Below are positions 1-64,000 of a stretch of 64,000 bases of DNA, piece after piece. A program made the translations under genes and the position numbers. Location of the stretch: contig NZ_CP088273.1 in assembly GCF_020731415.2 (NCBI RefSeq), forward strand, positions 811,001-875,000, given 5' to 3'. The DNA comes from Phyllobacterium sp. T1293. Lineage in GTDB: Bacteria; Pseudomonadota; Alphaproteobacteria; Rhizobiales; Rhizobiaceae. Below the pieces are notes generated by a model. The model was not told where the DNA came from and did not search any database. It was given only the letters and a program-made list of their open reading frames with translations. Numbering within the stretch: position 1 is the first letter of the stretch; every line of letters begins with the position of its first letter.

Positions 1-2109
1 GACCCGACGCGCATTCCGTGGATTGTATCGTTTGGCCCTGATCTTGATCAGTTTATCGGGGCATCAATCCTTGTGGCGGTTGCCGTGCTGCTGGTCTGGC
101 TGTCGCGCCGCGAACGCACGCTGAAGATTGGCAAAGTATCGGTACGCCTGCCTTCGTCGCAGGGTGCCATGCTGCAGATCATCGCCGGTTTGGTTGATGT
201 GGCCGCTGCTGCGGCAACACTCTATGTCCTGATGCCGCACGGGGCTGTGCCCAGTATTGCGGCCTTTGCGCTGATCTATGTGGTGGCTGTCGCCTTGGGT
301 ATTATCAGCCATTCGCCCGGCGGTATCGGCGCATTTGAAGCCACGATGATTGCCGGTCTTGGCATTGGCCGTAACCCTGACGCCATTGCCGCTTTGCTGA
401 CATACCGGGTGATTTACACCCTCATACCCTTTCTTTTGGCCATTATCGGCTTTGTAATTTCCGAAATATTGCGCCGCCGCCACCTGATCACAGGGCCGAC
501 AATCCTGGCGGTGCGGGTGTTTGAAACGCTGATCCCGGCGCTATCAGCCGGTATTGCGTTTCTTGGTGGCATCGTCCTGCTGATTTCATCCGTCACGCCG
601 GATTTCAGCCGCAGGCTTGAGGTGCTGTCGGACTTCGTGCCGATGCCGTTTCTGGAAATGTCACATCTTGGCGCCAGTTTTGTTGGTCTGGCCCTGCTGA
701 TCGTGGCGCGCGGCCTTGCCCGGCGGCTATGGCGTGCCTGGGTCATGGCGGTCATCCTGTTCAGTCTTGGGGCCGTGTTCTCACTGGCCAAAGGATTGGA
801 CTGGGAAGAAGCGCTGGCATTGACCTTGATGGCGGGCGTTCTCCTGCTATTCGGCGATTCTTTCTACCGCAAGCCCATGGGCGAAAGCTTCAGGCTGACA
901 TGGGGCTGGCTCGCCAGTATAGGCACGACGGCTTTCGCCGTGCTGTGGCTTGGCTTCTTTGCCTACCGCCATGTGGAATATGCCAATCAGCTCTGGTGGG
1001 AATTTGCATGGGATGCGCAGGCATCCCGCTTCCTGCGTGGCAGCGTTCTGCTTCTGACTGTGCTGGCGGCGATCACGATCAATACGATTATCAACGGTGT
1101 CGGTCGGGGCAAGCTGCGCGCGCAGCCCATACCGGAGGGTGTGCCTGATATGGTGGCGCAATCGCCGCGTGCATCCGATGCGCTGGCGCTTCTGGGCGAT
1201 AAGCGTTTCCTGATGGACAATAAGGGGCGGGGCTTCGTCATGTATGCCCGCTCCGGCGGCAGTCTGGTATCGATGGGCGAGCCAGTTGGCAGCGATGATG
1301 CAATCGGTGATCTCGCATGGTCGTTCCGCGATATGGCTGACCGGTCAGGCGCGCGCACTGTTTTCTATGGTGTCGGCCCTGAACGGCTGCCGCTATTCCT
1401 CGACATGGGGCTTACCGCGTTGAAGCTGGGTGAAGTCGCGCGCGTGGAGCTTGCTGACTTTTCGCTGGAGGGTTCCAAGCGTCAGCCGCTGCGTTACGCG
1501 GCGCGGCGTCTGGAAAAGGAAGGCATTTCCTTTGAAATCCTGCCGCGGGAGCAGACAGCTGCGGTTATGAATGAATTGCGGGAAGTCTCCGATGCATGGC
1601 TCGAAATGAAGTCGGGTTCGGAAAAGCGCTTTTCGCTCGGTTCCTTCGAAGCGGATTATCTCTCGCATTTCGACATTGCGGTTCTGCGCAAGGAAGGCGC
1701 CATTGTCGCGTTCGCCAATGTCTGGCGCGGAGCAGGGCAGAAAGAAATTGCCGTTGATCTGATGCGCCACCGCCCGGATGCGTCCAGTGTGATCATGGAT
1801 GGTCTTTTCGCCAATCTGCTGATGGCCGCCAAGAACGAAGGCTATGAATGGTTCAATCTTGGCGCTGCGCCGCTATCGGGACTTTCCGACAGCCACCTTG
1901 CCTCCCGCTGGAACCGTATCGGCTCGTTCATCTACCGGCGGGGCGCGGAATTTTATCGATTTGACGGATTGCGCGCGTTCAAGGATAAGTTCGGCCCGAA
2001 ATGGACTCCTTACTATCTGATTTGCCCCCCAGGCCTTGCCACACCACGTTCCCTGATCGACGCAACGAATCTGGTAAGCGGCAGCCCCTTCGAGGTCTTT
2101 AAACGATGA
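1..2109 (+). CDS. mprF: Lysyl-phosphatidylglycerol synthase/flippase, 5'-truncated by the window edge
   Basis: The reading frame is open from base 1, so the gene begins upstream of the window; about 702 residues are present of a family that is usually about 850-870. The visible part starts inside the polytopic flippase half (roughly the first 350 residues are hydrophobic helices). It ends with the cytosolic DUF2156 aminoacyl-transferase half, which carries the DFSLEGSKRQPLRYAARR stretch near the middle and the GAAPLSGL segment near the end. The family transfers lysine from Lys-tRNA to phosphatidylglycerol and flips the product outward, which lowers surface charge and protects against cationic peptides and acid. 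Rhizobial homologues are called LpiA. Its stop overlaps the acvB start by 4 bases, so the two are translationally coupled. Confidence 0.95.
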   Translation, partial: DPTRIPWIVSFGPDLDQFIGASILVAVAVLLVWLSRRERTLKIGKVSVRLPSSQGAMLQIIAGLVDVAAAAATLYVLMPHGAVPSIAAFALIYVVAVALGIISHSPGGIGAFEATMIAGLGIGRNPDAIAALLTYRVIYTLIPFLLAIIGFVISEILRRRHLITGPTILAVRVFETLIPALSAGIAFLGGIVLLISSVTPDFSRRLEVLSDFVPMPFLEMSHLGASFVGLALLIVARGLARRLWRAWVMAVILFSLGAVFSLAKGLDWEEALALTLMAGVLLLFGDSFYRKPMGESFRLTWGWLASIGTTAFAVLWLGFFAYRHVEYANQLWWEFAWDAQASRFLRGSVLLLTVLAAITINTIINGVGRGKLRAQPIPEGVPDMVAQSPRASDALALLGDKRFLMDNKGRGFVMYARSGGSLVSMGEPVGSDDAIGDLAWSFRDMADRSGARTVFYGVGPERLPLFLDMGLTALKLGEVARVELADFSLEGSKRQPLRYAARRLEKEGISFEILPREQTAAVMNELREVSDAWLEMKSGSEKRFSLGSFEADYLSHFDIAVLRKEGAIVAFANVWRGAGQKEIAVDLMRHRPDASSVIMDGLFANLLMAAKNEGYEWFNLGAAPLSGLSDSHLASRWNRIGSFIYRRGAEFYRFDGLRAFKDKFGPKWTPYYLICPPGLATPRSLIDATNLVSGSPFEVFKR

Positions 2110-3536
2110 AATTTCTACGCAGGCCCTATCTGTATCTTGTTGCTGCGCTTGTGGTCCTTAGCATCATACTTGCCGCTATTGCCGGCTATCTGCCCCGATT
2201 CGGCTGGGGAATATCCAAGAATATTCTGGTGACATCCGAACGTCTGAGCGAAGTGCCGCTTCTGCAGCCAAGCGTCAAGCCAACGGGTATTGCCATTCAG
2301 GTGTCGCAGAAGGGCGGTATTGCTGCCGATGATCAGGCGCTGTCCAAGCTGCTGCTTGATCGCGGCTTTCTTGTCCTGACGGTCAATCTGGAAAAATGGC
2401 GCGCGCAACTCAATCAGGATACGGGCGAATGTACCTATTTCGTTTCCGAACTTGAAGGCATTGCCAAAGAGGCTCAGCGGATGATTTCCCTCAATAGCTA
2501 TATGCACCCCGTTATGATCGGTATTGGTGAGGGCGGCGTGATATCCTATGCGTCGGTGGCCAATGCGCCACCTGCGACACTGGCCGGTGCTGTTGCTCTC
2601 GATCCGTCGCCAGCGCTTGCTACCAAACTGCCATCCTGTGAAGGTGCGGACTTTGAAGCGGTGCCCGGACAGGGTTTCAGCTATTCCTACGATGCGGATT
2701 TGCCCAATCCTGCTGTGATCGTGCGCGAAAAGCCCGATCCCGCGCCATCAGGCCCGGCAACACCCGGCTTTTTCAAGGCGCAGGAAAAGCTGGCCGCAAC
2801 CAAGCAGGAGCGTATGCAGATTGCTGCCGATGCAGCGGTGGAAATTGCCAAGGAGGATGCTTCTGCCGACACCCTGCCGATCGTCGATATTCCAAGCAGC
2901 AATGGCCCTGCGAAATATCTGGCAGTGTTCTTCTCCGGTGATGGCGGCTGGCGCGATATCGACAAGTCCGTCGGCGATATCATTGCCAAGGAAGGTGTGC
3001 ATGTGGTGGGCGTTGATGCCCTGCAGTATTTCTGGTCGGTGCGCAAGCCTGAGGATATTGCCAAGGATATTGGCCGTATCGTCAAGAAGGCTGATCCCAA
3101 CAGCAAACTTCCTGTGGTTCTGCTCGGCTATTCCTTCGGCGCCAATACGGTGCCCTTCGCATGGCCATTCCTGCCTGAACACCTGCAAAAGCGGATTGCG
3201 ATGGTGGGGTTGATCGGTACGGAAGAAACAACGCCGTTTCAGGTTTCTGTCGGTGCATGGCTAGGCCTTGGCGGCGACAATGAAGTGGCTCCAGCCGTTG
3301 CCAAGCTGCCGCCGGAAAAGGTCCTGTGCGTCTATGGTACGGAAGAGGATGATACCGCCTGTACTGACCCGGCATTGAGCACCGTGCAGAAAATCCTGCT
3401 GGCGGGCGATCATCACTACAATGAGAAATATGACGCGCTGGCGGCCAAGCTGATGGAAGCCATTGCTTCCCGCGTGCAGGGGCAGGCAGCAACGCCTGCA
3501 CCGGCAACTGCACCTACAACCGCTCCGGCGCAGTAA
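2106..3536 (+). CDS. acvB: AcvB/VirJ-family periplasmic lysyl-PG hydrolase
   Basis: A 476-residue protein with an N-terminal signal anchor (YLYLVAALVVLSIILAAIAG, residues 10-29) and an alpha/beta-hydrolase-like C-terminal half. The VirJ signature FFSGDGGW lies near residue 280 and the nucleophile elbow GYSFGA near 347; the C-terminus is an Ala/Pro/Thr tail. AcvB of Agrobacterium and AtvA of Rhizobium are needed for acid tolerance and virulence, and AcvB has been described as hydrolysing lysyl-phosphatidylglycerol in the periplasm. Placement directly behind mprF with an ATGA overlap fits a maker/remover pair that sets the level of this lipid. The start is fixed by the overlap. Confidence 0.93.
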   Translation: MKFLRRPYLYLVAALVVLSIILAAIAGYLPRFGWGISKNILVTSERLSEVPLLQPSVKPTGIAIQVSQKGGIAADDQALSKLLLDRGFLVLTVNLEKWRAQLNQDTGECTYFVSELEGIAKEAQRMISLNSYMHPVMIGIGEGGVISYASVANAPPATLAGAVALDPSPALATKLPSCEGADFEAVPGQGFSYSYDADLPNPAVIVREKPDPAPSGPATPGFFKAQEKLAATKQERMQIAADAAVEIAKEDASADTLPIVDIPSSNGPAKYLAVFFSGDGGWRDIDKSVGDIIAKEGVHVVGVDALQYFWSVRKPEDIAKDIGRIVKKADPNSKLPVVLLGYSFGANTVPFAWPFLPEHLQKRIAMVGLIGTEETTPFQVSVGAWLGLGGDNEVAPAVAKLPPEKVLCVYGTEEDDTACTDPALSTVQKILLAGDHHYNEKYDALAAKLMEAIASRVQGQAATPAPATAPTTAPAQ

Positions 3537-4420
3537 TGACGCTGGATCAACTGCGTATCTTCATCGCGGTTGCCGAACGGGAGCATATCACCCATGCGGC
3601 AGCGGCGCTCAATATGACGCAGTCAGCGGTGAGCGCCGCCATCACCGCGCTTGAGAACAGGCACGGTGTGGCATTGTTCGACCGCATCGGGCGTTCCATC
3701 GTTCTCAACCAGACCGGGCGGGTTTTCCTGAAAGAGGCCATCGCCGTGGTGGCGCGCGCCAAGGCTGCTGAAGCTGCCCTGACCGATCTTGCCGGTCTGA
3801 TGCGCGGCGAATTGTCGATCATGGCAAGCCAGACCATTGCCGGTTACTGGCTGCCGGAAAGGCTTGGCACATACCGCAAGCGCTATCCTGGCATTACGCT
3901 GGATATCCGGATCGGCAATACGAAGCAAGTCGCGGAGGCGGTCGAAGCGGGTGAGGCGGAACTCGGATTTGTCGAGGGCAGGGTCGATCACGCGCTGCTG
4001 TCGACCAAGGTGGTGGCAACGGATGACATGATCATTGTCGTTGCGGCGGGTCAGCCCTGGGCGGCGCACCGGACGGTGGAAGCCAAGGATTTCAGGGATG
4101 TGGCCTGGGTGCTTCGCGAAAAAGGATCAGGCACGCGCTCGGCATTCGACCAGTTGCTTGGGTCTGTGGGCATGGATGTAAACATGCTTGAAATCGCCAT
4201 GGAATTGCCGGGTAACGAGGCGGTTATCGGTGCAGTAGAGGCTGGAGTAGGAGCGACGCTGATATCGCGCAGCGTCGCATCATCGAAGTTGCGGGCGAAA
4301 CTTTTACGGCAGGTCGCTTATCCGACCACACCACGCCCGTTTTATCTGCTGCATCACCGCGAGCGTTATTACAGCAAGGCAGCCGATGCCTTTGTCTCGC
4401 TGGTTGATGCGAAGATTTGA
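3536..4420 (+). CDS. LysR-family transcriptional regulator
   Basis: A 294-residue LysR protein. The N-terminal winged helix covers residues 1-60 (MTLDQLRIFIAVAEREHITH, then ALNMTQSAVSAAI as recognition helix), followed by a periplasmic-binding-protein-like effector domain. The start codon overlaps the acvB stop by one base (TAATG). That couples it to the mprF-acvB operon, but the gene also lies just upstream of the TDT exporter, and a perfect palindrome of the LysR T-N11-A type stands in the gap. I therefore infer that it controls the exporter, as LysR proteins often control TDT/sulfite exporters. The effector is not visible from sequence. Confidence 0.9.
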   Translation: MTLDQLRIFIAVAEREHITHAAAALNMTQSAVSAAITALENRHGVALFDRIGRSIVLNQTGRVFLKEAIAVVARAKAAEAALTDLAGLMRGELSIMASQTIAGYWLPERLGTYRKRYPGITLDIRIGNTKQVAEAVEAGEAELGFVEGRVDHALLSTKVVATDDMIIVVAAGQPWAAHRTVEAKDFRDVAWVLREKGSGTRSAFDQLLGSVGMDVNMLEIAMELPGNEAVIGAVEAGVGATLISRSVASSKLRAKLLRQVAYPTTPRPFYLLHHRERYYSKAADAFVSLVDAKI

Positions 4421-4425
4421 GATTG

Positions 4426-4440
4426 TTCGATTTTATCGAA
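4426..4440. promoter_or_regulatory. Probable LysR operator (15-bp palindrome)
   Basis: TTCGAT-TTT-ATCGAA is a perfect inverted repeat with 6-bp arms. It contains the T-N11-A spacing typical of LysR sites and lies 6 bases after the LysR stop and 81 bases before the TDT exporter start. No T-run follows, so it is not a terminator. Confidence 0.5.
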
Positions 4441-4520
4441 TGATTTGATAAGTTTTATGCGTTGGAAGTGATGAGTATCCGCCTGCTATCAGTGTTCCGG
4501 CACAGACGCAGAGAAAAATC

Positions 4521-5666
4521 ATGACAACGCTGGACACATCGACACGCTCCGTTCCTCGTACCACTGCTCGTGGCAAACTTGGGATTATCAGGCAGTTCAC
4601 GCCCAACTGGTTCGCGGCGACGATGGGCACGGGCATTCTATCCGTTTCGCTTGGCCAGTTTCCTGAATATGCTGTGGTTTTCGGCGCTGGCGAGCTGCTG
4701 TGGTTTTTCAACATCCTGCTTTTTACAACCTTCACGCTGATCTATGCCACGCGCTGGGTGCGCCACCCCGAGGAAGCAAAACGGGTGTTCGGTCACCCTG
4801 TGATGTCGATGTTTTTTGGCTGCATCCCCATGGGTCTTGCCACCATCCTCAATGGGTTCCTCATATTCGGCATTGCCCATATCGGAGAGCGCGCCGTTGA
4901 TATCGCCTATAGCCTCTGGTGGCTGGATGTAGCGTTGTCGGTCGGCTGTGGTCTGGCGATACCGTTCATGATGTTTACGCGGCAATCCCATGCGATGGAG
5001 CAGATGACATCCGTCTGGCTTCTGCCCGTCGTTGCGTCAGAAGTGGCAGCTGTTAGCGGCGGGTTGCTGTTGCCGCACATTGCCGACATGTCGAGCCAGC
5101 TGTCTATCCTTCTCGCCAGCTATGTGCTCTGGGCGCTGTCCGTGCCGCTGGCGATGTGCATTCTCGTCGTTCTGTTCCTGCGCATGGCCTTGCATAAATT
5201 GCCTCCAGCAAACATGGCGGCATCAAGCTGGCTGGCGCTCGGCCCCATTGGAACGGGCGCGCTCGGCATGTTTGTCCTCAGCGCCAATGCAACTGATATC
5301 CTTGCGGCGTTTGGTTTTGGCGCGGTGGCGAGCGCAGTATCGGGCGCAAGCCTGATCCTTGGCGTGGTCCTCTGGGGCTATGGTCTGTGGTGGCTGGCCA
5401 TGGCCGTCATGATCACCATCCGGTACTTCCGCAACGGTGTTCCATTCAATCTTGGCTGGTGGGGTTATACATTCCCGCTTGGCGTCTATGCGGTGGCAAC
5501 CCTGCGCCTTGGCCATATTTTCCCGGTTGCCAGCATTGCCGTATTTGCAGAAATTCTTGTCGTCGCGCTGGCTCTTATCTGGCTTGTGGTTGCCGCCCGC
5601 ACGGTTCGGGGTGTCTGGCTGGGACAGATGTTCGCCGATCCCAGCCTTGAGCTGCGTTCTGCCTAA
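4521..5666 (+). CDS. TDT-family (TehA/SSU1-like) anion exporter
   Basis: A 381-residue integral membrane protein with about ten hydrophobic helices. The start region RQFTPNWFAATMGTGILSVS matches the conserved first helix of the tellurite-resistance/dicarboxylate (TDT, SLAC1-fold) family. Family members export sulfite, malate or other anions, or give tellurite tolerance. The upstream LysR gene and palindrome fit a locally controlled exporter; sulfite is the likeliest substrate but cannot be read from the sequence. The stop codon overlaps that of the convergent EAL/GGDEF gene by 4 bases. Confidence 0.9.
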   Translation: MTTLDTSTRSVPRTTARGKLGIIRQFTPNWFAATMGTGILSVSLGQFPEYAVVFGAGELLWFFNILLFTTFTLIYATRWVRHPEEAKRVFGHPVMSMFFGCIPMGLATILNGFLIFGIAHIGERAVDIAYSLWWLDVALSVGCGLAIPFMMFTRQSHAMEQMTSVWLLPVVASEVAAVSGGLLLPHIADMSSQLSILLASYVLWALSVPLAMCILVVLFLRMALHKLPPANMAASSWLALGPIGTGALGMFVLSANATDILAAFGFGAVASAVSGASLILGVVLWGYGLWWLAMAVMITIRYFRNGVPFNLGWWGYTFPLGVYAVATLRLGHIFPVASIAVFAEILVVALALIWLVVAARTVRGVWLGQMFADPSLELRSA

Positions 5667-7465
5667 CCAATTTCTGTCAGGCTGCTGAAGACCAATCCAG
5701 CTGGGTTGGCTTTGGCGGAAGCCTTGATGGCGGCGATGGATGCGCTGACACGATTGACGTCCGCATGCATAAGGCCTTCGGCAATCTCCAGAACGGCAAT
5801 ACTGCAGCGCATCAGCGGGAAATGGCGTTCGCCGCCCGATCGGTCATGGGCGCGGATGGCACCCGCCGCACGATCCTCGGGTGTGTAAAGATCAAGCACA
5901 TTGGTCTGGAAATCATTGAGGAGGGTGGTCAGGCGTTCCTCTATTTCAGGACGGTTGCTGCCTGATATGCCAATGAAAAAATCGTCCCCGCCGACATGGC
6001 CAAGAAATTTGTCTTCACCGACGAAATGGTGCCGCAGCAGCGAGGCAAAAAGGCCGATGGCCAGATCACCTTTCTGAAAACCGTAATGGTCATTGAACGG
6101 TTTGAAATTGTCGAAGTCGCAATAGCAGAAGAAGCGGGGCGCAGAACTGTCGCGCATGACATCCTGCACATAATCGCGGATGGAGCGATTGCCGGGCAGG
6201 CCCGTAAGCGGGTTCTGATCTTGTGCGGTCTTCAGCTGTTTTTCATTGATGATCTTCAGCAGTGAAGAAGCAGAGAGCACACCGGCATAGCGCAGATTTT
6301 CCGTGAGGATCACACAGTCACTGCCGTCGATGCCGGCGAAAATCTTGAGCATCTGTTCGGCTGGCGTATCCAGATCAGCAATGGGCGTGCCCGTCACAAA
6401 ATGGGAAATGCCGCGCTGATAAATCCGGTTTTTGAGCAGATCACGGCCAAAGGGATGATAAATCATCGCCTTGACGTGATATTCGTGCAGAACACCGCGC
6501 GGCTCGTCATTGGCGCCCAGCACCGGAAAGAAGCTCTGCTGCGGGTTTTTGCGGAAAAGCTCGAACACATTATCGAGATCGTCATTCTCATGCACCACCG
6601 GAAGGCGCTGCACCTGCGCGCGGATGAGAATGCTGTCGAGCGTCGTGGTCTGCCTGCGGCCGGTCCCTGCCTGTTCAAGGTGGGGGTAGCTGTCCTGCAA
6701 CTCGCCGACATTGGTGGTGGGCCTTGCAATATAATAGCCCTGCACAAGATCGCACCCAAGATCACGGCAGACGATATATTCAGCTTCGGTCTCCACACCC
6801 TCGGCGATGACGCGTGCGCCAAGCATATGCGCCATCTGGACGATCTGCTTGACGATGTGGCGTTTGCGCGCGCTGGCATCGAGGCCGGAGATGAAGTGGC
6901 GGTCGATCTTCACATAGTCAGTGGGATAATCACATAGGAGTTTCAACCCGTTGAAGCCGACGCCGAAATCGTCAATGGCGAGCTTGAAGCCGCCATGGCG
7001 CAGCTTGTTGATCAGGGCAGTGAAAGCCGGATCTTTGGTATTGTCGAAACGTTCGGACAATTCAAAGCAGATGGAGGAGGGGCGAATGCTGGCCTTGATG
7101 AGGTGTGTGGTCAGGCGTTCGACGAAATTATTGCCGAGGCTGATCAACCGTGCATCGATGTTGATGAACAACATGCGGTGGGTGAAACCCGGCAGGCCGG
7201 AAAATCCGGCAAAGGCCCTGACATTGATCATCTGTTCCAGTTCGGCCAGTTGCCCGACATCATAGGCTTTGTCGAGCAATTCGGGCGGCGAGCCAAAACC
7301 CAGCCGGTCAAACCCGCGCATGAGGGATTCATAGCCGAACGTCGCCCCGGTTGCCGCCTCGACGATAGGCTGGAATGCGGTTTCTATGGCCAGCTTTGCG
7401 AGGGTCACGAGCTGATCGTCGCCAAATCGACGCAGAACCAGCTTTTCGGCGGGTTGGAAGGACAT
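5663..7465 (-). CDS. EAL-CBS-CBS-GGDEF cyclic-di-GMP protein
   Basis: About 600 residues, cytosolic, with no membrane helix. The EAL phosphodiesterase domain comes first (residues 20-255). Its metal and catalytic residues look intact: Glu in YESLMRG, Asn in MLFINID, Glu in CFELSER, Asp-Asp in AIDDFGVG, Lys in YVKID, Glu in AEGVET, Gln in VQGYY. A CBS pair follows (about 265-400), then a GGDEF domain whose signature reads GGDDF, with the conserved fourth-position Glu changed to Asp. I infer a c-di-GMP phosphodiesterase with a weak or GTP-sensing GGDEF domain, modulated by nucleotides bound at the CBS pair. The ATG at 7465 is preferred over an upstream TTG because GGAG stands 6 bases before it. 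Confidence 0.9.
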   Translation of the reverse strand: MSFQPAEKLVLRRFGDDQLVTLAKLAIETAFQPIVEAATGATFGYESLMRGFDRLGFGSPPELLDKAYDVGQLAELEQMINVRAFAGFSGLPGFTHRMLFINIDARLISLGNNFVERLTTHLIKASIRPSSICFELSERFDNTKDPAFTALINKLRHGGFKLAIDDFGVGFNGLKLLCDYPTDYVKIDRHFISGLDASARKRHIVKQIVQMAHMLGARVIAEGVETEAEYIVCRDLGCDLVQGYYIARPTTNVGELQDSYPHLEQAGTGRRQTTTLDSILIRAQVQRLPVVHENDDLDNVFELFRKNPQQSFFPVLGANDEPRGVLHEYHVKAMIYHPFGRDLLKNRIYQRGISHFVTGTPIADLDTPAEQMLKIFAGIDGSDCVILTENLRYAGVLSASSLLKIINEKQLKTAQDQNPLTGLPGNRSIRDYVQDVMRDSSAPRFFCYCDFDNFKPFNDHYGFQKGDLAIGLFASLLRHHFVGEDKFLGHVGGDDFFIGISGSNRPEIEERLTTLLNDFQTNVLDLYTPEDRAAGAIRAHDRSGGERHFPLMRCSIAVLEIAEGLMHADVNRVSASIAAIKASAKANPAGLVFSSLTEIG

Positions 7466-7612
7466 GGTGTACTCCGGCAAGAATGCGAATTGCCGCGGGA
7501 TACTTCGTGCCTATCCTTGAATATTCCGTTTCTGCCAGATGACAGTTTTATGAAGTTTGCAGCGGGCACGCTGCAGGCACGCGCGTTTTGCTGTTCCAAT
7601 GCGTTTCCGGTC

Positions 7613-9406
7613 TCACAGTTCACCCGAAACCTCTCGCCTTCGTTGATCGAGTTCTTCGCTGTAACGGCGCAGCGTATGGCTTTCGGTCAAGAGGCCCATG
7701 ACATTGCGCTCGATCAGATTATCGACAACGGCAAGCGCTTCACTTTCGGTCTTGTCAAAGATGCCGACCGCCTGTTTGGCATTCATCTGCGGGTGCAGGA
7801 AATCGCTCTGGTATTTCAGAAGGCTGCCAATTTCCTGCGTGCCCGCGGTTTCATCAACCACTGACGAATGAGCTTCTGGCACGAGAACGATGCCCGCATA
7901 TTTCCCCTGATCATCAAGCACAATAACCCGCTGGGTGGAACCGAGCGGAAAATCGTGGCGGAAATCGGCGATGGTCATATGGGTGGATGCGGTGCGCACA
8001 TCCCGGCGCATCAGGCGATCAACGGTGAGATTGCGAATCCAGCCGACATCATGTGCACTGCGGATACTTTCACCGCGCAGGTGAAAGCGCCATGTGGCGA
8101 AGGAATAGCCAAACGTATTGCGCACAGTCAGCGACGCGGTGATGACGGCGGCCAGAACCAGAGCGGTAATCGGAAAATCACCTGTTATCTCCAGCGCAAG
8201 AAAGGTCATGGTCAGCGGGCCGCCGATGACAGCCACGGCAAGAGAACTCATGCCGACAACCGCGTAAATAACCGGAGTAAGCGTCGCGTGAGCGAAAATA
8301 AAAGGGGCGGAGTAGGCAAATATCTTGCCGAGCAGGGCCCCCATGAACAGCGAGGCGAAGAACAGGCCGCCACGGAAGCCCGATCCGATGGATACAGCTG
8401 AGGCGGTGGATTTGAGCAAGAGTATGCCCACGAGTGTGGCAATGGTTGCCGTGTGATCGAGATTGAGATGCAGCGCGCCATGGCCGCCTGATAGCACCTG
8501 CGGCGAGATCAATGCGAGGGCCCCAACCACAGCCCCGCCGATAATGGGCCGCACGGACGAGGGGACGGAGCTTTTGCGCGCCAGCTCCTCGACAAAGGAA
8601 ACCCCCATCATCAAAAGGATGCCCGCACCGGCACAGAGAACGCCAAGAAGCATTGCCGGAACATAATCGGCAGTCACGACTGATCCGAACGTGCCGACAT
8701 CAATCATGAAATCACTGCCAACCAGTGCGCGGGCAACGATGGTTGAGACCAGTGCCGAGACGACAACCGGCGCCAGACTGACGATGGTGTAGGAGCCGAT
8801 GATCAGTTCAAATGCGTAGAACGAGCCAGCAAGCGGCGCATTGAAAGCTGCCGCTATCGCGCCCGCTGCACCGCACCCGACGAGAATACGCAGTTCCGCG
8901 CGGCGCAATTGCAGGGACAGGCCAAGTTTGGAGGCAAGGCCGGATGCAAGCTGTGTATAGCCGGCTTCGAGACCGACCGAAGCGCCGAACCCGTTGGAAA
9001 TGATATTCTGCGATGCAACGATCAGACTGTCATTGACGGAAAGGCGACCGCCATGCAGCGCGTTGGCCTCGATGGGGTCGACCATTGGCCGTCTGCGCCA
9101 GCGCGCCAGTATCAGGGCAAGTATGCCAAGCAGGATACCGCCGACAAGCGGAGCGGCGAAGACTGCGACCTGATCCAGCGCGCTCATGGAACTCAGGCGC
9201 TCGCCATCCTCGATTTTGAAGATGAGCTGATGCATTTCCTGGGTGATAAGGCTCATGCCGGTAACGACGACACCGGCGACCACGCCGATGAGTGCTGCAG
9301 CCAGAACAAGCCCGATTTCATTGCCGCGTGCAAATGCCCTGAGGCGGCTGGGTGCCAGAAGGATGGATAGGACACCAAGGCGGCGAATGTTGAATTTGCG
9401 GAACAT
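7613..9406 (-). CDS. ClC-family chloride channel/antiporter with CBS domains
   Basis: A 597-residue protein with a ClC transmembrane core (residues 25-440) and a C-terminal CBS pair (about 455-580). Visible signatures are GASVGLEAGYTQL, the counterpart of the GREGP loop with its gating Glu kept, and GSGFRGGLFFASLFMGA for the GSGFRGG-type helix N loop. Such proteins conduct chloride or exchange it for protons across the inner membrane; the C-terminal CBS domains resemble regulated bacterial ClC proteins. It is alone on its strand, with a 147-base gap to the EAL gene and 97 bases to the small gene upstream. Confidence 0.92.
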   Translation of the reverse strand: MFRKFNIRRLGVLSILLAPSRLRAFARGNEIGLVLAAALIGVVAGVVVTGMSLITQEMHQLIFKIEDGERLSSMSALDQVAVFAAPLVGGILLGILALILARWRRRPMVDPIEANALHGGRLSVNDSLIVASQNIISNGFGASVGLEAGYTQLASGLASKLGLSLQLRRAELRILVGCGAAGAIAAAFNAPLAGSFYAFELIIGSYTIVSLAPVVVSALVSTIVARALVGSDFMIDVGTFGSVVTADYVPAMLLGVLCAGAGILLMMGVSFVEELARKSSVPSSVRPIIGGAVVGALALISPQVLSGGHGALHLNLDHTATIATLVGILLLKSTASAVSIGSGFRGGLFFASLFMGALLGKIFAYSAPFIFAHATLTPVIYAVVGMSSLAVAVIGGPLTMTFLALEITGDFPITALVLAAVITASLTVRNTFGYSFATWRFHLRGESIRSAHDVGWIRNLTVDRLMRRDVRTASTHMTIADFRHDFPLGSTQRVIVLDDQGKYAGIVLVPEAHSSVVDETAGTQEIGSLLKYQSDFLHPQMNAKQAVGIFDKTESEALAVVDNLIERNVMGLLTESHTLRRYSEELDQRRREVSGEL

Positions 9407-9503
9407 TTTGGACTGCGAAGGTAAAGACAGCTGCCCTTGCAGGTTTATACTGAACGTGCGGCGGCGTCAAAACGCAGAGCGTTAAAAACGTGGCAATATG
9501 GCT

Positions 9504-9857
9504 TTAGTTGCGCGTGTATCGTGATCTGATCTGCGGGCGGGTGCCCGGGATGACAGGGGCTTTCAGAACCGCCGCTTCGATCTGCTCGCGGCGCAGCTGA
9601 TGTGCCCGTGCTGCATCAATCGTCAGGCGCAGTTCAAAGTTCTTGCGCACGGCCCTGTCTACCGCAAGCTCGGCAAGTCGCTTCACATCCGATACGCCTG
9701 ACGTGAAGATTTGCAGAATGATCAGGGAGATTTCCTGCGAATAGACTTTTGACCGCGGCCCAAGGTCCAGCATGCGAAAAGCTTCGGCATAAGCTTTGCG
9801 CATTGTTGCCAGATCTTGCGGCGAATATATCGGACCCGCTGAATCACAAAAAATCAT
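9504..9857 (-). CDS. Small protein of unknown function
   Basis: A predicted soluble protein of about 117 residues with no signal peptide or membrane helix. It contains an amphipathic, Ala/Arg-rich helical middle (LAELAVDRAVRKNF and AARAHQLRREQIEAAV) and a basic C-terminus. I do not recognise the family. An ATG at 9857 with AGGGG 5 bases upstream is preferred to a GTG at 9872. Several perfect palindromes lie directly upstream (see 9871-9949), which suggests a tightly regulated gene. Confidence 0.65.
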   Translation of the reverse strand: MIFCDSAGPIYSPQDLATMRKAYAEAFRMLDLGPRSKVYSQEISLIILQIFTSGVSDVKRLAELAVDRAVRKNFELRLTIDAARAHQLRREQIEAAVLKAPVIPGTRPQIRSRYTRN

Positions 9858-9870
9858 ATCTGCCCCTGAC

Positions 9871-9949
9871 ACGACATATGTCGTCCGCCGCCACTACCCA
9901 ATCCACCCGCATATAAACTATTTGCAATAGTTTCAGAGGACAACTGAAA
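9871..9949. promoter_or_regulatory. Cluster of three palindromes upstream of the small gene
   Basis: Three perfect dyads follow each other: ACGACATATGTCGT (9871-9884), AAACTATT-TGC-AATAGTTT (9915-9933) and TTTCAG-N7-CTGAAA (9931-9949). They occupy the presumed promoter of the minus-strand gene starting at 9857 and are good candidates for repressor sites. No regulator is encoded adjacent to them. Confidence 0.4.
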
Positions 9950-10024
9950 TTCGTATTACGGCAAAAAAACCCAATATGGATGAATAGTATGCCATCAATA
10001 TGAAAACTTTATTGGCCTAGTGTG

Positions 10025-10657
10025 TCACGAATGTGGGCAGGTCTGCGGTTGTCCATTCAAGCCCTGATGTTTGATCTCGAGCGTTGCCTTTGCCGCCTCA
10101 CCATTTCTGGTGATGGTCACAACATAGATGCTGTCAAAATCATCGCCCTTCCATTTCGGCACGTCTGTTGAAGCGGCGTTGTTGGCTTCCAGAAGGTCGC
10201 TGACAATATTATCGATCTTCTTGTGTTCCCAGGCGACGAGGATACGGGCATTGCGCAGCTTGGAATTGTTCAGAGCTTTGTTGAGGTCCTTGCGATCGGA
10301 AACACCGATGCTCGTATCAACAGGCAGACCGAAGGATATGGCTGTTGGCTCGATTGTTGCAAGCGGACGGATATAGTCGTAATCCACGCCGTCATCTTCC
10401 TTCCGGTCCGATGGATTGGGTGCAAAAATGAAATCGGGCTTGCCCAGCACCTTGGCGATGACTGGCGGAAGGGCGAGAGAGCGATTCAAGCCCTGGCAAC
10501 TCAGCTGTCCCAGTCCTTTTTCCGGCTTTTCGCCGTGCCTGATAAAGGCGATGGTCTGAACACTGCTGCTGCTCCATGCGGGGCTGGATGCGAATGTCAG
10601 GGCGCCTAAGGCCGTCAGAGCTATTGTCGTCATTGTTGCGATTGCTGGTCTTGCCAT
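10025..10657 (-). CDS. Secreted histidine phosphatase family protein
   Basis: A 210-residue protein with a cleavable-looking signal peptide (TTIALTALGALTFASSPAWS, ending near residue 30). The branch-1 histidine phosphatase signature IRHGEKP follows, in which the His is the phosphate acceptor. A second conserved-type segment is ILVAWEHKKI, in which a His lies in the position expected for the second catalytic histidine. The substrate is unknown; exported members act on phosphate esters in the periplasm. It is monocistronic and divergent from the GntR gene at 10956. Confidence 0.82.
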   Translation of the reverse strand: MARPAIATMTTIALTALGALTFASSPAWSSSSVQTIAFIRHGEKPEKGLGQLSCQGLNRSLALPPVIAKVLGKPDFIFAPNPSDRKEDDGVDYDYIRPLATIEPTAISFGLPVDTSIGVSDRKDLNKALNNSKLRNARILVAWEHKKIDNIVSDLLEANNAASTDVPKWKGDDFDSIYVVTITRNGEAAKATLEIKHQGLNGQPQTCPHS

Positions 10658-10860
10658 GATGGGCTCCCTCGTTTGTCACTTCCTATTCCGGCTAACTTGG
10701 AAGAGCTATAGAATTCTTTAAGAGTGAGCTGCGACATATGCATATTTGCTGGTTTCGAATTGATTGCGTTCAATGACGAAGCGTGATGAATGGTCTCCGG
10801 TGAACGTTCAGGGAGAGTCATTGAGCAGTCCGTGCGAACAAATGTGACATTCCAAGATAG

Positions 10861-10928
10861 AAAAGTGCACTTTTGTGTTAAAAACGGCAGCTTAACTATT
10901 GCTAAAAGTGCTTCGATGGGAAAAGTAC
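10861..10928. promoter_or_regulatory. Repeated AAAAGTGC motifs, probable GntR operator region
   Basis: A perfect 14-bp palindrome AAAAGTGCACTTTT at 10861-10874 is followed by two half-site copies in the same orientation, AAAAGTGC at 10904-10911 and AAAAGTAC at 10921-10928. They lie immediately upstream of the GntR gene and in the divergent gap to the phosphatase gene. Autoregulation is the natural inference. Confidence 0.45.
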
Positions 10929-10955
10929 GACTAATATATCAAGAGGCCGCTGAAC

Positions 10956-11861
10956 TTGACCAAACATACACCGCTTCAGTCCCGTATTCGCGATCAGCTG
11001 CAACGCCGGTTCGGTGAGGACCTGCACGTTGGCGACAGGGTCAATGAAGCAGAAATCGCCGATGCGCTTGGAATTTCACGTACACCGGTGCGCAAGGTGT
11101 TGTGGCAGCTGCAAAATGAGGGCGTCGTCAGCTACGAGCAGCATCGCGGCTTTCGCCTGGCAGATGCGACTGTCGATACTCTTGAGGCGGATGGCGAAAG
11201 AGACGAGTTGCTTGATGAGCGCGTCATGCGTGATATGGCCCTCGGCAATCTCAGTTCGGTCATCAGCGAACGCGCATTGATGCAGAAATATGAGGTGCCG
11301 CACGGCATTCTCATGTCGACACTGCGCCGCCTGATGCGCGATCAACTGGTTGAGCCCTCAGTTGGGCATGGCTGGATATTTTCCGATGTCAGTGCCACGG
11401 CGCTGGAGAACGGGTATAATTTCCGCCAGATTCTGGAACCGGCAACGATCCTTGCAGACCCTTATTTCATCGATACCGAGGCGTTTCAGGCGCTTGATCG
11501 CGATCATGCCAATACAATCAGCAATATCGACAAGCTCGATCAGCGACGGCTTTTCGATCTCGATGCAAAATTCCACCGGCTGATTGCGCTCGGTGCCCGG
11601 TCGACTCACCTCGTTGATGCCATAGAGCGCCAGAACAATATTCGCCGGGTGAATGAATATATCGGATTTGTGCGGCTGGACCGGATTCGCGAATCCCTGA
11701 TAGAGCACCGCAATATCATCGCCGCGCTGCTGCGGGGTGAACGTCAGGTAGCGGCGGCGCTGATGCGGCTGCACCTGCAAATCTCAAAAGATGAAACATT
11801 CAAACATATTGATGAGGATTTGGAGAGGGTGCGGGCGGGCGATCTGCATCTGCTCAAGTAG
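10956..11861 (+). CDS. GntR-type regulator with two tandem winged helices and FCD domain
   Basis: A 301-residue protein. A first GntR winged helix (residues 5-68) contains EIADALGISRTPVRKVLWQL. A second segment (about 80-140) with ERALMQKYEVPHGILMSTLR and ending GHGWIFSDV aligns with the same pattern, so the DNA-binding module appears duplicated. A helical FCD-like ligand domain follows (about 150-290), with LDAKFHRLIALGA and EHRNIIAALLRGE. The start is a TTG with AAGAGG 9 bases upstream; a stop lies just above and no ATG is available. The ligand is unknown. Repeated AAAAGTGC motifs upstream suggest autoregulation. Confidence 0.82.
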   Translation: MTKHTPLQSRIRDQLQRRFGEDLHVGDRVNEAEIADALGISRTPVRKVLWQLQNEGVVSYEQHRGFRLADATVDTLEADGERDELLDERVMRDMALGNLSSVISERALMQKYEVPHGILMSTLRRLMRDQLVEPSVGHGWIFSDVSATALENGYNFRQILEPATILADPYFIDTEAFQALDRDHANTISNIDKLDQRRLFDLDAKFHRLIALGARSTHLVDAIERQNNIRRVNEYIGFVRLDRIRESLIEHRNIIAALLRGERQVAAALMRLHLQISKDETFKHIDEDLERVRAGDLHLLK

Positions 11862-11895
11862 GGATAGTTGCGATCAGTTCTGCGGGTGATGGTTG

Positions 11896-12840
11896 TTATG
11901 TCGAACCACCGGCATTCTGCTTGAGCATTCTGAATTTGCTGGAAATCTGCGAAAGCTTGGCGTCCCATTCCGGGTTCGGCACCTGACCTTCAATTGTCCG
12001 GAAAAACACCTGCATCATGCAGGCAATGGCAAAGGGCTCGATGAGAGCCGCCTTGATGGCCCAGGCAAAGATAAGTGCGGCGACCAATCCACCCGACGAC
12101 CAGCCACCGGGAATCCAGTAAACCAGAGCGGCAGCGGGGGCCAGCATCAGGATGAAAACGGCAATCGTCAGGGCATAGACGATAATTGTCAGAAACGCCG
12201 CATTGCGCAGCATCGTGCCGGTATTCTGGCCGTAGAGAACCAGAGCCGTTTGTGCCGCTTGCCATGGGTTGGAACTGCGGGTGCGGATTGTATAGCCAAG
12301 CAGGACTTCGTCAATGAAGCCGACTGCAATACGCAGGAACGCCCGGAGTAACGAGACAAGCTGCTGCAAGCCGGGAATGGGGAGAAAAGACGCGATGCCC
12401 TGCACCAGTCCCGTGATTGTTGTCAGCACGCCCTTGATCAACTGATCGACGACAAAGAGTGTACTTGTCTCGGCAAAGCGGCTGGTCACAACCTCCTTGC
12501 CGTAGTCGATCTGGCCTTTGTTATCAGGCAATGGCCTGCCGTCCAGCAACTCGACAAGCACGGCGATGTGAGCCGCCTTGACGACATAAAGAATGTATTC
12601 GCGCATCAGATAAAGGACGCCTGCCGTCAGGCAGAAACCAGCCAGACCGCCGATGAAGGCGGAACCAGCGCGAAAACTTTCATCACCGAGGCCGCCTATG
12701 CCCCAGCCGATGCCAGCACCGGTTCCGGTAACAAGCACATAGGCGATTGCCATGCCGAAATAGACGGCAATGCGAAGCATAATGAACGGGGCTGTCTGCA
12801 CCATAAGCCCAAGTGAACGCGCGATACTGAAATTCCACAT
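11896..12840 (-). CDS. Conserved polytopic membrane protein of unknown function
   Basis: A 314-residue protein with about six hydrophobic segments: near residues 20-45, 60-85, 130-150, 160-185, 215-240 and 245-270. The polar C-terminus ends near EWDAKLSQISSKFRMLKQNA. A central loop (LVELLDGRPLPDNKGQIDYG) is predicted to be non-membrane. I recognise this only as a conserved alphaproteobacterial inner-membrane protein and make no functional claim. It is convergent with the tandem-helix GntR gene (34-base gap). Confidence 0.75.
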   Translation of the reverse strand: MWNFSIARSLGLMVQTAPFIMLRIAVYFGMAIAYVLVTGTGAGIGWGIGGLGDESFRAGSAFIGGLAGFCLTAGVLYLMREYILYVVKAAHIAVLVELLDGRPLPDNKGQIDYGKEVVTSRFAETSTLFVVDQLIKGVLTTITGLVQGIASFLPIPGLQQLVSLLRAFLRIAVGFIDEVLLGYTIRTRSSNPWQAAQTALVLYGQNTGTMLRNAAFLTIIVYALTIAVFILMLAPAAALVYWIPGGWSSGGLVAALIFAWAIKAALIEPFAIACMMQVFFRTIEGQVPNPEWDAKLSQISSKFRMLKQNAGGST

Positions 12841-12970
12841 ATATTCCTGCCCGATTTTAGAAAATGTCCAATCGCTGGCAACGCAATGATTGGCATTTCG
12901 CGCGACACTCTTCCAGCGGAGATCGAAAGCGCAACTGTCATATGACGGCTGTGCGCATTTGCGGTGGGCA

Positions 12971-12998
12971 TAAAAATGCCGGGCACAAGGCCCGGCAT
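12971..12998 (-). terminator. Rho-independent terminator of the TRAP operon
   Basis: ATGCCGGGC and GCCCGGCAT form a perfect 9-bp stem with a 5-base loop. Read on the minus strand, it is followed by a run of T, and it lies 26 bases after the dctQM stop. Confidence 0.8.
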
Positions 12999-13023
12999 TG
13001 CGTGGTCTTGCTGCGGCTACTGT

Positions 13024-14901
13024 CTAATGCAAAAAGCCCATATAGCGTGGCAATGACAGCGTGATTTCCGGGATAAAGGCAATCAGCAGCAGACAGACGA
13101 ACAGGATCAGCAGATATTTTGCGATTGGCCTGACCGTTGCTTCGAGAGATACCCCGCCTACCGCGCAGCTTGTATAAAGCCCGAGCCCCAATGGTGGCGC
13201 GAACAGGCCAAGCCCCATCGCAACGATTAGCACAATGCCATAATGCAGGGGGTGGATGCCAAAACTCTGCGCCACGGGAATGAGCAACGGGCCGAAGATG
13301 ATCAGCGCCGGAGCGCCTTCAAGCGCCGCACCCATGACGATAAGGATGAGGATTGAGGCAATGATGAATGCCCATGAACCGGCACCATGGCTGAGATTGA
13401 TCATGGCTTCCGCCAGCATGTGCGGAACCTGATCAATGGTCAGTGAGAAGGCGACAGTCTGCGAGGCAGCCACCACGAAGAGGATCATGCCCGCCAGCGT
13501 TGCCGAACGAACAAACAAGGTCACTGTACTGCGCCATGTCAATTCCTTGAAGACAAGGCGTCCGACCAGCAGTGCATAGGCAACAGCAAAGGCGCCGATT
13601 TCGGTGGCTGTGGCAAAGCCGGAACGATAGCCGCCGAAAATGATGACAATAACGCCAAGGCTGACGGCACCGCTCCACAGAAGATTGCTGAGGCTGCGGC
13701 CTGATGTTTCCACCGGGGCGGGCGGTGCCTTCTTGGAGAAGATGATGACCCCAAGAATAAGCGCGCCCGCCATCAGGATTGCCGGGTAGATACCGGCGGC
13801 AAACAGGCCGCCGATGGAGAGGTTGGCGACGTAGCCGAGAATGATGAGGTTGATACAGGGCGGAATGGTTTCGGCCATCACGGCACTGGCGGCCAATAGA
13901 GCCACGCCTTCGGATGGATCATGACCAGAGCGGCGCATGGCCGGGATCATGACGGTGCCGACTGCGGTAACATCCGCAAGTTTCGAGCCTGAAATGCCTG
14001 AAAACAGCACCATGCTGAGAATGGTGACGATGTTGAGTCCGCCCTTGCGTTTGCCGACGCCGCGGCGCAGCAGTTCGATCAGGCGCACCGACATGCCGTT
14101 CACTTCCATGGCAAGACCAGTGAGAACAAAGAACGGGATGGCGAGCAACACAAAATTATCAATGCCGCTGGATGCCTGCTGGGCAAAGACGGCAAAGGGA
14201 ATAAAGCTATCGCCGAAAATGTAGAGCAGGGCACCGACACAGAGCGAAAAGGCGATGGGAATGCCGCTGGACAGGCAAATGGCAAAACCGCCGAGCATCA
14301 GGACCAGCGGGCTAGGCGCAAGTGCGGGCAGGAGCGTGCTCCACAGCGCGACTACGCCAGCGAGAACAAGCAGGCCAGCCAGACCCGCAAGGATATCGGC
14401 CTTGGGATAAACAAGCAGCCGCGCGGCAGTGAAAATCGCCATGCAGAAGCCGCCGACGATAAGCGGATACATGAAGAGGTTTTGCGGCCAGCCGGTTGAT
14501 GTGACCTGCGTGGAGGCGGATTCGCAGTACTGGATAGCGAAAATCGCTACAGCGAGGGTTACTCCAAGTTCAATCCACAACCCGGCTGTTTCGACACGGG
14601 CCGCGTGCTGTGGAGCCAGCTTGTCGCGTAAGATACGGATGCCGACATGGTTGCCTTTGGCGACTGCCGCTGCACCGCCCAGAAAGGCAACGGCGATCAG
14701 CAGCATACGGGCGACTTCATCGGCCCACAAAATGGTATCGTTGAAGATATAGCGCCAAAGGACGGCTGAGATGACCAGCAGGAGATCCGCCGCGAGGGCG
14801 ATGGCGGCAAGAATCTCGACAATGCGCAGGAGAGCGCCGACAAACGGCGCTCCCCGGACAGCTGGTGCGTGGGAGGTGGGCAGTGCAGCCTCGACGGACA
14901 T
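13024..14901 (-). CDS. dctM: TRAP transporter fused small and large permease (DctQM)
   Basis: A 625-residue fused permease. Residues 20-170 form the four-helix DctQ small subunit (RIVEILAAIALAADLLLVIS at the start). After a linker, residues 190-620 form the DctM large subunit with about twelve helices and segments such as GIPIAFSLCVGALLYIFG and FSGISGSKLADVTAVGT. TRAP transporters import organic acids using ion gradients and a periplasmic binding protein. The start has GAGGT 6 bases upstream, and dctP ends 8 bases before it, so the two form an operon read from dctP. The substrate is unknown. Confidence 0.93.
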   Translation of the reverse strand: MSVEAALPTSHAPAVRGAPFVGALLRIVEILAAIALAADLLLVISAVLWRYIFNDTILWADEVARMLLIAVAFLGGAAAVAKGNHVGIRILRDKLAPQHAARVETAGLWIELGVTLAVAIFAIQYCESASTQVTSTGWPQNLFMYPLIVGGFCMAIFTAARLLVYPKADILAGLAGLLVLAGVVALWSTLLPALAPSPLVLMLGGFAICLSSGIPIAFSLCVGALLYIFGDSFIPFAVFAQQASSGIDNFVLLAIPFFVLTGLAMEVNGMSVRLIELLRRGVGKRKGGLNIVTILSMVLFSGISGSKLADVTAVGTVMIPAMRRSGHDPSEGVALLAASAVMAETIPPCINLIILGYVANLSIGGLFAAGIYPAILMAGALILGVIIFSKKAPPAPVETSGRSLSNLLWSGAVSLGVIVIIFGGYRSGFATATEIGAFAVAYALLVGRLVFKELTWRSTVTLFVRSATLAGMILFVVAASQTVAFSLTIDQVPHMLAEAMINLSHGAGSWAFIIASILILIVMGAALEGAPALIIFGPLLIPVAQSFGIHPLHYGIVLIVAMGLGLFAPPLGLGLYTSCAVGGVSLEATVRPIAKYLLILFVCLLLIAFIPEITLSLPRYMGFLH

Positions 14902-14909
14902 GGTTGACC

Positions 14910-15923
14910 TCAGGCCTTGTGGATCGATTCAAGCACTGGCTTGGTGCTTGGATAGGTCGTGGTAAATTCGCTCCAGAGCGGCATGACGAGCTGCTTGAAA
15001 GCCGCACGGTCGACCTCGTGCGTCGTCACGCCATTGCTGCGCAATTTTGCCAATGCGCTGGCCTCGATCTCATTGGCCTTGCTGCGCTGGAAGGTGGATG
15101 CCTCAGCCGCCGCTTCGCGGAAGGCAGGCAGATGTTCCGCCGGTATTTTTGACAGGGCGCGCTTGCCGATGACGATGGTCTGCGGATTGCAGATATGCTG
15201 GGTGAGGGAGATGTGCTTGGCTACCTCATAGCATTTGAGGGCAAGAACGGTGGGAGCATCGTGCTCAAGCCCGTCGATAACGCCTGTCTGTAAGGCAGTA
15301 TAGACTTCGCCGAGCGACATCGGGGTGGGTGACGCGCCCATGGCCTTCAATGTGGCAACGAAATTGGCCACCGGCAGAACGCGGATTTTTTGACCCTTGA
15401 GCAGTTCAGGTGTGTTGGCTGGCTGACGCGCGGTGACATTGCGACCGCCAAGACTATAGGCCCAGCTTACAACCTCGACACCGATCTTGTCGGCAAAAAT
15501 ACCGTTCAGCACCTTGCCCGCATTGCCATCAAGAACAGGACCAGCGGCATCCATCGAATCGAAAAGATAGCCAAGATCAAGCACACCGATCTCGGGTGCC
15601 AGTGTTCCCCAGATCGAGGAGCCAGAGATCATCATATCGACAATGCCGAGCTTGACCTGACCGACAATGTCGGCTTCCTTGCCGAGCTGATTGTCAGGGA
15701 AATATTTGATCTCCACCGCATCGCCAAGTTTGTTCTTCAGGCCGCTTTGAAAGCGGTCATACCAGAGCCAATGCGCGGAATTGGGATCAGCGGGCAGGGA
15801 TGATGACATGCGCAAGGCAATGGGAGCAGCTTCCGCTCGTGTTGCGCGGCCGATAATGGCAAATGTTCCGGCACCAGCAAGGCCAAGGCCAAATGCACGG
15901 CGCGTCAGGCGAATATCCTTCAT
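14910..15923 (-). CDS. dctP: TRAP transporter substrate-binding protein (DctP)
   Basis: About 337 residues. The N-terminus holds a twin-arginine-like signal (LTRRAFGLGLAGAGTFAI), and the mature region follows a typical DctP layout: IALRMSSSLPADPNSAHW, then GKEADIVGQVKLGIVDMMI and the GEVYTALQTGVIDGLEHD element conserved in this family. The ATG at 15923 is chosen because GGAGGAG stands 6 bases upstream; a longer frame to 15974 lacks a ribosome site and a signal peptide at its front. It is the first gene of the TRAP operon and diverges from the GntR gene at 16240, the probable local regulator. Confidence 0.92.
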   Translation of the reverse strand: MKDIRLTRRAFGLGLAGAGTFAIIGRATRAEAAPIALRMSSSLPADPNSAHWLWYDRFQSGLKNKLGDAVEIKYFPDNQLGKEADIVGQVKLGIVDMMISGSSIWGTLAPEIGVLDLGYLFDSMDAAGPVLDGNAGKVLNGIFADKIGVEVVSWAYSLGGRNVTARQPANTPELLKGQKIRVLPVANFVATLKAMGASPTPMSLGEVYTALQTGVIDGLEHDAPTVLALKCYEVAKHISLTQHICNPQTIVIGKRALSKIPAEHLPAFREAAAEASTFQRSKANEIEASALAKLRSNGVTTHEVDRAAFKQLVMPLWSEFTTTYPSTKPVLESIHKA

Positions 15924-16155
15924 AGTATCTCCTCCACGGACCACGCAGGTGATCCTTACTGTTCCAGACGCCACCCCCGGCGTCCCCCGTTTTACCGCTC
16001 TTTATCAGGGCGGCTTGAAAACACGACGGCGGCTCCTCAACCGGATCGGCGTGCTGTTGTTTATGCGCAGGCTTTGCTTGGTTCGGGCGGGATGATGTGC
16101 GAAACAGATATGGGGTGTTCTGGCACCTTATCGTGGTTCGCAAACAGGCCGTCGC

Positions 16156-16195
16156 TTGACCTCAAATGGCGTGGCATATACTAGTATGGTAGTAT
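16156..16195 (+). promoter_or_regulatory. Promoter and operator of the TRAP-associated GntR gene
   Basis: ATACTA-N6-TAGTAT (16178-16195) is a perfect inverted repeat, and its left half overlaps a second palindrome, ATACTAGTAT. A TTGACC (16156-16161) and TATACT (16177-16182) separated by 15 bases could be the -35 and -10 boxes, with the operator covering the -10 region. The site lies between gntR and the divergent dctP operon. Confidence 0.55.
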
Positions 16196-16239
16196 GATAT
16201 GGTAATCGACGCAATGCAAGCGGATGGGAGGAGCTTATT

Positions 16240-16914
16240 TTGACGATTGATCTCAGCCGCGGTGGTTCCACAGCACAACGGCTCGAAAAAGAACTGCTCA
16301 GGGCGATTGTTTCGCTTGAACTATATCCGGGTGTCCGGCTATCGGAGCAGGAGATTGCTGAGCGTTACGGCGTGTCGCGGCAACCGGTGCGTGAAGCCTT
16401 GATTGCACTCAGCAAGCAGCATTTTGTTGAAGTCCTGCCGCAGCGAGGGACGATTGTCGTCAAGATTTCCATTGCGAAAATGCGTGAAGCGCGGTTTCTG
16501 CGTGAGGTGATCGAAAGCGCTGTTGTCCGGCGGGCCTGTGAAGAATTTGATCCGGCAAGCCGTGAGAAGATTGACGAGGCGCTGGAAGCGCAGGCGCGGG
16601 CGGCGGCCCGGTCAGATTCTACCGCGTTTAAAAAGTTTGACGAACAGTTTCACATTGCCCTGGCTGAGGGGGCGGCTTGCCCGATGGCGTGGTCAGTCGT
16701 TGGTAATCTGAAGGCACATATGGACCGCGCCTGCCAGCTCAGCCTGCTCAACACCGCTTCCATGCAGCTTCTCATCGAGCAGCATCAGGCGATCATCGGC
16801 GCGATCGATGCCGGTGATCCCGATGCGGCGGAAGCCGCCATGAATTATCATCTCACCGAGATTCTGCGCGTTCTGCCGGAGATCGAAAAGAACCATCCGG
16901 ATCTGTTTGAATAG
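16240..16914 (+). CDS. GntR/FCD-family regulator of the adjacent TRAP operon
   Basis: A 224-residue protein. The winged helix occupies residues 8-75, with ERYGVSRQPVREALIALSKQ as the typical GntR recognition region. The FCD helical domain follows (about 85-210), with FKKFDEQFHIALAEGA and the metal-binding-type His in EQHQAIIGAIDAGD. The start is a TTG preceded by GGGAGGAG; no in-frame ATG exists upstream. It is divergent from dctP-dctQM and most likely represses that operon until its substrate binds. It converges with the MFS gene, with only 3 bases between the stops. Confidence 0.88.
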   Translation: MTIDLSRGGSTAQRLEKELLRAIVSLELYPGVRLSEQEIAERYGVSRQPVREALIALSKQHFVEVLPQRGTIVVKISIAKMREARFLREVIESAVVRRACEEFDPASREKIDEALEAQARAAARSDSTAFKKFDEQFHIALAEGAACPMAWSVVGNLKAHMDRACQLSLLNTASMQLLIEQHQAIIGAIDAGDPDAAEAAMNYHLTEILRVLPEIEKNHPDLFE

Positions 16915-16917
16915 GTT

Positions 16918-18210
16918 TCAGTGTATGGCGTCGTGTCTGGTGGATTTGAGTTCCCGCCCGAGAAAAAGGACGAGAACAGCCGCTGCGGCAAGACAACAGG
17001 CGAGCACGCCCATGCCGATCTGGAAACTGCCGGTGCTCTGCTTGATCCAGCCAACCAGATAAGGCCCGGCAAAACCGCCAAGATTGCCAACAGAATTGAT
17101 CAGCGCGATGCCGCCAGCGGCTGCGGTTCCCTGCAAAAAGACTGATGGCATGGCCCAGAAGGGTCCAAGGCTCGCATAGATGCCGATGGATGCGAGCCCG
17201 AGACAAAACAGTGCCACCAGATTGGATTGCAGATAGACGCTGCCGACGAAGCCGATGGCGCTGATGGCTGCGGCAATGGCCACATGCCAGACCCGTTCGC
17301 CTGTTTTGTCGCTGTGTCTGCCCCAGAGCAGCATGGCCAAGGCGCTGACAATATAGGGAAGGGCCGTGATGAAGCCGACCTGCGTATTGGAAAAACCCAT
17401 GGCCTTGATCATCTGCGGCAGCCAGAGACCAATGCCATAGAGCCCGATGACAATGCCGAAATAGACGAGGCCAAGCAGCAGCACCCGCCGGTCGACAAGG
17501 GCGGGCCAGAGCCGGTGCTGGGTGCGTCCCGGATTGAGCTGGCGATCCTCTTCGAGCCTTTCCTGCACGATCCGGCGCTCTGTCAGGGTCAGCCACGGGG
17601 CCTGCGCCGGTCCGTTGGGCAAAAGGCGCAGCACGGCAAGGCCGAGCAGGCAGGACGGGAGACCTTCAATGATGAAAAGCCACTGCCAGCCTTTCAGGCC
17701 CCAGACATTGTCGATGCCGATAATCAGGCCTGACAGAGGAGCGCCGACGGCGCTCGCCAGCGGCACGGCAGCCATGAAGAGGCCAATGAATTTTGCCCGC
17801 TGTGCTGAAGGAAACCAGTAGGTGAGATAAAGGATCATGCCGGGGAGAAACCCGGCTTCGGCAACGCCGAGCAGAAAACGCAGGATGAAAAAGCTCCACG
17901 GCCCATGCACGAAGGCCATGGCGGCGGAAACCAGCCCCCATGTGATCATGATGCGGGCGATCCAGAGCCTTGCGCCGACTTTTTCGAGGATGACGTTGCT
18001 GGGCACCTCGAACAGGAAATAGCCGAGGAAGAATATGCCAGCGCCCCAGCCATAGACATATGGAGTCAGGCCCACATCGTCATTCATGGTCAGGGCGGCA
18101 AAGCTGATATTCACGCGGTCGAGAAATGCCACGAGATAGAGCACCATCATGAACGGGATGATGCGCAGACTTATCTTGCGGTATGGATCTACCGTTTCAT
18201 TGAATGACAT
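16918..18210 (-). CDS. MFS transporter of the anion:cation symporter (ACS) type
   Basis: A 430-residue, twelve-helix major facilitator. The first helix region MVLYLVAFLDRVNISFAALT and the following YGWGAGIFFLGYFLFEVPSN are typical of the ACS group, whose members import tartrate, phthalate, glucarate or 4-hydroxyphenylacetate. GGGAGG lies 6 bases before the ATG. Its position next to the TRAP operon and GntR gene suggests an organic-acid substrate, but the exact one is not visible. The gene lies 42 bases downstream of the mscS-like gene on the same strand. Confidence 0.9.
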   Translation of the reverse strand: MSFNETVDPYRKISLRIIPFMMVLYLVAFLDRVNISFAALTMNDDVGLTPYVYGWGAGIFFLGYFLFEVPSNVILEKVGARLWIARIMITWGLVSAAMAFVHGPWSFFILRFLLGVAEAGFLPGMILYLTYWFPSAQRAKFIGLFMAAVPLASAVGAPLSGLIIGIDNVWGLKGWQWLFIIEGLPSCLLGLAVLRLLPNGPAQAPWLTLTERRIVQERLEEDRQLNPGRTQHRLWPALVDRRVLLLGLVYFGIVIGLYGIGLWLPQMIKAMGFSNTQVGFITALPYIVSALAMLLWGRHSDKTGERVWHVAIAAAISAIGFVGSVYLQSNLVALFCLGLASIGIYASLGPFWAMPSVFLQGTAAAGGIALINSVGNLGGFAGPYLVGWIKQSTGSFQIGMGVLACCLAAAAVLVLFLGRELKSTRHDAIH

Positions 18211-18252
18211 ATTTGCCTCCCAGCCCCAATGTCTTGATCTCCTGCTTCGTCG

Positions 18253-19485
18253 TCAGGCCAGATCAATCCCCTTTTTCTTATATTCATCCAGAACCATCTC
18301 GTTAATATCCGAGATGATTGCAATCCTGCCATTGCTCGGATCGTTGATCCAGAACCGGGCCAGCAGCTTGATGCTCTTGTTTTCGATGCTGGCGGTATAA
18401 ATCTGTGGCGGCGGCTCTTTCATCACGCGCGGCTGCTTTTGCACCGCTGCCAGAAAGATGCTTCGGGCCGCGTCCAGATCGGTGGTGGATGCCACGGTGA
18501 TGGGAAATTCCAGCCTTATATTATTGTTCGACAGCGTTTCGTTGTAGATCGTGCTGTTGATCAGCGTGTCGTTGGAGATCAGAACATCCAGCCCGTCGGT
18601 CGTATGAATAGTCGTATAGCGGATGGTCATCTCGGTGACTTTACCGGTGATGCGGTCGCTGACCAGATTGTCGCCAACCCGAACCGAGCGCTCGAACAGC
18701 AGGATGAGGCCGCTGATATAGCTGGCCGCGAGTTTCTGGAAACCGAGACCAAGCCCGATGCCGAGCGCACCACCGAAGGCGGCGAGGGCGGTCAGGTTAA
18801 TCCCCGCGGTTGAGATGATGATGAGTGCCGCGATGATCCAGATCGTCACAGAGATGATACGCTCAAGCGCCAAGGCGAGATTGGGTTGCAGGCCGCTTCT
18901 TTTGTGCAGATAACGCTGTGATACTTCGGAAATCCAGATGGTGACGATGATGACGATAGCAGCGAAGAACAGAATGGTCAGGATTGCCAACACGCTGATC
19001 TTGGCATCGCCTATGGAATATTCAGTGTCGAAGAAACTTTTGACCGTCTCGTTCCATTGCCCGAACAGATAAATAAGCACCGTTAGCCAGAACACGACGG
19101 ATGAGGCGCGCAGAATGGAGCGCAAGGGATCATGCGGTTTGAAAATCAGTTCCACAATCGTCCCTACAAGCCGGACAAGCAGGAATGATAAAAGTATCCC
19201 GCCAATAACGAAGATCAACGGATTGGCAAGCGTGCCATTGAAGGCTCGCATCAATCCAAACAGGATGAGGATGGTAAAAGCGATTGTCGAGAGATAGTCG
19301 ATCATAATTCTGATGCGCGAGGTGATCGGCCGGATGCGCTTCAGACGCCGCGTGATCAACTTGGCTATGACAAATGACAGGATAAGGGCGCCGATCGAAA
19401 GGAAGCCGGTAAGCGGCGTCTGGAAAATGACGTCGAGCGCGCCAGTTCCAAGGGCCGCTATTGCATCAGCCTCTTCTTTCTCCAT
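18253..19485 (-). CDS. MscS-family mechanosensitive ion channel
   Basis: About 410 residues. Four or five membrane helices precede the pore helix and beta domain of the MscS family: the segment AALAAFGGALGIGLGLGFQK resembles the Gly/Ala-rich TM3 pore helix, followed by LAASYISGLILLFERSVRVG and the beta-domain stretch ITGKVTEMTIRYTTIHTTDG. Such channels release solutes under hypo-osmotic stress. The ATG at 19485, with GGGGGG 3 bases upstream, is preferred over GTG or ATG codons at 19521/19515. The divergent neighbour is the creatininase-like gene. Confidence 0.9.
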   Translation of the reverse strand: MEKEEADAIAALGTGALDVIFQTPLTGFLSIGALILSFVIAKLITRRLKRIRPITSRIRIMIDYLSTIAFTILILFGLMRAFNGTLANPLIFVIGGILLSFLLVRLVGTIVELIFKPHDPLRSILRASSVVFWLTVLIYLFGQWNETVKSFFDTEYSIGDAKISVLAILTILFFAAIVIIVTIWISEVSQRYLHKRSGLQPNLALALERIISVTIWIIAALIIISTAGINLTALAAFGGALGIGLGLGFQKLAASYISGLILLFERSVRVGDNLVSDRITGKVTEMTIRYTTIHTTDGLDVLISNDTLINSTIYNETLSNNNIRLEFPITVASTTDLDAARSIFLAAVQKQPRVMKEPPPQIYTASIENKSIKLLARFWINDPSNGRIAIISDINEMVLDEYKKKGIDLA

Positions 19486-19601
19486 CGTCCCCCCGAATGC
19501 ATGAAGCTGTGGCATCGCCACAGATAAAGAATGTGTTTACCGCCACATCTTGTGACATAAAATTCATTGCAAAAACAGATCATTCAGCGAAGGCTTGTTT
19601 G

Positions 19602-19660
19602 ACTGTCTGGCTTGACAGTTTGAGGGAGAACGGCCTCCTTCACCACTGTTAAACGACAGT
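19602..19660. promoter_or_regulatory. Two related inverted repeats in a divergent promoter region
   Basis: ACTGTC-N6-GACAGT (19602-19619) and ACTGT-N6-ACAGT (19645-19660) share the same half-site and stand 42 bases apart upstream of the creatininase-like gene. They are likely paired binding sites; the binding protein is unknown. Confidence 0.35.
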
Positions 19661-19690
19661 ATGGATGTGTGCCGGAAAAGGTGAGCAGGA

Positions 19691-20392
19691 ATGAAAATCG
19701 CGGATATGAACTGGATGCAGGTGGAAGAACGTGTCGCGAAGGACGATCGCTGCATTCTTCCCATCGGCAGTGTCGAGCAACATGCTTATCTGAGCCTCGC
19801 CACGGATATGATTCTGGCCGAGAAAGTTGGTGTCGATGCAGCCGAACCTTTGGGCGTTCCGGTTTTCCCTGCATTGCCCTATGGGCTTGCATCGTCGTTC
19901 ATGGATTTTCCGGGAACGCTCACATTCAGTCTTGCCACCTATGCGCTTGTTATCCGCGATTTGCTCGACAGCATGTATCGCAATGGCTTCCGACGCATTC
20001 TGATGGTCAATGGTCATGGCGGCAATACGCCCGCCGGAACCGTCATTTCCGAATGGCTGAACGATCATCCAGATGCTTCGGTCAAGCTGCATGACTGGTG
20101 GCGCGCACCAAAAACGTGGGCGAAGGTGATGGAAATCGATCCTGCCGCATCGCACGCCTCATGGATGGAGAATTTTCCGTGGACAAGGATTGCCGGAGCA
20201 CCGGTACCGCAGGAGCCGAAAGCGCAGATCGATTTTGGCGGGCTTGCCCGTGTGGATGCCCGCCGCAAACGCAAAATGCTCGGGGAAGGCAATTATTACG
20301 GGCTGTTCCAGCGACCCGATGCGGATTCGCTGGCGCTGTGGGACGTGGCCGTCGCCGAGACGCGCGAGCAGCTCGACAATGACTGGCACTAA
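19691..20392 (+). CDS. Creatininase-family amidohydrolase
   Basis: A 233-residue protein with the creatininase fold signatures LPIGSVEQHAYLSLATD (residues 23-39) and MVNGHGGNTPAG (near 98-109), which provide metal ligands. The usual Gly-Pro-His-Leu-Pro stretch after EQH is altered to AYLSL. A later HASWMENFPWTR region corresponds to the metal-site helix. Family members include creatininase, FAPy deformylase and mycofactocin MftE, all metal-dependent amidases. The real substrate is not predictable here. The gene is followed on the same strand by a HAD hydrolase. Confidence 0.85.
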   Translation: MKIADMNWMQVEERVAKDDRCILPIGSVEQHAYLSLATDMILAEKVGVDAAEPLGVPVFPALPYGLASSFMDFPGTLTFSLATYALVIRDLLDSMYRNGFRRILMVNGHGGNTPAGTVISEWLNDHPDASVKLHDWWRAPKTWAKVMEIDPAASHASWMENFPWTRIAGAPVPQEPKAQIDFGGLARVDARRKRKMLGEGNYYGLFQRPDADSLALWDVAVAETREQLDNDWH

Positions 20393-20505
20393 ATCCGTAT
20401 GTCGCAACGCAGTCAGATTCGTATCAGGAAATTAGCACTACAGGCGTTGCGGGCAAGCGTGGCAATTGTGTATCGATGGTTTTGCCAAGCAAAAGGAAAT
20501 ATAAA

Positions 20506-21177
20506 TTGTCTTCAGCGACGTCTCCGGTTTTCAGTAAGCCATTTTCAGCCCTGCTTTTCGATATGGATGGTACGATCCTCAATTCGCTTGCCGCTGCCGA
20601 GCGCGTCTGGGGTGACTGGGCGCGCAGCAAAGGTCTTGATGTCGAGGCATTCATGCCAACCATGCATGGTTCGCGCGGTGTCGATACGATTAGCCGTCTT
20701 GGATTGCCCGGTGTTGATCCTGTGGCCGAGGCCGCCGAAATCGAGCGGGCGGAGATTGACGATGTGGAGGGCGTTGTTGCCATTTCCGGTGCGGTCGCAT
20801 TTCTGAAATCGCTGCCGCCGCAAAGCTGGGCCATTGTGACATCGGCTCCAATTCTGCTGGCAAAACGGCGTATGGAAGCGGCAGGAATTCCTTTTCCCGA
20901 GATTATGGTGACAGCAGAGGACGTATCGATCGGCAAGCCCGATCCGCAATGCTATCTGCTCGGTGCCAAAAAGCTTGGTGTCGACATTGCCGATTGTCTG
21001 GTTTTCGAAGATGCACCAGCAGGAATTCAGGCGGGAGAGGCGGCTGGGGCCGAGGTGCTTGTGATAACGGCAACACAAATGCACGCTGTTGAGACACGCC
21101 ACGCAACCATTGCCAGCTATGATGAAATCACCGCTGAAATCGGCAGTGACGGCAAAATATCGATTGTCAGGCCATGA
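20506..21177 (+). CDS. HAD-superfamily sugar-phosphatase-like hydrolase
   Basis: About 223 residues. Motif I is LLFDMDGTILNS with both catalytic Asp residues, motif II is the VTSAP segment, and motif IV is LVFEDAPAGIQAG. The layout matches HAD subfamily IA phosphatases of the GPP/2-deoxyglucose-6-phosphatase kind. A TTG at 20506 is preceded by AAAGGAAAT at good spacing, while the longer ATG at 20476 has no ribosome site; I chose the TTG but the ATG remains possible. It ends 6 bases before a strong hairpin and converges with matC. Confidence 0.85.
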   Translation: MSSATSPVFSKPFSALLFDMDGTILNSLAAAERVWGDWARSKGLDVEAFMPTMHGSRGVDTISRLGLPGVDPVAEAAEIERAEIDDVEGVVAISGAVAFLKSLPPQSWAIVTSAPILLAKRRMEAAGIPFPEIMVTAEDVSIGKPDPQCYLLGAKKLGVDIADCLVFEDAPAGIQAGEAAGAEVLVITATQMHAVETRHATIASYDEITAEIGSDGKISIVRP

Positions 21178-21183
21178 GTATCA

Positions 21184-21216
21184 GTCAGCGCATCGACCGG
21201 GAGCCGATGCGCTGAC
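21184..21216. terminator. Stem-loop between the HAD gene and matC
   Basis: GTCAGCGCATCG and CGATGCGCTGAC form a perfect 12-bp stem with a 9-base loop. It lies between two convergent stops, and only a short T-run (GTTTTA) follows on the plus strand. It probably ends transcription of the HAD gene and possibly the mat operon. Confidence 0.6.
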
Positions 21217-21229
21217 CTGAGTTTTACGC

Positions 21230-22582
21230 CTAGATCGCGCCGGGGACGACGAGAACCAGCCACGCGATAATGGGGCCGATGACCGCAATCAGTGCGCTGT
21301 ACACGAGCAGTTTGCGCAGTACGCTCTCCCGCTCGGCTTCCGGCGCATTGGCAACAACGAGCGCGCCGTTGGTCGAAAACGGGCTGGTATCGACGATGGT
21401 TGTCGAGATGGCGATGGCCGAGACAACGCCGATGGCGCTGATATGTCCCTGCATCAGGAATGGCACAGCCAGCGGAATGATAGCGCCGAGCAATGCGGTT
21501 GACGATGCAAAGGCAGAGACGATTGCGCCGGTGAAGCAGAGGAGCAGGGCGGCCAGAAGCGGCATGCCGAGGCTGGAAATCCCCGATGCCACATAATCAA
21601 CAGTCCCGGCTTTCTGCATGATGCCGACATAGGTGATGATACCGGCGATCAGCAGCACGGTTGACCAGCTGATCTTGTCGACAGCCGCCTTCTGGGTTTT
21701 CGGAGAAAACAGGGCGAGCAGCACAGCAACGGTTATCGCCACAAGCCCCACATTGAACTTGAACACCAGAGCGCCGACCGCAAGCGCCGTCAATCCGAGC
21801 AGCGTCAGCAGGCGTTCGCTGGTCAAGCTTTCGTTTGGATTGATTGCCGCGCCGGATGGCGATGTGGCGGTGCGGTGATAGGCTGGTGAGGCCGGGGTGC
21901 CGCCATGGCCAACGATGGAACGCGATGCGCCCGCCACATGGGTATCAGGATCGGGTCCGGATGCTGCCGCATGATCGCGCAGGCTTTTCCAGCCGCCGAA
22001 GATGAAGAACACCACAACCGCAATGGCAAGGTTAAAGAGCAGGCTCGACAGGAACAGGGTTGTCGGGCCGTAGGGCAGGCCGGCTTTTTGAACGATCTGA
22101 TTGGTGATGCCACCATAGATGCTGATCGGCGAGAAACCGCCGCCTTGGGCGCCGTGAATAACCATGAGGCCCATCATGACAGGGCTGATGCGGTATTGCG
22201 CGGCAAAGCGCAGGGCGACAGGCGCAAGGATGGCGCAGGCGGCGGGGCTCAATCCGCCAAAGCCGGTGATAACAGCGGCGACAAAAAACATCACCCAGGG
22301 GATGAGCGCCATATGGCCGCGAACAAGCCGCACCGCCCGTTCAACCAGCCAGTCGATGGTGCCGTTGTTCTGAGCAATACCGAACAGATAGGTGACACCA
22401 ACAAGTGTCAGGAACAGATCACTGGGAAACCCGGCAAATATGTCATTGGATGACATTCCCATGATCAGCGAGCCGACCACAAAGGCGGCGGCAAAGGCCA
22501 GTGCGCCCATATTGATCGGCAGGATCGTTGCAACAACGAACATGGCAATCAACACAAGAATAGAGAAAATCTGGATATTCAC
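21230..22582 (-). CDS. matC: Malonate/dicarboxylate carrier MatC
   Basis: A 450-residue permease with about eleven to twelve helices, of the MatC/ion-transporter superfamily (ILPINMGALAFAAAFVVGSL near the start and VIHGAQGGGFSPISIYGGIT near 145). The GTG start has GGGAGGA 7 bases upstream. It lies 119 bases downstream of matB in the same direction, and the gene set matches the Rhizobium malonate system, so it should import malonate. A variable hydrophilic stretch (residues about 205-250) separates the two membrane halves. Confidence 0.92.
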   Translation of the reverse strand: MNIQIFSILVLIAMFVVATILPINMGALAFAAAFVVGSLIMGMSSNDIFAGFPSDLFLTLVGVTYLFGIAQNNGTIDWLVERAVRLVRGHMALIPWVMFFVAAVITGFGGLSPAACAILAPVALRFAAQYRISPVMMGLMVIHGAQGGGFSPISIYGGITNQIVQKAGLPYGPTTLFLSSLLFNLAIAVVVFFIFGGWKSLRDHAAASGPDPDTHVAGASRSIVGHGGTPASPAYHRTATSPSGAAINPNESLTSERLLTLLGLTALAVGALVFKFNVGLVAITVAVLLALFSPKTQKAAVDKISWSTVLLIAGIITYVGIMQKAGTVDYVASGISSLGMPLLAALLLCFTGAIVSAFASSTALLGAIIPLAVPFLMQGHISAIGVVSAIAISTTIVDTSPFSTNGALVVANAPEAERESVLRKLLVYSALIAVIGPIIAWLVLVVPGAI

Positions 22583-22701
22583 GGTAAAATCCTCCCTCTG
22601 CGGCGCGCTATAAGCGGCCGCTTCTTCAGTTCTTATTGTGGCGTAAGCTCCCCCCTACGCCCTCGTTTCCGCCGTCATCTGCGCGATGATGGCGTCATGG
22701 A

Positions 22702-24228
22702 TCAGGCATTTGCGCTGATGGCATAGAGATTGCCATATTGCTCGCGCAAAACGTTCTTCTGCACCTTGCCCATGGTGTTGCGGGGCAGGTCCTCGACAAA
22801 AATGATCTGTTTGGGCTGCTTGTAGCGAGCGAGCCGGTTTTGCAGCGCATCGAGAATGGCCTGTTCGCTGAGATCAGAACCGGCTTTTTTAACGACAATG
22901 GCGGTAACACCTTCACCGAAATCCGGATGGGCGACGCCGATGACAGCGCTTTCGACAACGCCCGACAATTGGTCGATCTCGCTTTCGACTTCCTTCGGGT
23001 AAATGTTGTAACCACCTGAAATAACAAGGTCTTTGCCGCGTCCGACGATATGTACATAGCCGCGTTGATCAATCTTGCCGAGATCGCCTGTGATGAAAAA
23101 CCCGTCATCACGAAACTCCGCCTTGGTTTTTTCGGGCATGCGCCAATAGCCCTTGAACACGTTCGGTCCCTTGACCTCGATCATGCCGGTTTCGTCGGCT
23201 GGCAGGGTTACGCCGGTTTCCGGATGCGTCACCCGCACGGTGACGCCGGGGAGCGGAAAGCCTACAGTTCCGGCAATCCGGTCCCCGGCATAGGGATTGG
23301 AGGTGTTCATGTTGGTTTCGGTCATGCCATAGCGTTCAAGAATGGCCTGACCCGTGCGCTCCTGAAATGCCCGGTGGGTATCAGCGAGCAGGGGCGCAGA
23401 CCCTGAAATGAACAGGCGCATGGTTGTGACCGCATCGCGGGTCAGGCCCTCATTCTGCAAAAGCCTGACATAGAAGGTGGGGACACCCATCATCGCCGTT
23501 GCACGTGGCATGAGAGACAGGATTTCCGCCGGATCGAATTTCGGCAACAGGAACATTGATGCGCCTGACGTCAGGATAACGTTGGTTGCAACGAAAAGCC
23601 CGTGGGTGTGGAAGATCGGCAAGGCATGGATCAACCGGTCTTTTGCGGTGAACTGCCAGTGATCACGCAATGTCAGCGCGTTGGATAGGAGATTGTCGTG
23701 GGTCAGCATCGCGCCTTTGGAGCGGCCTGTTGTGCCTGACGTGTAGAGAATGGCGGCAAGATCATCTGCGGCACGGGTAGCATCGACGAAATCCGGTGCT
23801 TCGCCCTTCGCCAGATCAATCAGCGAACCGCCACCATGATCATCAAGCGTCTCAACCAACGCACCGTATTTCGAAGCGATGGCTTTGATGCCTTCGGCAG
23901 CTTTCGGCGTGACCACAACGAGGCGCGGCTCGGCGTCGCTGATGAAATAGTCAAGTTCGGCCAGCGTATAGGCGGTATTCAGCGGCAGATAGACGGCTCC
24001 ACAACGGACACAGGCGAGATAGAGCATCAGCGCTTCAGGGCTTTTCTCTACCTGAACGGCTACGCGGTCGCCGGGGCGAATGCCGAGCGTATCGATGGCA
24101 CCGGCGATCCGGCCAGACCATTGCAGCATGTCACCATAGGTCCATGTGCTGTTATCACCCGTTTCAATAAACACGGCATCCTCAGCCGGAATGGAACGCC
24201 TGATGGCATCAAACAGATGGTTGCTCAT
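22702..24228 (-). CDS. matB: Malonyl-CoA synthetase MatB
   Basis: A 508-residue acyl-adenylate-forming enzyme. The AMP-binding motif is YTSGTTGRSKGAMLTHDNL (near 160), ERYGMTETNMNTSNPY is the A5-type region, and GYNIYPKEVESEIDQLSGVV and PRNTMGKVQKN are the C-terminal catalytic segments with the conserved Lys. It joins malonate to CoA with ATP in the cytosol. The start ATG overlaps the matA stop (ATGA), which together with the neighbours identifies it as MatB rather than a generic acyl-CoA ligase. Confidence 0.95.
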   Translation of the reverse strand: MSNHLFDAIRRSIPAEDAVFIETGDNSTWTYGDMLQWSGRIAGAIDTLGIRPGDRVAVQVEKSPEALMLYLACVRCGAVYLPLNTAYTLAELDYFISDAEPRLVVVTPKAAEGIKAIASKYGALVETLDDHGGGSLIDLAKGEAPDFVDATRAADDLAAILYTSGTTGRSKGAMLTHDNLLSNALTLRDHWQFTAKDRLIHALPIFHTHGLFVATNVILTSGASMFLLPKFDPAEILSLMPRATAMMGVPTFYVRLLQNEGLTRDAVTTMRLFISGSAPLLADTHRAFQERTGQAILERYGMTETNMNTSNPYAGDRIAGTVGFPLPGVTVRVTHPETGVTLPADETGMIEVKGPNVFKGYWRMPEKTKAEFRDDGFFITGDLGKIDQRGYVHIVGRGKDLVISGGYNIYPKEVESEIDQLSGVVESAVIGVAHPDFGEGVTAIVVKKAGSDLSEQAILDALQNRLARYKQPKQIIFVEDLPRNTMGKVQKNVLREQYGNLYAISANA

Positions 24229-25634
24229 GAACTCAGTTCCTTGCTGCTTGCCTTGGTCTTGTCTTGCTCTTTGGGCTGTGTTGCGCGGGCGGGTTTCTCG
24301 CTGCGCAACAGCTTGCGGATCGCTGGTGCCGCGACGATTTCGCCCCGCTGGGCAAATGCCTCGTGGTTGGTTTCAATATCGTCAAGCTTGTAGAGATAAT
24401 TGACCATCAGCCCGTGCGCCTGCCTGACGGCACGGGGCGAACGATCAGCAAGAAAATTGAGCCGCTCCAGCCGTGCGCCATTGCCGAGGTGGAACCGCGC
24501 AACCGGATCAATGGCGCGCCCATCGGGTGTTCGCCCGCGCAGAAAATACCAGGCGGCGGCGGGCAGCAATGCTGTCTTTACAGCCGTTGTCTTTATCGGG
24601 TCATCGAACCAGTCGGCGTCATCCAGAGCGGCGAGGGCAGCCTTGTCTTCGACCGACAGCACATCGGAGTCGTCATTGCGCCGCTCGCGTCCCAGCCAGT
24701 TGGCAAAGCCCGGTACTGGCGAAAGCGTGACAAAGGTATCGAGCTTGGGAAGATCACGGCGCAAATCCTCCACCACCTGCTTGATGAGGAAATTGCCGAA
24801 GGAAATACCGCGCAAGCCCACCTGACAGTTTGAAATGGAATAAAAGACAGCGGTACGCGCATCCTGTGCCTGAATGGGCGCCCGTTTTTCATCCAGCACA
24901 TCGGAAATCGTCTCGGGGATAGTTTTGGTCAGCGCCACTTCAACGAAGATGAGCGGATCATCGGGAAGCTGCGGATGAAAGAAGGCAAAGCAACGCCGGT
25001 CGGTTGGCGCGAGCCGGCGGCGCAGCTCGTCCCAATCGTGGATCTCATGTACAGCCTCGTACTGAATGATCTTTTCAAGGATTTGCGCGGGCGTGGACCA
25101 ATCAATCGGGCGCAGGATGAGAAAGCCGCGATTGAACCACGAGGTGAAGAGGTGGGCAAAATCCGCATCTACCGCTTCAAGATCAGGTGTATCGGCCTTG
25201 AGTTCGAGCAGACGTTCCCGCATGCCCACAAGCGTGGATATGCCCTTGGGGGCAAGGTTCAGGCGGCGGATCAGTTCCTGCCTGCGCGGTTCGGCGGCCT
25301 CATGCAATTGCAGCACTGTCTTGGCGGTGCGTTCGGCCCGATAGGTGTCGATGGCCTTTTCGAGCTTGTCAGAATCCGGTCCGAACCGATCGGCAAGGAG
25401 CAGCATGAAATCGCGCTGCTGTCCATCGTTCAGGCGGGACCATTGCTGCAGGATTTCCGCGGCCAGTGCCATGCCCGATGCTTCACCGCGACTGGAAAGC
25501 AGCATGGTGCATAGCCGTTCAAGACCAGCGAGACCGGATGGCAGTTTCTCCGTGCGCGGTGAAAACGAAAGCAGCTTGCGGCCACGTTCGGTGATCGTCT
25601 GCACCATATCGCTGAAGAAGGATGTACCGGTCAT
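24225..25634 (-). CDS. matA: Malonyl-CoA decarboxylase MatA
   Basis: About 469 residues, matching the all-alpha N-terminal domain plus GNAT-like catalytic domain of malonyl-CoA decarboxylase. CRCFAFFHPQLPDDPLIFVE and FYSISNCQVGLRGISFGNFL carry the conserved segments, and the late HGLMVNYLYKLDDIE region is also typical. The enzyme converts malonyl-CoA to acetyl-CoA, the last step of malonate use. The ATG at 25634 has GGAG 7 bases upstream; the extra 13 codons above it lack one. First gene of the matA-matB-matC operon, divergent from matR. Confidence 0.95.
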   Translation of the reverse strand: MTGTSFFSDMVQTITERGRKLLSFSPRTEKLPSGLAGLERLCTMLLSSRGEASGMALAAEILQQWSRLNDGQQRDFMLLLADRFGPDSDKLEKAIDTYRAERTAKTVLQLHEAAEPRRQELIRRLNLAPKGISTLVGMRERLLELKADTPDLEAVDADFAHLFTSWFNRGFLILRPIDWSTPAQILEKIIQYEAVHEIHDWDELRRRLAPTDRRCFAFFHPQLPDDPLIFVEVALTKTIPETISDVLDEKRAPIQAQDARTAVFYSISNCQVGLRGISFGNFLIKQVVEDLRRDLPKLDTFVTLSPVPGFANWLGRERRNDDSDVLSVEDKAALAALDDADWFDDPIKTTAVKTALLPAAAWYFLRGRTPDGRAIDPVARFHLGNGARLERLNFLADRSPRAVRQAHGLMVNYLYKLDDIETNHEAFAQRGEIVAAPAIRKLLRSEKPARATQPKEQDKTKASSKELSS

Positions 25635-25853
25635 TGCAGAACTCCAGTTCCGAGGATGGATCAGGCAAAGCATGCAGGTTTATCAGGCGGCGCTTATCCG
25701 GCGCTTGCCGACCGCAGTGCACAGTATAGCCGATCCGGTATGATAGCGCTTCTGCGATACTCCCTTTCGCATGCGTCAGATTATTCGTTTGTTCCAATAC
25801 CTCTTACGGGATGGTATATAATGTTTGGGCTTTCTTGTATGTAATGTCAACTG

Positions 25854-25867
25854 TCTTGTATACAAGA
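25854..25867. promoter_or_regulatory. MatR operator
   Basis: TCTTGTATACAAGA is a perfect 14-bp palindrome between divergent matA and matR. It is nearly the same as the TCTTGTA/TACACGA site that I recall being reported for Rhizobium MatR. A partial second copy (CTTGTATGTAAT, 25834-25845) lies 20 bases away toward matA. Confidence 0.75.
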
Positions 25868-25894
25868 ATTGGAATATTGCATTTTTGAGGGATC

Positions 25895-26569
25895 ATGGCC
25901 GAAAATATCGTGCAAGGACTGCGGGACGAAATCGAGAACGGTATTGTCACAAACCAGTTTGCTCCGGGCGAAAGGCTGGATGAGATGCAATTGGCAAAGC
26001 ATTTCGGTGTTTCGCGCACACCAGTGCGGGAAGCCCTTATGCAACTGAGCGCCATCGGGCTTGTCGAGATTCGCCCGCGGCGCGGGGCGGTCGTTGTTGA
26101 ACCGGGACCGCACCGGATTTACGAAATGTTCGAAGTGATGGCCGAGCTTGAAGGCATGGCAGGTTCTCTGGCCGCGCGTCGCCATACGGATGAGGATCGG
26201 GCTAACCTTCTGGCCGCCCACGCCCAGTGTACACAGTCCTCCAATGCGGAGGATACCGACACCTATTATTATGATAATGAGCGGTTTCATCAGGCCGTCT
26301 ATACGGCCAGCCACAGTAGCTTCCTGATCGAACAATGCCTCGCGCTGCATCGCCGTCTGCGGCCTTACCGGCGACTGCAATTGCGGGTGCGCAACCGGAT
26401 GATCACATCGTTCAACGAACATGCGGCTATTGTTGAGGCGATCCTTTCAGGGGATGCCGAGGCCGCCCGCACGCATCTGCGCCAGCACATTGCGGTGCAG
26501 GGGGATCGTTTCAGCGATCTCATTGCCACGCTGGCGGCACAGCGCAAAAACGGTCAGGCGACCGGGTAA
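25895..26569 (+). CDS. matR: GntR/FCD malonate-responsive regulator MatR
   Basis: A 224-residue protein. The winged helix lies at residues 5-72 with KHFGVSRTPVREALMQLSA. The FCD ligand domain follows with NERFHQAVYTASHSSFL and the metal/ligand-type His in FNEHAAIVEAILSGD. It is divergent from the malonate operon, and a perfect MatR-like palindrome lies 27 bases upstream of its start. Known MatR proteins control matABC and respond to malonate. Its 3' end overlaps the convergent epimerase gene by 16 bases. Confidence 0.92.
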   Translation: MAENIVQGLRDEIENGIVTNQFAPGERLDEMQLAKHFGVSRTPVREALMQLSAIGLVEIRPRRGAVVVEPGPHRIYEMFEVMAELEGMAGSLAARRHTDEDRANLLAAHAQCTQSSNAEDTDTYYYDNERFHQAVYTASHSSFLIEQCLALHRRLRPYRRLQLRVRNRMITSFNEHAAIVEAILSGDAEAARTHLRQHIAVQGDRFSDLIATLAAQRKNGQATG

Positions 26570-27537
26570 GGGCCCTTATCGAACGTCTGCCCATGATATC
26601 CTTTGCTGCCGATAGCGCGCGCCAACGGGCTGGCAAAATCCCTTCCGTTGTGCAGGCTTTCGAGGACATGGCGGAAATCATATTTCGGCTGCCAATCGAG
26701 TTCCGCAAGCGCCCGTTGATTGACATAAACGCGGTCCAGAGCGGCAGGCAATTGCCATCTACGGTTGGCATAAAGCGCGTCGCATTCGGGAAAGAGCCGC
26801 CGCACCACATCCGCAGCATTTTCCCGAAGCAGCGCCAGATCGCCTGGTGTAAAGGGTGTCGTTGCGGAGACAATGTATCGGCCAAAACCAATGCTGTGCG
26901 CTTTGCGTGCCGCCTGAACATGGGCGCTCACCACATCCTCCACGTCGACGCGGCGATTGAGCAGTTCATTCGCCTGTACATTCGCTGGCTGGAACTTGTC
27001 CCGCACTGTTGCGTCATCATCCTCTTCGGGAAAGAAGCGTGAGGTACGCAGCACGATCACCGGCAGGCGCTCCTTGCGGAAGAACAGGTGGCACAGATCT
27101 TCCGCCGCGATCTTGGTGACGCCATAAATATTCTTGGGAACCGGCGTGACATCTTCGGTGATCCAGGCCGCTGGCTCTCCGGCGGCAGGGGTAAGGGCTG
27201 CGCCGAACGTGCTGGTGGTGCTGGTGAAGATGAAGGCGTTGACCCCGGCAGCCAGAGCTTCTTCGAGCAGAATCAGCGTGCCCGTAATGTTGGTATTGAT
27301 AAAATCCTGTTTGGAATGGGTGGCGACATGCGGTTTGTGCAGTGTTGCCGTGTGCATCACTGTCTGAACGCCCTTCATGCAGGCTCGGACAAAGGCCCGG
27401 TCGGTGATTGATCCGATGCTATCGGTGAATGGCGACGCCTTGATGTCGATGCCTCGCACGGACTCGCCACCCTCACGCAGGCTGCGCATGAGGGCTTCAC
27501 CAAGATGACCGGCACTCCCTGTAACGAGAATTGTCAT
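26554..27537 (-). CDS. NAD-dependent epimerase/dehydratase (extended SDR)
   Basis: A 327-residue extended short-chain dehydrogenase. The N-terminal Rossmann motif is TGSAGHLGEAL (GxxGxxG), the FTSTTSTFG segment supplies the active-site Ser/Thr, and NIYGVTKIAAEDL carries the catalytic Tyr-x3-Lys. Such enzymes act on nucleotide sugars or related compounds; the substrate is not evident and no sugar cluster is nearby. It converges with matR, and the last 16 bases of the two reading frames overlap. Confidence 0.9.
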   Translation of the reverse strand: MTILVTGSAGHLGEALMRSLREGGESVRGIDIKASPFTDSIGSITDRAFVRACMKGVQTVMHTATLHKPHVATHSKQDFINTNITGTLILLEEALAAGVNAFIFTSTTSTFGAALTPAAGEPAAWITEDVTPVPKNIYGVTKIAAEDLCHLFFRKERLPVIVLRTSRFFPEEDDDATVRDKFQPANVQANELLNRRVDVEDVVSAHVQAARKAHSIGFGRYIVSATTPFTPGDLALLRENAADVVRRLFPECDALYANRRWQLPAALDRVYVNQRALAELDWQPKYDFRHVLESLHNGRDFASPLARAIGSKGYHGQTFDKGPYPVA

Positions 27538-27714
27538 CGTATTATTCCCTGAATCACGTTTTATGTGTCCAAGTTTAGTAAGCCTTATTGAAAATAGCTA
27601 TCGTGGGATCAAACGAAGACGGGAAGGAGCGCATGTATTGCAGGCTTTTCCAATCACACGGAAACTGTTCCCATGGGTGGATTTGGTCTGAATGCATAAA
27701 AGCGCTGAATGACT

Positions 27715-27742
27715 GGCGGCAAGTTGCGGGTATCTTGCCGCC
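27715..27742. terminator. Stem-loop downstream of the PsiF-like gene
   Basis: GGCGGCAAG and CTTGCCGCC make a perfect 9-bp stem with a 10-base loop, 18 bases past the stop of the minus-strand PsiF-like gene. There is no clear T-run, so its terminator role is tentative. Confidence 0.4.
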
Positions 27743-27760
27743 AGCATTCAAACGGGGCTG

Positions 27761-28075
27761 TTAAACCTTACCGCCGTTTTTCTTGCAATCGCTGCGGAAC
27801 TTGTGGCGTTCCTTGCCGTGCAGACCCTTGGCATCAGCCTGAGCCGAGCACGCCTTGGAAATGGCCGTCTTGGCAGGCGTGGTTGCGGTCGTTGCCTTTT
27901 TCATCATGGTGTTGGCTGGCTTCGTAGCTGCCGGGGCCGTGGTGGTGGTGGTTGGTGCCGGGGCCGTGGTGGTTGCTGCTGGCGCTGTTGTGGCTGGAGC
28001 TGCAGTCTGTGCCATGGCGCTTGTGCCTACGAAGGCGAGGATTGCGCCGGCGGCGAGGGTGGCAACTAATTTCAT
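27761..28075 (-). CDS. Secreted PsiF-repeat-like protein with Thr/Pro/Ala linker
   Basis: A 104-residue protein. The signal peptide LVATLAAGAILAFVGTSAMA ends at residue 22. A low-complexity Ala/Thr/Pro stretch follows to about 65, then a short cysteine domain CSAQADAKGLHGKERHKF ending RSDC, like the PsiF repeat of phosphate-starvation proteins. The function is unknown; it should be periplasmic. AAGGA stands 7 bases before the ATG. The domain layout is shared with the larger repeat protein at 40734-41588, whose repeats also run Cys-Ser...Phe-Arg...Cys. Confidence 0.82.
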   Translation of the reverse strand: MKLVATLAAGAILAFVGTSAMAQTAAPATTAPAATTTAPAPTTTTTAPAATKPANTMMKKATTATTPAKTAISKACSAQADAKGLHGKERHKFRSDCKKNGGKV

Positions 28076-28092
28076 GGTCGTTTCCTTTGAGT

Positions 28093-28109
28093 TACAAACC
28101 GGTTTTGTA
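28093..28109. promoter_or_regulatory. Near-palindrome upstream of the PsiF-like gene
   Basis: TACAAACCGGTTTTGTA contains the perfect core AAACCGGTTT and lies 18 bases upstream of the minus-strand start at 28075. It is a possible operator. Apart from this and the leader elements at 28373-28435, I see nothing in the 28076-28511 gap. Confidence 0.3.
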
Positions 28110-28372
28110 GCGCGTTGTGAAAATGATTCTTGTCACGCTACGGTTGCACCTGAGCACTGCTTGCATTTCGCCAAGTCCTTGCAAATCAACAGGATGCAGG
28201 GGACTATGCGTCATGCCAGCATTGCTCAAGCGCGAGATTATTGGCGGACCGTGTTTTCTTTGTGTGCGCGAATGTTAAATTTGTTTAACCGGCGGGACAC
28301 AATTCTTGATCGCTTGACGGTAAAAAATCACAGATCTATACGAGCATGATCCTTTGACAGAAGCAAAGTCCG

Positions 28373-28402
28373 ATGAAAGCCGCCAAGCTCGCAACCCGAT
28401 AG
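28373..28402 (+). CDS. Possible 9-codon leader peptide before the CmlA-like gene
   Basis: An ATG followed by eight codons and TAG encodes MKAAKLATR and stops one base before a strong hairpin. Known cmlA genes have a 9-residue leader peptide (as I recall MSTSKNADK) that triggers translational attenuation. The length and placement match, but there is no good SD sequence upstream, so it could be chance. Confidence 0.3.
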   Translation: MKAAKLATR

Positions 28403-28435
28403 GCCGTAACAACCGTTTTCAACCGTTGTTGCGGC
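28403..28435 (+). promoter_or_regulatory. Hairpin in the leader of the CmlA-like gene
   Basis: GCCGTAACAAC (28403-28413) pairs over its full 11 bases with GTTGTTGCGGC (28425-28435), with one G-U pair, leaving an 11-base loop. It begins directly after the 9-codon leader stop. No T-run follows. A second small stem, CTCAA/TTGAG, lies just downstream, and the GCGGC arm could pair instead with the later GCCGC near 28480. Confidence 0.45.
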
Positions 28436-28511
28436 ATTCAAGGCTCTCAATATCCGTTTGAGTTGGGATCAATGATCGCCGCCGAACCTCTCGTTCGCGT
28501 GGGATTTTGCT

Positions 28512-29717
28512 ATGCTACACCCCAAAAATTGGGCTTATTCACTGCCAGCGGCCTTGTTGCTGATGGCTCCTTTTGATCTTCTCGCTTCCCTGGGTATGGA
28601 TATTTATCTGCCTGTTATTGTCCATATGCCTGCGGTGCTGAACACATCACCCGCCATTATCCAGCTAACCCTCAGCCTTTACATGATTGTGCTCGGCTGC
28701 GGGCAACTCCTGTTCGGGCCATTGTCGGACCGTATCGGTCGCAGGCCCGTCGTGCTTGGCGGTGCGCTTCTGTTCTGCCTCGCCTCGACAGGGCTGGCCG
28801 TGACCAGTTCTGCCGAGATTTTTGTTGCGCTTCGTGTTCTTCAATCGGCTGGCGGGGCGGCGGCGCTGGTGGCGACGTTTGCCACTGTCCGCGATGTGTA
28901 TGCGGATCGGCCTGAAGGCGCTATCATCTACGGTCTCTTCGGCTCGATGCTGGCATTTGTTCCCGCATTCGCACCGACTATCGGCGCGCTTGTTGATCAC
29001 ATATTCGGCTGGCGCGGCATATTCTGGCTGCTTGCCGCGCTTGCGGCGCTGGCAGGGCTGCATGCATTCCTGCGCTGGCCTGAAACGCGCCCGGTACAGA
29101 CAGAGCGAACCGCACTGATCAGCAATTTCGCAAGAGTGTTCAGCAGCCTGTCCTTCTGGACCTATACGCTGGGATTCAGCACTGCCATGGGGACGTTCTT
29201 TGTCTATTTCTCGACGGCACCGCGTATTCTGATGCAGGAGTTGGGCCTTTCCTCGACCCCGTTCAGCCTTGTGTTTGCAACCGTTGCACTGGTGATGATC
29301 GCGTGCAGCCGTTTCGGCGGCGTATTCGTGCGATGGTGGGGACAGCGGGGATGCCTGATCCGGGGAATGGCGTTGTTTCTGACCGGTGCGATTCTGCTCG
29401 TGCTGGGGCAGGTGTTTTTGCCGCTTTCCGTCGTGACTTTCATGGGGCCGATGTGGGTCATGGCCAGCGCCATCTCCGTCACCTCGGCGGTGGCTGCCAA
29501 TGGCGCATTGCGGGAATTCGGCGATATAGCGGGAACCGCAACGGCCCTCTATTACTTCATCGAGAGTGTTATTGTGGGCATCGCCGGAACGATCATTGTA
29601 GTTCTGCTGCCGCAGGCCAATTTCTGGCCGGTTGCGGCATTTACGGCAATATCCGCCTTGGTGACGCTGGTTCTGGTCTGGCTGTCAGCCGGTTATGAAA
29701 AGACGCTAACCCATTAA
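28512..29717 (+). CDS. CmlA/FloR-like MFS drug exporter (Bcr/CflA family)
   Basis: A 401-residue twelve-helix transporter. The segments PFDLLASLGMDIYLP, QLLFGPLSDRIGRRPVVLGG and VATFATVRDVYADRPEG correspond closely, by memory, to CmlA and FloR. The match continues through IYGLFGSMLAFVPAFAPTIG and FWPVAAFTAISA at the end. CmlA/FloR proteins pump chloramphenicol or florfenicol from the cytoplasm. No integron, transposon or plasmid gene is nearby, so this appears to be a resident chromosomal homologue. Activity on phenicols is inferred. The stop overlaps the convergent CMD-VOC gene by 4 bases. Confidence 0.85.
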   Translation: MLHPKNWAYSLPAALLLMAPFDLLASLGMDIYLPVIVHMPAVLNTSPAIIQLTLSLYMIVLGCGQLLFGPLSDRIGRRPVVLGGALLFCLASTGLAVTSSAEIFVALRVLQSAGGAAALVATFATVRDVYADRPEGAIIYGLFGSMLAFVPAFAPTIGALVDHIFGWRGIFWLLAALAALAGLHAFLRWPETRPVQTERTALISNFARVFSSLSFWTYTLGFSTAMGTFFVYFSTAPRILMQELGLSSTPFSLVFATVALVMIACSRFGGVFVRWWGQRGCLIRGMALFLTGAILLVLGQVFLPLSVVTFMGPMWVMASAISVTSAVAANGALREFGDIAGTATALYYFIESVIVGIAGTIIVVLLPQANFWPVAAFTAISALVTLVLVWLSAGYEKTLTH

Positions 29718-30679
29718 CCTGTCATAATATTCGCGATTTCGACCAGATTGCCATCGGGGTCGCGAATATAGATCGAACGGATAGGTCCGGTTGCTCCGGT
29801 GCGGGCAACCGGGCCTTCCTCAATGGCAATGCCAAGCTGATCGAGATGGGCGATTACCGCATCCAGTGGTGTTTTGGTGATGAAGCAGAGATCGCCGGAA
29901 CCCGGTGTAGCTGCTTTCGCCTTGGGTTCAAACTCATGACCCAGTTCGTGCAGATTGATCTTCTGATGACCGAAGCGCAGCGCCTTGCGCTCGTCACCAA
30001 ATGTTTCGACCGTCATGCCCAGCGCGGTTGAATAGAAGGCGCAGGTGGCTTCGATATTTTTGACCGTCAGGACCAGATGATCGAGATGATCCATCGTCAC
30101 CCCATTATCGGGTTTGGCTTCCCGGTAGCCGTTCAATTCCGGATCGAGATCGACTTCCACCACATTGGTGAAAACGGTTGTTGCGATCATGATGCCTGCA
30201 AAGGCGACGAGATTGACCAATGTCGGTTCGTCATAGCGGTCAGCCAGCCGCTTCCACAGGCGCTCCGGTATCGCATTGGCATTGGCGACGATTGCCTTGC
30301 CGAAATCCATCAGAACGGTCTCATCCGCATCCGGGACGATGGTTTCCGGCTGCAGACCGGAATCAATCAGCGCCCGGCGGAAAAACGTGACCGGGATATC
30401 CGCATGGCTCGCCTTTGCGATGGCAAGGGACAAAAGCCAGATGGCGCGGTCGGGCAAGGCGGGGCGCAGCAATTCGCGCAAGGTGAACCATTCCGCGTAG
30501 ATGCGATGTGCAACGGGCGAATGCAGCATGATGCGCTTCATATTGGTCATGCGGCCACGCAGTTGCAGTTCGCGGTCATGTTCGGCGCGGGCTTCCGGTG
30601 AGGCCTCATCATAGATAACGGGCAATATGCGGCTCATGGGGACATCCATCTGCAAAAGATCTGGAATTATCCATGGCAT
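29714..30679 (-). CDS. Carboxymuconolactone-decarboxylase-like and VOC domain fusion
   Basis: About 321 residues. The N-terminal 190 form an all-helical CMD/AhpD-like domain (MPWIIPDLLQ, RIMLHSPVAHRIYAEWFTLR, LAIAKASHADIPVTFF); the usual redox Cys-x2-Cys is absent, so peroxidase activity is unlikely. The C-terminal 130 are a VOC (glyoxalase-fold) domain beginning DHLDHLVLTVKNIEATCAFY, with candidate metal ligands His at DHLV, and Glu near the end in DPDGNLVEIANI. The ATG at 30679 with GGGGAG 8 bases upstream is preferred to a frame reaching 30844. The substrate is unknown. Confidence 0.8.
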   Translation of the reverse strand: MPWIIPDLLQMDVPMSRILPVIYDEASPEARAEHDRELQLRGRMTNMKRIMLHSPVAHRIYAEWFTLRELLRPALPDRAIWLLSLAIAKASHADIPVTFFRRALIDSGLQPETIVPDADETVLMDFGKAIVANANAIPERLWKRLADRYDEPTLVNLVAFAGIMIATTVFTNVVEVDLDPELNGYREAKPDNGVTMDHLDHLVLTVKNIEATCAFYSTALGMTVETFGDERKALRFGHQKINLHELGHEFEPKAKAATPGSGDLCFITKTPLDAVIAHLDQLGIAIEEGPVARTGATGPIRSIYIRDPDGNLVEIANIMTG

Positions 30680-30922
30680 ATATTTTCTCCCCGGCGCGCG
30701 CCAATGAAATTGTGTCGGGGGATTCATTTCGCGGCAAAAGATGGATGTGTTCCATATGGTGGAAAATTTGAGTTCCCATTCAGATGTTTGTTGAAAGGTT
30801 TTTCGCCGGTTGCGCTGCACAAAAGATAGCCATCCCTCGCTCAAATTGAGTGCATTGGCGAATATCAGGAGGAAACAAGGCGTTTCTTTTTAGTTATTCA
30901 CACTGCCTACGGGGGCCAGCAC

Positions 30923-31768
30923 ATGACAAAAACCATAGAAAATCTCGCAAATAACGGGAAAATTACGCGGCGCGCGAGCCTGTTTGCGCTGGTGGCTTCG
31001 GCCATCGCCATATCAAGCTTTGCAGCGCCACAGCCATCACATGCGGCTGACAAGGCCATCAAGGTCGGTATCATCAGCGGCGAAGATGAGGATGTGTGGA
31101 AAGTCGTCACAGCAGAAGCAGCCAAGAACGGTCTGACGATCAAGACAGTTGTCTTCAATGATTACACGCAGCCAAATGAAGCGCTGGAACGCGGCGATCT
31201 TGATGCCAATGCCTTCCAGCACAAGCCTTATCTCGACAACCAGATCAAGACACAGGGCTATCACATCGTGCCGGTCGGCTATACCGGCGTCTGGCCGATT
31301 GGCCTCTATTCGAAGAAGTTTGCCAAGATCACTGAACTTCCTGAAGGCGCAGTGATCGGCGTGCCGAATGATCCATCCAATGAGGGCCGTGCGCTGCGTG
31401 TGCTTCAGGATCAGGGCGTGATCAAGCTCAAGGCGGGTACCGGCATTCTCGCAACGATCGCTGATATTTCCGACAATCCGAAGAAGGTCAAAATCAAGGA
31501 ACTCGATGCCGGTATCGTCGGGCGTTCGGTGGAAGATCTCGATGCGGCAGTGGTCAACACTGACTGGGCTTTGAAGAGCGGCCTGACACCGGAAAACCGT
31601 ATCGCGCAGGAAAAGATCGATGACAATCCTTACCGCAACTTCATTGCAGTGAAGGCTGGTCAGGAGAAAGAAGCATGGGTGAAGACCCTCGTTTCCTCCT
31701 ATCAGAATGACAAGGTCAAAGCGGAATTTGACCGTGTCTACAAGGGCACAGGTATCAGCGCGTACTGA
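30923..31768 (+). CDS. metQ: Methionine ABC transporter substrate-binding protein
   Basis: A 281-residue NlpA/MetQ-family protein. The signal sequence holds ITRRASLFALVASAIAISS and ends near residue 42; there is no lipobox Cys, so it would be soluble in the periplasm rather than a lipoprotein. Family motifs are VFNDYTQPNEALERGDLDAN, FQHKPYLDNQ and IGVPNDPSNEGRALRVLQ. It delivers methionine (D or L) to MetNI, encoded just downstream. No SAM-type riboswitch could be recognised upstream. Confidence 0.93.
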   Translation: MTKTIENLANNGKITRRASLFALVASAIAISSFAAPQPSHAADKAIKVGIISGEDEDVWKVVTAEAAKNGLTIKTVVFNDYTQPNEALERGDLDANAFQHKPYLDNQIKTQGYHIVPVGYTGVWPIGLYSKKFAKITELPEGAVIGVPNDPSNEGRALRVLQDQGVIKLKAGTGILATIADISDNPKKVKIKELDAGIVGRSVEDLDAAVVNTDWALKSGLTPENRIAQEKIDDNPYRNFIAVKAGQEKEAWVKTLVSSYQNDKVKAEFDRVYKGTGISAY

Positions 31769-31797
31769 TATCCGGTTGATCGCAGAATAATCACGGC

Positions 31798-31837
31798 AAG
31801 GCGGTTCGCAGCATAGGGATATGCCGCGAACCGCCTT
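31798..31837 (+). terminator. Intra-operon stem-loop between metQ and metN
   Basis: AAGGCGGTTCGC (31798-31809) pairs perfectly with GCGAACCGCCTT (31826-31837), and an inner GCATA/TATGC stem extends it. No long T-run follows. It probably stabilises the metQ transcript or lets only part of the transcription continue into metN, giving more binding protein than transporter. Confidence 0.65.
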
Positions 31838-31885
31838 CTCGATTGAGGCGGATACGGTTTCTATATTCGCCCAAGGGGAAAACAA

Positions 31886-32959
31886 ATGAATTCGCATGTC
31901 TCTGTTTCCGGCCAATCGGGGGCAATCATCGCAGACGCGCGCCAGGACGACGATGTTGTCAGGCTTGAAAATGTCAAACGGCATTTCGGCGAGACGCCGG
32001 CGCTTGATGGCGTTTCGCTGACTGTCCGCAAAGGTGAAATTCTCGGCATTATCGGCCGCAGCGGCGCGGGCAAATCAACGCTCATCCGTTGTCTCAATGG
32101 TCTGGAGCGGCCGGAATCGGGCTCCATCTTTGTTGAGGGCAGGCAGATTACCGGGCTGGATGAGCGCGAGCTGCAGCCGTTCCGCCGCCGCATCGGCATG
32201 ATTTTTCAGCATTTCAACCTGCTGTCGGCCAAGACGGTGGAAGAGAATGTTGCGCTGCCACTCAAGATTGAGGGACGCCCGAAAGCTGAGCGTCTGAACC
32301 GGGCGCGGGAACTATTGGAACTGGTTGGGCTTTCCGACAAGGCGAAAGCCTATCCATCGTCGCTCTCAGGCGGGCAAAAACAGCGGGTGGGTATTGCCCG
32401 GGCGCTGGCGGCGCGGCCCGCTTTGCTGCTTTCTGATGAAGCGACATCCGCGCTTGATCCTGAAACGACGCGCTCCATCCTCGCGCTGCTGAAAGATATC
32501 AACCAGAAACTTGGCCTCACTATCCTGTTGATCACCCACGAGATGGAAGTTATCAGCTCCATTGGCGACCGGGTTGCGGTTATCGATGCGGGTAAAATCG
32601 TTGAGGAAGGCCCCGTCTGGTCGGTCTTTGCTGATCCGCAGACCGATATCACCAAAAGCCTGCTAGCGGGTATCCGCCCACAGCTTCCAGCCCATATTGC
32701 CAGCCTCCTGTCATCAGAACCTGCTGGCGAAGCTGTGCTTGGTGTCGATCTTGCCGGTGCTGCCGCGCAGGGCACATTGCTGGCCGACTTGCCGGGATCA
32801 TTCCGGTTGCTGCACGGCGGTGTCGACCATGTGCAAAATCAGGCCATTGCCCGGCTATATCTCGCAGTTCCTGCCGTTGCAGTTGCTCAATTTGTTCCGT
32901 TTCTTGAGGCCCGCTCGGCCCGTGTAGAGGTGCTTGGTTATGTCACAAGTCATGTATGA
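31886..32959 (+). CDS. metN: Methionine ABC transporter ATPase
   Basis: A 357-residue ATPase. Walker A is GRSGAGKSTLIR, the Q-loop region is MIFQHFNLLS, the signature is LSGGQKQRVGIARAL, Walker B is LLSDEATSALD, and the switch His lies in LLITHEMEV. A C-terminal NIL domain (about residues 275-350) gives the feedback site by which methionine inhibits MetNI. The N-terminus has about 20 extra residues before the nucleotide-binding domain. The 3' end overlaps metI by 20 bases. Confidence 0.95.
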   Translation: MNSHVSVSGQSGAIIADARQDDDVVRLENVKRHFGETPALDGVSLTVRKGEILGIIGRSGAGKSTLIRCLNGLERPESGSIFVEGRQITGLDERELQPFRRRIGMIFQHFNLLSAKTVEENVALPLKIEGRPKAERLNRARELLELVGLSDKAKAYPSSLSGGQKQRVGIARALAARPALLLSDEATSALDPETTRSILALLKDINQKLGLTILLITHEMEVISSIGDRVAVIDAGKIVEEGPVWSVFADPQTDITKSLLAGIRPQLPAHIASLLSSEPAGEAVLGVDLAGAAAQGTLLADLPGSFRLLHGGVDHVQNQAIARLYLAVPAVAVAQFVPFLEARSARVEVLGYVTSHV

Positions 32960-33596
32960 ACTGCTTCTGCAATCGCTCTGGGAAACGCTTGTCATGACCG
33001 GTGCTTCCGGTCTGATCTCACTGGCGGCTGGCCTGCCGCTTGGTCTGGCGCTGGTGGCAACCGACCGTGGCGGTATCGCGCCGAACCCTTGGGTTAACAG
33101 TGTGCTTGGCGCCATTATCAATGCCTTCCGCTCGGTGCCATTCATTATCCTGCTGGTGGCGCTGATCCCGCTCACACGGCTGATCGTCGGCACGTCCATC
33201 GGCACTTGGGCCGCCATTGTGCCGCTATCCATCGGCGCGACGCCCTATTATGCGCGCATTGCCGAAGTGTCCTTGCGTGAGGTGGATCGCGGGCTGATTG
33301 AAGCGGCGCGTGCGATGGGCGGCAATCGCTGGACCATCATTCGCGAGGTGCTGGTGCCCGAGGCGCTACCGGGCATTGTTGCGGGCTTCACGGTCACGCT
33401 TGTCACGCTGATTGGAGCATCGGCCATGGCGGGTGCAATCGGGGCGGGAGGCTTGGGTGATCTTGCCATCCGCTACGGCTATCAGCGCTTTGAAACCTCG
33501 GTGATGATTGCCGTGGTGATCGTGCTGATTGTGCTCGTCTGCGGCATTCAGTGGGTTGGCGACAGGCTGGTCAAACGGCTCGATCACCGCATCTAA
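32940..33596 (+). CDS. metI: Methionine ABC transporter permease
   Basis: About 218 residues with five to six helices. The EAA loop reads EAARAMGGNRWTIIREVLVP, as in MetI. The ATG at 32940 has AGAGG 9 bases upstream inside the end of metN; a TTG at 32934 and an ATG at 32952 are less likely. It forms the importer with MetN and MetQ. The stop overlaps that of the convergent monooxygenase by 4 bases. Confidence 0.94.
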   Translation: MSQVMYELLLQSLWETLVMTGASGLISLAAGLPLGLALVATDRGGIAPNPWVNSVLGAIINAFRSVPFIILLVALIPLTRLIVGTSIGTWAAIVPLSIGATPYYARIAEVSLREVDRGLIEAARAMGGNRWTIIREVLVPEALPGIVAGFTVTLVTLIGASAMAGAIGAGGLGDLAIRYGYQRFETSVMIAVVIVLIVLVCGIQWVGDRLVKRLDHRI

Positions 33597-34915
33597 AAGA
33601 ACCGATTGGCGGGGCGTTGCAGACCGAGATTTTCGCGCAACGTCCTGCCTTCATATTCCGTGCGGAAAATGCCGCGCCGCTGTAGTTCCGGCACAACCTT
33701 ATCGACAAAATCATCAAGTCCTTCAGGCAGATAGGGGAACATGACGTTGAAACCGTCTGAACCTTCCTCCTCAAGCCATTGCTGCATCTCGTCGGCGATG
33801 GTTTTGGGCGTGCCGATAAAGGCAGGACCCGCATAGCCACCCAGCCGCTGCGCCAGTTGACGCACGGTCAGGTTTTCACGCCGCGCAAGATTGACCGTAC
33901 GCTCCAAGCCGCTCTTGCTGGCATTGGTATCGGTGATTTCGGGCAATGGCCCATCCGGATCAAAACCCGACGCATCCTGACCAAGGGCAATCGACAGGGA
34001 ACCGATGGCATTGGCGTAGTGTACAAGACTGTCGAGATGGGCGCGTTTTTCCTTGGCCTCCTCGACCGTATCACCCACCACGACAAAGGCACCCGGCAGT
34101 ATTTTTAATTGATCGCGCGACCGGCCAATTTTGTCCATACGGGCCTTGATGTCGGCATAGAGGCTTTTGCCGTCGGCAAGATTGGACGGTGCGGCAAAGA
34201 CGAGTTCAGCGGTTTCAGCGGCAAGCTGGCGTCCCGGTTCGGATGACCCTGCCTGTACGATCACAGGCCAGCCCTGCACGGGCCGCGCAATATTGAGCGG
34301 ACCGCGAACCGAAAGAAACTCGCCCTTGTGGTCGAGGACATGCATGCGCTCAGGATCAAAATAAATGCCGGTTTCGGCATCGCGGATAAAAGCATCATCG
34401 GCAAAACTGTCCCAAAGTCCTGTCACCACATCGTAGAATTCACGGGCGCGCCGATAGCGTTCGTCATGCTCCATATGGTCTTCCAGACCGAAATTAAGCG
34501 CCGCATCGGGATTGGACGTGGTGACGATGTTCCAGCCTGCACGCCCGCCGCTGATATGGTCGAGCGAGGCGAAGCGCCGAGCGATGTGGTAGGGCTCGTC
34601 AAAGGTGGTCGAGGCGGTGGCGATCAGGCCGATATGTTCAGTGGCACCGGCCAGAGCCGAAAGCAGGGTGAAGGGTTCAAAGGATGTCACCGTGTGGCTG
34701 CGTTTCAGCGCTTCCACCGGCATGTTCAGCACGGCCAGATGATCGGCCATGAAGAAGGCGTCGAACTTGCCGCGCTCCAACGTCTGGGCAAAGCGCTTCA
34801 GGTGAGCAAAATTGAAATTCGCGTCCGGATAAGCGCCGGGATAGCGCCAGGCACCCGTGTGAATACTGACCGGCCGCATGAAAGCGCCAAGATGCAGTTT
34901 GCGTGTCTTGCTCAT
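33593..34915 (-). CDS. Flavin-dependent monooxygenase of the NtaA/SnaA/DszA type
   Basis: About 440 residues, LLM class. HLGAFMRPVSIHTGAWRYPG at the start, then DAFFMADHLA and LDHISGGRAGWNIVTTSNPD, are typical of reduced-FMN-using monooxygenases acting on nitrilotriacetate, dibenzothiophene sulfone or alkyl sulfur compounds. They need a separate flavin reductase, which is not encoded nearby. Being next to the methionine importer suggests a sulfur-scavenging role, but this is only inference. The ATG at 34915 with AAGGA 6 bases upstream is preferred to a GTG at 34930. Confidence 0.88.
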   Translation of the reverse strand: MSKTRKLHLGAFMRPVSIHTGAWRYPGAYPDANFNFAHLKRFAQTLERGKFDAFFMADHLAVLNMPVEALKRSHTVTSFEPFTLLSALAGATEHIGLIATASTTFDEPYHIARRFASLDHISGGRAGWNIVTTSNPDAALNFGLEDHMEHDERYRRAREFYDVVTGLWDSFADDAFIRDAETGIYFDPERMHVLDHKGEFLSVRGPLNIARPVQGWPVIVQAGSSEPGRQLAAETAELVFAAPSNLADGKSLYADIKARMDKIGRSRDQLKILPGAFVVVGDTVEEAKEKRAHLDSLVHYANAIGSLSIALGQDASGFDPDGPLPEITDTNASKSGLERTVNLARRENLTVRQLAQRLGGYAGPAFIGTPKTIADEMQQWLEEEGSDGFNVMFPYLPEGLDDFVDKVVPELQRRGIFRTEYEGRTLRENLGLQRPANRFF

Positions 34916-34977
34916 CGCATGTCCTTTCACAATCCTGCCTTTGAGGGGAGCAGTCCGATTGTTTGCATATGGGGTGG

Positions 34978-35730
34978 TCAGCTCGACTGGAGAAGGCCCA
35001 TGCGGCGCGAAATGAAACGTTCTATCGCTGATAATCCATCATAGATCATGACCGCGAGAATGCCGACGATGAGGCCGCCCTGCAGGACGAAGGAAAGGTT
35101 GTTGGATTGCAGCCCGGCAATGATCACTTCACCCAGCGTTTTGGCCGCAACTGTCGAACCGATGGTGGCCGTGGCCAGATTGATCGTCACGGAAAGCCGG
35201 ATGCCAGCGAGGATGATTGGCATTGCCAGCGGCAGTTCGACCTTGATCAGGCGCTGCCAGCCGGTCATGCCAACACCGCGTGCTGCATCGGTGACGGTTG
35301 GCGGCAGGGTGGTCAGGCCCGTCAGCGAGTTTTCGAAGATCGGCAGCAATCCGTAGAGAAAAAGAGCGATGAGCGTTGGCTTTTCACCAAAGCCGACCGC
35401 AGGCACGGCGAGGGCGAGAACAGCCACCGGCGGAAATGTCTGGCCGATATTCACAAGGCTGCGCGAAAGCGGCAGAAACTCCGCACCAAACGGGCGTGTG
35501 ACCAGAATAGCCAGAGCAACAGCGACGATGGTGGCACCTGCGGTTGCAATGGCAACAGTGCGCAGATGCAGCAAGGTCAGCGTTAGCAGACTGCCCTGAT
35601 TGTAGATGACAGGGGCATTGTTCTGGGTGAGTGGCCGGAAGATCGGTTCAAACCATTCCGGTCGCAGCAGAAAAACGATCAGCAGCGCCATGATGCCGAT
35701 GCGCAGAATGGTTGGAAGGCGCAGGTTCAT
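34978..35730 (-). CDS. yehW: Osmoprotectant ABC permease (YehW-like)
   Basis: A 250-residue permease with about five to six helices and the EAA-type loop TDAARGVGMTGWQRLIKVEL. It is the last gene of a four-gene operon with the same order and sizes as E. coli yehZYXW (osmF system). Its ATG overlaps the stop of the ATPase gene by 4 bases. Such importers take up glycine betaine or related quaternary amines with low affinity. Confidence 0.9.
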   Translation of the reverse strand: MNLRLPTILRIGIMALLIVFLLRPEWFEPIFRPLTQNNAPVIYNQGSLLTLTLLHLRTVAIATAGATIVAVALAILVTRPFGAEFLPLSRSLVNIGQTFPPVAVLALAVPAVGFGEKPTLIALFLYGLLPIFENSLTGLTTLPPTVTDAARGVGMTGWQRLIKVELPLAMPIILAGIRLSVTINLATATIGSTVAAKTLGEVIIAGLQSNNLSFVLQGGLIVGILAVMIYDGLSAIERFISRRMGLLQSS

Positions 35731-36668
35731 GCGGCTGGCCTTGAGGCACGTTTCACCAGCCCGTCCACTGTGACACGGCCGATGGATTTGCCCGCTTCAT
35801 TGACCACGGGCAGAGCAGGGCGGCCCGACCAGAGGAGTTCGGCCAAGGCATCGCGCTGGGTTGCGGAGGCTGGAATAGCTTCGCCTTCCGCTGTGCCGGG
35901 TTCCACCGCGTCACCAGCGGGGCTCAAGGACAGGAAGCGGAAGGGCCGGTCGCCGGTGCCAACCAGTGTCGCGACGAAATCCGTTGCCGGATTGGCGAGA
36001 ATTTCAGCCGGTGTCGCATATTGCAGCAGATTGCCACCATCCATCACCGCAATCTTGTGGCCAAGATGGATTGCCTCCTCCATATCGTGGGTGACGAGAA
36101 TGATGGTGGTGCCGAAACGCTTCTGGATGGCGAGCAAATCCTCCTGCGCCTTGGAGCGGATAACGGGATCAAGCGCGCCAAAGGGTTCGTCCATCAGCAG
36201 CACGTTTGGTTCTGCCGCAAGCGCGCGGGCAACGCCGATACGCTGCTGCTGACCGCCGGAGAGTTCATGCGGATAGCGTGGGCCGAATGTATCAGGGTCC
36301 AGCTGGAACAGCGAAAGCAGTTCACTCACACGGGCGTCGATCTTCGCCTTGTCCCAGCCGAGAAGCTCGGGCACGACGGCGATATTCTGCGCCACGGTGC
36401 GGTGCGGGAAGAGGCCGTGGCCCTGAATGGCATAGCCGATACGGCGGCGCAGTTCATAGCCGGGCAGGGAACGATTGTCCTCGCCATCGAGCTTGATGAT
36501 GCCCGATGTCGGCTCGACCAGCCGGTTGATCATGCGCATCAGCGTCGTCTTGCCCGAGCCTGATGTGCCGACAATGACGGTGACGGTGCGTGGCTGGACG
36601 ACAAGCGAGACGTTGTTGACGACAGTCGCCGCGCCGTAGCGCTTGGTGATACCCTCGATTTCAATCAT
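35727..36668 (-). CDS. yehX: Osmoprotectant ABC ATPase (YehX-like)
   Basis: A 313-residue ATPase. Walker A is GTSGSGKTTLMR, the signature is LSGGQQQRIGVARALA, Walker B is LLMDEPFGALD and the switch His is in ILVTHDMEEA. A C-terminal CBS-like region (about 240-310), with PALPVVNEAGKSIGRVTVDG, resembles the regulatory domain of OpuA/OpuC ATPases, which sense ionic strength or nucleotides. It overlaps both neighbouring permease genes by 4 bases. Confidence 0.93.
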   Translation of the reverse strand: MIEIEGITKRYGAATVVNNVSLVVQPRTVTVIVGTSGSGKTTLMRMINRLVEPTSGIIKLDGEDNRSLPGYELRRRIGYAIQGHGLFPHRTVAQNIAVVPELLGWDKAKIDARVSELLSLFQLDPDTFGPRYPHELSGGQQQRIGVARALAAEPNVLLMDEPFGALDPVIRSKAQEDLLAIQKRFGTTIILVTHDMEEAIHLGHKIAVMDGGNLLQYATPAEILANPATDFVATLVGTGDRPFRFLSLSPAGDAVEPGTAEGEAIPASATQRDALAELLWSGRPALPVVNEAGKSIGRVTVDGLVKRASRPAA

Positions 36669-37837
36669 GCGGATGCCCCGGAGTGAAAGGGTGAACTGAC
36701 TTCGACGGCAGCATCAAGAATAATGGCCGCCGCAAAGGCGAGAAGCACGGTGGGAACTGCGCCGAGCAGGACCAGATCCATGGCGGTCTGGCCGATGCCC
36801 TGAAACACGAAGACGCCAAAACCGCCGCCGCCGATAAGCGCGGCGATGGTTGCAAGGCCGATATTTTGCACCAGAACAATGCGCACGCCTGTCAGGATCA
36901 CCGGGAAGGCCAGAGGGAATTCCACCTTGAACAGGCGTTGCCGTTCGGTCATGCCGACACCACGCGCCGCGTCATTGGCCTGAACGGGAACGCCCGCAAG
37001 GCCGACGACGGTATTGGCGACGACAGGCAGCAGCGAATAGAGAAACAGCGCGACAAAGGCGGGGGCCATGCCAATACCCTTGATGCCGATTTCTGCGGCA
37101 CCGGGCACATTGGCAGCAATCCAGCCAAGCGGCGCGATGAGAATACCGAACAGGGCAATGGACGGGATTGTCTGCACGATGTTGAGCACATTGAGAACAA
37201 TGTCGCGCAGTTTTTGCACCCGGTGACAGAGAATGCCGAGCGGGATGCCAACGACAACAGCCGCGACGAGCGAACCTAGCGCCAATGTGATGTGCTTGCT
37301 GGCTTCCGCCCAGAAACTATCGGCGCGGGCGCTGTATTCTTTCAGGATCGACAGTTTGTCCCAGCTTCCTGAAAGCAGGACAAAGCCGATAAAGCCACCC
37401 GCAAGGATCAGCACAAGGATACGGAGCAGCGGTGTCAGGCGCAGGCGCGTCAGCGAATCCGCTGCGAGCAGGGCGAAAGCAAAGAGCAGCAGCCAGAAAC
37501 CGGACGCGGGCGAAACGCGTGCATAGGTATTGGCAGGCGGAGTGAGGTGATCGGCTGCCGTGCCGATGAGGAGAAACAAAGCTGCAAGCGTGGCAAAGCT
37601 GGCTGCCAGCCGCAGCGTCGGTGGTGTGCGAAAGAGGCCGATGACCACGGCAATGGCAATGACAGCAAGAAGTGTGGGGCCAGCCCATGATGGCAGGGAA
37701 GCCAGAAGGGTTTGCGGTTCACCGGCAACGATCCGGTTGGCGCGGAACGTGGCAAACGGCGCTACGCCCACCGCATATCCGGCGATCAGGGCAATCACGA
37801 CACCTAGTTTGTCCAGACGCACGGCCATGGTCTCCAT
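36665..37837 (-). CDS. yehY: Osmoprotectant ABC permease (YehY-like, long)
   Basis: A 390-residue permease. An N-terminal extension of about six helices (residues 1-160) precedes the standard permease domain, which carries the loop NDAARGVGMTERQRLFKVEF, closely similar to the one in the shorter permease of the operon. E. coli YehY is also the long member, at about 385 residues. The start lacks a strong SD; the ATG at 37837 lies 51 bases after the stop of the binding-protein gene. Confidence 0.9.
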   Translation of the reverse strand: METMAVRLDKLGVVIALIAGYAVGVAPFATFRANRIVAGEPQTLLASLPSWAGPTLLAVIAIAVVIGLFRTPPTLRLAASFATLAALFLLIGTAADHLTPPANTYARVSPASGFWLLLFAFALLAADSLTRLRLTPLLRILVLILAGGFIGFVLLSGSWDKLSILKEYSARADSFWAEASKHITLALGSLVAAVVVGIPLGILCHRVQKLRDIVLNVLNIVQTIPSIALFGILIAPLGWIAANVPGAAEIGIKGIGMAPAFVALFLYSLLPVVANTVVGLAGVPVQANDAARGVGMTERQRLFKVEFPLAFPVILTGVRIVLVQNIGLATIAALIGGGGFGVFVFQGIGQTAMDLVLLGAVPTVLLAFAAAIILDAAVEVSSPFHSGASA

Positions 37838-37888
37838 TTACCGGAGCAGGGCAGGATAAGCCCGCCCTGCTTCAGTGAAGTGACTGAC

Positions 37889-38800
37889 TTATTTGAGGAA
37901 ACCGTTCTTCTTCAGAAAGTCTTCCGCAACAGCCTTTGCCGGTTCGCCGCCCACCTGCACCCGGCCATTGAGGTCCTGCAATGTGACGAGATCGAGCTTT
38001 TCAAAAACTGGCTTGAGCAGAGTCTCGATTTCAGGATGCTCTTTCAACACGGCCTCACGGATGATCGGGGCGGGCTGATAAACAGGCTGAACACCCTTAT
38101 CATCGGTAAGAACAACGAGGCCTGATGGAGCAATGCCGCCATCGGTGCCGTAAACCATGGCCGCATTGGCGCCGTTGGTCTTGTTGGCGGCAGCAGCAAT
38201 CGTTGCGGCTGTGTCACCGCCTGAAAGCGTGATCAACTGGTCGGATTTGAGCTTGAAACCATAGGTGGTCTGGAACGCGGGCAGGGCTGCCGCCGAATTG
38301 ACGAATTCGGAGGAGGCGGCAAGCACGACATTGCCACCGCCAGCCACATATTTGCCGAAATCGGACAGTGTCACCAGCTTTTCAGCGTCCGCCACTTCCT
38401 TGCGCAGGGCAATCGCCCAGGTGTTGTTGGCGGGTGAGGGCGTCAGCCAGACGATCTTGTTGGCATCGTAATCCAGCTTCTTTGCCGTCTCATAGGCCTT
38501 GGTCGCATCCTTCCATGCGGGATCATCAGCCTTTTCAAAGAAGAACGCGGCATTGCCCGTATATTCAGGGTAGATATCGATTTCCTTGGCGGTAATCGCC
38601 TTGCGCACGATGGGTGTCGCGCCCAGCTGAATGCGGTCTGTGGTGGCAATCTTGTTGGCGTTCAGCACGGCCAGAATGATATTGCCGAGGACGCCGCCTT
38701 CCGTATCGATCTTGGATGAAACAACGACCTGCGCGCCTGCAGATCCGATAGAAAGCGCCAGAGCGAGCGCAGCGCCGAGAAAGGTTTTGCTGGTAGACAT
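37889..38800 (-). CDS. yehZ: Osmoprotectant-binding periplasmic protein (YehZ/OsmF-like)
   Basis: A 303-residue OpuAC-type binding protein. The signal peptide (FLGAALALALSIGSAGA) ends near residue 23. The mature part starts VVVSSKIDTEGGVLGNIIL, the conserved beginning of the OsmF/ProX-like group, and includes IDIYPEYTGNA, a typical ligand-region motif. It is the first gene of the four-gene operon. The role is capture of glycine betaine-like osmolytes for the YehWXY transporter. Confidence 0.92.
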   Translation of the reverse strand: MSTSKTFLGAALALALSIGSAGAQVVVSSKIDTEGGVLGNIILAVLNANKIATTDRIQLGATPIVRKAITAKEIDIYPEYTGNAAFFFEKADDPAWKDATKAYETAKKLDYDANKIVWLTPSPANNTWAIALRKEVADAEKLVTLSDFGKYVAGGGNVVLAASSEFVNSAAALPAFQTTYGFKLKSDQLITLSGGDTAATIAAAANKTNGANAAMVYGTDGGIAPSGLVVLTDDKGVQPVYQPAPIIREAVLKEHPEIETLLKPVFEKLDLVTLQDLNGRVQVGGEPAKAVAEDFLKKNGFLK

Positions 38801-39009
38801 TCTTTTCGTTCCCTTTGGATATCCCGAATTAATATGACCTTTAAACCACGATTGCCGTGGCGGGTCCGGGTATTTATTTCCGCGAAAAGGGCCTGCAACG
38901 AAAAATTTGCAGCTTTCCGTTCACCTGCAAGCTTGTCCTATTTTCCACCGTGGCTCAAGCCTGTCATGTCAGCATTATGCCTGATATGGCAGGAGCGTTT
39001 AGGGCGAAG

Positions 39010-39633
39010 TTAGAAATCTCGATCAAGGATTTCTGCAAAGGCTGGTTCTTTGCCAATTTTATCGGCGATGGCGGCGAGTTTGGGAAAATAGCTGTTAAAT
39101 GCGCCGAGCCCCGGCCGCCAATTGCGCATGACCGCCAGATAGAGATCGATAGCGCTGAAATTCTCGCCAAGGAACCACGGCTCGTCTGCAACCTCTTCGA
39201 CGTTTTTCCAAAGGCTAAGGCGATATTCTTCGAGGCTGTCGCGGTATTTCTTCTGGTTTGCCTCATCCAGCCCCCATCGCGCAGGTTCATCGCCAAAAGT
39301 GGAAACCGGATAAATCGCGCCGACGATGTAGACGAGCCAGCGCAAAAACTGCGGGCGATGCGGATCACTGGCAGAGGGCGCCAGTCCGGCGTCAGGGAAA
39401 GCATCGGCCAGATGCAGAATGATTGCTGCGCTTTCCGTCAATATATTGCCGTTGGGCAGGATGAGCGTGGGCACCTGACCGAGGGGATTGAGTTCGAGCA
39501 GGCGATCACGTTCCGGACCGGGTTCAATATAGGGGATCTGTTCAAGCACAAAGGCGGCCTTTGCGCGGGCGAAGGCCAGTTCGATAATGACTGAGCCACA
39601 TCCTGCCGAACCGATCAGCACATATTTGCTCAT
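39010..39633 (-). CDS. Glutathione S-transferase family protein
   Basis: A 207-residue protein with a thioredoxin-like N-terminal domain (residues 1-75) and an all-helical C-terminal domain. Visible elements are NPLGQVPTLILPNGNILTES, which includes the cis-Pro glutathione-binding motif and the following ES pair, and the C-terminal FSAIDLYLAVMRNW (N-cap box region). The N-terminal catalytic residue lies in the unusual SAGCGS stretch. AGGAG stands 9 bases before the ATG. It is 12 bases downstream of the hemolysin III-like gene, so probably cotranscribed with it. Confidence 0.9.
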   Translation of the reverse strand: MSKYVLIGSAGCGSVIIELAFARAKAAFVLEQIPYIEPGPERDRLLELNPLGQVPTLILPNGNILTESAAIILHLADAFPDAGLAPSASDPHRPQFLRWLVYIVGAIYPVSTFGDEPARWGLDEANQKKYRDSLEEYRLSLWKNVEEVADEPWFLGENFSAIDLYLAVMRNWRPGLGAFNSYFPKLAAIADKIGKEPAFAEILDRDF

Positions 39634-39645
39634 GGTGCTCTACTC

Positions 39646-40335
39646 CTATGCCACCGCTGTACAAATGGCGGCAAAATGAATGCTTGCCGCGGTCAGAACA
39701 AAGGCATGCCAGATTGCATTGTGAAATGGCAGCCGCTCAAGAACGTGGAAAATGACACCGAAGGAATAGACAAGACCCCCGGCGAGGATCAGCCACAGCA
39801 CCGTGGCGGATAGTGCCAGAGTCAGTTCCTGATAGGCGGCGACGCCACTCCAGCCCAAGGCAAGGTAAAGCACGATAGACAGCCGGTCGAACCGGTTGGG
39901 CATCAAAAGTTTCAACAACACGCCCGCGATGGCAATGGCCCAGACAGTGGATAGCAGCCACCACGTGCAGCTTTTGGCCATAAGCGGCGTATAGGTGCCC
40001 GCGATCAGCAGGTAGATCGCCGAATGATCGAAACGCCGCAAAAGGGCTTTAACAGGCGAAATCGGCCATATGTTGTATGTCGCCGAAAGCCCCATGGAGA
40101 GGACAAGCGTCGCAAGGTAGATGGCCACGGCGGCATAGGTTGCGGGCTCTTCCGGCCCGAAGACGAGCAGGAGAATCGATCCCACGATTGCCAGCGTAAC
40201 GCCCGAGATGTGAACAACGCCATCGGCCCAAAGTTCGGGGAGGGTGTATTTGCGAAAGACAAACGCGGGCAGCGGGCGGATGGGTGATGGACGCAACGAA
40301 GTTTCCCTGATCGAAGAGTTTTTCCTTGGCCGCAT
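39646..40335 (-). CDS. Hemolysin III/TrhA (YqfA) family membrane protein
   Basis: A 229-residue protein with seven predicted helices. Family signatures are ELWADGVVHISGVTLAIVGS, where the His is one of the conserved metal ligands, FDHSAIYLLIAGTYTPL (Asp-His pair) and the late FHVLERLPFHNAIWHAFVL. This belongs to the PAQR/CREST superfamily; bacterial TrhA members affect membrane energetics and lipid composition. The N-terminal 25 residues are basic and variable, and the exact start is uncertain. Confidence 0.9.
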   Translation of the reverse strand: MRPRKNSSIRETSLRPSPIRPLPAFVFRKYTLPELWADGVVHISGVTLAIVGSILLLVFGPEEPATYAAVAIYLATLVLSMGLSATYNIWPISPVKALLRRFDHSAIYLLIAGTYTPLMAKSCTWWLLSTVWAIAIAGVLLKLLMPNRFDRLSIVLYLALGWSGVAAYQELTLALSATVLWLILAGGLVYSFGVIFHVLERLPFHNAIWHAFVLTAASIHFAAICTAVA

Positions 40336-40733
40336 ATAACAACGAAAAGTCCGGCGGCGTAAATGCCTCGCCCTTCATGTCTTCGGGCCAAGGATCAGTT
40401 TAACAACTTCAGATTGTTAACTCGTGGTTAAGGGCGACAGAGGCCGTCCGATTCTTCGCATCAACAGTTTTTCTCTTTTGAAAGGCCGTTTTCTTGTTGT
40501 TGTCTTTATGTGGGTATTGCACCAGTATTTTGATAAGACTTTGGTATAATTATTTGAAATTCTGTAATATTCTGTCAGATATTTTGAATATTCTGCATGC
40601 GTAATTCCTGTTGGTTACTTCTCCAATTTAAGCCATAATCATTTCATCACATATGAAGACTATGGGTTTCGGGGGAAGCCATGGTTGGTGCCAGTTTCTG
40701 AATGTGCACTGTTGAAATTGAGGGAGTTCAAAA
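40336..40733. other. AT-rich intergenic region with an extended -10 promoter
   Basis: This stretch is markedly AT-rich compared with its surroundings. TGGTATAAT (40542-40550) is an extended -10 element on the plus strand, and ATTCTG recurs several times around 40559-40600. It probably carries the promoter and a long untranslated leader for the repeat protein at 40734. No other gene is evident. Confidence 0.5.
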
Positions 40734-41588
40734 ATGTCTATGACCCGGAATCTTATATTGGCCGGAATTATCGGTGCCGCATCATTTACGGTTGTACCGG
40801 CCTATGCGCTCACGGCGAAAGAGTGCAGCGTCAAGTATCAGGCAGCAAAGACTGCCGGGACACTTGGCGGCGCAAAGTGGAATGATTTCCGCAAGACGCA
40901 ATGTGCGGATGCATCGCCTGCCGCTGCGGCTCCGGCCCCGGCTGCTCCAACCAAAGCCGCCAAGACAACAGCCGCAGCGCCAAAAGCTGCTGCGCCCGCT
41001 GATTCAGGTGGCGGCCTGACGATGAAGGAATGCAGTGCCAAGTATCAGGCTGCCAAGACGGCAGGCACACTTGGCGGCCAGAAGTGGAATGATTTCCGCA
41101 AGGCCCAGTGCAGTGGTGATGCAGCGGCAACTGCACCGGCCGCCGCGCCAACCAAAGCAACCAAGACAGCCACTGCGCCGGCAGATGCCAGCACCGGTGG
41201 TGGTCTGACGATGAAGGAATGCAGTGCCAAGTATCAGGCTGCCAAGACGGCAGGCACACTTGGCGGCCAGAAGTGGAATGATTTCCGCAAGGCACAGTGC
41301 AGCTCCGGTGCAGCCGCTGCCGCTACGGATGATGACACTGCTCCAACACCTCAGACAGCGACCTATAAGGATGAGCCGCCAGCAGCCACGACGGCAGCTC
41401 CAGCGGGCGTTGGTTTCCCAAAGGCCGTTTCGGCCAAATACTCCACTGAAAGCGCTGGCAAGGCCCGTATGCATACATGCCTTGAACAGTATTATGCCAA
41501 CAAGCAGAACAACACGCTTGGCGGCCTCAAGTGGATTCAGAAGGGCGGCGGCTATTACAGCCTCTGCAATTCCCGCCTGAAGAGCTAA
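40734..41588 (+). CDS. Secreted protein with three Cys-framed repeats
   Basis: A 284-residue protein with a signal peptide (LILAGIIGAASFTVVPAYA, to residue 25). Three near-identical 27-residue repeats follow, each starting CSxKYQAAKTAGTLGG and ending WNDFRKxQC, separated by Ala/Pro/Lys/Thr linkers. A fourth, diverged copy (TCLEQYYANKQNNTLGGLKW ending SLC) closes the protein. Each repeat has a Cys at either end, so one disulfide per repeat in the periplasm is likely. GAGGGAG stands 7 bases before the ATG. I know of no function; the pattern resembles the PsiF-like domain of the protein at 27761-28075. Confidence 0.85.
   Translation: MSMTRNLILAGIIGAASFTVVPAYALTAKECSVKYQAAKTAGTLGGAKWNDFRKTQCADASPAAAAPAPAAPTKAAKTTAAAPKAAAPADSGGGLTMKECSAKYQAAKTAGTLGGQKWNDFRKAQCSGDAAATAPAAAPTKATKTATAPADASTGGGLTMKECSAKYQAAKTAGTLGGQKWNDFRKAQCSSGAAAAATDDDTAPTPQTATYKDEPPAATTAAPAGVGFPKAVSAKYSTESAGKARMHTCLEQYYANKQNNTLGGLKWIQKGGGYYSLCNSRLKS
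41016..41293 (+). repeat. 89-nt perfect direct repeat inside the repeat-protein gene
   Basis: Bases 41016-41104 and 41205-41293 appear identical over 89 positions, with a period of 189 bases. They encode repeats two and three of the protein. Identity even at third codon positions points to a recent duplication or continuing gene conversion. Confidence 0.9.
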
Positions 41589-41645
41589 ATCTGATAACGG
41601 AAAGCGGGGCCATTGCTCCGCTTCCTGCTGCCACAACCCACATCT

Positions 41646-41981
41646 CTCCGTCATCCTCGGGCTTGACCCGAGGACCCATGATCGAGAAGCACGATAATTG
41701 TAGTCGTTCCTTCCCCTTTGTCGTGGGTCCTCGGGTCATCCTCGGGTTAAACCCGAGGACTGAGGATGACGGAGTGGGTTGAGGTATCGGGAGCGATAGT
41801 CTGCAACCTTTGCGTTGCAGAACCATCGTTGCGCCCTTCGACAAGCTCAGGATGAGGGAGAGTGAGGATTGCAGGGAGCCAAGTTCTGCAACCTTTGCGC
41901 TGCAACCATTTTGATCTGCAATCTCTGCGATTATCGTTGCATCCACCGCTCTCCCTCATGGTGAGCCTGTCGAACCACGAA
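41646..41981. repeat. Left mosaic repeat arm
   Basis: The outer part, 41646-41774, is a palindromic unit built on CCTCGGG-N5-CCCGAGG and its inverted copy, bordered by CTCCGTCATCC and GGATGACGGAG. The inner part, 41871-41981, runs from GCAGGGAGCC to CCACGAACC and contains several GTTCTGCAACCTTTGCG-like units. Between them is a CTTCGACAAGCTCAGGATG unit of the kind common in alphaproteobacterial intergenic repeats. The whole arm recurs, inverted, at 42643-42880. Confidence 0.85.
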
Positions 41982-42101
41982 CCACACACCACACTCCACT
42001 CACTAATAACCCTGCAAACTGACATTCTAACCCCTTCCACCTGCATAATTTTCCCACTATGGTCTGCGTTGAGACCGGTCGAAATGGATTGGTCTTGGGG
42101 C

Positions 42102-42269
42102 CTAGAAACCTCGCATACAGCGGTCGGTGTCGACCGCAAAGGCACCTCCTCAGCCCTATGGCCGGGGAGGCCTCGGCGTATGTCCAGAGCTTCGGCTTAA
42201 AGGCCGTGGCGGTCGTCTGTGTGCGACTTTCTAGCTCCCCGGTCACCAGAGGATAATCCTCGGGTGGCC
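42102..42269 (+). ncRNA. Predicted structured RNA, C4/ash-leader-like
   Basis: CTAGAAA (42102-42108) pairs with TTTCTAG (42228-42234), and TCGCATACAG (42111-42120) pairs with CTGTGTGCGA (42217-42226, one G-U), giving a 17-bp closing stem with a small bulge. Inside are a CGGTCG/CGACCG hairpin (42121-42136), a CCTCC/GGAGG hairpin with an inner GCC/GGC (42145-42170) and AGC-TTCG-GCT (42188-42197). A separate hairpin, GGTCACC-a-GAGG to CCTC-g-GGTGGCC, occupies 42241-42269. Several stretches resemble, from memory, the C4 antisense RNA/ash leader of P1/P4-type prophages. The structure is seen directly; the family and the strand are inferred. Confidence 0.6.
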
Positions 42270-42297
42270 GCTTTCCTCGTGAAACAAGGGAGTGCGC

Positions 42298-42615
42298 ATG
42301 ACCGATTATAATTTCTGGCAGGATTTTTTCGATACATACCAATCACTCTCGGACTTGCTGAAAGTGCTGTGGTTGATTGTTCCGCCAGCTTTCATGCTGG
42401 GGATAGTGGCGCTGACGCTGCGATTCAGGATCGAGAGCAAGCGGGCAGGGCTTGATGGCGAACTGGTTTATTCCGTGCATCGGGATAAACAAAACCGGGT
42501 TCATATCATCAGCCATGTAAAGCAGGCGGGAGATAACCCGCCACTGCTATTCCTTGATCAGGGGCGGGGCGAAGCGTTTGAATATGCTGAGGGCAAGCCA
42601 CCTTTAAAGCGCTAA
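42298..42615 (+). CDS. Small single-pass membrane protein of unknown function
   Basis: A 105-residue protein. After a polar start (MTDYNFWQDFFDTYQSLSD), one membrane helix (VLWLIVPPAFMLGIVALTL, about 25-43) leads to a basic, probably cytosolic part with RFRIESKRAG and VHIISHVKQAGDNPPLLFLD. AAGGGAG stands 5 bases before the ATG. It lies 28 bases after the last hairpin of the structured RNA, and both are enclosed by inverted repeat arms. I do not recognise the family. Translational control by the upstream RNA is possible. Confidence 0.75.
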   Translation: MTDYNFWQDFFDTYQSLSDLLKVLWLIVPPAFMLGIVALTLRFRIESKRAGLDGELVYSVHRDKQNRVHIISHVKQAGDNPPLLFLDQGRGEAFEYAEGKPPLKR

Positions 42616-42642
42616 TCATAAAAGAGAGATTTGCACATCTGT

Positions 42643-42880
42643 CGGTTCGCGGTTCGACATAACAACCATGAGGGGCTTGAGTGGATGCAACGCTAATCGC
42701 GAAGGTTGCAGAACAAAGGTTGCAGAACTTGGCTCCCTTGCATCACCCCCACTCCGTCATCCTCAGTCCTCGGGTTTAACCCGAGGATGACCCGAGGACC
42801 CATGATCTGAAAGCACGAGCAATCAAGTTCAATGGAACTCTTTAGGTGTGGGTCCTCGGGTCAAGCCCGAGGATGACGGA
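42643..42880. repeat. Right mosaic repeat arm, inverted copy of the left one
   Basis: 42643-42741 is an imperfect reverse complement of 41871-41981 (shared GGTTCGACA, CATGAGGG, GTGGATGCAACG and AAGTTCTGCAACC units). 42752-42880 is an imperfect reverse complement of 41646-41774. With the left arm it brackets the RNA and small gene. Confidence 0.85.
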
Positions 42881-42903
42881 AGGAGGTGGGGTGCAGTCCG
42901 CGG

Positions 42904-43578
42904 TCAACTCTTGTAAGCGACCCAGCCCCTGAATGTGAAACCGGCGTAAAACAGCTCGATATTCGAGAATCCCGCGTCGCGAAAAATGGTTTCGTCCATG
43001 GCGGGGGAAAGAACGGGCAATCGCTCCTTCATGGTTCTGATGCTGTTCGCAGTCAGGGATATTGGAGCCCCGGATGCCGCCGCGAACGCCGCGTAGCGCG
43101 CGAGCCATTTGTCCAATTCCGCCCCCTCATTGGGGAAGCTGTGGTGCGCGGCAACAAAGGGCGCGCCGGGCTTCAATCGCTGCTGGATCGCGCGCAGCGT
43201 CTGGCGCCGTTCCTCTTCCGGCAGGAAGTGAAGCGTTAGAAGACAGGTTGCGGCGTCGAATGGGCCCTCGGGCGCACTGTCGATATAGCCCTCGTGGAAC
43301 GCAACACGAGAGGCCTGCGCACCGAGATTGGTTTTGGCCAGTTGAAGCATCTCGGCGGAGGGGTCGACGCCATCGAAATGCCAGCGCGGTTGCATCTGCG
43401 CGAGCACGCACAGTTCCATTCCTCCGCCAGCCCCGAGAACCAGAACGCGCGCATCGGCACGAGCCCGCTCTGCCAGAAGCAGACCAGTCATCCGGTGCAG
43501 GTCGTTAAGGCCCGGCACAAGTTGCGCGGTTCTGGCCGCATATCCCGAAACGACATCGGGATTGGAAAACGATGACAT
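42904..43578 (-). CDS. SAM-dependent class I methyltransferase
   Basis: A 224-residue protein. Motif I is VLVLGAGGGMELCVLAQ, the acidic residue closing strand 2 is in FDGVDPSAEMLQLAK, and motif IV is FDAATCLLTLHFLPEEER. A helical N-terminal cap precedes the Rossmann core. The substrate is unknown. It lies just left of the right repeat arm, and an inverted repeat GTAAC/GTTAC lies upstream of its start. Confidence 0.88.
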   Translation of the reverse strand: MSSFSNPDVVSGYAARTAQLVPGLNDLHRMTGLLLAERARADARVLVLGAGGGMELCVLAQMQPRWHFDGVDPSAEMLQLAKTNLGAQASRVAFHEGYIDSAPEGPFDAATCLLTLHFLPEEERRQTLRAIQQRLKPGAPFVAAHHSFPNEGAELDKWLARYAAFAAASGAPISLTANSIRTMKERLPVLSPAMDETIFRDAGFSNIELFYAGFTFRGWVAYKS

Positions 43579-43652
43579 TCTGCATCTCCGTTCGGGGTCT
43601 CGCCACTGCGGCAGAAGGCAGGGGTGGAAGAAAGGCCGTCATTGCATTTCAT

Positions 43653-43669
43653 GTAACTCTATGTGTTAC
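43653..43669. promoter_or_regulatory. Inverted repeat upstream of the methyltransferase
   Basis: GTAAC-N7-GTTAC lies 75 bases upstream of the methyltransferase start, between that gene and the 3' end of the diguanylate cyclase. GTAAC dyads are typical of small winged-helix or TetR repressor sites; the regulator is unknown. Confidence 0.35.
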
Positions 43670-43751
43670 GATATGCAAGCTCCTTGATGAGGCTGCGGCG
43701 CAGATGCGGAAAACTCAATCAGCGCGCCGGGATGACAAGCGCCTGAGTGTT

Positions 43752-44495
43752 TTAGCCATAAACGACCCGGTTTCGACCTTGATGCTTGGCGGAATAAAGA
43801 TATTTGTCGGCAATCGCCAATGTCTCTTCCAGTGACTGCCCCGGTGTGTGCAGGGAAATACCGATACTGACGGTGATTATTGTTCGCTCAAGCCCGAGTT
43901 CCCTGCCAATAGCGCGGGTGGCGATCAGGATTTTGTGGGCTATCCAGTTGGCGCGGCCAAGATCCGCATCGGCGAGGAAGACCGTGAATTCCTCGCCGCC
44001 GATCCGCGCGGCCAAATCCCGCTCGCCGATGCTGGACTTAATGACCCGGCCAAGTTCATGAATGACGCCATCGCCAGTGGCATGGCCAAAGCGATCATTG
44101 ATGGCCTTGAAGTAATCGGCGTCGATGTAGAGCAGGGCACCCGCACTGTCGATGGGTCTGGATCTTGCGAACAGTTGCTGTGTCTGCAGGTAAAACTCGG
44201 CGCGGTTGAGCAGGCCCGTCAAATCATCCCGGCGCGAGTCGAGATCAAGCTGCTCTGCAAGCTGCTTCAATTTGTAATTCAGCCCGACCAGAAATGCGCC
44301 AAGCGGCAGGCTGACAAGAACGACGATGCCTGTTGTAACGGCGGCAACCCGATAGGGCGTTTGCAGGCCAATGACGAAGAAGGCGCTCACAGCCAGAATA
44401 ACCGATGATATGGTGGCCATGCCAACCATGATCGCGACTTGCCTTAATGGCGAAAGCGCACCAAATCGGGTCATCCATAGGTTGTAGATGTTCAT
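43752..44495 (-). CDS. Membrane-anchored diguanylate cyclase (GGDEF)
   Basis: About 247 residues. Two membrane helices (around residues 20-40 and 50-72) anchor a GGDEF domain with DDLTGLLNRAEF, LLYIDADYFKAINDRFGHA and the intact active-site motif GGEEF. The I-site RxxD five residues before GGEEF is not present (RDLA instead), so product inhibition at that site is unlikely. It makes c-di-GMP from GTP. The ATG at 44495 is preferred; an ATG at 44528 is possible. It is the last gene of the signalling operon, 113 bases after the kinase. Confidence 0.88.
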   Translation of the reverse strand: MNIYNLWMTRFGALSPLRQVAIMVGMATISSVILAVSAFFVIGLQTPYRVAAVTTGIVVLVSLPLGAFLVGLNYKLKQLAEQLDLDSRRDDLTGLLNRAEFYLQTQQLFARSRPIDSAGALLYIDADYFKAINDRFGHATGDGVIHELGRVIKSSIGERDLAARIGGEEFTVFLADADLGRANWIAHKILIATRAIGRELGLERTIITVSIGISLHTPGQSLEETLAIADKYLYSAKHQGRNRVVYG

Positions 44496-44608
44496 TGTTT
44501 CCGCCGGGTCAGTTGCGAGCACCGGCATTCAAGCCTGAAACAAGTGAAGAAAGCTATCCTGGGTTGTGTCTAATTCGAACAATCGGGTTCAAAAATGGCT
44601 TGCCGGGA

Positions 44609-45841
44609 TTAGCTATCGAGCCCGTAGCTGATGCGCACGGTCGTGCCGACATCGGGAACCGATGTGATTTTCAGCTTTCCCGTCATGGTTTTCACCAGTT
44701 CCATGCAGTTTGTCAGGCCAAGACCAAGGTGGACGCCCGCCTTGGTCGAAAAAAATGGCTCCTTGGCTTTCGCCAGCGTGGAGGGGCTCATGCCGATGCC
44801 GTTGTCCGCAACAACCAGTACCAGTTGCGGGCGCTGCAGAAAGCGGCGGTTGACGCTCGCCCTGATCGCGATAACCGGATCAGTGCGGGTGGCAACGGCA
44901 TTGGTGGCGTTGCGGACCAGTTCGTCAATGATGAGATGGAACTGCGATGCGGGAATAAGCGATTTGCGCGCGGCTTGTTCAATGTCCAGTTGCAGGTTGA
45001 TCGGGCTTTTCGACACAATGTCCGCAAGCAGATCGCCCAAGGGCACTTTCTTGAATTGCGTCTTGGAGTGGCCGATCATCATCAGGCCCTCATTGATGCT
45101 TTCCAGTTCGGCAATCGTGCTGCGGGCTGCTTCGGTCATTTCGGAGGAGGGAATGGCATTGTTGCCGACATAGCCGAGAAACAGGCGCAATGCGGCAATC
45201 CGCGTGCGCGTCATATGGGCAAACAGTGCGGAAAACGAGCGGATATGCTGGTCCTTGCGGCGGGCCAGAAGACTGCGCTGGTGGATGAGCAGTCCGGCAA
45301 GGATCAGCGCGCCAGCCGCCCCCAGAAGCTTGTTTCTGGCAACATCGGCGGCGATGGTGGCGGTGCCCTGCAGGGTAATACTATGGGCTAAGGTCGACCC
45401 GGCGGTGCGGAAAATATCCGTTTCGATGGTTTGTACGGTTTTCAACGCCTTGTCGAACTGGCTTGCCTTGATTTGCGGGGTCAAGACCGTGTCGACTGTC
45501 AGGATCGTCTTTTTCAGGGAAGCGATATCAGGCGCATCGAGAAACCGGTCTGCATAGTCGAGCTGATCCAGTGATTTCAGGTTGAAATTCATCAGGGTCA
45601 CTTCCTGAATCAGACGCGGCTCAGGATCGCCCGTTCTGGTGGCGAGCATCAGATAACCCTTGATGCTGGCAATCTTCTCGCGCGCCTGTGAAGCTCGAAC
45701 CTGAACCTCAAAGGTCTGACTCATGATTTCATTGGTCTGGATACGGTACAGATCCGCGCGGACAAACGACCAGACACAGAGCAGGGCCGCTCCGATCAGG
45801 ATGATGTAAAAGAGCGGGTCGAGGTACTTATCCAGCTTCAT
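44609..45841 (-). CDS. Sensor histidine kinase with degenerate H-box
   Basis: A 410-residue protein. Two membrane helices (about 10-28 and 175-190) flank a periplasmic all-helical sensor of about 145 residues. In the cytosolic part the dimerisation helix reads FAHMTRTRIAALRL, where canonical kinases have HELRTPL; the His is kept but the Pro is Arg. The ATP-binding domain is complete: N-box ELVRNATNAV, G1 VADNGIGM, F-box EPFFSTKAG, G2 HLGLGLTNC. It should phosphorylate the response regulator encoded in the same operon. It lies 12 bases after the periplasmic protein gene. Confidence 0.9.
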   Translation of the reverse strand: MKLDKYLDPLFYIILIGAALLCVWSFVRADLYRIQTNEIMSQTFEVQVRASQAREKIASIKGYLMLATRTGDPEPRLIQEVTLMNFNLKSLDQLDYADRFLDAPDIASLKKTILTVDTVLTPQIKASQFDKALKTVQTIETDIFRTAGSTLAHSITLQGTATIAADVARNKLLGAAGALILAGLLIHQRSLLARRKDQHIRSFSALFAHMTRTRIAALRLFLGYVGNNAIPSSEMTEAARSTIAELESINEGLMMIGHSKTQFKKVPLGDLLADIVSKSPINLQLDIEQAARKSLIPASQFHLIIDELVRNATNAVATRTDPVIAIRASVNRRFLQRPQLVLVVADNGIGMSPSTLAKAKEPFFSTKAGVHLGLGLTNCMELVKTMTGKLKITSVPDVGTTVRISYGLDS

Positions 45842-45853
45842 GTTCAGTCAGTT

Positions 45854-46510
45854 TCAATCGGCCGGGCGGATCGAAGTAACAAACCAGACCCATATGGAGT
45901 TACGTGCCGGGATATAGGGCTTTGGCAGTTTACCCAGCGGCCAGACAATATAGAACGGCCCGCCATCATCGAGTGATAAGGGCCTGAAATCCTGATCCTT
46001 GGTGCAGACGCCGCTTTGCTTGTCGGTATCTGTGCAGGCCTGTTCGAGTGCAATGATAGGCGCAAACTCAGCCACCTCTTCCATGGTGATTTTTATAATA
46101 TAATTGTCGAATGCAGCAACTTCGAGGTTGGGCTTGTCCGCAATCTTGTACTTGGTCACCATTTCCTTCACCGAGGGGCCCCGGAAATGGATTTTCACGC
46201 CATTGGTCCAGGGTGTCTCCGTGACCAGATCATGCATGGGAAACTCCTGACGGAGTTTTTCCTGGGTGAAAGTCGCCAAAGCACCGCCGGATGCATCCTG
46301 CATTTGAATGACCGCAGGGTCATCATTGGCAAAAGATGTACCCGAAAAAATCGACATGCAGAGACACAAGCCCGCGAAGAAAAAAGAAACCTGCTTGCCT
46401 GCGTTATTTATCTGTTTTGTTCGGTTGGCAGTTCCAGTGGCGAAAAGACCTCCAATTGCCGCTGATGCCTTTAGTTTTTTGTTATTATGGTGTTCCAGAG
46501 CAGTCCCCAT
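45854..46510 (-). CDS. Periplasmic SUOX-fold-like sensor protein
   Basis: About 218 residues. An unusually long basic N-terminus (about 38 residues) precedes a hydrophobic signal segment (VSFFFAGLCLCMSIF). The mature part includes WTNGVKIHFRGPSVKEMV, GGPFYIVWPLGKLPKP and the C-terminal NSIWVWFVTSI, a pattern resembling sulfite-oxidase-like (molybdopterin-binding-fold) domains without the catalytic cofactor Cys. Two Cys (ACTDTDKQSGVC) could form a disulfide. Because it lies between a response regulator and a kinase gene, I infer that it is an accessory sensor for the kinase. The ATG overlaps the regulator stop; AAGGGG stands 5 bases before it. Confidence 0.75.
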   Translation of the reverse strand: MGTALEHHNNKKLKASAAIGGLFATGTANRTKQINNAGKQVSFFFAGLCLCMSIFSGTSFANDDPAVIQMQDASGGALATFTQEKLRQEFPMHDLVTETPWTNGVKIHFRGPSVKEMVTKYKIADKPNLEVAAFDNYIIKITMEEVAEFAPIIALEQACTDTDKQSGVCTKDQDFRPLSLDDGGPFYIVWPLGKLPKPYIPARNSIWVWFVTSIRPAD

Positions 46511-47157
46511 CATAACCCCTTTGGTAGGAGCCCGGTTTTTAATAGCTTAGCACGTGCACGTTTATAGTATTTTTCTGCAGATGCTGCATCAATATCAAAG
46601 CGGTCCCCGAGCTGTTCATATATTTCTTTGCGGCTGATTCCAGACGGTCGTTGCCGCATCCAGCCGAGTATTTCCTGTTCACGCGGTGTCAGACCCGAAT
46701 GATAGAATTCGGGTGGTGCTGTCGTCTCATTTGAAAGCCTGACACTGTATCCGCGTTCTGCAACCTCCTGCAGAACGTCGACCAGGGCTCCGGGCCTTAG
46801 ATTGTTCTTGGCCAGATAGCCGACGACGCCGAGTTTCTGGCAGTGTTCCCATTCTTCATCCGTGTCGGAACCCGTAACCACAAAATGGATGGCGTCGGGT
46901 GACAGTTCTATGACAACCTGCACCACATCAAAGCGGTCGTCCTGTGACTTCGGATCATAGCCGGGAAGACCCGGATCAATCACCACAAGGTCGAACTGGT
47001 GTGATTCCAGCAGGTCGAGCGCAATTGTTATATTGGCTGCGCCGTGAACAATGGACGCAGGCAAGGCTGCCTGCAATTCATGAATCAGGGCCAGTCTCAT
47101 TAAGTGCTGATCTTCGATGATCAGCACGTGTGTATGCTTCGACGTCTGTTCCGCCAT
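46510..47157 (-). CDS. Response regulator with REC and LuxR-like HTH domains
   Basis: About 215 residues. The receiver domain (about 8-125) shows the acidic pair in VLIIEDQHLM, the phospho-acceptor Asp in LVVIDPGLPG, Thr in VVTGSD and Lys in YLAKNNL. The C-terminal helix-turn-helix (about 155-212) has LTPREQEILGWM and KEIYEQLG, with an unusual tail SAEKYYKRARAKLLKTGLLP. The ATG at 47157 is chosen over a GTG 9 codons upstream. It is the first gene of the four-gene signalling operon. The perfect palindrome at 47245-47272 lies upstream and may be its target. Confidence 0.88.
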   Translation of the reverse strand: MAEQTSKHTHVLIIEDQHLMRLALIHELQAALPASIVHGAANITIALDLLESHQFDLVVIDPGLPGYDPKSQDDRFDVVQVVIELSPDAIHFVVTGSDTDEEWEHCQKLGVVGYLAKNNLRPGALVDVLQEVAERGYSVRLSNETTAPPEFYHSGLTPREQEILGWMRQRPSGISRKEIYEQLGDRFDIDAASAEKYYKRARAKLLKTGLLPKGL

Positions 47158-47244
47158 CGCCCTCACGCGTACTCCCGGTTGCACGCCATTTTACCATGCT
47201 GACAGCATTGGCGCTTAGAGAGTAGTGCGATTTCTATAAAGCGC

Positions 47245-47272
47245 AAAATAGGGACAGGGTTGTCCCTATTTT
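47245..47272. promoter_or_regulatory. Perfect 12-bp-arm palindrome in a divergent gap
   Basis: AAAATAGGGACA and TGTCCCTATTTT flank a 4-base loop GGGT. It lies between the minus-strand signalling operon (start 47157) and the plus-strand gene at 47344. Both arms end in A/T runs, so it looks like a terminator on either strand, but its place between divergent genes fits an operator better. Confidence 0.5.
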
Positions 47273-47343
47273 TCTTGGTATAACGGAATAGTGTTCCGAC
47301 CGAAACGTGAGCGGTGCAGATTTGCATCAAGGGGATTTTCGGC

Positions 47344-47718
47344 GTGACTTTGGCTGTCATTACCATCGATGGTATCAGGGTTAATCCTGCCGCCCGCGTT
47401 GCTTCGATTGCAACTGTGCTCGAACGGCACCGAAATTCCAGACGCGAACTACAATGGCTTGTGCGTGCATGCACTGATTGCATGGATGGCGGGCAGGAGA
47501 CTGCTTCATTTGACAGACGCCTTGCGGCGGCGACGGATGCGGAACATCACGCACGCGTTGCAATGCTAAGGCATCCGGCAAATACGTTGGAAGAATTTGC
47601 AGCGAAAGCACGGCACATTTGTTCTCTTCTGCTGGAGGACGATGACAGTTTGGACAAATACGAGCTGTTCTCAATCCTGCAGACGCTGATCGCACAACCA
47701 CAGTCGGAATGCCAATAA
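47344..47718 (+). CDS. Small protein of unknown function
   Basis: About 124 residues starting at a GTG (MTLAVITIDGIRVNPAARVA); a GTG 30 bases upstream is an alternative. It is predicted to be soluble and mostly helical, with VLERHRNSRRELQWLVRACT, a central segment with paired His residues (AATDAEHHARVAML) and an acidic C-terminus (LLEDDDSLDKYELFSILQTL). I recognise no family. It is divergent from the signalling operon and followed by another unknown gene on the same strand. Confidence 0.55.
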   Translation: MTLAVITIDGIRVNPAARVASIATVLERHRNSRRELQWLVRACTDCMDGGQETASFDRRLAAATDAEHHARVAMLRHPANTLEEFAAKARHICSLLLEDDDSLDKYELFSILQTLIAQPQSECQ

Positions 47719-47822
47719 ATCGAACCGGTACCTGTGCTGAAATCTCGATCAAGTCGCATTGAGCGGGCGTTTCACGTGGGAAAAAGTCCTCAAGCGCTGA
47801 TATTTCGAGGGAATCCACCACC

Positions 47823-48317
47823 ATGCCGAGTAATTGGGCCAGTCCCCAGCCTATCGATACTGACCCGGAAACAGCAAAACTGATCCGTGGCGCAGAGTCA
47901 GTTATTCAAAAAAAGATCAGCCCACTGGCTGCGCTATGCGACGAATTGCGTGAGCGTCTGGCGGCTTATCGCGATGCGGTGAATGCCGGAGAGCGCTATG
48001 AGCGGTGGCGCGTTGCAGCGGCATTGCATGGCGAGATCATGGAGGTCTGGAAATCGGCCTTCCTTAATGCGCGTGCTGCCGTGGACGATTATCTGTCCAA
48101 TTATGATTTGAACGGACTTTTCTCGGGGCGCGAAATTCTCGTGGCGTCACTGCATGGGCGCTGCAAGCCTTCGGTGGGCATTGCGCTGTCGGTTATGCAG
48201 TTTGAAAGCGAACGTAACCTGCGCAGGCTCGCGGAAATTTCTCCCGAACAGGCTGCAAGCAACCAGAATATTGTTCGTAAAATCCCTCGCGTCGCATCGT
48301 CGAGCCGGTATCGATAA
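47823..48317 (+). CDS. Protein of unknown function
   Basis: A 164-residue predicted soluble protein, largely helical, with IQKKISPLAALCDELRERLA, GERYERWRVAAALHGEIMEV and a C-terminal basic tail (KIPRVASSSRYR). GAGGGA stands 9 bases before the ATG. I see no membrane helix, signal peptide or known motif. It follows the 47344 gene by about 100 bases and ends just before a clear terminator. Confidence 0.6.
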   Translation: MPSNWASPQPIDTDPETAKLIRGAESVIQKKISPLAALCDELRERLAAYRDAVNAGERYERWRVAAALHGEIMEVWKSAFLNARAAVDDYLSNYDLNGLFSGREILVASLHGRCKPSVGIALSVMQFESERNLRRLAEISPEQAASNQNIVRKIPRVASSSRYR

Positions 48318-48325
48318 ATCTGCGA

Positions 48326-48359
48326 TAAAGAGCGCCCGCCATCCGGCAGGCGCTCTTTT
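48326..48359 (+). terminator. Rho-independent terminator
   Basis: AAAGAGCGCC pairs with GGCGCTCTTT around a 12-base loop, and a T-run follows on the plus strand. It ends transcription of the 47823 gene and stands just before the stop of the convergent SDR gene. Confidence 0.9.
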
Positions 48360-48364
48360 TGTCA

Positions 48365-49180
48365 CTATGCGGCGGCGCGGGGGGCAACTCCGTAACGTTC
48401 AGCGGGCTTCTTGTGCGAGAGATTCGGTGCAAGGCCTGTTCGTGCTGATTCGTAGCGGTCCCAGTCCGCTGCATCGGGCAAAGATGGAATGGTGACGAAT
48501 TCACCCTGATCAAGGCCTGCCAGAGCGCCGTCGACCAGATCTTCGCTGGTCATGACGATCGCTTCAGGCAGATGCGTAATCGGCACCCCTGCGACGTCCC
48601 AGAATTCGGTGGCGGTGGCACCGGGAAGTACAACCTGAATTCGCACGCCCTTATCAGCAAGCTCGTGCTTCAGCGATTGGCTGAAAGCCAGAACGAAAGC
48701 CTTGCTGCCCCCGTAAACCCCATTCAGAAGTTCAGGTGAAACGGCAACGATGGACGAGATATTGATGATCGTGCCGCCGCCTCTGGCGACAAAACCCGGC
48801 GCTGCCGCATAGGTCAACCGGGTCAGGGCGGTGACGTTCAGACTGATAAGACTGTCGAGACTATCGATTTCGCCATCCAGCAATGGTTTCGATGCGCCGA
48901 CACCGGCATTGTTGACCAACAGCGTAATGCTGGCATCGGTTTTCAGAATATTCTCGATGCGTGCGAGATCGGCCTTGTCGTTCAGATCGGCAGCGACCGC
49001 CTCGATTGAACGACCTGTTGCCGTTGTCAGCCGCTCGGCGAGCGCGTCCAGACGTCCGCGGTTTCTGGCAACAAGGATCAGATCATATCCGCGCCGGGCG
49101 AGGCGGTCGGCGTAAATTGCACCGATACCGGAAGATGCTCCGGTAATCAGGGCGGTGCCTTTGCTTGGGTTCGTGCTCAT
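48365..49180 (-). CDS. Short-chain dehydrogenase/reductase
   Basis: About 271 residues, classical SDR. The cofactor motif is TGASSGIGAIYA, NNAG lies at about 90, the catalytic Ser is in INISSIVAV and the Tyr-x3-Lys in YGGSKAFVLAF. The cofactor is NAD(P)H; the substrate is unknown. Of three consecutive ATGs, the third (49180) has the best spacing, 7 bases, from GGAG. The divergent AraC-type gene at 49284 probably regulates it through the inverted repeat between them. Confidence 0.9.
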   Translation of the reverse strand: MSTNPSKGTALITGASSGIGAIYADRLARRGYDLILVARNRGRLDALAERLTTATGRSIEAVAADLNDKADLARIENILKTDASITLLVNNAGVGASKPLLDGEIDSLDSLISLNVTALTRLTYAAAPGFVARGGGTIINISSIVAVSPELLNGVYGGSKAFVLAFSQSLKHELADKGVRIQVVLPGATATEFWDVAGVPITHLPEAIVMTSEDLVDGALAGLDQGEFVTIPSLPDAADWDRYESARTGLAPNLSHKKPAERYGVAPRAAA

Positions 49181-49242
49181 CATCATGCTCCATATGTTTG
49201 TGGTTGTTGATAGTGAGCTGGACTTTACATCGCTTCATTGAC

Positions 49243-49275
49243 GTCCTAAATGTCATATATGCAACCTTTTAGGAC
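49243..49275. promoter_or_regulatory. Inverted repeat between the SDR and AraC-type genes
   Basis: GTCCTAAA (49243-49250) and TTTAGGAC (49268-49275) form a perfect 8-bp dyad with a 17-base spacer, 8 bases upstream of the AraC-type start. This is a plausible shared operator for the divergent pair. Confidence 0.5.
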
Positions 49276-49283
49276 ATGATGTC

Positions 49284-50228
49284 ATGCAACGTATCGGATT
49301 TGTGGTTTTCCCTGATTTCCAGATGATGAGTCTGGCTGCGGCGTCGGTGTTCGAATTCGCCAATATCGAGGCAGAGGAGACGATCTATGACGTCCATCTG
49401 TTGTCGGAAACGGGTGGACCCATTCGCAACTCTATCGGATTGGCGATGCAGACTGAGCCGTTCAATGATGCCGCTTTCGACACGCTGATCGTTGGTGGTG
49501 CCACCGGTATCGCGCCGTCAAGACCGGGTTTGGTCGCCTTCATGCAGCGGGAAATGAACCGTGCCCGGCGCATTGCGTCTATATGCACGGGTGCATTTGT
49601 TCTTGCCGAAGCAGGTATTCTGGATGGGCGCCGGGCAACCACCCATTGGTTCTATGCGCGGGATCTGCGTTCCGGTTTTCCTGCAATCAAAGTGGAAGAA
49701 GACCGGATATTCATCGTTGACGGCTCGGTGTGGACGTCGGCAGGCATGACTGCCGGGGTCGATCTGGCGTTGGCGATGGTTGAAAAGGATCTGGGTGCAG
49801 ATATTGCCCGGCTGGTGGCAAAAAGCCTCGTCATCTATCATCGCCGGGCGGGTGGACAATCACAGTTTTCAACGCTGCTTGATCTCGAACCCAAATCTGA
49901 TCGCATCCAGAGCGCGCTTGTTTATGCCAAGCGTAATCTGCAAACGGCGCTTTCGGTGGAGCAGCTTGCGGAGGCGGCGCATCTCAGTCCGCGCCAGTTC
50001 AGCCGTGCATTCAAGGCGGAAACAGGCCAATCGCCTGCCAAGGCTGTCGAGAACCTGCGTGTCGAGGCGGCACGGCTGATGATGGAGCAGGGGCGTCTGC
50101 CTATCGATACCGTGGCGCAGGAAACCGGATTTGCTGATCGCGAGCGGATGCGCCGCGCATTTCTGCGGGCTTTCGGTCAGCCGCCACAGGTGATCCGGCG
50201 CAATGCGCGCGAAGCAGCGCTCACGTAA
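49284..50228 (+). CDS. GlxA-type regulator (DJ-1/PfpI domain plus AraC HTH)
   Basis: A 314-residue protein. The N-terminal DJ-1/PfpI-like domain (1-170) shows RIASICTGAFVLAEAGILDG, with the Cys at the nucleophile position, and ATTHWFYARDL. The C-terminal AraC/XylS domain (about 220-310) holds LSVEQLAEAAHLSPRQFSRA and the second helix-turn-helix with AQETGFADRERMRRAF. Members sense small metabolites or aldehydes. Divergence from the SDR gene suggests that it activates the latter. Confidence 0.9.
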   Translation: MQRIGFVVFPDFQMMSLAAASVFEFANIEAEETIYDVHLLSETGGPIRNSIGLAMQTEPFNDAAFDTLIVGGATGIAPSRPGLVAFMQREMNRARRIASICTGAFVLAEAGILDGRRATTHWFYARDLRSGFPAIKVEEDRIFIVDGSVWTSAGMTAGVDLALAMVEKDLGADIARLVAKSLVIYHRRAGGQSQFSTLLDLEPKSDRIQSALVYAKRNLQTALSVEQLAEAAHLSPRQFSRAFKAETGQSPAKAVENLRVEAARLMMEQGRLPIDTVAQETGFADRERMRRAFLRAFGQPPQVIRRNAREAALT

Positions 50229-50321
50229 AGCCTTTGAGATCAGGCGAGTATCCTTCGCGCTGCGCATTCTCATGTCTGCCAATCCTGCTGCAAGCCGATT
50301 TAGCCAAAATATCAGGGAGGG

Positions 50322-50350
50322 TTGACTTTACTAGACGACTGGTCTACTTT
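50322..50350 (+). promoter_or_regulatory. Promoter and operator of the tetR gene
   Basis: TTGACT (50322-50327) and TACTTT (50345-50350) are spaced by 17 bases. Between them lies the perfect dyad TAGAC-N5-GTCTA (50332-50346). The expected transcription start falls on or next to the ATG at 50357, and no SD sequence is present, so the tetR mRNA may be leaderless. Confidence 0.7.
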
Positions 50351-50356
50351 TTACAC

Positions 50357-50947
50357 ATGAGCAAGATTGACACACGCGCCGTACTTATTGATGAGGGGCT
50401 GAAAGCTCTTCTCTCGCACGGTTATGAAGGGGCGGGAATTGGGCCAATCCTCAAATCCGCTGGCGTCCCCAAGGGTTCGTTCTACCACTTTTTTGCCAGC
50501 AAGGAGGAGTTTGCCTCGGCGGTTGTCGGTTCCTATACGGAGGGCAATCAGACCGTTCGGACCCAATTGCTGACTGACGAGAGCAAATCACCGCTGCAAC
50601 GTCTGCGCGCCTATTTTGAGTATCATGAGCAGGTATATGCCAGCGAGAACCCCATAGGTGGATGTTTGCTCGGCAATCTTGCCCAATCGATCGCGGTTCA
50701 TAGTGATGTGCTCCGGCAGGAACTGCACCGTGCCTTTGCTGCCTGGCAGCGCGATTTTCAACAAGTCTTGCGGGAAGCGCGGGAGCAGGGGGAATTGCCT
50801 TCGCACCTTGATCCTGATGAAACCGCGGCTTTTTTCATTGACGCCTATGAAGGCGCCCTTGTTCGCATGAAGACCGAAGGCAGCATCGCACCGCTCCAGC
50901 GTTTCAAGACGATGGCGTTCGACGGGCTGCTTAAAAACCACGCATAG
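50357..50947 (+). CDS. TetR/AcrR-family regulator
   Basis: About 196 residues. The N-terminal HTH (residues 5-52) has GYEGAGIGPILKSAGVPKGS and FYHFFASKEEFASAVV, the usual TetR pattern. The C-terminal ligand domain includes GCLLGNLAQSIAVHSDVLRQ, common in YcdC/NemR-type proteins that respond to electrophiles. The ATG at 50357 is preferred; upstream in-frame codons lack both a ribosome site and homology to the family. Its own promoter carries the TAGAC-N5-GTCTA dyad. The stop overlaps the SD of the next gene. Confidence 0.88.
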   Translation: MSKIDTRAVLIDEGLKALLSHGYEGAGIGPILKSAGVPKGSFYHFFASKEEFASAVVGSYTEGNQTVRTQLLTDESKSPLQRLRAYFEYHEQVYASENPIGGCLLGNLAQSIAVHSDVLRQELHRAFAAWQRDFQQVLREAREQGELPSHLDPDETAAFFIDAYEGALVRMKTEGSIAPLQRFKTMAFDGLLKNHA

Positions 50948-50957
50948 GAGATTTATC

Positions 50958-51197
50958 ATGTCTAATTTCAAGACGACTGGTCTACTAGTAAATGAACCCA
51001 ATACCATTGGCCTGCAGAAAAGCGGGGATGCCGTGTTAGAATTGATCAGAAAAGTCCGCACGTCCCTCTGGAGCAATTTGTTCTACCGGGTAGAGCGGGC
51101 GGATGACCCGCGCATCAGTAAGCTTAGCGATCATTTGCTCGATGATATCGGCATAACGCGGCAGCAAGCGGAAGAGATTGATCGGCGGAGCAAGTAA
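50958..51197 (+). CDS. DUF1127-domain small protein with atypical N-terminus
   Basis: A 79-residue protein. The C-terminal part (ISKLSDHLLDDIGITRQQAE) is the DUF1127 domain; DUF1127 proteins are normally about 45-55 residues, bind RNA in known cases, and affect small-RNA turnover and phosphate metabolism. Here 25 extra residues (MSNFKTTGLLVNEPNTIGL) precede it, and their codons contain an exact copy of the TetR operator. AGGAG stands 7 bases before the ATG, overlapping the tetR stop. A GTG at 51033 with GGGG upstream could be the original DUF1127 start. Confidence 0.7.
   Translation: MSNFKTTGLLVNEPNTIGLQKSGDAVLELIRKVRTSLWSNLFYRVERADDPRISKLSDHLLDDIGITRQQAEEIDRRSK
50971..50986. promoter_or_regulatory. 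Second TetR operator copy inside the next gene
   Basis: AGACGACTGGTCTACT is identical over 16 bases to 50333-50348 in the tetR promoter. It lies within the first codons of the DUF1127 gene, suggesting an internal repressor site or a remnant of a lost target-gene promoter. Confidence 0.65.
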
Positions 51198-51353
51198 GTT
51201 TTTGCACTGGCGATATAGTCCGTGTTGCGACTTTGCAGCCAGCCGATGAATGAATGCCGCAATATTTTCTCCAAGACAATCATACACATAGCGCCATCGG
51301 CGGTGCGTACTTTCGATGCGATTTAAAGATTCTATTTACAGATAGACTCAAAA

Positions 51354-51361
51354 GATATATC
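51354..51361. promoter_or_regulatory. Short palindrome upstream of padR
   Basis: GATATATC within AAAAGATATATCGTTT lies 26 bases upstream of the PadR start. It is a plausible autoregulatory site of the kind used by PadR/YqjI proteins, but short palindromes of this type are common in AT-rich DNA. Confidence 0.3.
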
Positions 51362-51387
51362 GTTTGTGTATGAAAAGGAGAAAACAC

Positions 51388-52005
51388 ATGTTTAGAAATT
51401 GTCATCACGAACGAAACGAACGGCATGAACACGTCGAACGCGCAATCCTGCATGCCATGGGTCGAGGCTTCGGCCGCCATGGCGGTGGCCATGATGGTCC
51501 CGGCGGCGGCGGTCGGTTTGGCCGCAGAGGCGGAGGAGGCCGGGTGTTCGCATCGGGCGATCTGCGTCTTGTCCTGCTAGCGCTGGTCGCCGAGCGGCCC
51601 CGCCACGGCTACGAGTTGATAAAGGATATTGAAGAGCTGTTCGGTGGCGCCTATGCGCCAAGCCCCGGTTCAGTCTATCCGTCCCTGACATTCCTTGAGG
51701 AAATAGGGCAGGTTACGGCTGCGGCGAGCGAAGGCTCCAAGAAGCTCTACACCATCACCGAGGAAGGGCTTGCCTATCTGGCTGAGAACAAGAACCTCGT
51801 TGATGCGGTCCGCACACGAATGGGCATGGTTGCCCGTTCCATGGCGGGACAGCGCGCGCCGGAAGCCATCGCCCATGCGATGGATACGTTGCGCACAGCG
51901 CTGCATCTGCACAGCCATGGCTGGGACGCGGAAGAGGCGGAACGGGTTCGCAAAATACTTGAACAGGCCGCGCTGGATATCGAATCCGGCAAGAAGCAAG
52001 ACTAA
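51388..52005 (+). CDS. PadR-family regulator, YqjI-like
   Basis: About 205 residues. An N-terminal His/Gly/Arg-rich region (CHHERNERHEHVERAILHAM, then GGG and RRGGGG runs to about residue 55) precedes the PadR winged helix, with LRLVLLALVAERPRHGYELI and PSPGSVYPSLTFLEEIG. A C-terminal helical dimerisation part ends near QAALDIESGKKQ. The layout matches E. coli YqjI, a nickel-responsive repressor of the ferric reductase gene yqjH; no yqjH-like gene is beside it here. The ATG at 51388 has GGAG 7 bases upstream. Confidence 0.87.
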   Translation: MFRNCHHERNERHEHVERAILHAMGRGFGRHGGGHDGPGGGGRFGRRGGGGRVFASGDLRLVLLALVAERPRHGYELIKDIEELFGGAYAPSPGSVYPSLTFLEEIGQVTAAASEGSKKLYTITEEGLAYLAENKNLVDAVRTRMGMVARSMAGQRAPEAIAHAMDTLRTALHLHSHGWDAEEAERVRKILEQAALDIESGKKQD

Positions 52006-52014
52006 CAACTACCT

Positions 52015-52050
52015 ATTCGGAGCAGCGGCAGACATGGTGCTGCTCCGAAT
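52015..52050. terminator. Stem-loop between padR and ftsZ
   Basis: ATTCGGAGCAGC and GCTGCTCCGAAT form a perfect 12-bp stem with a 12-base loop, 9 bases after the padR stop. No T-run follows on either strand, so termination is probable but not certain. Confidence 0.55.
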
Positions 52051-52118
52051 GCAATTTCCCAAGTTAAACCAACAAGGGAAATTTCTCTTTTAAATATCTA
52101 ATATTGTTGAATGCCTGA

Positions 52119-53153
52119 TCAGGCCTGACGTCTGGTCATCGAGAGAACAGAGCCGGGTGTTCCGGTATCTGCGGCCGCAGCAGTGCGGGCGACATCAATG
52201 CCCGTTGCAACAACCGATACCCGGAACACACCTTCCAGCGCATCGTCAAATGTTGCGCCAAGGATGATATTGGCCTGATCGTCAACTTCTTCGCGAATAC
52301 GGGTAGCCGCTTCATCCACTTCAAACAGCGTCATATCACGCCCGCCAGAAATCGAGACCAGAACGCCCTTGGCGCCCTTCATCGATTCCACGTCGAGAAG
52401 CGGATTGGCAATAGCGGCCTCGGCGGCTGCCTGCGCGCGGCCTTCACCCGAACCTTCGCCGGTGCCCATCATGGCACGGCCCATGTCGCGCATGACGGAG
52501 CGCACGTCAGCGAAATCCAGATTGATCAGACCTTCGCGCACCATCAGATCGGTGATGCAGGCGACGCCGGAATAAAGAACGCGGTCAGCCGTGGCAAAAG
52601 CATCGGCAAAAGTCGTGGCGGCATTGGCAACGCGGAAAAGGTTCTGGTTGGGAATAACAATCAGCGTATCGGCGCTGTCACGCAGTTCTTCCAGTCCTTC
52701 ATCGGCCATGCGCATACGGCGTGTGCCTTCGAAGGAAAATGGCTTTGTCACGACGCCGACGGTGAGAATACCGGCAGAGCGAGCAGCACGCGCGATCACG
52801 GGCGCAGCGCCCGTTCCGGTGCCGCCACCCATGCCCGCCGTTACGAAGCACATATGTGTGCCGGCGAGGTGGTCCATGATTTCGTCGATGCTTTCTTCCG
52901 CCGCCGCCCGGCCGATTTCTGGATGGGACCCTGCACCAAGACCCTGCGTTACATTCGCACCGAGCTGGATCAGGCGGCTCGCCTTGGACATGGACAGCGC
53001 CTGTGCATCCGTATTGGCAACGATGAACTGTGTTCCCTGCAGGTTTTCGCGGATCATGTTGTTAACCGCGTTACCACCGCCTCCGCCGACGCCGAACACT
53101 GTGATATTCGGTTTCATCTCGGAAATTTCCGGCTTCTTGAGGTTAATTGACAT
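52119..53153 (-). CDS. Second-copy, tail-less FtsZ
   Basis: A 344-residue tubulin-fold GTPase. The GTP-binding signature GGGTGTG is in [20 protein letters not shown], the T7 loop is in [13 protein letters not shown] and the N-terminus carries [13 protein letters not shown]. The protein ends soon after the C-terminal GTPase subdomain and lacks the long linker and conserved tail peptide that bind FtsA/ZipA-type partners in the about 590-residue rhizobial FtsZ1. It therefore resembles FtsZ2 of Sinorhizobium. No other division or cell-wall (dcw) gene is nearby. AAGGA stands 7 bases before the ATG. Confidence 0.93.
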
Positions 53154-53458
53154 CGTGCAATCCTTATTCCCGGCCGGTGATCATTATCGGCGTGCAGGTA
53201 CTGAATGGTATGGCGGGGCTCAGCTGGAGAATCAAAACTGCTTCTAGCCCCAATATCCGGCAAAGAATCAGACAGCGGGTTTCGGCGCAAGCCCTGAAAT
53301 GGGATATCGCCTTCTGGCGTTGTCAAAAGTATGGCCACAATGATGTTTAGGTATTAGTTCCCCGAAGAGGATTCGAGGGCAAGCGATGCAGCGGATTTGG
53401 GAACTATCCCAGTGCTGTAAAGTTTTGTCCTGCAGTCCCTGACAAGGAGAAATGCTTC
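53154..53458. other. Divergent intergenic region ftsZ2-mscS
   Basis: A 305-base gap holding the promoters of two divergent genes. I see no clear dyad, RNA gene or coding frame with a ribosome site. AGGAG near 53445 serves the mscS-like gene. Confidence 0.6.
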
Positions 53459-54268
53459 ATGGAACTTGATCCCCAAAACGCCTTCAACGCCATTCAAACC
53501 GGAGTTCAGCAAGCCAGTGCGCTTGTCGTCACCTATTCATTCTCGGTGATAGGGGCCATCTTGTTGCTGGTGATCGGCTATATCGTTGCCGGGCTGGTCG
53601 AGCGATGGCTCTATGCCGGATTGGGGCAGGTGAGTGGCTTTGATCTTACGCTGCGCCGCTTCTTTTCAAAGATTGCCCGGTATGTGGTGCTTGGTCTTGT
53701 AACAGTCATGGTGCTCGGCCAGTTCGGCATCCAGACTGCCTCGGTCATCGCTGCCATTGGCGCGATCGGTCTGGCCATCGGGCTCGCTTTGCAAGGGACA
53801 TTACAGAATATCGCCGCCGGTATCATGCTACTGGCCCTGAGGCCGCTGCGTATCGGCGAATATGTTGAAGTCGGCAGCGTTACGGGCACTGTGGAGGAAA
53901 TTGGTCTGTTTGCCACGCGGTTGCGGGCAGCGGATGGTGTTTACGTCCTTGCTCCGAATTCGACACTATGGACCCAGCCGGTGAAGAACTACACGCGCAA
54001 CGGTGTCAGGCGCAACGATATCACGATCAGCGCTGGTCCTGATGAAGATGTCGATCAGGTTCAAAAAAGCCTTGTCAAACTGACTGCCGGTGACAAACGG
54101 ATTTTGCAAAATCCGGGACCACAAGCCTTCGTGTCCGATCTGACGGAGGATTCAGTTGTGGTAACTCTGCGATACTGGACATCACCAGGCGATTTCGCTG
54201 CGGTGAAGGCCGATTTGACCAAAGGCACGCGCAACGTCTTTCACGCCGGGAAACTGGCCGCCGAGTAG
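53459..54268 (+). CDS. Small-conductance mechanosensitive channel (MscS, short form)
   Basis: A 269-residue protein, the length of E. coli MscS. It has three helices (about 22-45, 65-90 and 95-125), of which the third is the Gly/Ala-rich pore helix (AAIGAIGLAIGLALQGTLQN), followed by the beta domain (IGEYVEVGSVTGTVEEIGLF) and an alpha/beta C-terminal domain. It opens under membrane tension to release ions. AGGAG lies upstream of the ATG. It is alone on its strand in this region, before a small PepSY gene. Confidence 0.93.
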   Translation: MELDPQNAFNAIQTGVQQASALVVTYSFSVIGAILLLVIGYIVAGLVERWLYAGLGQVSGFDLTLRRFFSKIARYVVLGLVTVMVLGQFGIQTASVIAAIGAIGLAIGLALQGTLQNIAAGIMLLALRPLRIGEYVEVGSVTGTVEEIGLFATRLRAADGVYVLAPNSTLWTQPVKNYTRNGVRRNDITISAGPDEDVDQVQKSLVKLTAGDKRILQNPGPQAFVSDLTEDSVVVTLRYWTSPGDFAAVKADLTKGTRNVFHAGKLAAE

Positions 54269-54356
54269 GGCCAGTGCTGCCAGCGATGGGAACCACCCCC
54301 TGCGCTCTGCGTTATCTCCCCGTAAGCATGAATTTTATTAATTCAGGGAGACAATC

Positions 54357-54671
54357 ATGTTGAAAGCTTTTGCCATTGCAGGTGTTGCCGCACTGACAGT
54401 CATGTCGGCGACGCCATCTTTTGCACAATCCGTTGAAATTGGCCCCGGTGGTGTGCGACTTGTGGAGCCACGCGTCGAGCGGCCCATGCGTCGTGGAATG
54501 GAAATCAGCGAACGCGAAGCTGTGCGCGTGGCGCGTGCTGAAGGCCTGCGAAATGTGGACAATATCGAACGCAGACGGTCGCGCTTCATTGTGGAAGGCA
54601 CCGATCGGCGCGGCAACGACATCCGGGTCAATGTCGACAGACAGACAGGCGAAGTCATCTCCGTCGATTAG
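54357..54671 (+). CDS. Secreted PepSY-domain protein
   Basis: A 104-residue protein. The signal peptide (AFAIAGVAALTVMSATPSFA) ends at residue 23, and a single PepSY-like domain follows with ISEREAVRVARAEGLRNVDN and VDRQTGEVISVD. PepSY domains often inhibit proteases or bind in the cell envelope; no partner gene is adjacent. AGGGAG stands 6 bases before the ATG. Confidence 0.87.
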   Translation: MLKAFAIAGVAALTVMSATPSFAQSVEIGPGGVRLVEPRVERPMRRGMEISEREAVRVARAEGLRNVDNIERRRSRFIVEGTDRRGNDIRVNVDRQTGEVISVD

Positions 54672-54691
54672 CAGGTGTTGTATCCATACAA

Positions 54692-54727
54692 AGAAAGGCC
54701 TCGATGTTGCATCATCGGGGCCTTTCT
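54692..54727. terminator. Bidirectional terminator
   Basis: AGAAAGGCC-T-CGATG pairs with CATCG-G-GGCCTTTCT (one G-U pair) over about 15 bases with a 6-base loop. It lies between the convergent PepSY and methyltransferase genes. Confidence 0.8.
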
Positions 54728-54734
54728 CACATGG

Positions 54735-55511
54735 TCACTTTCGCCCGATGATCAGCCTGAGGGAGCCCTCAAAGAATGGTTGGGTACGGAGGCTTCCATA
54801 CATGGCATCCCAAATTCCGGCATCAAGATCACGAGCGAGTTTCTCGACGAAGCGATCGGCGACGGAAGAGTCGACAAAACTCCATGCCGAATTTGCCAGA
54901 CGGGCGCCTTTCTCCAGCAGGCGCTCAGGGCGTCCATAGTAGGCTTCGCCAAAGCCGTCCGCACAGTTGAGGGGAATAGGAACAGGAACGATCTCGACCT
55001 CGCCGCCAAGCCCCTCCCGGATTGACCGCATCGAGGGATATCGGCGCGCTTCGACCGCAATCATTTCAGGCGCATAATTGGCTAGCCATGAGCGATGCAG
55101 TTCGTCCGGATCGCAGGACAGGATCAGTACGGTGCCACGGGTAACGCGCCGCATTTCTGCAAGACCAGCTTTCAGGTCAGGCCACTGGTGGACCGTAAAG
55201 GTTGCCATGCTCGCATCAAAGCTTTGGTCAGGAAATGGCAGTCTTTCGGCAACACCGTCGACCGCCATCGGTAAGTGACCCGGCCTTTGCGCACGCATGG
55301 AAGCCGAAGGCTCAAGGGCTGTCACCACCCGGTCGATTGGTTCATAAGACCCGGCGCCCGCACCAACATTGAGAACGGATCTCGCATCGCTCAACGCAGA
55401 ACGTATAAACTCGGCAATGTGCGGGTCGGGCTGGCGATATCTGGTGTAGTCAGCGCCAATCACACCGTAATTGGCGTCACCAGCACTGCCATCATTGAAT
55501 CTGTTCAGCAC
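54735..55511 (-). CDS. SAM-dependent methyltransferase (class I, UbiE-like)
   Basis: About 258 residues. Motif I is VLNVGAGAGSYEP, the following acidic position lies in VTALEPSASM, and motif IV is FDASMATFTVHQWPDLKAGL, a pattern shared with UbiE/Coq5-like small-molecule methyltransferases. The GTG at 55511 has AAGGAG at 8 bases; the TTG two codons upstream is too close to it. The substrate is unknown. It is divergent from the GcvA-like LysR gene. Confidence 0.88.
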   Translation of the reverse strand: MLNRFNDGSAGDANYGVIGADYTRYRQPDPHIAEFIRSALSDARSVLNVGAGAGSYEPIDRVVTALEPSASMRAQRPGHLPMAVDGVAERLPFPDQSFDASMATFTVHQWPDLKAGLAEMRRVTRGTVLILSCDPDELHRSWLANYAPEMIAVEARRYPSMRSIREGLGGEVEIVPVPIPLNCADGFGEAYYGRPERLLEKGARLANSAWSFVDSSVADRFVEKLARDLDAGIWDAMYGSLRTQPFFEGSLRLIIGRK

Positions 55512-55673
55512 GATCAAGTCTCCTTAGTTGAGCAGCTTCATATAATCAGTTTAGTCACATGAGGGAGGACGGGATTGGCGAGTTCCAATCCCGGATTATT
55601 GCTTTTACAGCAGGGAAATCTGATGTTCGCGGCAAGAAAACACTGTTAAAGATTGCGGGAAAAGCGATATGAT

Positions 55674-55690
55674 TGAACAATCATTGTTCA
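55674..55690. promoter_or_regulatory. LysR operator, 17-bp perfect palindrome
   Basis: TGAACAAT-C-ATTGTTCA lies 10 bases upstream of the LysR start and contains the T-N11-A spacing. It is probably the autoregulatory site. The ATG has no SD sequence. Confidence 0.6.
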
Positions 55691-55700
55691 GAAAACGCAC

Positions 55701-56588
55701 ATGGCTCGTAGAATTCCATCACTGAATGCGCTTCGCGCCTTTGAGGCGGCCGGCAGGCATGGACGTATGACGCTGGCGGCCGATGAACTTAACGTTACGC
55801 ATAGCGCCATCAGCCGGCAGGTTCAGCATCTTGAGAATGTGCTTGGCGTTCCATTGTTCGAAGGACCGAAGAATGCGCTTCGCCTGACCGATGCAGGAAC
55901 ACGGTTGCTCTCTGGGCTAGTCCCGGCGTTCGATCAGATCGATCTTGCTGTAAGACTGGTGGCAGATACGGAAGAGGGACCGCTTGATGTTTCGTGTCCC
56001 GGTACATTCAGCATGCGCTGGCTTATTCCACGCCTGTACCGGTTTCAGGCTGTGCATCCGGACATTGACGTCCGCCTGACTTCCTCAAGCAAGCCCGTTG
56101 ATTTTTCCCGCGATGGTTTCGATGTGGCAATCCGGGTCGGTGCTGATCTTTGGCCGAAGGGCGCGGAGGTTGTTCCGCTGTTCAGTGAGCAGATTGGCCC
56201 TGTTCTGGCCTCATCTCTGATGCCGGTTATATCATCGGATTTTGCAGGAATTCCGCTGCTCCATTCGCAAACCCGGCTTTATGCCTGGGCGGATTGGTGC
56301 GCCCGATCAGGTACTTCCATCGGAAATGCGCCAGGCAAGGAGTACGAACATTTCTATTTCATGTTGGAAGCGGCGATGGGCGGACTGGGCGTCTGTATTG
56401 CACCTTGGCCATTCGTATCAGATGACATAAGGGCAGGGCGTCTGGTTGCGCCGCGTCGGTTTATCGAGAGCGGACAAAACTATGTCGCCTTGCGTCGTGC
56501 GCGCCAACATCGCAAGTCATCGCTGTTTTGTGAATGGCTTCGAAAAGAAGCCGAAGAGTTCACCGTCGCCTCGAAGGACATCCTGTAG
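55701..56588 (+). CDS. LysR regulator of the GcvA type
   Basis: A 295-residue protein starting ARRIPSLNALRAFEAAGRHG, the GcvA-group beginning, with LAADELNVTHSAISRQVQHL as recognition helix. The effector domain has TFSMRWLIPRLYRFQAVHPD and the ligand-region stretch AAMGGLGVCIAPWPF. No obvious target lies beside it apart from the divergent methyltransferase, which may be under its control through the palindrome at its start. Confidence 0.9.
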   Translation: MARRIPSLNALRAFEAAGRHGRMTLAADELNVTHSAISRQVQHLENVLGVPLFEGPKNALRLTDAGTRLLSGLVPAFDQIDLAVRLVADTEEGPLDVSCPGTFSMRWLIPRLYRFQAVHPDIDVRLTSSSKPVDFSRDGFDVAIRVGADLWPKGAEVVPLFSEQIGPVLASSLMPVISSDFAGIPLLHSQTRLYAWADWCARSGTSIGNAPGKEYEHFYFMLEAAMGGLGVCIAPWPFVSDDIRAGRLVAPRRFIESGQNYVALRRARQHRKSSLFCEWLRKEAEEFTVASKDIL

Positions 56589-56648
56589 TAGGGATGAGTC
56601 TCAGATATTTCGCCCTGGCGGCGGGAATTAAACACGTAAGGATGTTCG

Positions 56649-57146
56649 ATGTTTGCGGAGAAGACGATTGATCAATCTGACAAGCCCAGGTTTTATCGCG
56701 AACTTGCCGATCAGTTGAGTGGTCTGCTCGCGGGTGAAACTGACCCCGTAGCGAATGCCGCCAACACGTCGGCACTGATCTTCCAGATGATGCCTGATCT
56801 CAATTGGGCCGGTTTTTATTTTCTTTATTCGGAAGATGAACTCGTTGTCGGACCCTTTCAGGGAAAACCAGCTTGCGTGCGCATTGCGGTGGGCAATGGT
56901 GTCTGCGGAACAGCTGTTGCGCAGGGCTCGTCCATCCTTGTCGAAGATGTTCACGCTTTTCCGGGACATATCGCCTGCGATGCGGCTTCCCGCTCGGAAC
57001 TCGTCGTACCGCTGATTCACGAGGACACCATTCTTGGTGTTTTTGATCTGGATAGTCCATTGCAGGCCAGATTTGACAGCATTGATCAGGCGGGTGTGGA
57101 GCGACTTGTTGCAATCTACGTTGCCGCCTGCCTGTGGGAAGATTGA
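56649..57146 (+). CDS. msrC: Free methionine-(R)-sulfoxide reductase (GAF domain)
   Basis: A 165-residue single GAF-domain protein. PDLNWAGFYFLYSEDELVVG and the three conserved cysteines are present (KPACVRI, GVCGTA, HIACDA), the set that does catalysis and disulfide relay in fRMsr enzymes. It reduces free methionine-R-sulfoxide in the cytosol. AAGGA stands 6 bases before the ATG. The downstream hydrolase gene begins 23 bases later, so they may be cotranscribed. Confidence 0.92.
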   Translation: MFAEKTIDQSDKPRFYRELADQLSGLLAGETDPVANAANTSALIFQMMPDLNWAGFYFLYSEDELVVGPFQGKPACVRIAVGNGVCGTAVAQGSSILVEDVHAFPGHIACDAASRSELVVPLIHEDTILGVFDLDSPLQARFDSIDQAGVERLVAIYVAACLWED

Positions 57147-57169
57147 GACCAGAGAAGCGATCGATCGAG

Positions 57170-57817
57170 ATGACAGCAAGCTTCCTGTTTAATGGGCAAG
57201 AGAATGCAGATTATACGATCCTGCTCGCCCACGGCGCTGGTGCGCCGATGGATTCGGCCTCGATGACAGCAAACGCCGAGGCCTTGGCCGCAGCCGGGTT
57301 TCGGGTTGCCCGTTTTGAATTCGAATATATGGCCAGCCGCCGAACGCTGGGTGCGCGAAAGCCGCCACCGCGTGCAGACACGCTCATTCCTGAGTATTTG
57401 GCTGCCATTGATGCACTTGGTGCAACTGGACCGCTGATTATCGGCGGCAAATCGATGGGTGGCCGCATTGCGAGCATGATCGCCGATGATCTCCATGCCT
57501 CGGGACGGATCGCTGGTCTGCTTTGCCTTGGCTATCCCTTTCATCCTATCGGCAAACCCGCACAGTTACGCACGGCGCATCTTGCCCACATGAAAACCCC
57601 GACCCTTATCGTACAGGGGACGCGCGATCTGTTCGGGACACGCGAAGAAGTTTCTGATTACACGCTTTCAGATGCTATCGAGATAGTTTGGCTTGAGGAT
57701 GGAGATCATGATCTGCGCCCACGCAAAAACCTGTCGGGTTTCTCTGTGGGGGATCATCTGAAAACAATGGCTCATAAAGCGCTGACTTGGGCAAACGCGG
57801 TTGCCGGTAAAGTTTAG
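57170..57817 (+). CDS. Alpha/beta hydrolase (KANL3/Tex30-like)
   Basis: About 215 residues. The oxyanion region is LLAHGAGAPMDSASM, the nucleophile elbow is GGKSMGGRIAS, an acidic residue lies in VQGTRDLFGTREE, and the catalytic His is in LEDGDHDLRPRK. This is the pattern of the Tex30/KANL3 dienelactone-hydrolase-like family. The substrate is unknown. The ATG at 57170 is preferred because the 12 codons before it do not match the family start and overlap msrC. Confidence 0.87.
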   Translation: MTASFLFNGQENADYTILLAHGAGAPMDSASMTANAEALAAAGFRVARFEFEYMASRRTLGARKPPPRADTLIPEYLAAIDALGATGPLIIGGKSMGGRIASMIADDLHASGRIAGLLCLGYPFHPIGKPAQLRTAHLAHMKTPTLIVQGTRDLFGTREEVSDYTLSDAIEIVWLEDGDHDLRPRKNLSGFSVGDHLKTMAHKALTWANAVAGKV

Positions 57818-57979
57818 TCGCGCATTTTTATTTACCATGCCGGAATCTGTGGATGCGTTTTGATGTATTTACTGTTGTTCAAGCGCATATTCAAATATTG
57901 TGATAGTATTTTCTCAGGATAACTCTGAGGTGTTGCGTCAAATATCAAAAAGAGGGCGTTAGGCTTAAAGTAACTCACG

Positions 57980-59104
57980 ATGTCCAATTTATTATTTGAG
58001 TGGTTCACAACTGCATCTCCGCGCCAGTCGCGTGCCGTCGAACAACGGCTGATCGAGACGATGCTTTTGCGCCGGGCAGCGCTGTTCTTTGGATCAATCA
58101 GCATTGTAGCGCTGGCCACCTATGCCCGCTCGGTTACACAGAGCAATTGGCCATTTGTCTGGATCATCATCGAACTCGTTCTGCTGGTCATTCGCCAGCA
58201 TCTCCTGACGCTCGGAGAAGAAGCCAAGTCCGAAACTGATCCACGGATATTTTCTTATCTGATGCTCGCTGGCGGTCTATGGTCACTGGTGGCGGGTGTG
58301 GGCTGCGCCTTTTGTGTCGTCACGGGTAATTTCACGCTTTCCATGATGGCAGCGATGAATGTGGCAGGTATTCAAGGCGTCATTGCATCGAGAAACGCCG
58401 CAATCCCAAGATATGCGGTTCTGGTTCTTATCCTGGTCGGCTTGCCGTTTCTTGTCGGGCTTTACCTCTCGCCCATTCCCGATGCAGGATATCTCTGCCT
58501 GCTCTTGCCTGTATGGACCGCTGGCATGTGTTTTGTGCTCTATCAAAACTATCAATTGAACGTGCGGGCCATACAAACGGAAATTCTCAATCAGTTTCTG
58601 GCAACCAATGATGCTCTGACCGGACTACCCAATCGCATGGCACTTGACGGGAAACTTGAGGCTCTTTGTAGCCAATTGAGTCTCGACGAAACGGACGAAA
58701 AACGCTGGTTCTCGCTGCTCTATATCGATCTTGATGGTTTCAAAGCGGTCAATGATAATTGCGGCCATGCGGCAGGCGACATCGTGCTCCAAAAGGTGGG
58801 AGCTGCCATAACCGGTGCCGTTCGGGCAAAGGACACCGTGTTCAGGATCGGCGGTGATGAGTTCGTTGTTCTGCTACCCGACCGTTCTGATCAAGACTAT
58901 GTCGAACTGGTGGAGCGTATTCAGGAAGCGGTGGCCTATTCATTCGATCTGGGGCACGGCCGGTTCGCACAGGTCAGTGCCAGCATTGGCAGCGCACAAG
59001 CTCCGCAACATGGAACGTCGCCCGAAGCTATCCTTCTTGCCGCCGATAAAGCGCTTTATGCCGCGAAAAATGAGGGTGAAGGCTTGCATCGCATGAGTAG
59101 CTGA
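57980..59104 (+). CDS. Membrane diguanylate cyclase with I-site
   Basis: A 374-residue protein. Six membrane helices (about 35-195) form a sensor module of unknown input, followed by a GGDEF domain with NDALTGLPNRMALDGKLEAL, LLYIDLDGFKAVNDNCGHAA and the canonical FRIGGDEFVVLLP. RxxD (RAKD) stands five residues before GGDEF, so product inhibition by c-di-GMP is likely, unlike in the other cyclase at 43752-44495. It is monocistronic. No SD sequence is clear at the ATG. Confidence 0.92.
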   Translation: MSNLLFEWFTTASPRQSRAVEQRLIETMLLRRAALFFGSISIVALATYARSVTQSNWPFVWIIIELVLLVIRQHLLTLGEEAKSETDPRIFSYLMLAGGLWSLVAGVGCAFCVVTGNFTLSMMAAMNVAGIQGVIASRNAAIPRYAVLVLILVGLPFLVGLYLSPIPDAGYLCLLLPVWTAGMCFVLYQNYQLNVRAIQTEILNQFLATNDALTGLPNRMALDGKLEALCSQLSLDETDEKRWFSLLYIDLDGFKAVNDNCGHAAGDIVLQKVGAAITGAVRAKDTVFRIGGDEFVVLLPDRSDQDYVELVERIQEAVAYSFDLGHGRFAQVSASIGSAQAPQHGTSPEAILLAADKALYAAKNEGEGLHRMSS

Positions 59105-59244
59105 AGATGATGCCGTGATATGAAATCAAAAAGATCATTAGAGAAATGACTGAAAATCATCGCTATAATGGTGAGTGATGCATGATTTCGGACCCGGATA
59201 ATCCGCGTCACCAGCTTAATACCGAGTTTTACAGAGGTAAATCG

Positions 59245-60162
59245 ATGAGTTTTGACGCACGGCTGCTGACTGGCGTTGGTGTGTTTGCCGCCGTTGCTGA
59301 GGCAGGGAATTTTGCCCGGGCGGCAGAAATTCTGGGCCTGACGCCCTCAGGTGTCAGTCGTGCCATAGCAAGGCTAGAGGCGCGCATTGGCGTAAGACTG
59401 TTTGATCGCAGCCCGCGATATGTCACGCTCACGCAGGAGGGACACCGTTTCCATGAGCAGGCCATGCCGCTGCTGGCCGGGTTGGAGGAGGCTGCCACCA
59501 ATGCCGCAGGTGCAGCCGTTATTGTCAGTGGCCGGTTGCGGGTATCAATCGACCCCTGGTTCTCCCGGATGGTGCTCGCCCCGCAGCTGCCGCAATTCAT
59601 GTCCCGATATCCGCTGGTGTTTCTGGAACTGATGAACACGAATTATCGCGAGGACATGATGACTGGAGCCGATATAGCAGTCCGCTTTGGTCCGCCGGAT
59701 ATCGCTTCTTTGATCGTCCGCAAACTGCTCGATACACGCGTCATTACCTGTGCGTCGCCTGTCTACCTCGAGCGGCACGGCGAGCCCAAAACGCCGGACG
59801 ATCTGAAACACCATGAAGCTCTGCTTTTTCGCGACCCGCAGACAGGGCGGCCTTTTCCATGGGAATTTCACCGCGAAGGAGAGGCGTTCGAGGTGAAAGT
59901 TACCGGCAGGGTGGTTGTGGATGACCCCTCGGTGGCGGTGGCTGCCTGCGTCGCAGGTCAGGGCATCTTCCAAAGCCTTGCGGTGGGGCTTGGGCCGTGG
60001 CTGGCAAACGGAGAACTGGTGCCGATATTAACCCGATGGTCAGGCGAGCGGTTTCCGCTTTACGCGTATCACCCGTCGCGTTATCTGCCTCCGGCAAAAG
60101 TGCGGGCTTTCCTCGATTTCATTCAGGAAATAGCGGTTGAAGACACAGCACTTTCTGAATGA
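59245..60162 (+). CDS. LysR-family regulator
   Basis: About 305 residues. FDARLLTGVGVFAAVAEAGN opens the winged helix, with AEILGLTPSGVSRAIARLEA as recognition helix; the effector domain follows, with TGADIAVRFGPPDIASLIVR, typical of the CrgA/AaeR-like group. The ATG at 59245 with AGAGG 7 bases upstream is preferred; a frame from 59182 adds 21 residues unlike any LysR start. No dyad or obvious target is adjacent. Confidence 0.9.
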   Translation: MSFDARLLTGVGVFAAVAEAGNFARAAEILGLTPSGVSRAIARLEARIGVRLFDRSPRYVTLTQEGHRFHEQAMPLLAGLEEAATNAAGAAVIVSGRLRVSIDPWFSRMVLAPQLPQFMSRYPLVFLELMNTNYREDMMTGADIAVRFGPPDIASLIVRKLLDTRVITCASPVYLERHGEPKTPDDLKHHEALLFRDPQTGRPFPWEFHREGEAFEVKVTGRVVVDDPSVAVAACVAGQGIFQSLAVGLGPWLANGELVPILTRWSGERFPLYAYHPSRYLPPAKVRAFLDFIQEIAVEDTALSE

Positions 60163-60203
60163 AGGCGTTGTTTTGCGCCGCGTTCTTCATCCATTAGCCG
60201 GAT

Positions 60204-60461
60204 TTAGTGCTGTGGCTTGACCTCAAGGAAAATACCGGCCTCGCGCGCTGCATCGACAAAGGCGCGTCTGGCTTTATGCGTCGGTTTCCACCCTTCAAGT
60301 GCATCCATGCAGGCCTGCAGAGCTTTGCGGTATTTGGGTCCATGATTGCGAGGCCATTGGATTTTGAGGCACTCCACGGCTTCCCAGGTACTGAAGATCA
60401 TCCGCTGCCCGGCAGCGCCCAATCGTACTGCTACGGGGACAGAAAAACGTTTTTCACTCAT
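60204..60461 (-). CDS. DUF982 protein
   Basis: An 85-residue protein with FSVPVAVRLGAAGQRMIFST, TWEAVECLKIQWP and KYRKALQACMDALEGWKPT, which is the DUF982 layout, a family largely confined to rhizobia and relatives and of unknown function. It is soluble and basic. Such genes are often multicopy; only one is present here. Confidence 0.88.
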   Translation of the reverse strand: MSEKRFSVPVAVRLGAAGQRMIFSTWEAVECLKIQWPRNHGPKYRKALQACMDALEGWKPTHKARRAFVDAAREAGIFLEVKPQH

Positions 60462-60612
60462 CTTTTCCTCTTTTCCGTTCGCGTCATTTCAACGTGCGCA
60501 GGGTCGCAGCATTCTGGGGCAGGAATGAGTCAGCATGTTCACGTGCCACGCTTGGGTTTTCAAAGCATGGGCAAGGCAAAGTGGTTTGAGCATGATGCCA
60601 GCATGGAACTGA

Positions 60613-61314
60613 TCATGACGATGTCGGTACATCGCCGTCATCAACCCTGCGAGAAAACTCGGTTTCAAGACCCTTTGCGAGCTGGGCCGCCTGACCAATC
60701 CAATCTTCACGCTCTATCCGTCCGGGAAAAGCAAGATAGCTTCCAACCCATTCCGCGTTGGCGCCCGTCCATTCGGCGATCTGGCGGAACGTCCAGATGC
60801 CCAATTCATTGAGCTTTATCTCATTGGTGTGGCCGATGCCGGATATACGTTTCAGATTGTCCGGCGCCGCACTTTTTTCCATCGAGGACGGCCGTTGTCC
60901 CGGATGGCCATCATTGCCAGCCAAAGCAGCAGCAGGCGCGGCTACGACCGGTGCTGCCACTGTCTCAGGTTTAGGTGTTGGCGCAGCCGGAGCAAGCGAA
61001 GAGGGCCGCTCCTGCGGTTTCAGTTCTGTGGCACGGAAGCTTGCCAGCCAACTGCCAAGGAAGCAGCCTACGATATAACTGCCAAGCAATAACAGGGCAG
61101 TTTCGAGGTAATGGCCTGCAAGGCCAGGCAGCCATTTCAATATCGCTACCACAAGACCGACGATGAACAGCAGGCAGAGTAATTTAAACCAGCCCGGCCA
61201 GGAATCCGGCCACCAGCCGCTGGCAGATCGCAGGAAGGTCACGAAGCCAACCACACCGCCGAAAATCAGTACGATCAACATCCATGGCCAATAGGTGGAA
61301 AGTAGATAGGTCAT
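60613..61314 (-). CDS. Membrane protein with C-terminal helix-hairpin-helix domain
   Basis: A 233-residue protein. Three hydrophobic helices (about 10-28, 45-63 and 72-92) precede an Ala/Pro-rich linker (to about 150) and a helix-hairpin-helix-like domain with LKRISGIGHTNEIKLNELGI, FRQIAEWTGANAEWVGSYL and the end LETEFSRRVD. The ISGIGHTNEIKL part matches the HhH nonspecific-binding pattern seen in alphaproteobacterial NADH-dehydrogenase-associated and L21-like proteins. The function is unknown. It is cotranscribed with the upstream BON-OmpA gene (12-base gap). Confidence 0.8.
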   Translation of the reverse strand: MTYLLSTYWPWMLIVLIFGGVVGFVTFLRSASGWWPDSWPGWFKLLCLLFIVGLVVAILKWLPGLAGHYLETALLLLGSYIVGCFLGSWLASFRATELKPQERPSSLAPAAPTPKPETVAAPVVAAPAAALAGNDGHPGQRPSSMEKSAAPDNLKRISGIGHTNEIKLNELGIWTFRQIAEWTGANAEWVGSYLAFPGRIEREDWIGQAAQLAKGLETEFSRRVDDGDVPTSS

Positions 61315-61326
61315 TGCCGCTACCTC

Positions 61327-62706
61327 CTATTTAACAGAAAATTCGATCCGGCGATTGAGCGCCTTGCCTTCATCAGTATCGTTTGATGCAATTGGACGTG
61401 AGGAACCGAGCCCGACAGCCGTCAAACGCTCGGGTGATACGCCTGCACTGGTCAGATAGTCGACCACCGCCTTGGCGCGTTGTTCTGATAGGGCAATGTT
61501 TGCGGTTTCATCACCACTGGAATCAGTATGACCGGAAATCTCGATAGAACTGTTCGCGCAACGGCCAATGGTGGCCACTATCAGATCAAGCAGACCGGAT
61601 GATGCGGGTGTTATCTGCGCTTTGCCAGTCTCGAAATTGATCTTGGATTTGGTGAGCATGGTATTGAGCGTCGATTGGCAATTCGTGGCATCTATTGCCG
61701 GTGCCGCCGGGCCGACGACAATTTGCGCTGGCTCGAATTTGAAACCGTCAGGCACTGCAGTGGCAAAGGCATTCTGCACACTGGCAACGGCCTGATCGTA
61801 CAGAGCGTCACCGGTAAGCTTTGCATTGGTGTTCGAGAGCGAGAACGTGCCTTTTGCCAGGCGGGAGAGGGCGTTCAACCCGGCTATTGCCGCATTACCA
61901 AAGCCGCTGGGTGCGCCCGGAGCAGCCGTTAGCTGATCGACAATCTCCTCACCGAAGAACAGGCTCTTGGCGGCATCAAGTATCTTGCCGTGCGTGTCAT
62001 CATCCGGATATTTGCCTGTAAGCGTCAGTTTTCCCGCATCTTTCAAAGCATCAAAGGCATAAGATGGCGGTGGTGCTATGTCTGCCTTTGCGAGCGTAAT
62101 GCCTTGGGGCAGGGTTTTAAGCGCTGCCGTGATGCCGTCATAGGCGGCCTGTGTTGCAGCATTGCCCGAAACCGTGAGGTCGGCACCTGAAATTGCGACG
62201 CTACCTTTTGCCAATCTGGCGAGTTGATCCAAGCCGAACAGCGCGCCAGTCTCGTAACTGGCAGATGCACCACTGGCGTAGGACATTGCGTCCTTGATTT
62301 CAGCGCCAGCGAACGCCGCTTTGGCAGCTGAAACTATTTTTTCCCGCGCCTGAGGGTTTGGTACGCTTCCGGTCAAGTTTACCGTCGAACCATCACGGGT
62401 CACGCCCCAATTGAAAGGGTTTGCCAGTGCGGGTTGTTTCGTATCGTTCAGAACTTTGCGCACACCCCATACAGCACCAATGGTGTTGGTGACCTTGGCT
62501 GAGTCCTCAGGAGAGAAGATGGTGCCTGATGCGGTGATATCACGCCCGGTCACCGAGATTGCCGGACTGTCAACGGTGGCGCCTAATGCTGCGGCTGACC
62601 TGTTGTTGAGATCTGAGCTAACAAACTTATTGGTGAAAACGGTGGCGACAATCCATAAGACGATCAGGGGGAGTAGTCCCCACCACCACTTCGACGGCTG
62701 ACTCAT
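61327..62706 (-). CDS. BON- and OmpA-domain envelope protein
   Basis: A 459-residue protein. One N-terminal membrane helix (LLPLIVLWIVATVFTNKFV, residues 11-29) anchors a periplasmic part with three to four BON-like repeats (for example SAAALGATVDSPAISVTGRD, GVTRDGSTVNLTGSVPNPQA and AGKLTLTGKYPDD) and a C-terminal OmpA peptidoglycan-binding domain with INFETGKAQI, SSIEISGHTDSSGDETANIA and LSEQRAKAVVDYL. The combination resembles mycobacterial ArfA. It probably links the inner membrane to the cell wall. It is the first gene of a two-gene operon with the HhH membrane protein. Confidence 0.9.
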   Translation of the reverse strand: MSQPSKWWWGLLPLIVLWIVATVFTNKFVSSDLNNRSAAALGATVDSPAISVTGRDITASGTIFSPEDSAKVTNTIGAVWGVRKVLNDTKQPALANPFNWGVTRDGSTVNLTGSVPNPQAREKIVSAAKAAFAGAEIKDAMSYASGASASYETGALFGLDQLARLAKGSVAISGADLTVSGNAATQAAYDGITAALKTLPQGITLAKADIAPPPSYAFDALKDAGKLTLTGKYPDDDTHGKILDAAKSLFFGEEIVDQLTAAPGAPSGFGNAAIAGLNALSRLAKGTFSLSNTNAKLTGDALYDQAVASVQNAFATAVPDGFKFEPAQIVVGPAAPAIDATNCQSTLNTMLTKSKINFETGKAQITPASSGLLDLIVATIGRCANSSIEISGHTDSSGDETANIALSEQRAKAVVDYLTSAGVSPERLTAVGLGSSRPIASNDTDEGKALNRRIEFSVK

Positions 62707-63009
62707 CGCTTTTCCCTCCGATGAATAACCTTAAGTTGCAACGGGAGGGTATATCTTTATCTCAGCACTTTCTAGTGCCGCAATTTGTACAGAAATTTCC
62801 GGATTGATCTATAAATGCCCGCTCGCCCGCCAAAATGCAGGTTGGAAATAGCATTCTAAATAAACATGATATCAATGGCAGCGCGGATAGAACGCTTGCC
62901 TTATCCATCCTTGACATATCTTTCGCGAAGTTTGTAGGGTTCTGCCCATGCTCCGGACTCGATGGAGCGTCTTCGCAATAGTCATTGTCATCCGCGCATA
63001 GAGGTTCCA
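62707..63009. other. Divergent intergenic region
   Basis: This stretch holds the promoters of the BON-OmpA operon (minus) and the TetM-like gene (plus). A small dyad, GCACT/TAGTGC, lies near 62768-62780. I see no coding frame with a ribosome site apart from the upstream frame starting at 63010. Confidence 0.5.
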
Positions 63010-63129
63010 ATGCCCCGATTCACTTCTCAAGAAAATCACAAACGAAATTCTGAGAAGTTGAGGATTCATGCGCACTTTGAATCTGGGCATTCTGGCCCAT
63101 GTGGATGCAGGCAAGACCAGCCTTACTGA
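63010..63129 (+). CDS. Possible leader peptide (39 codons) overlapping the TetM-like gene
   Basis: ATG at 63010 with GAGG 5 bases upstream opens a 39-codon frame (MPRFTSQENHKRNSEKLRIH at its front). It runs in a different frame across the start of the GTPase gene and ends at 63129. Its codons cover the ACTTCTCA (63022-63029) and TGAGAAGT (63051-63058) arms, whose right arm touches the GTPase ribosome site. Translation of the leader could open that hairpin. Whether it is expressed is unknown. Confidence 0.35.
   Translation: MPRFTSQENHKRNSEKLRIHAHFESGHSGPCGCRQDQPY
63022..63058 (+). promoter_or_regulatory. Hairpin next to the ribosome site of the TetM-like gene
   Basis: ACTTCTCA and TGAGAAGT form a perfect 8-bp stem with a 21-base loop. 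The right arm ends at 63058 and GAGG of the ribosome site follows immediately, so folding could limit access to the start at 63068. Confidence 0.45.
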
Positions 63130-64000
63130 ACGACTGCTTTTTAATGCCGGTGTGATCGACAAGCTCGGCAGCGTCGATAGCGGCAATACGCAGACTGATA
63201 ATCTTGAGCTTGAACGGCAACGCGGCATCACGATCCGGGCTGCGGTCGTGTCTTTTACAATTGGCGATACGGTGGTTAATCTCATCGACACGCCCGGTCA
63301 TCCTGATTTTATCGCCGAGGTCGAGCGTATCTTCGGATTGCTCGACGCGGCGGTGGTCGTTGTTTCGGCGGTCGAGGGCGTGCAAGCGCAGACGCGTGTA
63401 TTGGTACGGGCGCTGCAACGCCTTGCTGTTCCATTCGTGTTCTTCATCAACAAGGTTGATCGCGTCGGGGCGCAATATGACCGGGTTCTGGAGGCCATCG
63501 CCAACCAGTTGCCAGTCCGGCCCATTGCCATGTCGCGTGTCATGGAGCCCGGCAGCAAGCGTGCGCAGGTCGAGGCGCATGATCTGCAAAATGGGGCATT
63601 CTTCAAAACCTTGTGCGAGACGCTGGCGGAGAATGATGACGCGTTGTTGGCCGATTATGTTCTGGCTCCCGAACGCCTGATCGCGGAAAGACTTGAGCAT
63701 GCCTTCTCTGATCAGATCGCCAAGGGATGGCTACACCCCGTATTCGGGGGAGCGGCAACCACAGGCATTGGCATTTCCGCCCTGATGGCCGCCATCGCGG
63801 CGCTACTGCCCGCGCGCTTTCCTGATCCTGACGGTCCGACCGAGGGGAAAATCTTTAAGATCGAACGCGGTTGGGGCGGCGAAAAGCTTTCTTATGTGTC
63901 GCTAAATTCAGGCACCATCCAAACAAGGCAATATCTGAATTTACCCAAAGGGCAGGCGAGAGTGACGGGCATCCAGCTTTTCGAGGCCGGACGGGTTCAT
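63068..64000 (+). CDS. TetM/OtrA-like ribosomal-protection GTPase, 3'-truncated by the window edge
   Basis: The frame is open from the ATG at 63068 to the last base, giving 311 residues of a family that is about 640 long. Translation-GTPase motifs are clear: G1 AHVDAGKTSLTERLL, G2 ERQRGITI, G3 DTPGHPDF and G4 NKVD. The start MRTLNLGILAHVDAGKT, and GSVDSGNTQTDNLELERQRG, resemble TetM (from memory, [20 protein letters not shown]) more than EF-G or LepA. Such proteins eject tetracycline from the ribosome. GAGG stands 5 bases before the ATG. Resistance activity is inferred; it could also serve a housekeeping ribosome function. Confidence 0.88.
   Translation, partial: MRTLNLGILAHVDAGKTSLTERLLFNAGVIDKLGSVDSGNTQTDNLELERQRGITIRAAVVSFTIGDTVVNLIDTPGHPDFIAEVERIFGLLDAAVVVVSAVEGVQAQTRVLVRALQRLAVPFVFFINKVDRVGAQYDRVLEAIANQLPVRPIAMSRVMEPGSKRAQVEAHDLQNGAFFKTLCETLAENDDALLADYVLAPERLIAERLEHAFSDQIAKGWLHPVFGGAATTGIGISALMAAIAALLPARFPDPDGPTEGKIFKIERGWGGEKLSYVSLNSGTIQTRQYLNLPKGQARVTGIQLFEAGRVH

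Follow-up and report, generated by a model that had tools for sequence, protein, structure and literature searches.

The 64,000-nucleotide stretch of Phyllobacterium sp. T1293 analyzed here, spanning 811001-875000 of its contig and referred to as the window, contains a cassette in which two composite repeat arms enclose an RNA and one small gene. It raises the question of how the RNA relates to the gene, and whether the arms make the pair a mobile unit or an invertible switch. An earlier note on this DNA had described mosaic inverted arms with their units in opposed order, which is borne out by four aligned inverted stretches: 41634-41678 / 42849-42893 (45 nt, 91% alike), 41721-41778 / 42748-42805 (58 nt, 98%), 41873-41907 / 42704-42738 (35 nt, 94%) and, innermost, 41910-41983 / 42644-42717 (74 nt, 77%). 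The strongly structured RNA and the single membrane-protein gene that it placed between the arms were also recovered, with positions 42050-42300 folding at -119.2 kcal/mol (z -5.35; 0 of 200 shuffles as good), and no transposase was recognised there, either in the list of open reading frames or by Pfam, which gave no match for two of the reading frames between the arms. The features are the following.

40734-41588: PsiF-like gene at one flank of the cassette, named by resemblance, with no Pfam match over the cut-off
41634..41985: left arm, with a palindromic unit (41640-41780), a middle unit (41780-41900) and an inner unit (41900-41985), having its inverted counterpart in the right arm
41968..41979, + strand: left half-site TGTCGAACCACG, proposed 5' end of the unit
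42071..42096, + strand: hairpin directly 5' of the RNA core (predicted structure and alignment)
42097..42269, + strand: RNA core, model R1, C4-like / sRNA-Xcc1-like
42103..42108, + strand: loop word UAGAAA, pairing with UUUCUA at 42228-42233 (pseudoknot 1)
42161..42251, + strand: stretch similar to Rfam sRNA-Xcc1, below the cut-off
42162..42169, + strand: CCGGGGAG, pairing with CUCCCCGG at 42235-42242 (closing stem, pseudoknotted in the full leader)
42272..42292, + strand: predicted hairpin over the likely ribosome-binding site AAGGGAG
42298..42615, + strand: gene for a predicted membrane protein of 105 aa, YNFWQDFFDTYQSL family (YNFW), from the reading-frame list and homologues
42640..42893: right arm, the units of the left arm in inverted order, from alignment of the arms
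42648..42659, - strand: right half-site (CGCGGTTCGACA on the + strand), inverted, 32 bases past the stop codon, proposed 3' end of the unit
42904-43578: methyltransferase gene at the other flank

Concerning the gene, an alternative GTG start lies at 42292, so that the protein has 105-107 aa. Comparison of coding sequences indicates that it is under purifying selection, with dN/dS of 0.11-0.29 against 12 of 13 relatives, the thirteenth not being computable. The protein has 150 homologues at E<=0.001 and, among the 120 matches listed, the names shown are hypothetical or uncharacterised. No family name was obtained from Pfam, NCBIfam, PHROGs or PADLOC, no solved structural relative was found, and the predicted structure consists only of a helix at 19-52 and a small sheet (pLDDT 71, pTM 0.35). 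The 44 genome loci of the family lie in Hyphomicrobiales and a few other Alphaproteobacteria, and no relative in viral contigs or plasmids was confirmed. Some loci adjoin an integrase gene (L074) or VapE-like genes (L067, L069), as in satellites or islands, and the same family occurs near a HEPN gene (L080) and an HNH-like gene that narrowly misses its Pfam cut-off (L081); the surroundings of L067, L069, L080 and L081 possibly represent a defence or satellite setting. Between the window and its counterpart in Phyllobacterium sp. OV277 (L055), silent differences amount to 0.60 in the first 52 codons and 0.21 in the rest, and this unevenness along the gene suggests recombination inside it.

The RNA has, as judged from its alignment, a conserved pseudoknotted fold with extensive compensatory changes. 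This version of the fold consists of a local hairpin whose loop pairs far downstream, plus the CCGGGGAG/CUCCCCGG helix, and a GG, of interest for C4-type processing by RNase P, lies within the RNA at 42160-42161. Already among 18 RNAs, 29 of 55 predicted pairs showed compensated changes. In 69 distinct RNAs, a set that includes one weak antisense-strand match in L131, 94.9% of cells are paired in the pseudoknotted fold and both sides have changed in 43 of 53 pairs, with slid controls at 46.7% or less; the nested version gives 94.5%, 44 of 55 pairs and slid controls at 50.2% or less, the alignment having been fitted to the nested model, outside which the two alternative helices lie. These helices are paired in 98.8% of cells with 5 of 6 pairs changed on both sides (pseudoknot 1) and in 96.7% over seven pairs (CCGGGGAG/CUCCCCGG, where pair 208-308 is AU in 45, GC in 9 and UA in 4). 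The nested stems 1-4/309-312 and 115-120/204-209 were set aside, since several of their breaks are pairs in the alternatives. Also visible in the alignment is an address strand in two parts, variable in sequence, which pairs with the 5' segment of the same RNA in a stem whose pairs 22-293 to 28-289 use all four Watson-Crick types.

R1 was found in 42 of 151 sampled genomes of the family, or 36 of 109 genera, and in 16 of 398 genomes of the phylum, the own genome being counted in both. Phage records gave no match, and the RNA alone matches four plasmid records at 71-75% over part of its length. No promoter-like site was found on the + strand in 41600-42900. Tandem copies a few hundred bases apart occur in L129 (829-1004, 1402-1577) and L137 (1919-2110, 2573-2762), and in L118 the Rfam sRNA Atu_Ti1 (37-128, - strand) lies near a traM-linked RNA.

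Comparison across many genera shows that the RNA repeatedly lies immediately upstream of small, mutually unrelated genes with regulatory or mobile-element roles, the distance being tens of bases in most cases. After 70 RNAs at fetched family loci the next gene is YNFW in 25, TraM (an antiactivator) in 14, DUF2285 in 9, HTH in 3 and unassigned in 19; it is YNFW in all six RNAs from the own genome or OV277, and after 20 RNAs from the phylum it is HTH in 5, DUF2285 in 3, TraM in 1 and unassigned in 11. These counts cover the fetched part of the R1 matches, and the seeds for assignment were drawn from the same set. Ten chosen downstream members were submitted to Pfam, with the result Prok-TraM 4, RovC_DNA-bd (DUF2285) 1, HTH_3 1, none 3, and a DUF3846 match under its cut-off in the remaining one.

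At the loci of the membrane-protein gene itself, R1 precedes the gene at 22 of the 44, of which 17 supplied the alignment of R1, and at 20 of the other 22 a divergent HTH gene lies within 900 bases upstream; the two exceptions are L072, which is cut at a contig end, and L078, which has neither RNA nor HTH gene. Compared with four seeds, of which three come from these same loci, the HTH genes reach best E values of 1.7e-54 to 4.5e-25, and Pfam found HTH_3 in 10 of 10 divergent genes tested and in 3 of 3 of a separate set. No divergent HTH gene was found within 1500 bases before the window's gene and the 22 RNA-type loci, four of which have less upstream sequence. Both types occur in the own genome, which has an HTH-type copy at 2135 kb. 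By this census, the RNA and the divergent HTH gene are mutually exclusive before the membrane-protein gene. A HigBA-type neighbour considered in L063, a locus with a divergent HTH gene, was dropped for lack of Pfam support.

As to its kinship, sRNA-Xcc1 is the closest RNA that has a name, and its Rfam model (RF02221, cut-off 53) matches the window at 27.3 bits (E 0.037), L117 at 36.6 bits and L111 at 35.1 bits, all below the cut-off, over the full 87-position model and at the same place in the RNA; none was found in the other 17 of 19 R1 loci tested, nor in the listed genomes of the window's family. RF02221 itself was matched in 57 of 398 genomes of the phylum, with 39 scoring above the cut-off. 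Inspected by eye, the best-scoring 30 loci have the same 5' segment and closing stem as R1, and in many the 5' segment is copied at the ribosome-binding site of the next gene. At the RF02221 loci L193-L222, many of the RNAs have a two-part strand that matches the ribosome-binding region of the own downstream gene, beside SymE and phage antirepressor genes. Of ten downstream proteins tested, those after RF02221-type RNAs were SymE 2, Bro-N 2, Rha 2, KilA-N 1, P22_AR_N 1 and none 1; the tenth protein of that set, AntA, stands behind an R1 RNA in L181. The Rfam C4 model (RF01695, threshold 45 bits) had no match in the own genome and none at E<=5 in 41500-43000, and the C4 models gave no score at the RNA's place on RNAs of the sRNA-Xcc1 clade.

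If these RNAs act as antisense on the gene behind them, each address should fit its own partner better than those of others. For the sRNA-Xcc1 clade, the self-target score was 32.5, against 25.1 with swapped partners (0 of 10,000 permutations as high), and by the ordered two-helix score the true partner was uniquely best for 14 of 30 and among the top three for 21 of 30. This score was taken up after two others, hence the test was chosen after data inspection; the single-helix score gave 5 of 30 uniquely best (0 of 5000 permutations), and free duplex energy was rejected as G+C-dominated, with 3 of 30 true partners best, though 0 of 5000 permutations. In the window's clade, 70 RNAs scored 25.8 against 25.3, with 623 of 10,000 permutations as high and 3 of 70 uniquely best, and a later test of 28 YNFW-type RNAs gave 28.8 against 26.6 (2 of 10,000 permutations; 4 of 28 uniquely best), in which relatedness was uncontrolled and one or more addresses, that of L073 among them, had wrong boundaries. 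No consistent antisense target was found by eye within 900 bases on either side in the window's clade. It is therefore for the sRNA-Xcc1 clade alone that these comparisons show an address strand complementary to the ribosome-binding site downstream, an arrangement that agrees with the way C4 works (PMC5320573).

The explanation to which we give slightly better than even credence is that the RNA belongs to the C4 / sRNA-Xcc1 kind of post-transcriptional control module, linked in cis to the gene behind it and transcribed together with that gene. The preferred reading is that the membrane protein comes from a switch, immunity or toxin-like gene of mobile DNA and that a C4-like RNA controls this gene. 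RNA and gene would form one joint transcript, from which the leader may be processed; its address strand would then bind a ribosome-binding region, keeping the gene low, and in the window's clade it could target the start region of the gene behind it or act in trans on a related element. In favour of this explanation are the conserved fold, the recurrence before small genes, the exclusion with the HTH gene and the self-target result of the sRNA-Xcc1 clade; against it are the failed self-target test on 70 RNAs of the window's clade, the search by eye that gave no consistent target, the missing C4 match, the RF02221 matches at no more than 2 of 19 further R1 loci, the 19 of 70 RNAs with no assigned gene behind them and the want of a promoter-like site. 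The RNA–protein pair suggested earlier gains as regards control, as a C4-like leader that replaces an HTH regulator, while a toxin–antitoxin pair is not proven.

Part of the same evidence would suit a riboswitch- or attenuator-like cis leader, sensing a ligand, a protein or the state of translation and opening or closing the ribosome-binding hairpin by a route other than antisense, an alternative we consider possible though unlikely. The predicted hairpin over the ribosome-binding site is what such a leader would use; conserved stretches without a counted partner (GTATGTCCAG, CTAAAGG) and the mutually exclusive pairing of GGGGAG with CUCCUC or CUCCCC agree with it, as does the outcome in the window's clade, where neither the score test nor the search by eye demonstrated an antisense target, and the exclusion with the HTH gene fits any cis leader too. 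It is disfavored by the antisense addresses of the related sRNA-Xcc1 clade and by the high variability of the address stem, with its four types of pairs.

More doubtful is a trans-acting sRNA gene with targets elsewhere, merely located upstream of hitch-hiking genes. sRNA-Xcc1 was first described as an 88 nt sRNA (PMC2996969, from the text available), the title of a later paper calls it trans-acting, and 19 of the 70 RNAs have no assigned gene behind them; yet one of only four gene families stands behind the other 51, usually within tens of bases, and the RNA takes the place of a regulator gene, which makes this improbable.

The proposed control module still leaves the arms to be accounted for. 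Their units are ordinary inhabitants of this genome, the 113-base inner unit having at least 72 matching pieces (40 of 224 candidates scored) and the outer palindromic unit at least 79 (40 of 77 scored), counts that include the window's own copies and both strands of palindromes. Because the units are scattered in this way, only their paired inverted arrangement is special at the window, and of the special composite arms proposed earlier that arrangement alone stands. Among 15 other Phyllobacterium loci of the gene, long arm units occur on both flanks only in L055, upstream only in L056, L058, L062, L065 and L066, and weakly downstream in L057; at 8 they are absent, and the RNA–gene pair or its HTH-type counterpart thus also occurs without them. 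The earlier note had named two findings that would speak against its reading, scattered arm units and an RNA and gene found elsewhere without the arms, and both were observed. The arms as obligatory flanks of the cassette were rejected on this count.

The half-sites at the inner edge of the arms behave differently. The left one, with at most one mismatch, precedes the gene by 324-330 bases at 5 of 10 RNA-type loci in Phyllobacterium (window and L055-L058, with one mismatch in L057) and by 386-422 bases at 4 of 6 HTH-type loci (L061, L062, L065, L066), against a background of 11 in 98,811 positions; it was not found at the HTH-type loci L063 and L077. The inverted half-site follows the gene at 4 of 10 RNA-type and 0 of 6 HTH-type loci, being 32 bases past the stop in L055 too and at +58 in L056 and L058. 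Where copies at different sites are compared (L056/L057, window/2093 kb, window/2050 kb), the start of homology coincides with the half-site or lies outside it by no more than about 55 bases, and in L060/L070 it falls inside the half-site. Given this fixed spacing at part of the loci and the homology boundaries nearby, the inner half-sites may be the ends of a unit; the outer mosaic consists of ordinary repeats.

The history of the site adds to this picture. GGDEF and PsiF neighbours enclose the cassette in the window, L055, L056 (P. myrsinacearum AN3), L064 and L068 (P. calauticae), of which only the window and L055 have the methyltransferase gene, and its orientation in L056, L064 and L068 is opposite to that in the window and L055. 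The PsiF-like protein of the window has three internal repeats of the type KECSxKYQAAKxAGTLGGxKWNDFRKxQC. A natural empty site was found in L244, where some 100 bases separate the stop codons of GGDEF and PsiF and the cassette is absent. In a tree of 18 RNA–gene units, one group (99/100 support) joins the window and L055 to the copies that the own genome has at 2093 and 2050 kb, and leaves out the same-site copies of other species. Re-insertion or conversion fits these sequence relationships better than one flip, and a simple inversion of one orthologous cassette is disfavored by the tree. Different chromosomal sites have received the cassette, which perhaps moves as a non-autonomous unit ending at the inner half-sites; a mobile unit, as proposed at first, stays plausible in view of the constant half-site spacing at part of the loci and of the natural empty site.

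That the inverted arms flip the RNA–gene cassette as a switch, also an early proposal, retains the opposite orientations between species and two arm stretches 94% and 98% alike (the innermost being 77%); it is very unlikely, given that the tree places the window and L055 beside two further copies from the own genome, not beside the same-site ones, that species with the reversed cassette are without paired long arms, and that both genomes carrying paired arms have a single orientation. Weakest is the idea that arms, RNA and gene are chance neighbours in a repeat-rich intergenic region, which the scattered arm units, absent at 8 of 15 loci, would allow and which may apply to the outer arms, but which we hold highly improbable as a whole, and for RNA plus gene already disfavored, in view of the RNA adjoining half of the gene's loci in exchange with the HTH gene, the half-site spacing fixed at part of them and the purifying selection on the gene.

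Beyond this locus, we lean narrowly towards a wider reading, in which a large alphaproteobacterial branch of C4-like, pseudoknotted leader RNAs would be a portable control part, and sRNA-Xcc1 a device of that kind whose own partner gene repeats the binding address at its ribosome-binding site. This reading covers the swap with divergent HTH genes and the switch genes of conjugative and other mobile elements, namely TraM, QseM-type antiactivators, HTH repressors and an undescribed membrane-protein family. Both TraM and QseM act as brakes on transfer in rhizobial plasmids and symbiosis islands, and a conserved RNA before such genes would, if the reading is true, mean an RNA layer on quorum-controlled conjugation; sRNA-Xcc1, usually discussed as a virulence sRNA, would be joined to the C4 immunity RNAs. 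A testable role would also fall to a membrane-protein family that is much copied but has no name, with either this RNA or an HTH protein as its control part. In the open literature, with subscription papers mostly outside the scope, neither an RNA leader linked to traM or qseM nor sRNA-Xcc1 and C4 treated as one device was found, and a term search in the available text of PMC10359603 found no leader, riboswitch or untranslated region.

Several known systems can be compared with this cassette. The arm units resemble alphaproteobacterial intergenic mosaic repeats of the RIME-like kind, being palindromic, scattered and composite, and differ in that here two composite copies face each other around a cargo.

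The QseC–QseM switch of Mesorhizobium ICEs has a small antiactivator gene, qseM, controlled by an adjacent HTH protein (PMC8627217, available text), and QseM is a DUF2285-type protein (PMC10359603, PMC8627217, likewise). DUF2285 genes behind 9 of 70 RNAs and the divergent HTH gene at 20 of 44 loci of the window's family recall that arrangement, whereas the window has an RNA in place of the HTH gene and a protein that is not DUF2285.

sRNA-Xcc1 shares with R1 the 5' segment and closing stem, as seen by eye, and the small downstream genes, symE being among those given in the available text of PMC12444791; it differs in that the window's clade has at most a weak copy of the address where the ribosome binds. 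The C4 and sRNA-Xcc1 families appear together in one genome table (PMC12189769, in the part available).

Finally, the C4 antisense RNA of phages P1 and P7 has a closing stem, a two-part target-binding strand and an immunity or switch gene as partner (PMC5320573, available text). R1 differs from the C4 families (RF01695; c4-2, RF02944) in the lack of a covariance-model match in the own genome, in its longer, pseudoknotted leader and in its partners, which are TraM, DUF2285, HTH and membrane proteins, and the tests above demonstrated no self-target for it. Its helices are supported by the alignment, and by eye it appears to agree with the C4 families in a GG on the 5' side of the closing stem, the inner hairpins, the two-part binding strand and a putative immunity or switch gene as partner.
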